Assembly (NCBI GenBank): GCA_947178475.1
Contig: CAMWYM010000023.1
Coordinates: 1 to 33,993 of the forward strand
Length of the DNA: 33,993 nucleotides
Reading direction: 5' to 3'
Origin: an uncultured Clostridium sp.
GTDB taxonomy: Bacteria; Bacillota; Clostridia; Lachnospirales; Lachnospiraceae
Made by a program: the position numbers and the translations under genes
Notes under the pieces: generated by a model
Told to the model about the DNA's origin: nothing
What the model saw: the letters and a program-made list of their open reading frames with translations, nothing else
The model's database searches: none
Part shown: positions 1-33,993 of the stretch, piece by piece
Layout of the letters: every line of letters starts with the position of its first letter
Position numbering within the stretch: position 1 is the stretch's first letter

Positions 1-729
1 AATCTGTATGAGATGTTTGTTAGCGGAAAGGATACAATCAGGGCATTGATGGCTATTTGTATCATTCTGGCGATTATTATTGGAACGACTATTCTGGTTA
101 TTATTCTGCAGGATGCAGAGAGACGTATTCCGGTTCAGTATTCCAAAAAGGTTCAGGGAAGACGGTCTGTTGGTGGACAGTCAAGCTATATTCCGCTTAA
201 GGTGAATACCGCTGGTGTTATTCCTGTCATTTTTGCGTCATCGCTGTTGTCCGTTCCGTCAATTCTCATTAATCTATTTAATGCAACGCCGGGCACGACA
301 TGGCAGAAAATTTTACAGGGCATGAATCAGAATTACTGGTTTAATCCGGAGTATCCATGGGCATCCATTGGATTGCTTGTCTATATCTTTTTAAATATCA
401 TATTTGCATATTTTTATACTAGCATTACCTTTAATCCGATGGAGGTAGCAAATAATATGAAAAAGAGTGGTGGATTTATTCCGGGTATTCGTCCGGGTAA
501 ACCGACACAGGATTATTTAAATAAGATTTTAAATTATATCGTATTCATTGGTGTAATTGGATTGTTGATTGTTGCACTGATTCCGATTTTCTTCAACGGA
601 ATGTTTAAGGCAGATGTTTCTTTCGGAGGAACATCACTGATCATTATCGTAGGTGTTATTCTTGAGACAATGAAGCAGTTGGAGTCCCAGATGTTAGTTC
701 GCAACTATTCAGGATTCTTAAATGACTAA
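1..729 (+). CDS. secY: Protein translocase subunit SecY, C-terminal part (5' end outside window)
   Basis: SecY is the pore subunit of the SecYEG channel, which moves unfolded proteins across or into the cytoplasmic membrane. The open reading frame continues upstream of base 1 (frame 1, beginning NLYEM), so only about 242 C-terminal residues are visible, a little over half of a usual SecY of about 430. Several hydrophobic segments are evident, as is the conserved cytoplasmic loop with RRIPVQYSKK and the region with FNPMEVANNMKKSGGFIPGIRPG, both SecY hallmarks. It ends with RNYSGFL. Its place directly before adk and map is the standard end of the spc operon. The start is not visible. Confidence 0.97.
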   Translation, partial: NLYEMFVSGKDTIRALMAICIILAIIIGTTILVIILQDAERRIPVQYSKKVQGRRSVGGQSSYIPLKVNTAGVIPVIFASSLLSVPSILINLFNATPGTTWQKILQGMNQNYWFNPEYPWASIGLLVYIFLNIIFAYFYTSITFNPMEVANNMKKSGGFIPGIRPGKPTQDYLNKILNYIVFIGVIGLLIVALIPIFFNGMFKADVSFGGTSLIIIVGVILETMKQLESQMLVRNYSGFLND

Positions 730-741
730 TATAAAGAATAC

Positions 742-792
742 AATGCAAAACCGTAGAAAAACAGTTCTTGTATTTCTGCGGTTTGTCGCATT
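742..792 (+). promoter_or_regulatory. Stable intergenic hairpin between secY and adk
   Basis: A 12-bp inverted repeat (748-759 with 773-784, one G-U pair) is extended by an outer AATGC/GCATT pair (742-746 with 788-792). The loop is 13 nt. No U-tract follows, so a simple terminator is unlikely. It lies 71 nt before adk and may be an mRNA processing, stability or attenuation element; function is not known. Confidence 0.6.
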
Positions 793-842
793 GAATGAAT
801 GTGAGTTCATTAAAGGCTTCTATAATTAAGAGAATAAAATAA

Positions 843-1508
<666 letters not shown>

Positions 1509-1510
1509 GA

Positions 1511-2278
1511 ATGGCAGTTTCAATTAAATCAAAAGCAGAAATTGAATTGATGCGTGAGGCGGGAAGAATTCTCGCCATCACGCATAATGAACTGGCAAAA
1601 TGTGTAAAGCCAGGAATGTCTACATGGGATGTGAATCGTATAGGTGAGGAGATTATCAGAAGCTATGGGTGTATTCCTTCCTTCTTAAATTATCGCGGAT
1701 ATCCAGCCTCGATTTGTGTATCGCTAAACGAAGAGGTGGTACACGGTATTCCCAACAAGAACCGTATTATTCAGGAGAACGATATTGTCAGTCTGGATGC
1801 GGGCGTCATATATAAGGGATATCATTCGGATGCAGCCAGAACATTGATTATGCCGGCGGTATCGGATGAGGTACGGGAGCTGGTGAAGGTTACCAGAGAA
1901 TCCTTTTTTGAGGGAATCAAGCAGGCAGTGGCGGGAAACCATGTTGCAGATATAAGCAGGGCGGTTCAGCAGTATACAGAATCCAGAGGTTATTCGGTGG
2001 TTCGGGATTTGGTCGGACACGGGGTTGGCTCCAAGCTGCATGAGGATCCAGAGGTTCCGAATTTTACTAATGGGCGACGGGGACAAAAGCTTCGTCCGGG
2101 GATGACCATTGCAGTGGAACCAATGATTAATTTAGGTGAATATGATGTATACTGGGAGGATGATGATTGGACTGTTGTAACAGAGGACGGTATGCCTTCC
2201 GCACATTACGAAAATACAATTCTGATTACAGAGGGGGAGCCGGAAATTCTTTCACAGGCTCCGGGAATTGATTTATAA
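1511..2278 (+). CDS. map: Methionine aminopeptidase, type I
   Basis: Removes the initiator methionine from nascent proteins. The 255 residues correspond to the short type I form with no N-terminal zinc-finger extension. The pita-bread-fold metal ligands are visible: the two Asp in [18 protein letters not shown], the His in [12 protein letters not shown], the Glu in AVEPMI and the Glu in HYENTILI. The substrate-gating His is likely in VVHGIPN. The start codon lies 2 nt after the adk stop. In many Clostridia a small KOW-domain gene lies between map and infA; here infA follows directly after 20 nt. Confidence 0.98.
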
Positions 2279-2298
2279 TTGAACAGGAGGATTTATAT

Positions 2299-2517
2299 AT
2301 GTCTAAAGCAGATGTAATTGAAATTGAGGGAACTGTGATTGAAAAACTGCCAAATGCCATGTTTAAGGTAGAATTGGAAAATGGACACGAAGTGTTGGCA
2401 CATATCAGCGGGAAATTGAGAATGAATTACATTAAAATTTTGCCGGGTGATAAGGTTACTCTGGAGTTATCTCCATACGATCTGACAAAAGGGCGCATCA
2501 AATGGAGAGAAAAATAG
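2299..2517 (+). CDS. infA: Translation initiation factor IF-1
   Basis: IF-1 binds the ribosomal A site during initiation. The 72-residue length is exact for the family. It is a single OB-fold (S1-like) domain with the signatures [18 protein letters not shown] and [17 protein letters not shown] and the C-terminal RGRI-like segment (here KGRIKWR). An AGGAGG ribosome site precedes the ATG. Its position between map and rpmJ is the normal one. Confidence 0.98.
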
Positions 2518-2592
2518 TTCCGCATTTAACGTCTGTATATATCCAGATAAATGGAAATACAGTCAAAAGTAAGAAGAATTTGAAAATTTTGC

Positions 2593-2621
2593 TTGCATTG
2601 GGCAAATTAAAATGATAGAAT
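2593..2621 (+). promoter_or_regulatory. Possible internal promoter upstream of rpmJ
   Basis: TTGCAT (2593-2598) is separated by 17 nt from TAGAAT (2616-2621, 5 of 6 matches to the -10 consensus). The -35 match is weak. The site lies in the 155-nt infA-rpmJ gap, 51 nt before the rpmJ start. It could give the alpha part of the operon independent transcription. Confidence 0.35.
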
Positions 2622-2672
2622 AGATATTCGTAGCGGACTTTTTACAGAGAAATTTTGAAAGGAGAGATTTTA

Positions 2673-2786
2673 ATGAAGGTTAGAGCATCCGTAAAACCAA
2701 TTTGCGATAAGTGCAAAATCATTAAAAGAAAAGGTAGTATCAGAGTTATCTGTGAGAACCCTAAGCACAAACAGAGACAAGGTTAG
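2673..2786 (+). CDS. rpmJ: 50S ribosomal protein L36
   Basis: A 37-residue protein beginning [15 protein letters not shown], exactly the length of bacterial L36. It carries the zinc-ribbon ligands C11, C14, C27 and H32 (CDKC ... CENPKH), so this is the zinc-binding (C+) form. It ends KQRQG as usual. The ribosome site AAAGGAGAG lies at 2658-2666. The gene is small and easily missed, but it sits in its canonical place between infA and rpsM. Confidence 0.97.
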
Positions 2787-2831
2787 ATGATAGCCCATCT
2801 TTATTCCTTGCGGGTTTGTTAACCAAAGTAG

Positions 2832-3003
2832 CACTGTATTCCCAGTGTGAAGTTCCTTCTATATAATCATTATTAAGTATAGAAGATGATTTTAGAAAGC
2901 GGCTGTAGCGTAGGGATCATTAACCTATGCAACATATTAAATAGAACAGGACTGCCGGTGGAAGCGTATGCATTTCACCCGTATAGACAATATACGGATA
3001 CGC
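2832..3003 (+). promoter_or_regulatory. Multi-hairpin leader in front of rpsM (candidate ribosomal-protein leader)
   Basis: The 278-nt rpmJ-rpsM gap is far longer than its neighbours and holds four successive inverted repeats: 2832-2836/2843-2847 (CACTG/CAGTG); 2856-2863/2878-2885 (CTTCTATA/TATAGAAG); 2908-2914/2924-2930 (7 bp with one G-U); and a compound hairpin with arms 2964-2969/2998-3003 and 2979-2985/2991-2997. None is followed by a U-tract. In E. coli the equivalent place carries the S4-binding alpha-operon leader. Autogenous control by an alpha-operon protein is therefore plausible, but it is inference. Confidence 0.55.
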
Positions 3004-3064
3004 TGTTTATCAGGTAGTTAGACATTCAAGAAAAAGAATTAATTTATGGAGGTGCACAGTCACA

Positions 3065-3433
3065 ATGGCTCGTATTTCAGGTGTAGATTTACCAAGAGAA
3101 AAACGTATTGAGATCGGTCTTACCTATATTTATGGTATCGGACTTCCGTCATCTCAGCGTATTTTAAAGGAAGCAAATGTTAATCCTGATACCCGTGTTC
3201 GTGATTTGACTGATGACGAGGTAAAGAGAATCAGCCAGATTATCAACGAGACGCAGATGGTAGAGGGTGATTTACGTAGAGAAATCGCGATGAACATCAA
3301 GCGTTTACAGGAGATTGGATGTTATCGTGGAATCCGCCATAGAAAGGGTCTGCCCGTTCGTGGTCAGAAGACTAAGACGAATGCAAGAACCCGCAAAGGT
3401 CCGAAGAGAACCGTTGCAAACAAGAAGAAATAA
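3065..3433 (+). CDS. rpsM: 30S ribosomal protein S13
   Basis: A 122-residue head protein of the 30S subunit that contacts tRNA and the 50S subunit. It begins [26 protein letters not shown] and ends with the basic tail rich in TRKGPKRT and KKK, both S13 hallmarks. A GGAGGTG ribosome site lies about 6 nt upstream of the ATG. It is the first gene after the structured leader and is followed by rpsK, rpsD and rpoA in the standard alpha-operon order. Confidence 0.98.
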
Positions 3434-3475
3434 TCAGGTTGGGATTCATTTTAGTTGATTAGGAGGTTAAGTTTA

Positions 3476-3868
3476 ATGGCTAAAGTTACAAAAAAAGTGA
3501 CGAAGAAGCGTGTTAAGAAGAATGTTGAGCATGGACAGGCTCATATTCAGTCATCTTTTAATAATACAATTGTTACATTGACCGATAATGAAGGCAACGC
3601 ACTTTCATGGGCAAGTGCCGGCGAATTGGGATTTAAGGGTTCCAAAAAATCCACTCCTTATGCAGCACAGATGGCAGCGGAAACCGCTACCAAGGCAGCT
3701 CTTGTTCATGGCTTGAAGAAGGTTGATGTTATGGTTAAGGGTCCGGGTTCTGGTCGTGAGGCTGCAATTCGTGCACTTCAGGCAGCAGGTCTTGAAGTAC
3801 TTAGTATCCGTGACGTAACACCGGTTCCACATAACGGTTGTCGTCCGCCAAAACGTAGAAGAGTATAA
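3476..3868 (+). CDS. rpsK: 30S ribosomal protein S11
   Basis: S11 is part of the 30S platform. The 130-residue product begins [12 protein letters not shown] and contains [15 protein letters not shown] and the C-terminal [13 protein letters not shown], the family signatures. The ATG at 3476 was chosen over an in-frame TTG at 3455 because AGGAGG (3461-3466) lies 9 nt before it and the N-terminus then matches the family. Followed by rpsD after 16 nt. Confidence 0.98.
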
Positions 3869-3884
3869 TAGGAGGTACAGTGAG

Positions 3885-4478
3885 ATGGCAGTAGATAGAA
3901 CCCCAGTTCTTAAGAGATGCAGATCTTTAGGCATGGAGCCAATGTATCTCGGAATAGATAAAAAATCAAATAGACAGTTAATTCGTTCTAACAGAAAGAT
4001 GAGCGAGTATGGTTTGCAGCTCCGCGAGAAGCAGAAGGCCAAATTCATCTATGGTGTATTGGAGAAGCCTTTCCGTAATCTCTATGCAAGGGCAGAGAGA
4101 ATGAAAGGTTTGACAGGTCCGAATCTGATGATTTTATTGGAGTGCAGACTGGATAATGTTGTTTTTCGTTTAGGTTTTGCAAGAACACGTAAGGAAGCAA
4201 GGCAGATTGTTGACCATAAGCATGTATTGGTTAATGGCAAGTGTGTCAACGTTCCGTCATACAGAGTAAAAGCCGGAGATAAGATTGAGATTAGAGAGAA
4301 GAGTAAATCTCTTCAGAGATACAAGGATATTTTAGAGGTAACTGGAGGAAGATTGGTTCCAGCATGGCTGGATTCCGACCAGGAGAATTTGACAGGTACC
4401 GTGACAGAATTACCCCTTAGAGAACAGATTGACGTTCCTGTAAATGAAACGCTAATCGTCGAGTTATATTCTAAGTAA
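3885..4478 (+). CDS. rpsD: 30S ribosomal protein S4
   Basis: A primary 16S rRNA-binding assembly protein and, in several bacteria, a translational autoregulator. It has 197 residues: N-terminal domain, then an S4 RNA-binding domain at roughly 90-150 ([20 protein letters not shown], then [12 protein letters not shown]). It starts [16 protein letters not shown] and lacks the N-terminal zinc cysteines of some S4 proteins. It belongs to the alpha operon here, unlike in Bacillus, where rpsD stands alone. That makes the rpsM leader upstream a natural candidate for S4 feedback. Confidence 0.97.
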
Positions 4479-4508
4479 TGTTCGATAACTGTTTAGCAGT
4501 GTATCTGA

Positions 4509-4561
4509 TTTCTAAAATAGGCTATGCAGGCTTACTGCCTGTGAATAGTCTATTTTAGAAA
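4509..4561 (+). promoter_or_regulatory. Long intergenic hairpin between rpsD and rpoA
   Basis: A perfect 12-bp inverted repeat (4509-4520 with 4550-4561) encloses a second stem, CAGGC/GCCTG, closed by a TTACT-type loop. No U-tract follows, so termination is not expected. It lies in the 147-nt gap before rpoA, in line with an mRNA processing or stability element that could set RNA polymerase alpha apart from the ribosomal proteins. Function unknown. Confidence 0.65.
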
Positions 4562-4625
4562 ATGATCATATAGAATGCTTTGACGGTTATACGAAATATC
4601 ACAAAACCAAAAGGAGGTTCCCGGC

Positions 4626-5582
4626 GTGTTTGAATTCGAAAAACCAAGAATTGAAATTGCAGAGATTTCAGAAGACAACAGATACGGTAAATTTGTAGTC
4701 GAACCTTTAGAGCGTGGCTATGGTACGACACTTGGTAATTCCTTGAGAAGAATTATGTTATCATCATTACCAGGGTCTGCTGTGAGCTATGTCAAAATCA
4801 AAGGCGTTTTACACGAATTTAGTTCGATACCAGGCGTGAAGGAAGATGTGACTGAGATTATCATGAACATCAAGGAACTGGCTATTAAAAATAACAGCAG
4901 TTCAAATGAGTTGAAGCAGGCATATATTGAATATGTTGGCGAAGGCGTGGTTACTGCGGCGGATATTCATGTTGACAGTGATATTGAGATTTTAAACCCG
5001 GATTTGGTGATTGCAACATTGAGCGGTCCGGAGGCAAGATTTGATATGGAGCTTACCATTACCAGAGGAAGAGGTTATGTGGGTTCAGATAAGAATAAGA
5101 AGGAGGATACTTCAATTGATGTGATTGCAGTGGATTCCATCTATACACCGGTAGAACGTGTGAATCTTACGGTGGAGAATACTCGTGTCGGTCAGATTAC
5201 CGATTACGATAAGCTTACTCTGGATGTATATACCAATGGTACATTGGCGCCGGATGAGGCAGTAAGCTTGGCCGCAAAGGTATTAAGCGAACACCTTAAC
5301 TTGTTTATTGATTTATCAGAAAATGCAAAGTCAGCAGAAGTCATGGTAGAGAAAGAAGACAATGAGAAGGAAAAAGTATTAGAGATGAACATTGACGAAT
5401 TGGAATTGTCAGTCCGTTCATTTAATTGCCTGAAGAGAGCAGGCATCAATACAGTAGAAGAGTTGACCAATAAGACTCCGGAGGATATGATGAAAGTCCG
5501 CAATTTGGGACGGAAATCATTGGAAGAGGTATTGAATAAGCTTAAAGAGTTGAATTTATCTTTAAACACCGGAGACGACTAA
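4626..5582 (+). CDS. rpoA: RNA polymerase alpha subunit
   Basis: The alpha dimer nucleates RNA polymerase assembly, and its C-terminal domain contacts UP elements and activators. It has 318 residues: N-terminal assembly domain ([20 protein letters not shown] near 25-45), an acidic linker around 235-255, then the helix-hairpin-helix C-terminal domain ([20 protein letters not shown] and [10 protein letters not shown]). The start is GTG, fixed by AGGAGG at 4612-4617. The product begins [11 protein letters not shown], as expected in Firmicutes. Followed by rplQ after 58 nt. Confidence 0.98.
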
Positions 5583-5640
5583 AATAAGAAAGACCACTTA
5601 AGCCGAATAATAGTAAGCAAAGTGAAGGAGGATGTACATC

Positions 5641-6177
5641 ATGGCAATGTATAGAAAGCTTGGAAAGAAACAGGCACAGAGAAAAGCGTTACTTCGCAAT
5701 CAGGTTACACAGTTATTATATAACGGTAAAATTAAGACAACCGAGGCAAGAGCTAAGGAAGTTCGTAAAATTGCTGAGCGTTTGATTACACTGGCGGTTA
5801 AGGAAAAGGATAATTATGATGAGGTTACCGTAACCGCAAAGGTGGCAAAGAAGGATAAAGATGGCAAGCGTATCAAAGAGGTTGTAGACGGTAAGAAGGT
5901 TACCGTATATGATGAAGTAGAAAAGACCGTGAAGAAGGATCAGCCGTCTAGGCTTCATGCGAGAAGACAGATGCTGAAGGTTCTTTATCCGGTTGTTGAG
6001 GTCCCGACAGAGGCTGCCGGTAAGAAAAGGGGAACCAAGAAGGTTGACCTTACCGAAAAGCTGTTTGATGAGTATGGTCCTAAATATGCAGGACGCAATG
6101 GCGGATATACAAGAATCATCAAGATTGGACCACGTAAGGGTGATGCCGCAATGGAGGTTATCATCGAATTGGTATAG
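5641..6177 (+). CDS. rplQ: 50S ribosomal protein L17, enlarged form
   Basis: L17 lies near the peptide exit tunnel. The product begins [20 protein letters not shown] and ends [12 protein letters not shown], both typical. At 178 residues it is about 50-60 longer than the Bacillus or E. coli protein. The excess is a lysine-rich central insertion, roughly residues 60-130, including [19 protein letters not shown] and a GKKRGTKK stretch. The ATG at 5641 was preferred to 5632 because AAGGAGG (5625-5631) directly abuts the earlier codon but is 9 nt from this one. It is the last gene of the operon, followed by a terminator. Confidence 0.95.
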
Positions 6178-6201
6178 ACCAGTTATTTTCTTGTAAATAA
6201 T

Positions 6202-6237
6202 AAACCAGAGGAACAGTAGTCCTCTGGTTTTATTTTT
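6202..6237 (+). terminator. Rho-independent terminator of the ribosomal operon
   Basis: An 11-bp perfect stem (6202-6212 with 6220-6230, core ACCAGAGGA/TCCTCTGGT) with a 7-nt loop and the T-rich tail TTTTATTTTT. It lies 24 nt after rplQ. The A-rich left flank could also let it act on the converging uppP transcript, making it bidirectional. Confidence 0.9.
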
Positions 6238-6242
6238 GTGTT

Positions 6243-7133
6243 TTATCGCATAAAGTAGAGTAATACGATAATCCCTAATATGATTCTATACCATCCAAAC
6301 ACCTTAAAATCATGCTTTTTAATATAGCCCATAAGAAATTTAATAGCAAAAATTGATACGGCAAACGCCACAACCATTCCGATAATTAGCACAGCCAGCT
6401 CTGTTCCGGTGAATGTCAGTCCAAATTTGAGAAGCTTAATGAGGCTTGCACCGAACATAACCGGAATGGCAAGGAAGAAGGTGAATTCTGCTGCGATTTC
6501 TCTGGAGGTCCCAATCAGGATACCACCGATGATTGTGGAGCCGGAACGGGAGGTTCCGGGGATTAGTGACAGCACCTGAAATACACCGATTAGAAAGGCA
6601 TCCTTGAAGGATAGATTGTGCAGAGAGCTGACCCGTGGAATGCGTTTCTTGTTGTGATTCTCCAGAATGATAAAAACAATACCGTATACAATAAGTGCCA
6701 GCGCAACAACGGTTGCGTTGTGGAAGTGCTCCTCCATCCAGTCATCCAGTGGAAGTCCGACAATCATGGCAGGAATACAGGCGAAAACGATTTTCAGCCA
6801 CAATACAATTTTATCCATATAGCAGTAGCTGTCACAAAAGTGTTGGAAGCCTTTCATGAAACCGGATTCGGCCCGGTTGACAAACCAGCTTTTAGCCGGA
6901 GCATTTTTCTTTGTGTGAAACGGCCATAGCTTATTCCAGAAAAGAACAACAACGGCAAGAATGGCACCAAGCTGAATGACTACGTCAAACATTTCCATAA
7001 AAGCACTGCTCTGTTTAAGCTTTACAAATTCGTTTACCAGAATTAAATGTCCGGTGCTGCTGATGGGAAGCCATTCGGTGATACCCTCGACAATTCCGAG
7101 CAATATGACCTTAAACCATTCAATAATATTCAT
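6243..7133 (-). CDS. uppP: Undecaprenyl-diphosphatase UppP (BacA family)
   Basis: Dephosphorylates undecaprenyl pyrophosphate to recycle the lipid carrier for peptidoglycan and other envelope polymers. Overproduction in other bacteria gives bacitracin resistance. It is a 296-residue polytopic membrane protein. The two catalytic motifs are intact: E16[13 protein letters not shown] near the N-terminus and PGTSRSGST (192-200) with the key Arg196. A GAGAGG ribosome site precedes the ATG. It converges on the ribosomal operon and shares its terminator region. Upstream is a 98-nt gap filled mostly by a repeat remnant. Confidence 0.96.
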
Positions 7134-7173
7134 AATATTGTACCTCTCTTTGTCTATATTATTAGGTGCTTGC

Positions 7174-7231
7174 GATATTGTCTATATTGCACAACTAGGT
7201 ATTGGAAATAGAGAGCTTCGCAATTGCCTGT
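7174..7231 (-). repeat. Solo arm of the MITE-like element found at 27405-27668
   Basis: These 58 bases match the reverse complement of the left arm of the 27405-27668 element (27406-27463) at 52 of 58 positions, with the first 27 contiguous. Read on the minus strand the tip abuts the TAA stop of the hydrolase gene (7232-7234), just as the full element abuts the permease stop. The other arm and the core are absent, so this is a truncated or decayed copy. A second TTGTCTATATT motif at 7150-7160 resembles the element's other arm. Confidence 0.8.
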
Positions 7232-8617
7232 TTACGGCGACTGCTCAGAGGATTCTGATATCTCCTCGGTGTCGTCCGAACTGGAAAATTCGTATATCTC
7301 CAGTTGTGTGTCCGGATTAAAATATTCATATACGGTTTTGGACAATGACTGAATGTTGGAAATAGAACTTCCACAGCCGGTACTCATGATGCAGAGAATA
7401 TATACGCCCTTTGGTGAGTATACAATAGCTACATCGTGCTGTACCTCGTCCGTATCTCCTGTTTTGTTTGCACATCGTGTTCCTTCCGGCAATCCTGCTG
7501 GTATTTTATTTACATGACTTTGCTGAAGAAGCAGGTCTAGAAATTTCTGTGAGGCTTCGGGACTCACACATTGTCCCTTATAAATGCGCTCCAATAGTAA
7601 TCCACAATCGATAACGCTGGTATAATTTCTTCCGGCAGAGGAAGGCGCTTTGTATCTGGTAGGGACCAAAATAGAGGTGATTGTGGTATCACTGTAGTGG
7701 TTGGTATCAATATATTCCTGAATAACGCCACGCCCGGTGACATGATAGTGGTCAGGCGCACAGTTCATCACCATTAGGTTAAAGGCATCATTATCGCTTA
7801 CGGATATCATTTCCTGCATCAGACGGTCAATGTTTTCTGTATCTTCTAAGGTTCCCTTGTCGATTAAATCATATGCACAGGCGGCACAAAACAGTTTGAT
7901 CAGACTGGCTGAAAAGAACTGCATATTGTTGATAACCATATATTCGTTAGAATTGATATCCTTTACATAGACAGACCATGAACCGGTATAGCCGTCCAGC
8001 ATGCTTTGGAGCTCGTCTTGCAAATCGGTAAGCCCTTCCCTGCTGGTCTCAAGACTCACTGTATCATCTCGTATTCCGTTTATATCCACGTATCCACCAT
8101 CGGGTGTAATCGTGTCCTTCAAAAGGTAACCGTCTTCACCGACATATCGGTTCTCAATCCACTGATTGGAGGCCATGATGCCGTCTGTGTTGAAATAGTA
8201 TTGGTGACCCTCCAATGCACACCAGCCTGTGACCATGACTCCGTCCTCATCAAAGTAGTAAATGGCATCATTAATTTCATACCAGCCGCTGAAACGATTT
8301 TCATTATCCGGATAGTAATAAGTCTTGTTGTCGATTACAGAAAAACCGGTTGCCGGGTCGCGACCGGAAATGATTTCATTTTCGGTAGTGGCCTCAGTAG
8401 TGGGTTCTTTGTCTGTTTCCTGTGCAGGAAAGAGGATGGACAGAAGCAAAATCAAAAGCACACAAATAAATGAAGCAATGACAACTATTTTTGTGTTAAT
8501 CTTGGATAGGTCAGGGTATCCGATGTTTTCGGGTATATCACCCTGGTTATTTATATGTTGAGCCTTCTGTTGGTTAGAACTCTTTTTTGGCGATATATGT
8601 TTTCTTCCTTTGGACAT
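7232..8617 (-). CDS. Membrane-anchored class A beta-lactamase-fold protein with cell-wall-binding repeats
   Basis: Has 461 residues in three parts: a cytoplasmic tail and one TM segment (about 44-64); repeats of the choline/cell-wall-binding type (about 99-165, with GWYEINDAIYYFDEDGVMVTG and GHQYYFNTDGIMA); and a serine-hydrolase domain of the class A beta-lactamase fold from about 195. The catalytic triplet is present: S238-LI-K241, S274-D-N276 and K385-TG. I see no clear omega-loop ExxxN, so it may not deacylate beta-lactams efficiently. The C-terminus is an acidic Ser-rich tail. The active domain should face the outside of the cell. It lies 15 nt after the aminotransferase, so is co-transcribed. 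Its physiological substrate is not known. Confidence 0.85.
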   Translation of the reverse strand: MSKGRKHISPKKSSNQQKAQHINNQGDIPENIGYPDLSKINTKIVVIASFICVLLILLLSILFPAQETDKEPTTEATTENEIISGRDPATGFSVIDNKTYYYPDNENRFSGWYEINDAIYYFDEDGVMVTGWCALEGHQYYFNTDGIMASNQWIENRYVGEDGYLLKDTITPDGGYVDINGIRDDTVSLETSREGLTDLQDELQSMLDGYTGSWSVYVKDINSNEYMVINNMQFFSASLIKLFCAACAYDLIDKGTLEDTENIDRLMQEMISVSDNDAFNLMVMNCAPDHYHVTGRGVIQEYIDTNHYSDTTITSILVPTRYKAPSSAGRNYTSVIDCGLLLERIYKGQCVSPEASQKFLDLLLQQSHVNKIPAGLPEGTRCANKTGDTDEVQHDVAIVYSPKGVYILCIMSTGCGSSISNIQSLSKTVYEYFNPDTQLEIYEFSSSDDTEEISESSEQSP

Positions 8618-8632
8618 TGCTGTTCCTTTCCG

Positions 8633-9724
8633 CTATACAATTTCCAATATAGTGTTTACTACAGTATCATTCTGCTCCGGTTTTAAGAAGCAGAACCGAA
8701 TGTATCTGTCACCCAGACCGTTATAGTCCGTACAATCCCGAATCATAAGTCCCCTTTTAATACAGTAATCAAACACGTCGGCTGCGGTCTGATCTTCCTT
8801 TAGAAGTTTAATCAATACAAAGTTTGCTTCCGGCTTAAATACCTTGATGGTCTTGCGGCTGGAAAGAGCGGAGAAAATAAGATTACGCTCTGTCTGAATC
8901 AGGCTTCTGGTGAGATTGATATAGTGCTCGTCCTCAAACATGACTCTGGCAACAGAAGCGTAGGAATTGATATTCCATGGAATCCGGCTGCTGGCTGTAG
9001 CATCTAAAAAAGTTTTGCTGCTGGTGACTGCATAGCCAAGACGAAGTCCGGGAGCTGCAAAAAATTTGGACACACCCCGCAATACAATCAGGTTATCATA
9101 TTTTTTGGTGAGGGAAACAGAAGAAATCAAATCAACGTCCCGCACAAATTCTACATAGGTTTCATCTACCATGACGCAGATATTAAGCTGCTGGCAGTGC
9201 TGTAAAATGGTATCCATCTGAGCCCGGGTAATCACCTTGCTGGTGGGATTGTTCGGGTTACAGATAACCAGCATATCAATGGACTCGTCCAGTGCCTTTA
9301 CAAACATATCCACATCTATTTCAAAATCATCCAGATTTTTCAGCATATAGACCTGAACGTCACTTCCTGCCAAACGTGCGGCATTACCGTATTCGGAATA
9401 GGCAGGCTCAATCACCATAGTCTTCTTCGGTGCTATGGTTTCAATGGCAAGCCGGATTAATTCTGAAGTACCGTTTCCGAGAACCAACTGCCAGGGCTCT
9501 GCACCGCAGTATCCGGCAATTGAATTGCAGAGTGCAGTGTAATTTCTGTCCGGATAGGAAGTGATAGCTTCTATGTTCTTTAACAGAGCCTCCTTTGCCA
9601 GAGAGGAGATACCCAGAGGATTGACGTTTGAGCCATAGGGAACGATGGATTTTTTATCAATATGGTATTTGTGGGCAATGGTTTCAAGGTCACTGCCGTG
9701 GAATGATTCCTGAATATTACTCAT
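8633..9724 (-). CDS. PLP-dependent class I/II aminotransferase (HisC/CobD-like)
   Basis: A fold-type I PLP enzyme of 363 residues. Visible are the substrate-binding YGSNVNPLG near the N-terminus, GNGTSELI, the CNPNNPTS motif, the DETYVEF Asp that holds the pyridine nitrogen, the Schiff-base Lys in VSKFFAAPGLRLGY, and RFCFL near the C-terminus. The family includes histidinol-phosphate aminotransferase and threonine-phosphate decarboxylase (CobD); no his or cob gene is nearby, so the substrate is open. The ATG at 9724 was chosen over an in-frame TTG at 9757 because AAAGAAGG lies 8 nt before the ATG. A near-consensus promoter lies upstream (9800-9828). Confidence 0.85.
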   Translation of the reverse strand: MSNIQESFHGSDLETIAHKYHIDKKSIVPYGSNVNPLGISSLAKEALLKNIEAITSYPDRNYTALCNSIAGYCGAEPWQLVLGNGTSELIRLAIETIAPKKTMVIEPAYSEYGNAARLAGSDVQVYMLKNLDDFEIDVDMFVKALDESIDMLVICNPNNPTSKVITRAQMDTILQHCQQLNICVMVDETYVEFVRDVDLISSVSLTKKYDNLIVLRGVSKFFAAPGLRLGYAVTSSKTFLDATASSRIPWNINSYASVARVMFEDEHYINLTRSLIQTERNLIFSALSSRKTIKVFKPEANFVLIKLLKEDQTAADVFDYCIKRGLMIRDCTDYNGLGDRYIRFCFLKPEQNDTVVNTILEIV

Positions 9725-9751
9725 AAATGCAACCTTCTTTCTATATTTATC

Positions 9752-9780
9752 TTTCAATATGTGAAAAAATTTGATATAAT
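9752..9780 (+). promoter_or_regulatory. Candidate promoter of the large plus-strand operon
   Basis: A perfect TATAAT (9775-9780) lies 17 nt after a weak -35 hexamer, TTTCAA (9752-9757), and 68 nt before the ATG of the 1190-residue protein. It is the only good -10 in this divergent intergenic region on the plus strand. Confidence 0.5.
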
Positions 9781-9799
9781 CTTAATAAATATGGTTTCA

Positions 9800-9828
9800 A
9801 TTATACATTTTGGAACACAAAACATCAA
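9800..9828 (-). promoter_or_regulatory. Promoter of the aminotransferase-hydrolase operon
   Basis: Read on the minus strand: TTGATG (9828-9823), a 17-nt spacer, then TATAAT (9805-9800). The predicted start near 9793 gives a leader of about 70 nt before the ATG at 9724. It overlaps the leader of the divergent plus-strand operon, so the two units may interfere. Confidence 0.7.
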
Positions 9829-9848
9829 GTACAAGATAAGGATTACTT

Positions 9849-12800
9849 ATGAAGAGCAAGGTGGAACAATATGCCAAGGGGGATTTTTATGTAGAATACC
9901 CTCAGGTCAAACTTTCAAAAAACTATTTACAATTAAAAATCGAGGCTGGCAGCGTCTATACGGGAACTATTGATGTACGTTCGGAAAATGATGTTCCAAT
10001 GAAAATGATGGTATATGACGATGCCTATTTACTATGTTTTAATGACCATAGCCTGATTGGAAGAAAAGGAGTCATTGAATTTACTTTTGATGCCTCTAAG
10101 CGGGTGAGAGGCAGTATTTATGACGGGAAAATCCGTGTGATCGGAAATGGGATAGAAAGAGAGATACCATATAATATTGAGGTGGTAGCACCGTTTATTG
10201 ATGCTGGCGGCGTAGCTTTAGAGGATTTGATGAAATTTTCTGCTTTGGCTGAGGAGAACTGGGACAGAGCATTGGGAATATTTTATTCCGAGGAATTTAC
10301 AAGGACATTGCTGGGGGATCAGGCAGAGTATATTGAGGCGTACCGCACGTTAAAGGATTCACTGGATAAGAATCAGGCGCTGGAGGAATTTCTGGTTTAT
10401 ATCCACAAGAAACGGGCGATGACATTGCAGGTGGAGCATGACCGCTTTGAATATAATTTTCCTAAGATGAAGGAAGACCACCAGCTTGTACTTCGGAAGA
10501 ATACGTGGGGATATTGCAGTATGTCAGTAAAGACGGATTGCAGCTTTATTACTCTGCACCAGGACAGGATATGCAGTATGGATTTCTCAGGGGATGTCTG
10601 TTCTCTGGGCTATAGTCTGCACCCGGAAATGATGGATGAGACGGAGGCGGCAAGCGGACGGATTATTTTAGAGAATACCTATCAGAGAATTGCAGTGAAT
10701 ATCTTTATCCGCAAGCCGGAGGAGACGAGCCGCATTTTGGTGCATAAGGATCATGACCGAAGACTGCGCAAGCTTGAGGTTGCGGCATTGATTCATAATT
10801 ATCTGGATTATCGTATCGGATTACTGCCGCTTAATCAGTTTATTGAAAAGACAAGAGAGTCACTGAATGCGTTGGTGGAATTTGAGCCGGATACGGGAGT
10901 ATATAAATTGGGATTACTGCATATGAGCATTCTGGCGGGAAAAGAGGAGAATGTCAGGCAGGAGATTGTCCGTATGGAGGCGGATATGGATAAAGCGATG
11001 GAGGGTCCGCGCGAGCGCTGCTATTTTCTCTATTTAAAGGCGTTACTCTCCAAAGATACAAGACAGATTGTAAAAACCTGTGAAAAGATTGAAGAGGCAC
11101 TTGCCAGTGAGCAGGATAAGCTATTCTATTTCTGGCTGTTGATTTATTTGGATGAGCGCTATCAAAAGGATAAGAACTGGCTGTTTTCACAGGTGGAGGG
11201 GCTTTATGACGGCGGTTATGAGAGTCCGGTGCTGGCATTGGAAATATGCGATTTGATTAATCAGGAACCGTTGCTGCTCAAAAAGCTTACAGCGGTAGAG
11301 CTGGCAGCGCTCCGCTTTGGGTTGAAAAATCAATATCTCAGCAAGGAGGCAGAAGAGGAGTTCCTGCAGCTGGCAGCAAGGGAAAAAACCTTCCGTCACA
11401 GTGTGTTCTCACTGCTGGCAATGATTTATGAAAGAGATAAGCGGGGAGATGTTATCCGGATTATATGTGGATTACTGATTCGTGGAGCAAGATTAGAACA
11501 CCGTTACCACAAATATTACTTAGATGGAGTGCAGCGGGGCTACAAAATTGTGGGGATACAGGAGAATTATCTGCGGAGTATGGACCATAGCCAGTATGCG
11601 CTGATTCCGGATTCTGTATTGCGGTATTTTAATTATAAGAGTATTCTTTCCGATAATGAGTATGCGTATTTGTATGCCAATGTTATTGTCAATAGAAGAC
11701 AGTATCTGGGACAGTATGAGGAATATCTTCCTAATATAGAAGCATTTATGCAGGGGCAGATCGTAAAGGGAAACATGAGTGATGACCTAAGTGTCATCTA
11801 TAGTGAGTTTTTGCGACCGCAGGCGGTGAATTCGCAGTTTGCGCCCAGCCTGGTAAATGTGATATTTAAACGAAAATTGACTGTGGCAAATGAGAACATT
11901 GTGGCAGTGGTAATATCACATAAGGAACTGGAAGAGGAGAATATAGTGCCGGTGGTAAACCATGTGGCCTATGTGGATATGGTGACGGAATCGGCTGTTG
12001 TATCATTGGTGGACAGAGAGCAGAATCGGTTTATCAGTACCATTCCTTATAAGCTTCAGAAGCTGGTGGACGAATCAGAATATATGGGGATTTTGGAGCA
12101 GCATGCAGCAGATGATTATCGTTATGCGCTCTATCAGTACAGTGCGTTGGAGGCCTATAATGCTGTCGGAGCGAGAGAGGTCAATATAGCAAGAAATACC
12201 CTGTCGTTTAAGGAGATAAGTGAAGAAACCAGACAGCAGGCGATTTTCGGGATTGTCCGGTATTACCATATGCATATGGATATGGATATTCTGGGGGGAT
12301 ATCTGCGCCGGGTGAACATGGAGTATGTCGCTCCGGAGAATGCTGTTGAGTACATAGATTATCTGTTGGAGTGCGGACTTTATGAAAAGGGTTATGAAGC
12401 CATTAAACGGTTTGGCTATCAGGGCGTTTCGACGGAACAGCTGATAAAGATGGTGGAGACAGTGAAAGAGTTTTCCCAGTATGCCGGGGAAGAGACACTG
12501 GTCGCTGTTGCCGCACATTTATATCGCATGGGACAGGAGACGCCGGAAATACTCTCCTACCTTGTGGATACCTATCAGAGCGGCGTTGGGGAGATGCTTA
12601 AGCTTTGGAAGCGTGCCAACGGCAGGCTGGCAAGACTGGATATGCTGGAAGAGAATATTATTTGTGAGACTCTTTATACGGAACAGTGGCATAAGGAGGT
12701 ATTTTCCGTATTCGATTCTTTTGTGGAGAAGAGAAAACGGGGAATGGTGATTAAGGCGTTTTTCAAGCGGGCGGCTTTTGCCTATCTGGTGGAGGATACC

Positions 12801-13421
12801 GAGCAGCCGGAATCCTTTTTTGAAGCCCTCTATCGACAGATGATTTTGGAGGAGTTGGATGATGATATGTGCATTGCAGCTATGCTGCTCTATTTCAGCC
12901 GCAAGGCAAAGCTGGAAAAGGATGAGACGCTCTGGGTTAAGAAGAAAACCGAATATTTTGTGAAGAGAGGAATACTCCTGCCGTTCTTTAGGAAATTTAA
13001 ACGCTATGTAAAGCTGCCGAAGGATTTGTTTTTGATGACCTATGTGGTGACAAAGGATAAGGCAGGAAAACAGATTTCTTTCCGGTATGGGATCCAGTCT
13101 GGTGTGGAGAAGCCGGAGTGCAGCCGGGAGGCAAGGATGATGGAGGTTCTTCCGGGATATTATATGAAAGAATTTGTGCTGTTTCATGGGGAGAATCTCC
13201 TCTATGAAATGCCGGAGGGACATGCCGGACATACCCGTGTCTATGAGAGTGAGGGAATGAAGGCAAAGGGAGAAACAGAGGAATATGAGAACCGTTTTGA
13301 GATGCTGAATTCGATGCTGTTAAATCAGGAAATCGGAGAAAATCAGATGCTGGTAGATAAGATTGACAAATATCTGAAGCTGGCGGCAGTGGTGGAAGAG
13401 AATCTGGAATTGATGGAGTAA
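9849..13421 (+). CDS. Giant DUF5717-type protein: N-terminal beta domains plus long helical-repeat body
   Basis: Has 1190 residues, with no signal peptide or TM segment, so probably cytoplasmic. I recognise the overall type as DUF5717, seen mainly in Lachnospiraceae; no function is established that I know of. Two beta-rich segments (about 10-110, with the sandwich-like EREIPYNIEVVAP, and about 200-300) come first. A long run of amphipathic helices, TPR/solenoid-like (about 310-1010), follows, then a short beta-rich region (about 1040-1120) and a helical tail. An AAGG site precedes the ATG. It is the first gene of the operon and lies 15 nt before the Hsp70-like gene, which argues for a joint complex. 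A scaffold role is inference. Confidence 0.75.
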   Translation: MKSKVEQYAKGDFYVEYPQVKLSKNYLQLKIEAGSVYTGTIDVRSENDVPMKMMVYDDAYLLCFNDHSLIGRKGVIEFTFDASKRVRGSIYDGKIRVIGNGIEREIPYNIEVVAPFIDAGGVALEDLMKFSALAEENWDRALGIFYSEEFTRTLLGDQAEYIEAYRTLKDSLDKNQALEEFLVYIHKKRAMTLQVEHDRFEYNFPKMKEDHQLVLRKNTWGYCSMSVKTDCSFITLHQDRICSMDFSGDVCSLGYSLHPEMMDETEAASGRIILENTYQRIAVNIFIRKPEETSRILVHKDHDRRLRKLEVAALIHNYLDYRIGLLPLNQFIEKTRESLNALVEFEPDTGVYKLGLLHMSILAGKEENVRQEIVRMEADMDKAMEGPRERCYFLYLKALLSKDTRQIVKTCEKIEEALASEQDKLFYFWLLIYLDERYQKDKNWLFSQVEGLYDGGYESPVLALEICDLINQEPLLLKKLTAVELAALRFGLKNQYLSKEAEEEFLQLAAREKTFRHSVFSLLAMIYERDKRGDVIRIICGLLIRGARLEHRYHKYYLDGVQRGYKIVGIQENYLRSMDHSQYALIPDSVLRYFNYKSILSDNEYAYLYANVIVNRRQYLGQYEEYLPNIEAFMQGQIVKGNMSDDLSVIYSEFLRPQAVNSQFAPSLVNVIFKRKLTVANENIVAVVISHKELEEENIVPVVNHVAYVDMVTESAVVSLVDREQNRFISTIPYKLQKLVDESEYMGILEQHAADDYRYALYQYSALEAYNAVGAREVNIARNTLSFKEISEETRQQAIFGIVRYYHMHMDMDILGGYLRRVNMEYVAPENAVEYIDYLLECGLYEKGYEAIKRFGYQGVSTEQLIKMVETVKEFSQYAGEETLVAVAAHLYRMGQETPEILSYLVDTYQSGVGEMLKLWKRANGRLARLDMLEENIICETLYTEQWHKEVFSVFDSFVEKRKRGMVIKAFFKRAAFAYLVEDTEQPESFFEALYRQMILEELDDDMCIAAMLLYFSRKAKLEKDETLWVKKKTEYFVKRGILLPFFRKFKRYVKLPKDLFLMTYVVTKDKAGKQISFRYGIQSGVEKPECSREARMMEVLPGYYMKEFVLFHGENLLYEMPEGHAGHTRVYESEGMKAKGETEEYENRFEMLNSMLLNQEIGENQMLVDKIDKYLKLAAVVEENLELME

Positions 13422-13436
13422 CAGAAAGGACAGTTC

Positions 13437-14693
13437 ATGAAAGACATTTATTTAGGGATTGATTTGTGTAAAAAGAATATACAGATGAGCTTCTGGCGAG
13501 AGGATAAGCAGGAGCCCAAGACGATTTGCCAGCAGAATAATACGGAGACATATCAGCTTCCCAATGTGATGTTTTATTCCCATAAGGATAAAAAGTGGTA
13601 TGTGGGGAATGATGTCAGTGCAGTTCGGTTTAGTGAAGACGGAGTTATTGTTGAGGATGTGGTGGAGCGGATTGATTCGGACATACGGGTGATGGTAGAT
13701 GACACGGAGTATTCCCGTGAGATGCTGTTGCTGATCTTGTTAAAAACACATGTGGAGGAATTCCTGAACCGTTCAAAGGAGTATCGTCTGATGGGGCTTA
13801 CCGTTTCACTGGAAAGCTATCATCCGAAGGTTTACCAGGTACTGAGACAGCTTAAGGAGGAACTGAAACTGTCAGATGATGCGTTTTATGTTATGAGTCA
13901 TGAGAATGCATTTTTTCAGTATGTTATGCATCAGAATGAAAAGCTTCATACAAACAGTGTTGCAATGTTTGAGTATAGTCAGGAGGGAATGGAGTATTAT
14001 CGGATTGACCAGAAACGGCAGGGGACTACCAGAATATTCTATTTGAGCCGTCAGGATATGAAAAAGCAGATGCCTTACGGTATGCTTTTTGAGAGCATAG
14101 AGGAGCTGGATCGCTTTTTTGCAGGTATTGCAAAGGCAAAAATGAGGGAAACTTATATTACGACCGTTTATCTTACCGGACCGGGCTTTAATGATAACTG
14201 GCTTGATCAGGCAACCCGGGTGCTTTGTGACGGACGAAGAGTATTCATGGGTCAGAATATATATACTCAGGGTGCATGCTTTCATGCAAGGCACGGAGCC
14301 TATGAGGCGGACAAGGATTGTGTTTTGTGTACGGAGGGGAGTATGACCTTTGATATTGGTGTTAGTATAGGTGATATGGAGGGAAGGAAAGTGTTTCACC
14401 CTATTGCCATTGGCGGACGGGAATGGTATAACATGCGGGGCAGTGTGAATGTATTCCTTGATGATACCAACAGGGTAGATATGATATATCGCGATAAGGT
14501 CACCAAGGAGGTGCAAGAGGAAATTATTGAGATACACGGATTGCCGAAGCGACCACCGAAAACAACTAAGCTGTCGTTGGAGGTAGAGCTTTATAATGAG
14601 AAAACGGGAGCGATTGTAATCCGGGATGTGGGCTTTGGAAAGATTTATCCTACGACGAATAAGATATACCGAAAGGAATTTTCGGTGGGATGA
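13437..14693 (+). CDS. DUF5716-type Hsp70/actin-fold protein
   Basis: Has 418 residues and is laid out like an Hsp70. The phosphate-1-like strand is YLGIDLCKKN (5-14). A connect-1-like helix and HENAFFQYV (155-163) correspond to the NEPTAAA region. YLTGPGFNDNW (245-255) resembles the adenosine motif, and GQNIYTQGACFHARHG (272-287) resembles the closing helix. A beta-sandwich-like C-terminal domain follows (about 300-418). The phosphate-2 loop, normally DLGGGT, is FEYSQEGM here (178-185), so ATP hydrolysis is doubtful. I recognise it as DUF5716-like, a frequent neighbour of DUF5717. GAAAGGA precedes the ATG. It probably works with its neighbours on a helical scaffold; the role is unknown. Confidence 0.72.
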   Translation: MKDIYLGIDLCKKNIQMSFWREDKQEPKTICQQNNTETYQLPNVMFYSHKDKKWYVGNDVSAVRFSEDGVIVEDVVERIDSDIRVMVDDTEYSREMLLLILLKTHVEEFLNRSKEYRLMGLTVSLESYHPKVYQVLRQLKEELKLSDDAFYVMSHENAFFQYVMHQNEKLHTNSVAMFEYSQEGMEYYRIDQKRQGTTRIFYLSRQDMKKQMPYGMLFESIEELDRFFAGIAKAKMRETYITTVYLTGPGFNDNWLDQATRVLCDGRRVFMGQNIYTQGACFHARHGAYEADKDCVLCTEGSMTFDIGVSIGDMEGRKVFHPIAIGGREWYNMRGSVNVFLDDTNRVDMIYRDKVTKEVQEEIIEIHGLPKRPPKTTKLSLEVELYNEKTGAIVIRDVGFGKIYPTTNKIYRKEFSVG

Positions 14694-14747
14694 TATTGCA
14701 GGGGACGGAAGGAATTTCCGGTTAGTATATGAGAAAGAGGTAATTAG

Positions 14748-15581
14748 ATGGGACGAGTGATATTGTGTGAAACGCAGCCGGCGGAAACGTCGTATATATT
14801 TCCGAATACTAAGATAGAGGTGTTTTCCTATGAGGAGCTCTGCTTTTATATCTATAATAATATTGCGTTGATTTCCGAGGAATATATGGATGTTCATATG
14901 TTTAACTGGATTGAGAACGGACTGAAGCTCCCAATGCTTGCCGGACAGCTTCGGGCTGTTAAGGAGAAGGATAGTACGGATTTGACCGATTTGCTGACAA
15001 CGATTCTCACGTATAAGGAATTTTACACCGTTTCCGAGGTGAAGGAGTTTATCTATCAGATGGAGAGAATGAAAGGACTTACACCGCCGCAGTTTCGGAA
15101 AATGCAGGCAGACGGATTTTTGCGCTATCGCAAATATCTGAAGGCAGCATCTATCTATGATGAACTTTTAGAGCAATATCCGGACATGCAGAATGATAAT
15201 CTTCTAGGCGCTATCTATCATAATAAGGCAGTGGCTCTTGCTCATAATTTTGAGCTGAAGGAGGCCATGGAGGCCTATCTCAAAGCTTATGAGCTTACGG
15301 GAAATCCTCGCTCTATTTTTGAGTATCTGCTGCTGATGGCAACACTGCGGGAGCGGGAGGAAGTGGCAGTGCTGGCCAAGTTTCACGGAGTGGAGGATAT
15401 GCTGGGAGAGATATATGAGGCCATTGATGCTGCCGTGACCGATGTGACGGGGTCGCCGATCTATCATCGGTTAGAAAAGGCGATGTATCATTATCAAAAG
15501 AACTATCTGGCAGATTTTAACAGGAAAATGGATACAGTGATTGAGCATTTGAAGTCTGAATTCCGGGAGCAGACAGCATAA
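14748..15581 (+). CDS. TPR-like helical protein of the DUF5717/5716 cluster
   Basis: Has 277 residues, soluble, no signal. The N-terminal part (1-60) is mixed alpha/beta (VILCETQPAETSYIFPNTKIEVFSYEELCFYI has to be read as separate strands and helix). From about 115 there are TPR-like helix pairs: ADGFLRYRKYLKAASIYDEL, then AIYHNKAVALAHNFELKEAM with AYLKAYELTG. TPRs mediate protein-protein contacts and often dock Hsp70-type partners, which fits the gene directly upstream. GAGG lies before the ATG. The gene follows a 54-nt gap in the same run. No function is known to me. Confidence 0.65.
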   Translation: MGRVILCETQPAETSYIFPNTKIEVFSYEELCFYIYNNIALISEEYMDVHMFNWIENGLKLPMLAGQLRAVKEKDSTDLTDLLTTILTYKEFYTVSEVKEFIYQMERMKGLTPPQFRKMQADGFLRYRKYLKAASIYDELLEQYPDMQNDNLLGAIYHNKAVALAHNFELKEAMEAYLKAYELTGNPRSIFEYLLLMATLREREEVAVLAKFHGVEDMLGEIYEAIDAAVTDVTGSPIYHRLEKAMYHYQKNYLADFNRKMDTVIEHLKSEFREQTA

Positions 15582-15625
15582 GCATTATGAGCAACAGCAG
15601 GTCAAAGGACAGGAGATTGTGATAC

Positions 15626-16804
15626 ATGGGTTTGTTGAATACGGTAAAGGATATCTTTACGAAAACAGAGGTGACAGAGGAGAAATTTGAATACGAAAGC
15701 ATTGATAGTGTTCTGGCGCGGGGGGAGCGCAGAGAGGGACAGGGCATGGAGGCGGATGTCGCCTTTAAATGTGACCAGATTGTAGATGCTACCTATCAGA
15801 TGGAGGATTTGCGTGTAGAGTATGAGATGGTAACCTCTTACTTTAACGATATTCAAACCATTGAGGGACTGTCGCAGGAAGTACGTGCGGAAATCATGGG
15901 GATAGCCAAAAAGATTGCAATGCTCGAAACGGAGACCTCAGCATTTTTTCATTCCGATGACCGGATAAGTGATGAGAATTTCCGTATGATGCAGGGTATG
16001 GAGGGTGAGATTTCAGAGGTGTTTGGCCGGCTTAAGGATTTAGAGGATATGGACATGAAGATTAAGCGGGATATGAAACACTTAGAGGCGGAAAAGAGTT
16101 CTCAGGAATACCTGCAGGGGGATATTGAGGAACAGCAGGCAAAGCTTCGGATGTTTATGACGATATTTGGAACTATTTCTTTGCTTCTTGTGATAACTCT
16201 GGCTGTTGTGGCAGCACTGACGGACACTAATTTATTGATTCCAATCTTACTGATTTTGCTGCTGGTAGTGGGAATGGCCGCCTTGTCAGTTGTGACCTTT
16301 CATAATCTGTCTTATAGCTTTAAGCTTTCAGAGATGAAAGAAAATCGGGCAATAAACCTGATGAATAAAGTAAAGATCAAGTATATTAATAATACTTCTA
16401 CGTTGGAGTATCTTTATGACAAATATGGTATTAAGAGCCTGAGGGAATTGGAATACCTCCATGATCAGTATTTAATTATGATTGATGAGGTTAGAAAATA
16501 TCAGAAGGTTTCAGGAGACCTGCGGGAGTTTTCAGAGGCTCTCTCAAAGCTGCTGTTTTCCTGTGGAGTGAAGGATCCGGATATATGGATAAAGCAGTCA
16601 TTGGCCTTGATTGACAACCGGGAAATGGTGGAGGTGAAGCACTCTCTGAATGTGAGGCGGCAGAAGCTACGGGAGCAGATTGCCTATAATGAGAAGCTGC
16701 GGTTAAACGGTCTTAGGGATATACGGGAAATGTTGAAGACCAATCCGGAGCTCAGAGATCAGGTGAAACGGGAGCTGGAGACTTACCATATAAATGTCCA
16801 GTGA
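15626..16804 (+). CDS. Coiled-coil protein with central TM hairpin
   Basis: Has 392 residues. Charged helical/coiled-coil regions (about 45-165 and 235-390) flank two adjacent TM segments (about 173-196 and 202-222) joined by a short DTNLLIP turn. Both long arms therefore lie on the same side, most likely the cytoplasm. No catalytic motif is seen. An AGGAGA ribosome site lies 10 nt before the ATG. It is the only membrane protein of the first five genes in this run and may anchor the soluble scaffold proteins; that is inference. I do not recognise a named family. Confidence 0.6.
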   Translation: MGLLNTVKDIFTKTEVTEEKFEYESIDSVLARGERREGQGMEADVAFKCDQIVDATYQMEDLRVEYEMVTSYFNDIQTIEGLSQEVRAEIMGIAKKIAMLETETSAFFHSDDRISDENFRMMQGMEGEISEVFGRLKDLEDMDMKIKRDMKHLEAEKSSQEYLQGDIEEQQAKLRMFMTIFGTISLLLVITLAVVAALTDTNLLIPILLILLLVVGMAALSVVTFHNLSYSFKLSEMKENRAINLMNKVKIKYINNTSTLEYLYDKYGIKSLRELEYLHDQYLIMIDEVRKYQKVSGDLREFSEALSKLLFSCGVKDPDIWIKQSLALIDNREMVEVKHSLNVRRQKLREQIAYNEKLRLNGLRDIREMLKTNPELRDQVKRELETYHINVQ

Positions 16805-16840
16805 AAGTGTGATGGTTGATATAGGTGTTTGGAGGGTCTG

Positions 16841-17182
16841 ATGGAGGATAAAATAATAAAAATTGAAAACAAGGCTTCTTATGGAATCACTTGGTATGAA
16901 CATGCACAGCCCTATTTGGGCAGTCACAGAGGGATGCGGTTTAGGATAGCCCGTGACCCCATGGAGGATGTGGCATTGACTCCTCCGGATAAAAAGGGAG
17001 AGGCTGTATTTGAGGTGATAGTGTGGCCGGAGCCGTTGTGTTTTGAGGCTACACCAGAGGAGAAAAAGACCAGAGAGACCTTTCCGTTTGATGAAGCAGG
17101 AAAGGAAAAGGCGGTTGAATGGCTGAACAGGCAGTACTCAGACAGATATGAGGAATGGGAGGCTGTAAGGGCGAAGCACTAA
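16841..17182 (+). CDS. Small uncharacterised protein
   Basis: Has 113 residues, soluble and acidic to neutral, beginning MEDKIIKIENKASYGITWYEHAQPY. The N-terminal half looks beta-rich (RFRIARDPMEDVAL, AVFEVIVWPEPLCFE), and the C-terminal half is a charged helix (KEKAVEWLNRQYSDRYEEWEAV). No known motif is recognised. The ATG at 16841 was chosen over an in-frame TTG at 16829 because GGAGGG lies just before it. It sits 36 nt after the coiled-coil gene and 22 nt before the RNase H start, so it is part of the same transcript. Confidence 0.6.
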   Translation: MEDKIIKIENKASYGITWYEHAQPYLGSHRGMRFRIARDPMEDVALTPPDKKGEAVFEVIVWPEPLCFEATPEEKKTRETFPFDEAGKEKAVEWLNRQYSDRYEEWEAVRAKH

Positions 17183-17204
17183 ACGGCAGAATATGGAGAG
17201 AGAT

Positions 17205-17873
17205 ATGGCAAAGAAATATTATGCGGTTGTGAAAGGGAGAACACCGGGGATTTATTTTACGTGGGAGGATTGCAGGAAGCAGATACATGAATATCCGGGT
17301 GCGGAGTTTAAAGGGTTTTCTACTATTGAAGAAGCGGAACAATTTATTGAGACACGAACTGCTTCGGATACGGTGTCTGGTAATAGAGATAAAATGGATA
17401 AGGGTGTGGAACTGACGGAGCGGGAGAACGATGACAGCTATCCCGTTAGTACGGATACGCATTTGATTGCTTATGTGGATGGAAGTTATGATCATAGCCA
17501 GCTGAGATATGCCTATGGCTGTGTATTAGTACTGCCGGAGGAGGTTATTACGTTAAACGGCAGTGGTGCAGATGAGGACTATGTGTCTATGCGAAACGTG
17601 GCAGGTGAGATTCTCGGCAGTGAAAAAGCGGTGTTATGGGCACTAGAACACGGATACAGGGAAATTACTATTTATTATGACTATGAGGGTATCGAGAAGT
17701 GGGCGGATGGAGTCTGGAAAGCGAATAAGCCGGGAACTCAGCGTTATAAAGCCTTTATTGCAGAGAAAAGAAATCAGATAACGATTACGTTCAAAAAGGT
17801 GGCGGCACATACTGGAGTCAAATATAATGAAATGGCAGATATGCTGGCTAAAAAGGCGCTGGGAATATCGTGA
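17205..17873 (+). CDS. rnhA: Ribonuclease H1 with N-terminal viroplasmin domain
   Basis: Degrades the RNA of RNA-DNA hybrids such as R-loops and primers. The 222 residues include an N-terminal hybrid-binding (caulimovirus viroplasmin-like) domain, KKYYAVVKGRTPGIYFTWEDC then FKGFSTIEEAEQF. A linker and the catalytic domain follow, with the acidic tetrad visible at D92 (YVDGSY), E135 (NVAGEILGSEKAV), D159 (YYDYEGIEKW) and D212 (NEMADMLAKKA). The ATG at 17205 was preferred to 17193 because only it has a GGAG upstream and it gives the family N-terminus MAKKYYAV. It lies with two later DNA repair genes in the same run. Confidence 0.93.
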   Translation: MAKKYYAVVKGRTPGIYFTWEDCRKQIHEYPGAEFKGFSTIEEAEQFIETRTASDTVSGNRDKMDKGVELTERENDDSYPVSTDTHLIAYVDGSYDHSQLRYAYGCVLVLPEEVITLNGSGADEDYVSMRNVAGEILGSEKAVLWALEHGYREITIYYDYEGIEKWADGVWKANKPGTQRYKAFIAEKRNQITITFKKVAAHTGVKYNEMADMLAKKALGIS

Positions 17874-17918
17874 TTGGCAGGCAATTACCTATTGGTTACA
17901 GATTAGAGGAGGAGTAAA

Positions 17919-20201
17919 ATGAAAAGATTTAAGAAAATTACTAGTGTGCTGCTGGCGGCAGCAATGACCTTGAGTCTTACAGCTTGTGGGACTGAGCAAG
18001 AGACGACGGAGGAGACGACAGAGGAGATTGTCAGTGAGGTGACAGAAGAGGCGACAACGGAGGAACCGGTGACGGGAAACCAGATTGAGAATGGTGATTT
18101 TTCTAATGGTACCGACAAGTTTAATGTCTATACTAACGGTGGAAACTGTAACATGAATGTGAATGCAGACGGGGAGCTTCAGGTGGATATATCCGAGTCT
18201 GGGGATGTGGCACATGGTGTACAGATTTACTATGACGGATTCGAGATGACACAGGGTGTTGTATATGAATTTTCCTTTGATGTACACGCTACCATTGACA
18301 GACCGGTGGAGTGGAGAGTACAGATAAATGGAGGTGATTATCATGCTTATGCCGGTGAGATAATCGATGTGACAGAAGAGGTGCAGCATATTTCCTCACA
18401 GTTTACGATGGAGGAGGCATCTGACCCGGCGCCGCGTTTATGTTTTAATATGGGATGTGTAGATGCTTTACAGGATGGGAGTATAACCTCGGAAAGCATG
18501 GGAACGCACTCTGTTATGTTGGATAATCTTTCTCTGGAGCAGGTGGATGATTCGGGAGCAGTGGCAGATGCCGAGGCTGTAGAGGTACCGAAGGCAAAGG
18601 TGAACCAGGTTGGTTATAAAAAGGATGATACAAAGCTTGTCGTGTTTTCCGATTTAGAAGAGGGTGATAATAGCTTTACTGTGGTAGACGTAGAAAGCGG
18701 TGAATCCGTTTATGAGGGTAAAATGACGGAACAGGTGAATAATGCGGCGGCCAGTGAGATGAATTGCTCCGGGGATTTTACTGCGGTGAAGACGGCAGGA
18801 ACTTATAAAATTGTAACTGGAAAAGGGGAGGAATCATATCCCTTTGTCATTGGTGATAATGTGTATGATGAAACCTTTAAAAGTATAGTTAAAATGTTGT
18901 ATTTGCAGCGCTGTGGGGTGGAACTTGACAAATCTTTTGCCGGTGATTTTTCACATCCGCTGTGTCATGGGGAGGAGGCAGTTATCTATGGCACGAATAC
19001 CAGAATAGATGTCAGTGGTGGCTGGCATGATGCAGGTGACTATGGAAGATATGTTGTGTCCGGTGCAAAAGCAGTGGCGGACCTTTTACTGGCATATGAG
19101 AAGAATCCTGAAGCTTTTGGCGATGACTGCGGTATTCCGGAAAGCGGGGACGGTATCAACGATGCATTGCAGGAGGCAAAATATGAGTTGGACTGGATGC
19201 TGAAAATGCAGGACAATAGTGGTGGTGTTTATCATAAGGTTACCTGTAAGGTATTTCCGGAAACGGTGATGCCAGAGGAGGAAACAGATGAGCTGGTAGT
19301 AGCACCTCTTTCTAAGACAGCGACGGCAGATTTTGCGGCTGTGATGGCCATGGCGGGGAGAATTTTTGGCGAGGAAAGCAATAGTGAATATAAGGATTAC
19401 GGGAACACTTGTCTAGAGGCGGCGAAGAAGGCCTGGACATATTATGAGGAACATAAAGACGAAAGAGGTTTTGTGAATCCAAATGATATTGTGACTGGCG
19501 AATATGGAGATGGTAACAGCAAGGATGAGTACTTCTGGGCGGCTGCAGAGCTTTACAAGGCGACTGAGGAGAGCCAATATAAGGAGAAGATGGCGGAGGC
19601 GCTTGAAGGGATAGAGAATATTGGAGGGCTCGGATGGGCAGATGTGGCTGCTTATGGTGCTTATGCGGCTTTGACAACACCAATTCTGATGACTGACAGC
19701 AGCAATCTGTTAAAGGATATTGAAAATGCATTTTTTGCTGCTGCAGAAAATGCGCTGCAGATAAGTAAGGAAAATGGATATATGGTAAGCCGGGAGGGCG
19801 TTTATGAATGGGGTTCTAACATGGGAATCGCAAACAACGGAATGCTGCTCTGTCTTGCGAATGAAATCCGGCAAAATGAGGAATATATAACCTGTGCGAA
19901 GAATCATTTGAATTATCTCTTTGGTATGAATGCAACAGGATACTGTTTTGTTACGGAAACAGGAACCTTGAGTCCGAAGCATCCGCACCACAGACCGTCG
20001 CAGGCATTGGGAAAATGTATGCCGGGAATGTTGGTGGGCGGACCGGATAGTGCCTTGGAGGACCCTTATGCAAAGGCTGTGCTATCGGATACTCCGGCGG
20101 CAAAATGCTATGCGGATAATGAGCAGAGCTATTCCTGCAATGAAGTGACGATTTACTGGAATTCGCCGCTTATCTATCTGCTGGTGGCAACACAGGATTA
20201 A
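17919..20201 (+). CDS. GH9 cellulase/endoglucanase lipoprotein
   Basis: Has 760 residues. The signal peptide has lipobox L20-T-A-C23, so it should be lipid-anchored on the outer face. An acidic Thr/Glu-rich spacer follows (about 25-52), then a beta-sandwich resembling carbohydrate-binding modules of the CBM4/9 type (about 55-208), an Ig-like CelD_N domain (about 224-312, starting KVNQVGYKKDD) and the GH9 catalytic barrel (about 315-758). The active-site segments are intact: HDAGDYGRY with D371 and D374, the HPHHRPS histidine motif, and the acid/base Glu742 in NEVTIYWNSPL. Expected activity is on beta-1,4-glucan or related beta-glucans. AGGAGG lies before the ATG. It sits oddly between RNase H and repair nuclease genes. 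Confidence 0.93.
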   Translation: MKRFKKITSVLLAAAMTLSLTACGTEQETTEETTEEIVSEVTEEATTEEPVTGNQIENGDFSNGTDKFNVYTNGGNCNMNVNADGELQVDISESGDVAHGVQIYYDGFEMTQGVVYEFSFDVHATIDRPVEWRVQINGGDYHAYAGEIIDVTEEVQHISSQFTMEEASDPAPRLCFNMGCVDALQDGSITSESMGTHSVMLDNLSLEQVDDSGAVADAEAVEVPKAKVNQVGYKKDDTKLVVFSDLEEGDNSFTVVDVESGESVYEGKMTEQVNNAAASEMNCSGDFTAVKTAGTYKIVTGKGEESYPFVIGDNVYDETFKSIVKMLYLQRCGVELDKSFAGDFSHPLCHGEEAVIYGTNTRIDVSGGWHDAGDYGRYVVSGAKAVADLLLAYEKNPEAFGDDCGIPESGDGINDALQEAKYELDWMLKMQDNSGGVYHKVTCKVFPETVMPEEETDELVVAPLSKTATADFAAVMAMAGRIFGEESNSEYKDYGNTCLEAAKKAWTYYEEHKDERGFVNPNDIVTGEYGDGNSKDEYFWAAAELYKATEESQYKEKMAEALEGIENIGGLGWADVAAYGAYAALTTPILMTDSSNLLKDIENAFFAAAENALQISKENGYMVSREGVYEWGSNMGIANNGMLLCLANEIRQNEEYITCAKNHLNYLFGMNATGYCFVTETGTLSPKHPHHRPSQALGKCMPGMLVGGPDSALEDPYAKAVLSDTPAAKCYADNEQSYSCNEVTIYWNSPLIYLLVATQD

Positions 20202-20233
20202 AACAGAGTTAAAATAGGAAAGGTCAGGTATCA

Positions 20234-20992
20234 ATGATGAAGCTGATATCTTGGAATGTAAACGGAATTCGTGCCTGTGTAGGTAAGGGCTTTGTGGATT
20301 TTTTTAAGTCGGTGGAGGCAGACATATTCTGTATTCAGGAGTCGAAAATGCAGGCGGGACAGCTGGAACTGGAGCTGCCGGGATATTATCAGTACTGGAA
20401 TTATGCAGAGAAAAAGGGGTATTCGGGAACGGCAATTTTCACCAAAAAAGAACCGTTGTCTGTAAAAAACGGAATTGGTGTGGAGGAGCATGACAGGGAG
20501 GGAAGAGTCATTACTCTGGAATTTGAAAGCTTCTATATAGTGACTGTGTACACTCCTAATTCCCAAAATGAGTTGGCGCGCCTCGATTATCGTATGATAT
20601 GGGAGCAGGCATTTCTCGCGTATCTTAAACAGCTTGAGGAAACTAAGCCGGTAATCGTATGCGGAGATATGAACGTTGCTCACAAGGAAATTGATTTGAA
20701 GAATCCAAAAACAAACCGGAGAAATGCAGGCTTCACTGATGAGGAGAGAGAAAAATTCAGTATTCTTTTGGACAGCGGTTTTGTGGATACCTACCGGTAT
20801 TTCTATCCGGATAAGGAAGGGATTTATTCATGGTGGTCTTACCGATTTAAGGCCAGAGAAAAAAATGCCGGATGGCGTATTGACTATTTCCTTGTATCGG
20901 AAGGTCTTAAGGACAGGCTTGTAAATGCAGATATTCTCACAGAGATAATGGGATCAGACCATTGCCCTGTGGAACTGGATATTAATTTGTAG
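20234..20992 (+). CDS. xth: Exodeoxyribonuclease III (AP endonuclease)
   Basis: Cleaves DNA at abasic sites and removes 3'-blocking groups in base-excision repair. The 252-residue length matches the family. Motifs: SWNVNGIRA at the N-terminus, IQESK with the metal-binding Glu, YTPNSQ, GDMNVAH with catalytic Asp and Asn, WWSYR, and the C-terminal SDHCPV Asp-His pair. The start could equally be the next ATG at 20237; GGAAAGG upstream serves both. It lies 45 nt before endonuclease IV, giving a two-gene AP-site repair pair. Confidence 0.95.
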
Positions 20993-21037
20993 ATTAATGG
21001 TGTAAGGGAGAGCGATATAGCGGTGAAGGAAGAGAGA

Positions 21038-21952
21038 ATGTTGAAATTAGGCTGTCATGTAGGAATGAGCGGGAAGGAAATGATGCTGGGTTCGGTGAAG
21101 GATGCAGTACGGTTTGGAGCCAATACATTTATGCTTTATACCGGTGCACCGCAAAACACCAAGAGGAAGGCAATTACCGAGCTTAGGATAGATGAAGCTC
21201 AGGCGCTGATGAAGAAGCATGGGATAGAGGAATTTGTAGTACATGCGCCCTATATTATTAATCTTGCCAATGTGGTAAAGCCAGAGACTTTTGAAATTGC
21301 TGTGGAATTTTTGGCATTGGAGCTTGAACGCACTCAGGCTATGGGCTCTGCCACGCTAGTGCTTCACCCGGGTTCCCATGTGGGAGAGGGTGTGGAAAAG
21401 GGTGTAGAACAGATTGCCAGAGGAATTAATGCTGTGCTGACAAAAGACACAAAGGTACATATTGCTTTGGAAACCATGGCAGGAAAGGGCAGTGAAATCG
21501 GAAGAAGCTTTGAGGAGCTGGCAATGATTTACGATAGGGTAGTTTATAATGATAAGCTGCGGGTATGCTTTGACACCTGCCATGTCAGTGATGCAGGCTA
21601 TGATATTATCGATAATTTTGACGGAGTGATGGAGCATTTTGACAAAGTAATCGGAAAGAATCAAATTGCAGTATTTCATATGAATGACAGCAAGAATGCT
21701 GCCGGTGCAGGCAAGGACCGTCATGAGAATTTCGGATTTGGATATATTGGTTTTGATGCGCTTATGTATATAATGGAGCATAAGGATTTTATGGATGTCC
21801 CGAAAATATTAGAATCTCCGTATGTGAAGGACCCGGAGAATGCAAAGAAATCCTATGAACCATACCAGTATGAGATACAAATGATACGCAGTGGTGTGTT
21901 TGACCCGGAGATGAAAGAAAAGATTATTGCTGAGGCAAAACAAAATAAATGA
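21038..21952 (+). CDS. nfo: Endonuclease IV (AP endonuclease)
   Basis: A zinc-dependent AP endonuclease, 304 residues. The trinuclear zinc ligands are all visible: [52 protein letters not shown] and ILESPY. The ATG at 21038 was chosen over GTG at 21023. AAGGA (21026-21030) is 7 nt upstream, and the product then begins [17 protein letters not shown], like the Bacillus homologue. It is the last gene of the nine-gene run, and an inverted repeat that can act as terminator follows. Confidence 0.95.
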
Positions 21953-21960
21953 AATTAAGG

Positions 21961-21999
21961 GCACAGCTACTTGACAATGCAAAGTAGTTGTGCTATTTT
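21961..21999 (+). terminator. Possible terminator of the nine-gene run, overlapping the padR operator
   Basis: A 12-bp stem with one G-U pair (21961-21972 with 21982-21993), a 9-nt loop, and the T-rich tail TATTTTA. The tail is short and broken, and the same bases form an operator and promoter for padR, so the terminator function is uncertain. Confidence 0.5.
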
Positions 22000-22029
22000 A
22001 TGACTAAGCTACTTGATAATACAAAGTAG
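21967..22029 (+). promoter_or_regulatory. padR promoter with twin palindromic operators
   Basis: Promoter: TTGACA (21971-21976), 17 nt, TATTTT (21994-21999). Two 21-bp dyads lie at 21967-21987 and 22009-22029 and are identical at 19 of 21 positions. Each has the arms CTACTT/AAGTAG. The inner pair at positions 9 and 13 is C-G in the first and T-A in the second, so symmetry is kept by paired changes. Start-to-start spacing is 42 bp, four helical turns. The first dyad covers the -35; the second lies just after the predicted start. Autoregulation by PadR is the likely use. Confidence 0.7.
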
Positions 22030-22052
22030 ATATAAAACAGAGGTAGGAGCTT

Positions 22053-22403
22053 ATGGAAGATACACAGTTGATAAAAGGAATATTGGAGGGGTGTGTACTG
22101 GGCATTATTGTACATGGAGAAACTTACGGATATGAAATACTGAATATGCTTTCGCAGTATGGCTTTCTTGAACTGGGAGAAGGAACACTTTATCCGGTAT
22201 TGACTAGACTGGATAAGAATGGTTATATCAGCTGCAGGAAGGCAAAATCACCCCTTGGACCGGTGCGCAAATATTATTCAGTTACTGACAAAGGTGTAGA
22301 ATATCTGGAAGCATTCAAAGAAAGCTACTGCAGGATAACCCAAAGTGCAGATGCTGTTTTGTTTGGAGAGGCGTTGCCGGGTAAGAGGAAAGGAGAGAGG
22401 TAA
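22053..22403 (+). CDS. PadR-family transcriptional regulator
   Basis: Has 116 residues with the PadR winged-helix layout: LEGCVLGIIVHGETYGYEI at the start of the HTH, then LGEGTLYPVLTRLDKNGYI in the recognition helix and wing, and YYSVTDKGVEYLE. It is a small repressor, normally dimeric, that responds to a ligand or partner protein. GTAGGAG precedes the ATG. The next gene starts 1 nt after its stop, the usual PadR plus membrane-effector pair. Two operator-like dyads upstream point to autorepression. Confidence 0.93.
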   Translation: MEDTQLIKGILEGCVLGIIVHGETYGYEILNMLSQYGFLELGEGTLYPVLTRLDKNGYISCRKAKSPLGPVRKYYSVTDKGVEYLEAFKESYCRITQSADAVLFGEALPGKRKGER

Positions 22404-22404
22404 T

Positions 22405-23529
22405 ATGGCAATTTTGTATTTGCAAGAAAAGCTAGAAGGTGAATATAGGGATGTGTATGAAAGAGTGGATATCTACAGCATGAATACAGAACTGGACGAA
22501 AATACCACAGATGAATTGCTGATGAATCTGCTGGACAGTCTTCTCAGTGCTCAGGAAAACGGACAACCGGTGGAAAAGATTGTGGGCAGCGATATAGAGC
22601 ATTTTTGCAGAGAGTATTTTGATGTATATGACCGAAGAGACAGGCTGGGAAATTATGTGACCAGAGCTTATAAATTTGCGTGGTTTGTGTTTATCATTGA
22701 AATGATTGAAATGGTGATTAATCTGAGTGAGGGTATTCCTTTGCTGAAGGTGGAATCGGATATTGCACCGTATCTGCTTTCTCTGCTGGCAGGGGGAATA
22801 GTATCCGTTATAAGCGGTCTGCTGCTATATCCTGTTATTATCAAGAAAAAAAAGGTAAATTCTACAGCATATAGTTTTATTATGCTGTTGCTGCTTATGG
22901 CGCTGATAGTAGCCGGTGCAATCTGGTGTGAGAGTAGGAGTGTTGTTTTACCGCTGCTTCCGATTTTAGTAATCAGTGGTATTTATATTGTCATATATAT
23001 TTTGGTGCGGGCATGTCTGCGTTATAGGGAAACAGGAAGTGTCCGCCGTCAGAAGGATTCTTTTCGGAAATATAAAAAGCAGGTGGAAGAGGAAGCGAAG
23101 AACGAGAAACTGATGGCAATTTACGCCCATGCGCAGGCAGATAGATATGACAGGCTTAACAGGAAGCTTATCCGTAAAGGAAAAGAGCCTCTTAAACCAG
23201 AAGGGTTTATGGAAAAGCTCCAGGAGGAACAGAAAAAGCAATATCAGTTAGGCTGGCTCATTGATGCCCTTCTGGCAGCTTTTATGCTGGGTATGATACT
23301 TTTTATTGCGCAGGATAGCACTTTAGTGGATACTATTATTTTTTCAGCAATTATGGTGGTGATTTATATAGTATATTTGAAATGGTTAAAGAATATGTTT
23401 GGTGGCAATGTCGATAAGCTTTTGCTGGAGGAATGTGACAGGCAGGGGGTTACAGTTGTGGAGTATGACAGTAAAAAGAATATCTATTCGGAAGAAGAGA
23501 AAAATACAGATGAATTTAAGAAAATTTAA
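22405..23529 (+). CDS. PadR-associated multi-pass membrane protein (DUF1048-like N-terminus)
   Basis: Has 374 residues. The N-terminal helical segment (about 1-85, with PVEKIVGSDIEHFCREYF) resembles the DUF1048-type domain often encoded next to PadR regulators. About six TM helices follow (near 90-107, 123-146, 155-174, 180-203 and two close to the C-terminus). A charged cytoplasmic region with many Lys and Glu (about 210-285) separates TM4 and TM5. The ATG at 22405 follows AGGAGAGAGG and comes directly after the padR stop, so the two are co-translated. Its function is unknown; a sensor or partner for PadR is possible. The end of the gene overlaps direct repeats that may regulate the next operon. 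Confidence 0.7.
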   Translation: MAILYLQEKLEGEYRDVYERVDIYSMNTELDENTTDELLMNLLDSLLSAQENGQPVEKIVGSDIEHFCREYFDVYDRRDRLGNYVTRAYKFAWFVFIIEMIEMVINLSEGIPLLKVESDIAPYLLSLLAGGIVSVISGLLLYPVIIKKKKVNSTAYSFIMLLLLMALIVAGAIWCESRSVVLPLLPILVISGIYIVIYILVRACLRYRETGSVRRQKDSFRKYKKQVEEEAKNEKLMAIYAHAQADRYDRLNRKLIRKGKEPLKPEGFMEKLQEEQKKQYQLGWLIDALLAAFMLGMILFIAQDSTLVDTIIFSAIMVVIYIVYLKWLKNMFGGNVDKLLLEECDRQGVTVVEYDSKKNIYSEEEKNTDEFKKI

Positions 23530-23569
23530 GAAAAAATTAATGGACATCAATATGTAGTACGTTTATAAT
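23515..23569 (+). promoter_or_regulatory. Promoter of the MacAB-like operon with TTTAAG direct repeats
   Basis: TGGACA (23541-23546), 17 nt, TATAAT (23564-23569) form a near-consensus promoter. Just upstream, two TTTAAG direct repeats (23515-23520 and 23525-23530) stand 10 bp apart, inside and just after the end of the preceding gene. Direct repeats one helical turn apart beside a -35 are typical of OmpR-family response-regulator sites. Which regulator binds is not visible. Confidence 0.6.
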
Positions 23570-23602
23570 AAGACAGACACGAGATAAAGTGACTGTCTTA
23601 TT
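23567..23602 (+). terminator. Hairpin after the padR pair, probable weak terminator
   Basis: A perfect 10-bp stem, AATAAGACAG/CTGTCTTATT (23567-23576 with 23593-23602), a 16-nt loop, then a T-rich TGTTTGTG. It overlaps the -10 of the next promoter, so it can act only on read-through from the padR side. Confidence 0.45.
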
Positions 23603-23630
23603 TGTTTGTGATGGGCCATTTATATGTAAT

Positions 23631-23648
23631 GCAGACAGCTTCGTCTGC
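23631..23648 (+). other. Short hairpin in the leader of the ABC operon
   Basis: GCAGAC (23631-23636) and GTCTGC (23643-23648) enclose a 6-nt loop, 26 nt before the ATPase start. Without a U-tract it is a leader structure of unknown use. Confidence 0.4.
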
Positions 23649-23674
23649 GGCAGAAATGGCAGGAAAGGAAATCT

Positions 23675-24421
23675 ATGGATAATTTAATTGAAGTCAGGGA
23701 CATGTATAAAATCTACAATCCCGGTGAGAATGAGGTCCGGGCATTGGACGGCGTAAGCCTTAAGGTGCATGAAGGCGAGTTCGTTGCCATTATCGGACAT
23801 TCTGGTTCGGGCAAATCTACGCTGATGAATATGCTGGGATGTCTGGATGTTCCTACACAGGGCAGATACATATTAAATGGAAAGGATGTTTCCTGTCTTA
23901 CGGATAATGAGCTTTCCGAGGTCAGGAACAATTATATTGGATTTATTTTTCAGGGCTTTAATCTGATACCGAATCTGACTGCGGTTGAGAATGTGGAGCT
24001 GCCGCTGATTTACCGTCATGTGGATAAGAGTAATCGCAGGAGGCTGGCAGTGGAGGCACTTAAGAAGGTGGGACTTGAAAACCGGATGAGGCATAAGCCG
24101 GCAGAAATGTCCGGCGGACAGCAGCAAAGGGTTGCGATTGCCAGGGCCATTGCAGCAGCACCGCCGTTGATTCTGGCAGATGAGCCGACGGGTAATCTGG
24201 ATTCGAAATCGACAAAGGATATTATGAAGATACTGGATGAGCTGAATGAGCAGGGTAATACGATTGTGCTGATTACTCATGATGATGGAATTGCCGCCAA
24301 TGCAAAACGGGTGGTGCGGATTATGGATGGAAGAATCGAGTCAGACCAGCTTAATGAGCAGATCAGAGAGAACTCTCAGGAAGAGTTTTCTCAGGTGTCA
24401 GGTGTTATAGAAGTGGAGTGA
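23675..24421 (+). CDS. ABC transporter ATP-binding protein (MacB/LolD type)
   Basis: Has 248 residues and powers the permease encoded two genes downstream. It has Walker [10 protein letters not shown] (41-49), Q-loop FQGFN, signature MSGGQQQ (about 145-151), Walker [13 protein letters not shown] (165-176) and the H-loop [16 protein letters not shown] is characteristic of the MacB/LolD/FtsE subfamily. AGGAAAGG precedes the ATG. Order ATPase, adaptor, permease, as in Gram-positive three-gene exporters such as YknXYZ. These usually move peptides or act against antimicrobial peptides; the substrate here is not shown. Confidence 0.95.
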
Positions 24422-24503
24422 ATATAATTTAAGCCTGAATTACAATATATTTGCAATAATGAATAATAACTTTAGTAAAAGGGATCAGAAAGGGAGAATG
24501 AAC

Positions 24504-26150
24504 ATGGAGGATAAACAGAGCATGGAAAACGAAATCATGAATGAGGCGGAACAGGATTTTGAACTGCCAAAGAAGCCAAAGAAGAAAAAAACAAAGACAA
24601 TCATTATTGTTGTCGTTATCGCAGTAGTGCTTGTGCTTTTGCTTTTGATTGGAAGCGCGATAAAGAAAATTTCGGCAGGCATTCAGGAGCAGATGGATGC
24701 AATGCTGAGTGGAGAAGAAGAACTTTACACGGTGGAACGTCAGGACGTGCAGCAGGAGATTACGACCTCGGGAACTGTGGTCGGTGTGGAAACGGACGCC
24801 TACACCTCGCCGGTCACTGCTAAGGTACAGGATATTTTTGTCGAGGTAGGACAGACCGTGAAGAAGGGTGATGTGCTGTTAAGCTATGACACCTCTGAGC
24901 TCGGCGATAATTTAGCGAAGGTGAAGCTTCAGGCACAGTCGGAGCGGGCAGCGGGAAATGAGGGCTTTGAGCAGGCGGCAGAGGCGGCATCAAAGGCGAA
25001 GGCGGCAAAGGAGAATGCGAAGGATATTAAGTCCGATACAAAGGATGTCAAGAAGGATATTGAGAAGACAACCGATAAGGTGGATTCCTATAGTGAGAAG
25101 ATTGCTGAATTAGAGGCAGAGGTGGCAAAGGATGAGCAGGCAGTTGAGGTTGCCAAGGCAGAGAAAAAGGAGGCGGAGAAGGCATCAAAGGAGACTTACT
25201 ATAATGAAGCGGGAGAAGTGATTCCAACACCGGCTAAGGTGACACAGGCGCTTACGGAGGCGAATAATGAGCTGACGGCAGCAAGCAACAAGCTGGCGGC
25301 AGATAAAGCTGAGCTTCAAAAGTATAAGAATTTATATAAATCGGCAAATAAGAAACTGGGAAAACAGAATGAGAAGCTTCAGAATTTACAGTCAGACTTA
25401 GCGGAGCAGGAAGGCATTGTGTCAGCCAATAAGGATGTAAAGGTATCAGAGAGTACAAAGGCGCAGGTTTCCGCCGCAAATCAGCTCTCTAATATGAACG
25501 TCAATAGTGCTGAGGATTCCTATCATTCGGCTGAAGCGGGAATTACCGCAGAAAAAAACGGCATTATTGCCTCGATAGAGATTTATAAGGGTGCACTCGC
25601 TAACGAGACACAGACACTGCTCACCATTATTGACGGAGACCAGATTGGTGTGGAGTTTGCCATTGCAAAGGATGATATCGGTTCGGTGTCGCTGGGGCAG
25701 AAGGCAAGAGTTGTGATTTCCGGCAATGAATACGAAGGAACGGTAGATTTTATAAGCCGTGTAGCTTCTAACGACATGCAGACCTCTGGAAACCAGACAG
25801 GAGGAAGTATCAAGGGAAGAATTCTTTTAAATGAGCCGGATGAGAATGTATATATCGGGATATCTGCAAAGGCATATATTTTTATTGGAAAGTCCGAGAA
25901 TGCACTCACGATTCCCTATGAGGCACTCTGTAGTGACATAGATGGAGACTATGTATATATTGTTAATGATGAAGGTCTGATAGAGCGAAAAGATGTTAAA
26001 CTGGGCATTTATTCAGACGAATATTATGAAGTGCTTGAGGGGATTACAGAGAAAGATAAGGTGATACGTAATGTGACCTCGGACATGAAGCCGGGGGATA
26101 CATATATGGGAAGCAATGCAGCGATGACCGGCATACCGGGTATGGAATAG
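24504..26150 (+). CDS. MacA/HlyD-like adaptor (periplasmic-adaptor family) of the exporter
   Basis: Has 548 residues. A Lys-rich cytoplasmic tail (KKPKKKKTK) comes before one TM segment (about 32-51). Half of a lipoyl-like domain follows (VTAKVQDIFVEVGQTVKKGD, about 103-123), then a very long Ala/Lys/Glu-rich coiled-coil hairpin (about 130-340), a beta-barrel region (GVEFAIAKDDIGSVSLGQKA) and a membrane-proximal C-terminal domain. The coiled coil is longer than in many MacA proteins. The ATG at 24504 was chosen because AGGGAG (24491-24496) lies 7 nt upstream; in-frame ATGs at 24459 and 24498 are poorer. It has a 9-nt gap to the permease. Confidence 0.9.
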   Translation: MEDKQSMENEIMNEAEQDFELPKKPKKKKTKTIIIVVVIAVVLVLLLLIGSAIKKISAGIQEQMDAMLSGEEELYTVERQDVQQEITTSGTVVGVETDAYTSPVTAKVQDIFVEVGQTVKKGDVLLSYDTSELGDNLAKVKLQAQSERAAGNEGFEQAAEAASKAKAAKENAKDIKSDTKDVKKDIEKTTDKVDSYSEKIAELEAEVAKDEQAVEVAKAEKKEAEKASKETYYNEAGEVIPTPAKVTQALTEANNELTAASNKLAADKAELQKYKNLYKSANKKLGKQNEKLQNLQSDLAEQEGIVSANKDVKVSESTKAQVSAANQLSNMNVNSAEDSYHSAEAGITAEKNGIIASIEIYKGALANETQTLLTIIDGDQIGVEFAIAKDDIGSVSLGQKARVVISGNEYEGTVDFISRVASNDMQTSGNQTGGSIKGRILLNEPDENVYIGISAKAYIFIGKSENALTIPYEALCSDIDGDYVYIVNDEGLIERKDVKLGIYSDEYYEVLEGITEKDKVIRNVTSDMKPGDTYMGSNAAMTGIPGME

Positions 26151-26159
26151 GAGGCTTAT

Positions 26160-27404
26160 ATGGCACAGCTTGGTGAATATATCAAAATGGCATTAAAGAA
26201 TATTGCTGCCAATAAGGGCCGGACACTGCTTACGATGCTTGGAATTATCATTGGTATTTCCTCTGTTATACTGATTGTATCAGTTGGCAATGGCGCCACG
26301 GATATGATTGCCACGGAGCTTGGCAGTCTGGGAAAGGGTCAGATTTTTTTTATGCTGAACCAGTATGATTTGAAATATTGTATTACAGAGGAGGAGTTAG
26401 AGTATATACGCAGCATGGAAGGTGTAAAGGCGGTTGCAACCCAGTCATATTTGGATGGGACAACCAGTACGAAACGGGATGACTTCAAGGTGAGTCTTGT
26501 GGCGGTGGATCCAGACGGTTTTGCGTTTATGGATAATAGTGGCTATGTGAAGGGCGGCGAGTATACCAGAGCCCAGGCAGAGGAGGGAAAACAGGTCTGT
26601 GTTATCGATGAGGATGATGCGATGAAGCTGTTTGGCTCCACGAATGTGGTTGGGATGGATTTGGATATTACAGTAAATGCATGGGGACAGGATATAACAC
26701 TGACAGTTGTGGGTGTTTTGGCATCCGAGAAAAATAATACAATGGTGGAGTCATTAAATGCCGACCCTTCTGTTCAGGTGATTATGCCGCCGGAGGCATT
26801 TACAAGGGCGATTGGATATAATCTGAATGAAGATATCACAAATTTTTATCTCTTAAAGGAAGACGATGCGGATGGAAAGCAGCTATGTCAGGATGTCGTT
26901 GACTATCTGGAAACAAGGCATCACTGCAAGGGACAGAATGTTTACTATTATGAAAGCTTTGACGATGTTATGGCAACGATTAATCAGGTGATGAAGCTGA
27001 TTACGATTTTTGTTGCATTTGTCGCTTCTGTGTCTTTGCTGGTTGGTGGAATCGGAGTAATGAATATTATGCTGGTATCAGTGACGGAGCGTACGAGAGA
27101 GATTGGAATCAGAAAGGCACTTGGTGCAAAAACCGGCTCCATCACCGTGCAGTTTTTGGCAGAGTCTGCATTTATCACCCTGATTGGGGGTGTTATCGGA
27201 ATTATCATGGGCGTGCTGGGGGCAGGGCTTATTGCAGCAGTGATCAGCATGGCAGTGCCTGCAATGAAATTTTCACCGGCATTAAGTGCAGGAACGGTAC
27301 TTAGCGCAGCACTATTCTCATCAGGTGTTGGTATTTTATTCGGCGTTTATCCGGCAAGAAAGGCTGCAAAATTAAGCCCGATTGAGGCACTGAGGAGAAA
27401 CTAA
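26160..27404 (+). CDS. MacB/FtsX-type ABC permease
   Basis: Has 414 residues. TM1 is at about 20-43 (RTLLTMLGIIIGISSVILIVSVG), followed by a large extracytoplasmic MacB_PCD domain (about 45-265). Three TM helices follow, the first beginning near 275, with the FtsX signature ERTREIGIRKALGAKTGSI. The usual end PARKAAKLSPIEALRRN is present, so it is full length. AGGAGG overlaps the adaptor stop. The TAA stop (27402-27404) is part of a 9-bp duplication made by the insertion that follows, so the insertion left the protein intact. Confidence 0.95.
   Translation: MAQLGEYIKMALKNIAANKGRTLLTMLGIIIGISSVILIVSVGNGATDMIATELGSLGKGQIFFMLNQYDLKYCITEEELEYIRSMEGVKAVATQSYLDGTTSTKRDDFKVSLVAVDPDGFAFMDNSGYVKGGEYTRAQAEEGKQVCVIDEDDAMKLFGSTNVVGMDLDITVNAWGQDITLTVVGVLASEKNNTMVESLNADPSVQVIMPPEAFTRAIGYNLNEDITNFYLLKEDDADGKQLCQDVVDYLETRHHCKGQNVYYYESFDDVMATINQVMKLITIFVAFVASVSLLVGGIGVMNIMLVSVTERTREIGIRKALGAKTGSITVQFLAESAFITLIGGVIGIIMGVLGAGLIAAVISMAVPAMKFSPALSAGTVLSAALFSSGVGILFGVYPARKAAKLSPIEALRRN
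27396..27404 (+). repeat. Left target-site duplication of the MITE-like element
   Basis: AGAAACTAA here is repeated directly at 27669-27677, exactly flanking the inverted-repeat element. It contains the permease stop codon TAA. Confidence 0.8.
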
Positions 27405-27668
27405 ACTAGGTAATTGCGAAACTCTCTATTTTCAAAACCTAGTTGTGCAATATAGACAATATCATAAGCAAGGTGCTTTGGAGCCGCCGGTGCTTAGCGA
27501 GGTTTTTTCGAGCTTAGCACCGTTGCGAGCGACAAGCAGCGCAATGCCTGAATACTTAGCGAGGCTTGCCGAGCTTAGTAGAAAGGTATGCCTTGTGCTC
27601 GTGCCTGCGTTGATTTGTCTATATTATACAACGGACGTTAACGAAAACAGAGTTTCGCAATTACCTAG
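27405..27668 (+). mobile_element. MITE-like non-coding element with terminal inverted repeats
   Basis: About 264 bp. The tips are perfect 20-bp inverted repeats (27406-27425 and 27649-27668, beginning CTAGGTAATTGCGAAACTCT). A second inverted block, ATATAGACAA, lies at 27450-27459 and 27615-27624. The core has two similar hairpins, 27489-27521 and 27553-27580, each built of CTTAGCGAGG...CGAGCTTAG with a T-T mismatch in the stem. A 9-bp direct repeat AGAAACTAA flanks it. There is no credible transposase gene, so mobilisation in trans is likely. One arm recurs at 7174-7231. It lies between converging genes and may also end both transcripts. Confidence 0.85.
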
Positions 27669-27677
27669 AGAAACTAA
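27669..27677 (+). repeat. Right target-site duplication of the MITE-like element
   Basis: AGAAACTAA, identical to 27396-27404. It supports transposition with a 9-bp staggered cut. Confidence 0.8.
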
Positions 27678-27691
27678 TGAAGAAAGAACCT

Positions 27692-28786
27692 TTAGCTGTA
27701 TTGCCGGGGGAGACTGCTGTCCACGTAAATGGGATTGACCGGAATGAAAACGGTATCTCCGATAGTAAGCTTGGTGCCGGTGATGTCAATTATTGTGGAG
27801 TTCATGCCGATTTTTCCCAGAATAGGGAGAGGTTTTTCTCCGTTATAGGCATACAGCTTTTTTGGAAAAAGTATGCTTTTCAGCATACGGAAGATATATC
27901 CCGGCAGATGGGTCAGACCCGGACAGCTATTGTATCGTCTTGTGCCTAACCCGTGTGCGTAGCCGACTGAAATGACAGCAATTGTGGTCTGCCTTGACGT
28001 GATATAGGTATGTCCATAGCCCAGACCTGTGCCGGGAGGAAGCACCCGGATATCCTGAATGGGAGCCTGTAATTGTCCTACCGGCTTATAGCCCAGATGG
28101 TCAGGAAAGGGCAGTCTGCCAAGGAAAGCCGAACCGATGCGAACCGCATCCAATTTTGCCTCCGGATAGCGGAGGAGTGCACAAGAGGCGGCTATATGCC
28201 GAAAACCGGTAAACACATTTGCCTGTTCTATTTCATCACAAAGGGAGGTGAAGCGTTCAAGCTGTCTGACAGTATGAACGGATTTTTTACAGGAGGCCGC
28301 ATAAAAATGTGAATAGATTCCAGTTACACAAAGATGTTTCATTTGGTTAATTGTGTAAATGATGTCTCTTTTTTCGTTATCTGTGAAACCGTAGCGGCCA
28401 AGACCGGTATCTACACAGATTTGACATCTTGCATATATATTCAGTTCAGCAGCAGTTTGTTCTGCGATTTCCCCGCATTCGCAAGAAGTTATGGAAAGAA
28501 TTAGGTATTGGTTCAGTGCTGTTATAATATCCTCCTTCTGATAAAGGGGAGAGAGCATAAGAATGTCACAGTGGATTCCTGAATTTCGAAGTTTTACCGC
28601 ATCTTCAAGCTCTGTTACTGCCAATGTCTCAATTCCCGATTCAACCAATATCCGGGCAAAGGAGCAAAGCCCCAGTCCATAGCCGTTTCCTTTGACTACA
28701 CCGATTATGTGTGCTTCTCCGGAAAGGCTTTTTGTAATGGCAATATTATTCTTTAGTACATCTTTATCAATAAAAAGAGTTGGCAT
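27692..28786 (-). CDS. alr: Alanine racemase family protein, variant C-terminus
   Basis: A PLP fold-type III racemase making D-alanine for peptidoglycan in its usual role. Has 364 residues. The PLP Lys is in GVVKGNGYGLG (about residue 33; usually VVKANAYG). VDTGLGRYGF, HFYAASC, RIGSAFLG, the catalytic Tyr in GTGLGYGHTYIT, SVGYAHGLG and GKIGMNSTIID are all present. The barrel-to-C-domain part has an extra PGYIFRMLKSILFPKKLY segment. After GDTVFIPVN the usual GTINYE-type stretch is missing, and the chain closes with SSLPRQYS. A different amino acid specificity is possible. AGGAGA lies 7 nt before the ATG. Confidence 0.85.
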   Translation of the reverse strand: MPTLFIDKDVLKNNIAITKSLSGEAHIIGVVKGNGYGLGLCSFARILVESGIETLAVTELEDAVKLRNSGIHCDILMLSPLYQKEDIITALNQYLILSITSCECGEIAEQTAAELNIYARCQICVDTGLGRYGFTDNEKRDIIYTINQMKHLCVTGIYSHFYAASCKKSVHTVRQLERFTSLCDEIEQANVFTGFRHIAASCALLRYPEAKLDAVRIGSAFLGRLPFPDHLGYKPVGQLQAPIQDIRVLPPGTGLGYGHTYITSRQTTIAVISVGYAHGLGTRRYNSCPGLTHLPGYIFRMLKSILFPKKLYAYNGEKPLPILGKIGMNSTIIDITGTKLTIGDTVFIPVNPIYVDSSLPRQYS

Positions 28787-28803
28787 AATACTATCTCCTG
28801 TGA

Positions 28804-28825
28804 TATCGCTATTGATGAAGCGATA
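28804..28825 (-). promoter_or_regulatory. Inverted repeat in the leader of the racemase gene
   Basis: TATCGCT (28804-28810) and AGCGATA (28819-28825) with an 8-nt loop, a few bases upstream of the racemase ribosome site. It could be an operator or an RNA hairpin that hides the ribosome site; no further support. Confidence 0.4.
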
Positions 28826-28934
28826 AATATATTGTGCCTTGAGAATAGAAAAGCAATGTATAAAAAGTGTAATCGAAATGTATCATAGATGTAACTAATG
28901 CTGAAAACATTGGAAAAACTTTTTGAAAAATCCC

Positions 28935-28963
28935 TTGACACTAGTAATTGATATGGCTATAAT
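28935..28963 (+). promoter_or_regulatory. Strong promoter of the str operon
   Basis: TTGACA (28935-28940), 17-nt spacer, TATAAT (28958-28963): a perfect sigma-A consensus. It lies 64 nt before the rpsL start and drives rpsL, rpsG and fusA. It is the strongest promoter by sequence in the window. Confidence 0.93.
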
Positions 28964-29027
28964 GACAAAGTGTGCGTAGATTATTGGTCTTCGTGCGCCC
29001 AAATATTACAAACAGGAGGTGAAAAAC

Positions 29028-29447
29028 ATGCCAACTTTTAACCAGTTAGTTCGTAAGGGAAGACAGACTGTAGAGAAAAAGTCTACTGCACCGGCTCTTC
29101 AGAAAAGCTACAACTCTTTAAAGAAGAAACCGACAGACTCAGCTTCTCCACAGAAGCGTGGTGTTTGTACTGCAGTTAAGACAGCTACACCTAAGAAACC
29201 GAACTCAGCTCTTAGAAAGATAGCCAGAGTACGTTTATCTAACGGTATCGAAGTTACCAGCTATATCCCGGGTGAAGGACATAACCTTCAGGAGCATAGT
29301 GTTGTTTTAATCCGTGGCGGCAGGGTAAAGGACTTACCGGGTACCAGATATCACATTATCCGTGGTACTTTGGATACAGCAGGCGTAGCAAAGAGACGTC
29401 AGGCTCGTTCTAAGTACGGCGCAAAGCGGCCTAAGGATTCAAAATAA
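29028..29447 (+). CDS. rpsL: 30S ribosomal protein S12
   Basis: S12 sits in the decoding centre and controls fidelity; changes at conserved lysines give streptomycin resistance in other bacteria. Has 139 residues, starting [13 protein letters not shown]. The conserved segments [20 protein letters not shown] and [18 protein letters not shown] carry unaltered lysines. The ATG at 29028 was chosen over an in-frame GTG at 29019, which lies within the AGGAGG site itself (29014-29019). First gene of the str operon. Confidence 0.98.
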
Positions 29448-29552
29448 TGAACAGACGGCAGTCTATGTGAATTCAGGTAGCAGTAAGTCAAAATAATAGT
29501 GCTGGTAAAGGCAATGTTTTTCATGAATTTATTTTATAGAAAGATATGCAAC

Positions 29553-29604
29553 ACCTGCACGAACAGGTTCCCCAAGCGAATCCCAAAGGATTACCAAGCG
29601 GAAC
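29553..29604 (+). promoter_or_regulatory. Structured rpsL-rpsG intercistronic element (candidate S7 site)
   Basis: The 220-nt gap contains ACCTG/CAGGT (29553-29557 with 29564-29568) and an overlapping, mutually exclusive structure: outer GTTCC/GGAAC (29567-29571 with 29600-29604), inner AATCC/GGATT (29579-29583 with 29588-29592). CCAAGCG occurs twice (29572-29578 and 29594-29600), forming the two sides of the internal loop. In E. coli S7 represses its own synthesis from this same intercistron. A comparable switch here is inference. Confidence 0.5.
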
Positions 29605-29652
29605 ATGAGTACCTTTAAATCGATTGAATATCGGTTTTATCGAAAATAATAA

Positions 29653-30138
<486 letters not shown>

Positions 30139-30229
30139 GCGTTGAACACTTGGCGAAATCGAACAGAGTGAAGATTGAGTTTAGTGTGTAAAGGCAAAGT
30201 GCATTTACAAAATTAAGGAGGAAATAACC

Positions 30230-32350
30230 TTGGCTGGAAGAGAATATCCATTAGAGAGAACCAGAAATATCGGTATTATGGCTCATATTGATGCAGGTAA
30301 GACAACACTTACAGAGCGTATCTTATATTATACCGGTGTTAATTATAAGATTGGTGATACTCATGAGGGTACTGCTACCATGGACTGGATGGATCAGGAG
30401 CAGGAAAGAGGTATCACAATCACTTCTGCAGCTACAACCTGTCACTGGACAGAGCAGGAGAATTGTAAAGCTAAGCCGGGTGCCTTGGAGCATCGTATCA
30501 ACATCATTGATACTCCCGGACACGTAGACTTTACAGTGGAAGTTGAGCGTTCCCTTCGCGTACTTGATGGCGCTGTTGGTGTATTCTGTGCAAAGGGTGG
30601 TGTTGAGCCTCAGTCAGAGAACGTATGGCGTCAGGCTGATACCTACAATGTGCCGAGAATGGCATTCATCAATAAGATGGACATTTTAGGTGCTAATTTC
30701 TTTGGCGCAGTAGACCAGATCAGAACAAGATTAGGTAAGAACGCTATCGTGACTCAGTTGCCAATTGGTAAAGAGGACGATTTTAAAGGAATAATTGATT
30801 TGTTTGAGATGAAGGCATATATCTATAATGATGAAAAGGGTGATGATATTTCTATCGTTGATATCCCTGATGACATGAAGGATGATGCAGAGCTTTATCG
30901 TACAGAATTAGTTGAAAAAATCTGCGAGTTAGATGATGATTTGATGATGCAGTATTTAGAGGGTGAGGAGCCTTCTATGGAAGAGTTGAAGGCAGCCTTA
31001 AGAAAGGGCACCTGCAACTGTGAGGCAGTTCCGGTTTGCTGTGGTTCTGCTTACAGAAATAAGGGCGTACAGAAGCTTCTTGATTCTATTTTAGCATTTA
31101 TGCCGGCTCCTACGGACATTCCGGATATTAAGGGTGTTGACGAGGACGGTAATGAAATAGTAAGACATTCGTCAGATGAGGAGCCTTTCTCCGCACTGGC
31201 ATTTAAGATTATGGCTGATCCATTCGTTGGTAAGCTGGCATTCTTTAGAGTTTACTCAGGTACATTGAATGCAGGTTCTTATGTATTGAATGCTACAAAA
31301 GGAAAGAAGGAGCGTGTAGGACGTATCTTACAGATGCATGCTAATAAGAGAGAAGAATTGGAAAAGGTGTATTCGGGAGATATCGCTGCTGCTGTTGGAT
31401 TTAAGCTGACAACAACCGGTGATACAATCTGTGATGAACAGCACCCTGTAATTCTTGAGTCTATGGAATTCCCAGAGCCGGTTATTGAGCTTGCTATTGA
31501 GCCTAAGACAAAGGCTGGTCAGGGTAAGCTGGGTGAGGCTTTGGCAAAGCTTGCTGAAGAGGATCCTACATTTAAGCAGCATACGAATCCAGAGACAGGA
31601 CAGACGATTATTGCCGGTATGGGTGAGCTTCACCTGGAGATTATCGTTGACCGTCTTCTTCGTGAGTATAAGGTAGAGGCAAATGTTGGTGCACCGCAGG
31701 TTGCATATAAGGAGACATTTACCAAGCCGGTTGATGTAGAGAGCAAATATGCGAAGCAGTCAGGTGGTCGTGGTCAGTACGGTCACTGTAAGGTTCGTTT
31801 TGAGCCGATGGACGCAAACGGTGAGGAGCTGTTTAAGTTTGACTCAGAGGTTGTCGGTGGAGCGATTCCTAAGGAATATATTCCAGCAATCGGTGAGGGT
31901 ATAGAGGAAGCTACTAAAGCAGGTATTCTGGCTGGCTTCCCGGTAGTTGGTGTTCATGCTACTGTTTATGATGGTTCTTACCATGAAGTGGACTCCAGCG
32001 AAATGGCATTCCATATCGCAGGTTCTATGGCATTTAAGGATGCTATGGCAAAGGCTTCACCGGTATTGCTTGAGCCGATTATGAGAGTAGAGGTTACCAT
32101 GCCTGAGGAATACATGGGAGATGTAATTGGTGATATCAATTCACGACGTGGACGTATTGAAGGTATGGAGGATATAGGCGGTGGTAAGATGGTTAAGGCA
32201 TATGTACCGCTTGCTGAAATGTTTGGTTACTCAACAGATTTGCGTTCTAAGACACAGGGACGCGGTAACTATTCAATGTTCTTTGATAAATATGAGCCGG
32301 CACCGAAGTCTGTTCAGGAGAAGGTTGTAAGTACAAAGAAGGGTAACTAA
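30230..32350 (+). CDS. fusA: Elongation factor G
   Basis: GTPase that drives ribosomal translocation and, with RRF, recycling. Has 706 residues. GTPase motifs: AHIDAGKTT (P-loop), the switch region [18 protein letters not shown] and NKMD. Domains II-V follow, with the domain IV segment GRGQYGHCK and the C-terminal SRRGRIEGM and [11 protein letters not shown]. The start is an unusual TTG, placed by AGGAGGAAA 9 nt upstream and giving the family N-terminus [19 protein letters not shown]. It lies between rpsG and tuf in the canonical order. Confidence 0.98.
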
Positions 32351-32416
32351 TTTAAATCAGCCGGTGAATGAACGGTAACAAAAACACCGAGATTGAGAAA
32401 TCCGGCAAGAAAACAC

Positions 32417-32445
32417 TTGAAAATATTGGATGTTTCTAATATAAT
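32417..32445 (+). promoter_or_regulatory. Internal promoter of tuf
   Basis: TTGAAA (32417-32422), 17 nt, TATAAT (32440-32445), 54 nt before the tuf ATG. A dyad AATCAG/CTGATT (32443-32448 with 32455-32460) overlaps the -10 and the likely start point. It gives extra tuf transcription beyond the str operon promoter, as expected for the most abundant cell protein. Confidence 0.75.
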
Positions 32446-32499
32446 CAGTAATAGCTGATTAAAAAGCCCAAAGAGGCGTATTTTAAGGAGGAAATTAAA

Positions 32500-33687
32500 A
32501 TGTCAAAAGCAAAGTTTGAAAGAACTAAACCACATTGCAACATTGGTACAATCGGACACGTTGATCATGGTAAAACTACTTTAACAGCAGCTATCACAAA
32601 GACTCTTCACGAGAGATTAGGTACTGGTGAAGCTGTTGCATTCGAGAATATTGATAAGGCTCCAGAAGAGAGAGAAAGAGGTATCACCATTTCTACTGCT
32701 CACGTTGAGTATGAGACAGAGAAGAGACATTATGCACACGTAGACTGCCCAGGACATGCTGACTACGTTAAGAACATGATTACTGGTGCTGCTCAGATGG
32801 ATGGAGCTATCCTTGTTGTAGCTGCTACTGACGGTGTTATGGCTCAGACAAAGGAGCATATCTTATTGTCTCGTCAGGTAGGTGTACCTTACATCGTAGT
32901 ATTCTTAAATAAGTGCGATATGGTAGATGACGAAGAGTTAATCGAATTGGTAGAGATGGAAGTAACAGAGCAGTTAGAGGAGTATGAATTCTCTGATTGT
33001 CCAATCGTTAAGGGTTCTGCTCTTAAGGCTTTAGAGGATCCTTCAAGCGAGTGGGGAGATAAGATTTTAGAGTTAATGAGTACTGTAGATGATTATATTC
33101 CGGATCCACAGCGTGCAACTGACCAGCCATTCCTGATGCCTGTAGAGGATGTATTTACAATTACAGGTCGTGGTACTGTTGCTACTGGTAGAGTAGAGCG
33201 TGGTGTATTACACTTGAATGATGAAGTAGAAATCATTGGTGTTAAGGAAGAGACACAGAAGACTGTTGTAACTGGTATCGAGATGTTCCGTAAGCTGTTA
33301 GACGAGGCTCAGGCTGGTGATAACATTGGTGCATTACTTCGTGGTATCCAGAGAACAGATATCGTTCGTGGACAGGTTGTAGCTAAGCCAGGTACAGTTA
33401 AGTGCCACAAGAAGTTTACAGCTCAGGTTTACGTTTTGACAAAGGACGAGGGTGGTCGCCATACACCATTCTTCAACAACTATCGTCCACAGTTCTATTT
33501 CAGAACAACAGACGTAACTGGTGTTTGCGAGTTGCCGGCTGGTACAGAGATGTGTATGCCTGGTGATAACGTAGAGATGACTATCGAGTTGATTCATCCA
33601 GTAGCTATGGAGCAGGGTCTTACATTCGCTATCCGTGAGGGTGGACGTACAGTAGGTTCTGGTCGTGTGGCTTCTATCATTGAGTAA
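32500..33687 (+). CDS. tuf: Elongation factor Tu
   Basis: Delivers aminoacyl-tRNA to the ribosome as a GTP complex. The 395-residue length is normal. GTPase motifs [22 protein letters not shown] (switch I), [16 protein letters not shown] and the GSALKAL G5 motif are present, then domains II ([13 protein letters not shown]) and III ([14 protein letters not shown] and the C-terminal [12 protein letters not shown]). Codon use is visibly biased towards a few preferred codons, as usual for highly expressed genes. It has its own promoter and is followed by a strong terminator. Confidence 0.99.
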
Positions 33688-33720
33688 TATAAACTAATAA
33701 GGTTAAACACTAATTTTATG

Positions 33721-33751
33721 GGGCTTTCCGAGAAATCGGAGAGCCCTTTTT
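33721..33751 (+). terminator. Rho-independent terminator of tuf / str operon
   Basis: Stem GGGCT-T-TCCGA / TCGGA-G-AGCCC (11 bp with one T-G pair) closed by a GAAA tetraloop, followed by TTTTT. It lies 33 nt after the tuf stop. Confidence 0.95.
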
Positions 33752-33775
33752 ACGTCCTGAAATAGGTGGAAAGGC

Positions 33776-33819
33776 TTGACAAAAGATGATTATATGATAA
33801 ACTTAACAGTGTTAAGTTT
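33776..33819 (+). promoter_or_regulatory. Promoter and palindromic operator of the TetR-type gene
   Basis: TTGACA (33776-33781), 16 nt, TAAACT (33798-33803). A dyad with 9-bp arms, AAACTTAAC/GTTAAGTTT (33799-33807 with 33811-33819) around a 3-nt centre, covers the -10 and start region. This is a typical arrangement for TetR autorepression. Confidence 0.75.
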
Positions 33820-33829
33820 GGAGGCTGAG

Positions 33830-33993
33830 ATGGATAAAAAATATCATCATGGAGATTTAAAGATTCAATTAATAAAGACTGGCTTGCATATGATACAAGA
33901 GGATGGAATTAATAAGTTGTCTTTAAGAAAATTGGCGAAGTTGTGTAATGTCAGCGAAGCTGCGCCTTATAGTCATTTTAAAAATAAGGGCGA
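33830..33993 (+). CDS. TetR-family transcriptional regulator, N-terminal part (3' end outside window)
   Basis: 54 residues are visible, starting MDKKYHHGDLKIQLIKTG, a common beginning for this family. The HTH segment GINKLSLRKLAKLCNVSEAAPYSHFKNK is read here as helices 2-3. Its pattern, an ALA-like helix, then VS-x(4)-Y-x-HF, marks the TetR DNA-binding domain. GGAGG (33820-33824) precedes the ATG. The upstream dyad suggests it represses its own promoter. The ligand domain is beyond the window, so target genes and inducer cannot be judged. Confidence 0.9.
   Translation, partial: MDKKYHHGDLKIQLIKTGLHMIQEDGINKLSLRKLAKLCNVSEAAPYSHFKNKG

Follow-up and report, generated by a model that had tools for sequence, protein, structure and literature searches.

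A conserved DUF5717, DUF5716 and TPR gene set of Lachnospiraceae as a possible remnant of a dedicated multi-Hsp70 operon

What might four adjacent plus-strand genes, here named A to D, do in an uncultured Clostridium sp., when the two DUF families that they carry are described by Pfam only as of unknown function? The window (the whole stretch of DNA analysed, 33,993 nt) is contig CAMWYM010000023.1 of assembly GCA_947178475.1, read on the forward strand, and its source is placed by GTDB in Bacteria; Bacillota; Clostridia; Lachnospirales; Lachnospiraceae. The original prediction had described four open reading frames with gaps of 15, 54 and 44 nt (A-B, B-C and C-D), and the lengths and gaps were found to be as given (Table 1). 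It had also taken A and B to be DUF5717 and DUF5716 types, and both pass the Pfam gathering cut-offs (814.9, 192.4 and 298.8 bits against 25, 25 and 34.7), A with DUF5717_N and DUF5717, and B with DUF5716_C; no Pfam family reached its cut-off in D. The TPR matches of C in the window lie below the Pfam cut-offs and those of its ortholog in locus L030 far above them, which lends some support to the proposal of a TPR-like partner. That no role was known for these two types agrees with the open-access literature, in which we found no paper on this operon and no published role for either DUF family; DUF5717 occurred in no paper, and the single paper with DUF5716 was off-topic by its title. Within the window, no CIRCE heat-shock operator was found (up to three mismatches allowed). 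A PADLOC scan of the four proteins at E 0.01 returned no match, and a defence island was rejected on that basis; plasmid carriage was also looked for, with no plasmid match.

Table 1. Position of the genes and protein parts in the window
Feature	Position	Strand	Remark
CobD/HisC-like aminotransferase	8633..9757	-	divergent; flanks the locus, outside the system
Gene A, DUF5717_N + DUF5717, 1190 aa	9849..13421	+	scaffold-like
A, first beta-sandwich, aa 18-124	9900..10220	+	ASH/PapD-like; AF2 model, VIA matches
A, second beta-sandwich, aa 191-290	10419..10718	+	AF2 model, VIA matches
A, first helical-repeat solenoid, aa 291-672	10719..11864	+	TPR-superhelix-like; AF2 model, weak Foldseek matches
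A, middle beta region, aa 673-740	11865..12068	+	AF2 model
A, second solenoid, aa 741-1056	12069..13016	+	AF2 model
A, C-terminal beta region and helices, aa 1057-1190	13017..13418	+	AF2 model
Gene B, DUF5716, 418 aa	13437..14693	+	pseudo-Hsp70; clusters with long-operon B2
B, nucleotide-domain-like part (Hsp70), aa 1-290	13437..14306	+	no equivalents of K70, E171, T199; subdomain IIB short by about 70 residues
B, substrate-domain beta-sandwich-like part (Hsp70), aa 291-418	14307..14690	+	without alpha lid
Gene C, TPR-like protein, 277 aa	14748..15581	+	sub-threshold TPR; strong TPR in the long L030 ortholog
Gene D, coiled coil with central TM hairpin, 392 aa	15626..16804	+	adjacent gene, not a dedicated part
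D, hydrophobic hairpin, aa 172-229	16139..16312	+	

The VIA matches of the beta-sandwiches of A include HYDIN/CEP192 and PapD-type domains as well as other, unrelated beta-sandwich proteins. Its first solenoid matched Ctr9, Ski3, IFT-A and Naa15 by Foldseek; the fit of A to known folds is weak (best Foldseek E 5e-7, and a TM score by query length of at most 0.16 among the matches listed), and no function was assigned from the weak matches of the solenoid part. A search of solved structures by sequence, with profiles of A or B, found nothing.

A conserved operon is supported by the neighbourhood of the genes in relatives, a check that the original prediction had proposed. Both A and B were present in 33/33 sampled Lachnospiraceae genomes, with DUF domains free of inner stops. 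Among 246 genomes of the order Lachnospirales, DUF5717 was found in 121 and DUF5716 in 117, although the DUF5716 profile also picks up a second Hsp70 of the related operon described below (B3; 47.7 bits in L030), so that the DUF5716 count outside Lachnospiraceae comes partly from that paralog. The two domains occurred together in 115 of the 246 genomes and apart in eight (DUF5717 alone in six, DUF5716 alone in two), with neither in 123. Among 348 genomes drawn from the whole phylum, few of them Lachnospirales, DUF5717 exceeded its cut-off in four, all Lachnospiraceae, and gave one further match below it. The order of the genes was followed in 80 titled loci, the best 80 of at least 505 relatives: A-B-C-D were contiguous and ordered in at least 66, with median gaps of 17 (A-B), 14.5 (B-C) and 10 nt (C-D), and the other 14 showed ABC (seven), ABD (two), AB (two), A (one), AD (one) or BCD (one). 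The figure of 66 is a lower bound because some of the 14 loci reach contig ends and the gene caller drops overlapping genes. Finding the genes mostly apart in related genomes would have spoken against a common system; this is not the case for A, B and C. Four records labelled 'Bacteriophage sp.' also matched the locus. The best of them, L165, which was the one read, is an UNVERIFIED phage record that also carries B, C and D together with the beginning of valS and a gene for a RarA-like ATPase; by this content it looks like a misfiled bacterial chromosome, and phage carriage was rejected.

The relatives outside Lachnospiraceae place the genes in a larger setting. We read 41 loci, the window and 40 loci of about 15-20 kb from relatives. 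A short form was found in 20, the window included (19 from Lachnospiraceae and L021); A, B and C are present in 20/20 of these and D in 14/20. The remaining 21 carry a long form, with A as two genes in most of the related-family loci (A1-A2, otherwise fused), followed by B1, a coiled-coil protein with a GrpE domain, B2, B3, B4 and C. Pfam, run on the proteins of L030, L034 and L027, assigned HSP70 to B1 (262.9 bits), B3 (215.3) and B4 (308.8), B4 being an Hsp70-vWA fusion with VWA at its end; the coiled-coil protein ends in a GrpE domain (42.5 and 46.1 bits against a cut-off of 25.8), B2 carries DUF5716_C with a weaker HSP70 match, and C has strong TPR matches. A, B1, the GrpE coil and B2 occur in 21/21 long loci, B4 in 19/21, C in 18/21 and D in 5/21. 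B3 was found in all 21, in 17 by gene calling and in four (L034, L037, L046 and L047) by tblastn, uninterrupted and with K70, E171 and the phosphate motifs. C was not seen in L031, L041 and L042, nor B4 in L031 and L042; the L041 stretch stops inside B4, and L031 and L042 show other genes at the place of the missing C and B4. Each of the 21 long loci read holds two or three Hsp70s with intact catalytic motifs and its own GrpE, and in some an unrelated membrane protein lies upstream of A.

The GrpE coil follows the division between the two forms. A long GrpE-coil gene (E <1e-10) was found in 85/90 genomes of other families having A or B, in 0/33 Lachnospiraceae genomes and in 0/123 genomes with neither A nor B; weak matches (E 1e-5 or worse) in six Lachnospiraceae genomes fell in frames of ordinary GrpE length, and outside the order the profile matched ordinary-length GrpE frames alone (34/348 genomes). 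The operon GrpE domain exceeded 25.8 bits in 21/21 long-operon genomes, from which a 21-row alignment was made, and each of the 21 also encodes a GrpE of the ordinary kind, about 200 aa long, which is the only GrpE in the four Lachnospiraceae genomes tested. A J-domain protein is encoded elsewhere in 21/21 long-operon genomes and at the locus in 0/21, so that the classical Hsp70 cycle is not complete at the long operon itself.

The original prediction of a degenerate Hsp70 is borne out for B. B keeps the Hsp70 fold, an actin-type nucleotide domain followed by a beta substrate domain, and not the layout of MreB/FtsA, but it does not show the catalytic K70, E171 and T199 together with the phosphate loops of an active ATPase; equivalents of these three residues are kept in 0/20 rows of the reduced B2, the window included (the rows also include L021, from a genome labelled as another family that groups with Lachnospiraceae). 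Nor does B have a full subdomain IIB or an alpha lid: the IIB region of reduced B spans 56-74 residues against 139 in DnaK of the window's own genome, and 172-184 residues follow the adenosine motif against 309. In an Hsp70 tree built from B-labelled sequences of at least 370 aa (98 of 100 B matches) and two Hsp70s of the window's own genome, B of the window groups with B2 of the long operon; this was a quick tree with a midpoint root and long-branch warnings, and B4 of L027, split over two frames, entered it unmended as its longer piece. B2 evolves fast, as its long branches indicate; invariant residues nevertheless exist across 75 B sequences, as they do across 71 sequences of A. Elsewhere the genome of the window (90% complete) encodes DnaK and an HscC-like Hsp70, and no further long Hsp70. 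A common Hsp70 fold does not prove chaperone activity of B. According to the available part of one review, GrpE enters the Hsp70 cleft and rotates subdomain IIB (PMC4753570); since GrpE acts in this way, the joint loss of the operon GrpE and of IIB fits one chain of events.

D had been proposed as a possible membrane anchor of the set, and this part of the prediction was not supported. D is present in 27/33 Lachnospiraceae genomes, and so missing in 6/33 that have A and B, in 74/90 genomes of other families with A or B, and in 45/123 genomes with neither (one of the 45 a weak match, 7e-4); it is more frequent with A/B than without. Twenty D loci outside the family were picked from the match list, 16 from genomes without A/B and four from long-operon genomes with D elsewhere. 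In 12 of these the first or second open reading frame from D is a valS-like gene of the same strand, and in one such a gene lies seven frames off; the label rests on the equivalent genes in L047 and L165, named valine--tRNA ligase. A CobD/HisC-like aminotransferase adjoins or is near D in 7/20 of the D loci, and it adjoins A or lies one gene off in 16/41 operon loci; most simply read, aminotransferase / D / valS is the ancestral arrangement, and the Hsp70 operon sits between aminotransferase and D. The presence of D and its valS neighbourhood where A-C are missing weaken the membrane-anchor idea, and D as a dedicated anchor was rejected, although D may have been co-opted at loci where it adjoins C. 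A search of solved structures with the sequence of D gave coiled-coil and chance-level matches, the best at 7e-5 (keratin).

Some titled loci also lie near proteostasis genes. A gene matching htpG of L016 is found upstream of A, on the same strand and one to seven genes off, in 21 of the titled loci (the best 80 of at least 505, of which 61 have more than 4 kb available upstream of A), and an exact CIRCE site precedes the htpG-like gene in 16 of these 21 (16/80). In L153 and L154, two genes separate D from an hrcA-type gene with a CIRCE site; the names given in L153 are hrcA and, further on, dnaK. These links to proteostasis are lineage-specific and only suggestive.

Judged by sequence, the long operon combines lidless Hsp70s with intact motifs, a GrpE coil, a degenerate Hsp70, a scaffold usually in two parts and a TPR protein, of which Lachnospiraceae retain just the scaffold, the pseudo-Hsp70 and the TPR protein, the pseudo-Hsp70 having lost the IIB stretch. 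In our reading, DUF5716 is a degenerate Hsp70, and DUF5717 marks the large protein encoded in an Hsp70/GrpE operon. That the genes are a remnant of a much larger Hsp70/GrpE operon is out of reach for a reader without the relatives. The reading that we favour, with about even confidence, is that A-B-C are what is left of a dedicated multi-Hsp70 system, reduced and independent of nucleotide. Put more broadly, and held to be true with an evenly divided mind, Lachnospirales would have a second, private Hsp70 machine, with several lidless Hsp70s, an Hsp70-vWA fusion, a coiled-coil GrpE, a pseudo-Hsp70 and an ASH/TPR-like scaffold, and no J-protein at the locus, which in Lachnospiraceae turned into an ATP-independent pseudo-chaperone kept by every sampled member, the GrpE gene and the GrpE-operated lobe having been lost together. 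By analogy with Ssz1/Hsp110, the most likely function of A-B-C would be that of an ATP-independent client-binding or assembly scaffold. In such a complex B would dock onto the A solenoid, its beta substrate domain may constitutively hold a peptide of A, of C or of a client, as Ssz1 does with Zuo1, and C could recruit clients or general chaperones, so that the complex would hold or assemble specific cytosolic clients without an ATP cycle. Of the membrane-tethered, chaperone-like scaffold first proposed, the scaffold remains plausible and the dedicated tether does not.

A structural or cytoskeleton-like assembly would account for some of the same observations: the actin-fold B would decorate or cap a rigid A solenoid and position membrane or envelope machinery, with no client folding, the tether being D or the unrelated upstream membrane protein. 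Among the best matches of the A beta domains are ASH/PapD-type domains from proteins of the ciliary central pair and the centrosome. Central-pair chains (7sqc, 7n6g) match the Hsp70 fold of B, as though an Hsp70 served there as a structural subunit; the ATPase residues of B are lost, and D, with its TM hairpin, is the direct neighbour of C in no fewer than 66 of the 80 titled loci. However, B keeps a substrate-domain-like beta part in place of an MreB/FtsA layout, D is not dedicated, and the GrpE and intact Hsp70 motifs of the related operons point to cycling; we consider this assembly rather unlikely. Loss of the other Hsp70s and of GrpE, with the fast evolution and long branches of B2, could also mean that selection on the genes has relaxed in Lachnospiraceae and that they are decaying leftovers of the long operon, but their uninterrupted DUF domains in 33/33 genomes, the invariant residues of A and B and the order kept in the titled loci speak against decay, which we disfavour and give next to no weight.

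The unusual parts, an Hsp70, a GrpE, beta-sandwich and TPR-like repeats and a vWA domain, resemble those of a regulated conflict or immunity system of the GAP1-N2 GTPase-centric type, whose second theme is HSP70, GrpE and FNIII-TPR or FNIII-DnaJ (PMC7159879, in the part available). Such a role appears clearly improbable: GAP1-M is absent from 28/29 genomes, the one match (G184) being on another contig than its DUF5717, no GTPase was found among the operon proteins scanned, the four window proteins drew no PADLOC match, and the presence of A and B throughout the sampled Lachnospiraceae is unlike patchy defence islands. A further reading is a translation-linked chaperone of nascent chains, which would correspond in bacteria to the ribosome-associated complex of eukaryotes (Ssz1-Zuotin), but the valS neighbourhood goes with D even where A-C are missing, none of the 21 long-operon genomes has a J-domain gene at the locus, and no ribosome-binding element was recognised; there is very little to recommend it.

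A gut-bacterial family and its relatives thus have an Hsp70/GrpE set beyond the single Hsp70 exchange factor, GrpE, that the available part of a review gives for eubacterial genomes (PMC4753570). The natural series from intact ATPase motifs to none offers a direct evolutionary test of what is possible for an Hsp70 without nucleotide cycling, and two DUF families present in every sampled Lachnospiraceae genome gain a concrete function that can be put to the test.

As far as the available part of its description goes, the GAP1-N2 family of systems is the nearest published parts list. In these systems, reported mainly from Firmicutes and Actinobacteria, genes for HSP70 and GrpE neighbour one for an FNIII beta-sandwich protein fused to TPR or DnaJ, and a subset has a second HSP70 without a peptide-binding domain (PMC7159879). 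HSP70, GrpE and TPR are found in the long operon, and the beta-sandwiches of A matched ASH/PapD-type and other beta domains. Unlike these systems, the long operon has no GAP1-M (28/29 genomes) and no J domain at the locus, and it has tandem Hsp70 paralogs, a vWA replacing the Hsp70 lid and a long coiled coil that ends in a GrpE domain, whereas the short form studied here is without any ATPase. Membership among the GAP1 GTPase systems was rejected, since GAP1-M is so rare, and the analogy stands. Among eukaryotic Hsp70 relatives, Ssz1 is lidless, binds ATP and does not hydrolyse it, and its substrate domain is occupied by a motif of its partner (PMC7083937, in the part available). Compared with Ssz1 and Hsp110/Sse1, B is bacterial, is additionally without the catalytic residues and the stretch for subdomain IIB, and neighbours an ASH/TPR-like scaffold, J-proteins being absent from the locus in the 21 long-operon genomes. 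With DnaK-DnaJ-GrpE, finally, the operon of the related families has the Hsp70 and GrpE domains in common, but its Hsp70s are lidless, no J-domain gene accompanies them at the locus, and it forms a separate second set beside the ordinary GrpE and DnaJ.

Gene D of the window, which encodes a coiled-coil protein with a TM hairpin, represents a separate, order-wide family of membrane coiled-coil proteins (L144 to L163). Among these 20 loci, which we picked from a list of D-bearing genomes and read individually, a valS-like gene adjoins D, as the next or next-but-one ORF, in 12. At L153 and L154, both from one family, D is separated by two genes from an hrcA-type gene that has an exact copy of CIRCE, the heat-shock operator, and at L153 dnaK also lies near the hrcA-type gene.

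Exact CIRCE operators were also found a few genes 5′ of A, the DUF5717 scaffold-like gene, where they precede an htpG-like gene (L056, L057, L063, L064, L081, L088, L094, L097, L105, L110, L111, L116, L119, L122, L129 and L131); the gene is so labelled after the copy at L016, which carries the name htpG. In total, 21 loci have an htpG-like gene upstream of A.

L165 (MT835486.1), labelled Bacteriophage sp., contains all four genes A-B-C-D together with a RarA-like gene and the first part of valS, and is probably a mislabelled bacterial chromosome. The short-form operon (A, B, C) of L021 groups with L012, from Lachnospiraceae, although its genome (G179) is labelled as another family; possibly, this is a misplaced contig.

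The table gives the locations of D and other genes in the window and at related loci; a gene related to the GH9 one (cluster c24) also follows the operon, at a distance, at the same-genus locus L015.

Features in the window and at related loci
Feature	Location	Strand	Basis
Hydrophobic N-terminal stretch, choline-binding-type repeats, beta-lactamase-like domain	window 7232-8617	-	sequence and domain matches
Gene D	window 15626-16804		
Downstream of operon: GH9 enzyme carrying CBM_4_9 and a cellulase Ig-like domain	window 17919-20201		domain matches
Cluster c3, upstream of A1	L029, L031, L032, L033, L038, L039, L041, L048		

The c3 protein, encoded 5′ of A1 in several long operons, is a membrane protein that differs from D and includes a long helical region; in those operons it could possibly be a substitute anchor. 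In B4, the Hsp70-vWA fusion of the long operons (L029 to L048), the Hsp70 alpha lid is replaced by the vWA domain, whose DTTGS motif resembles a metal site.
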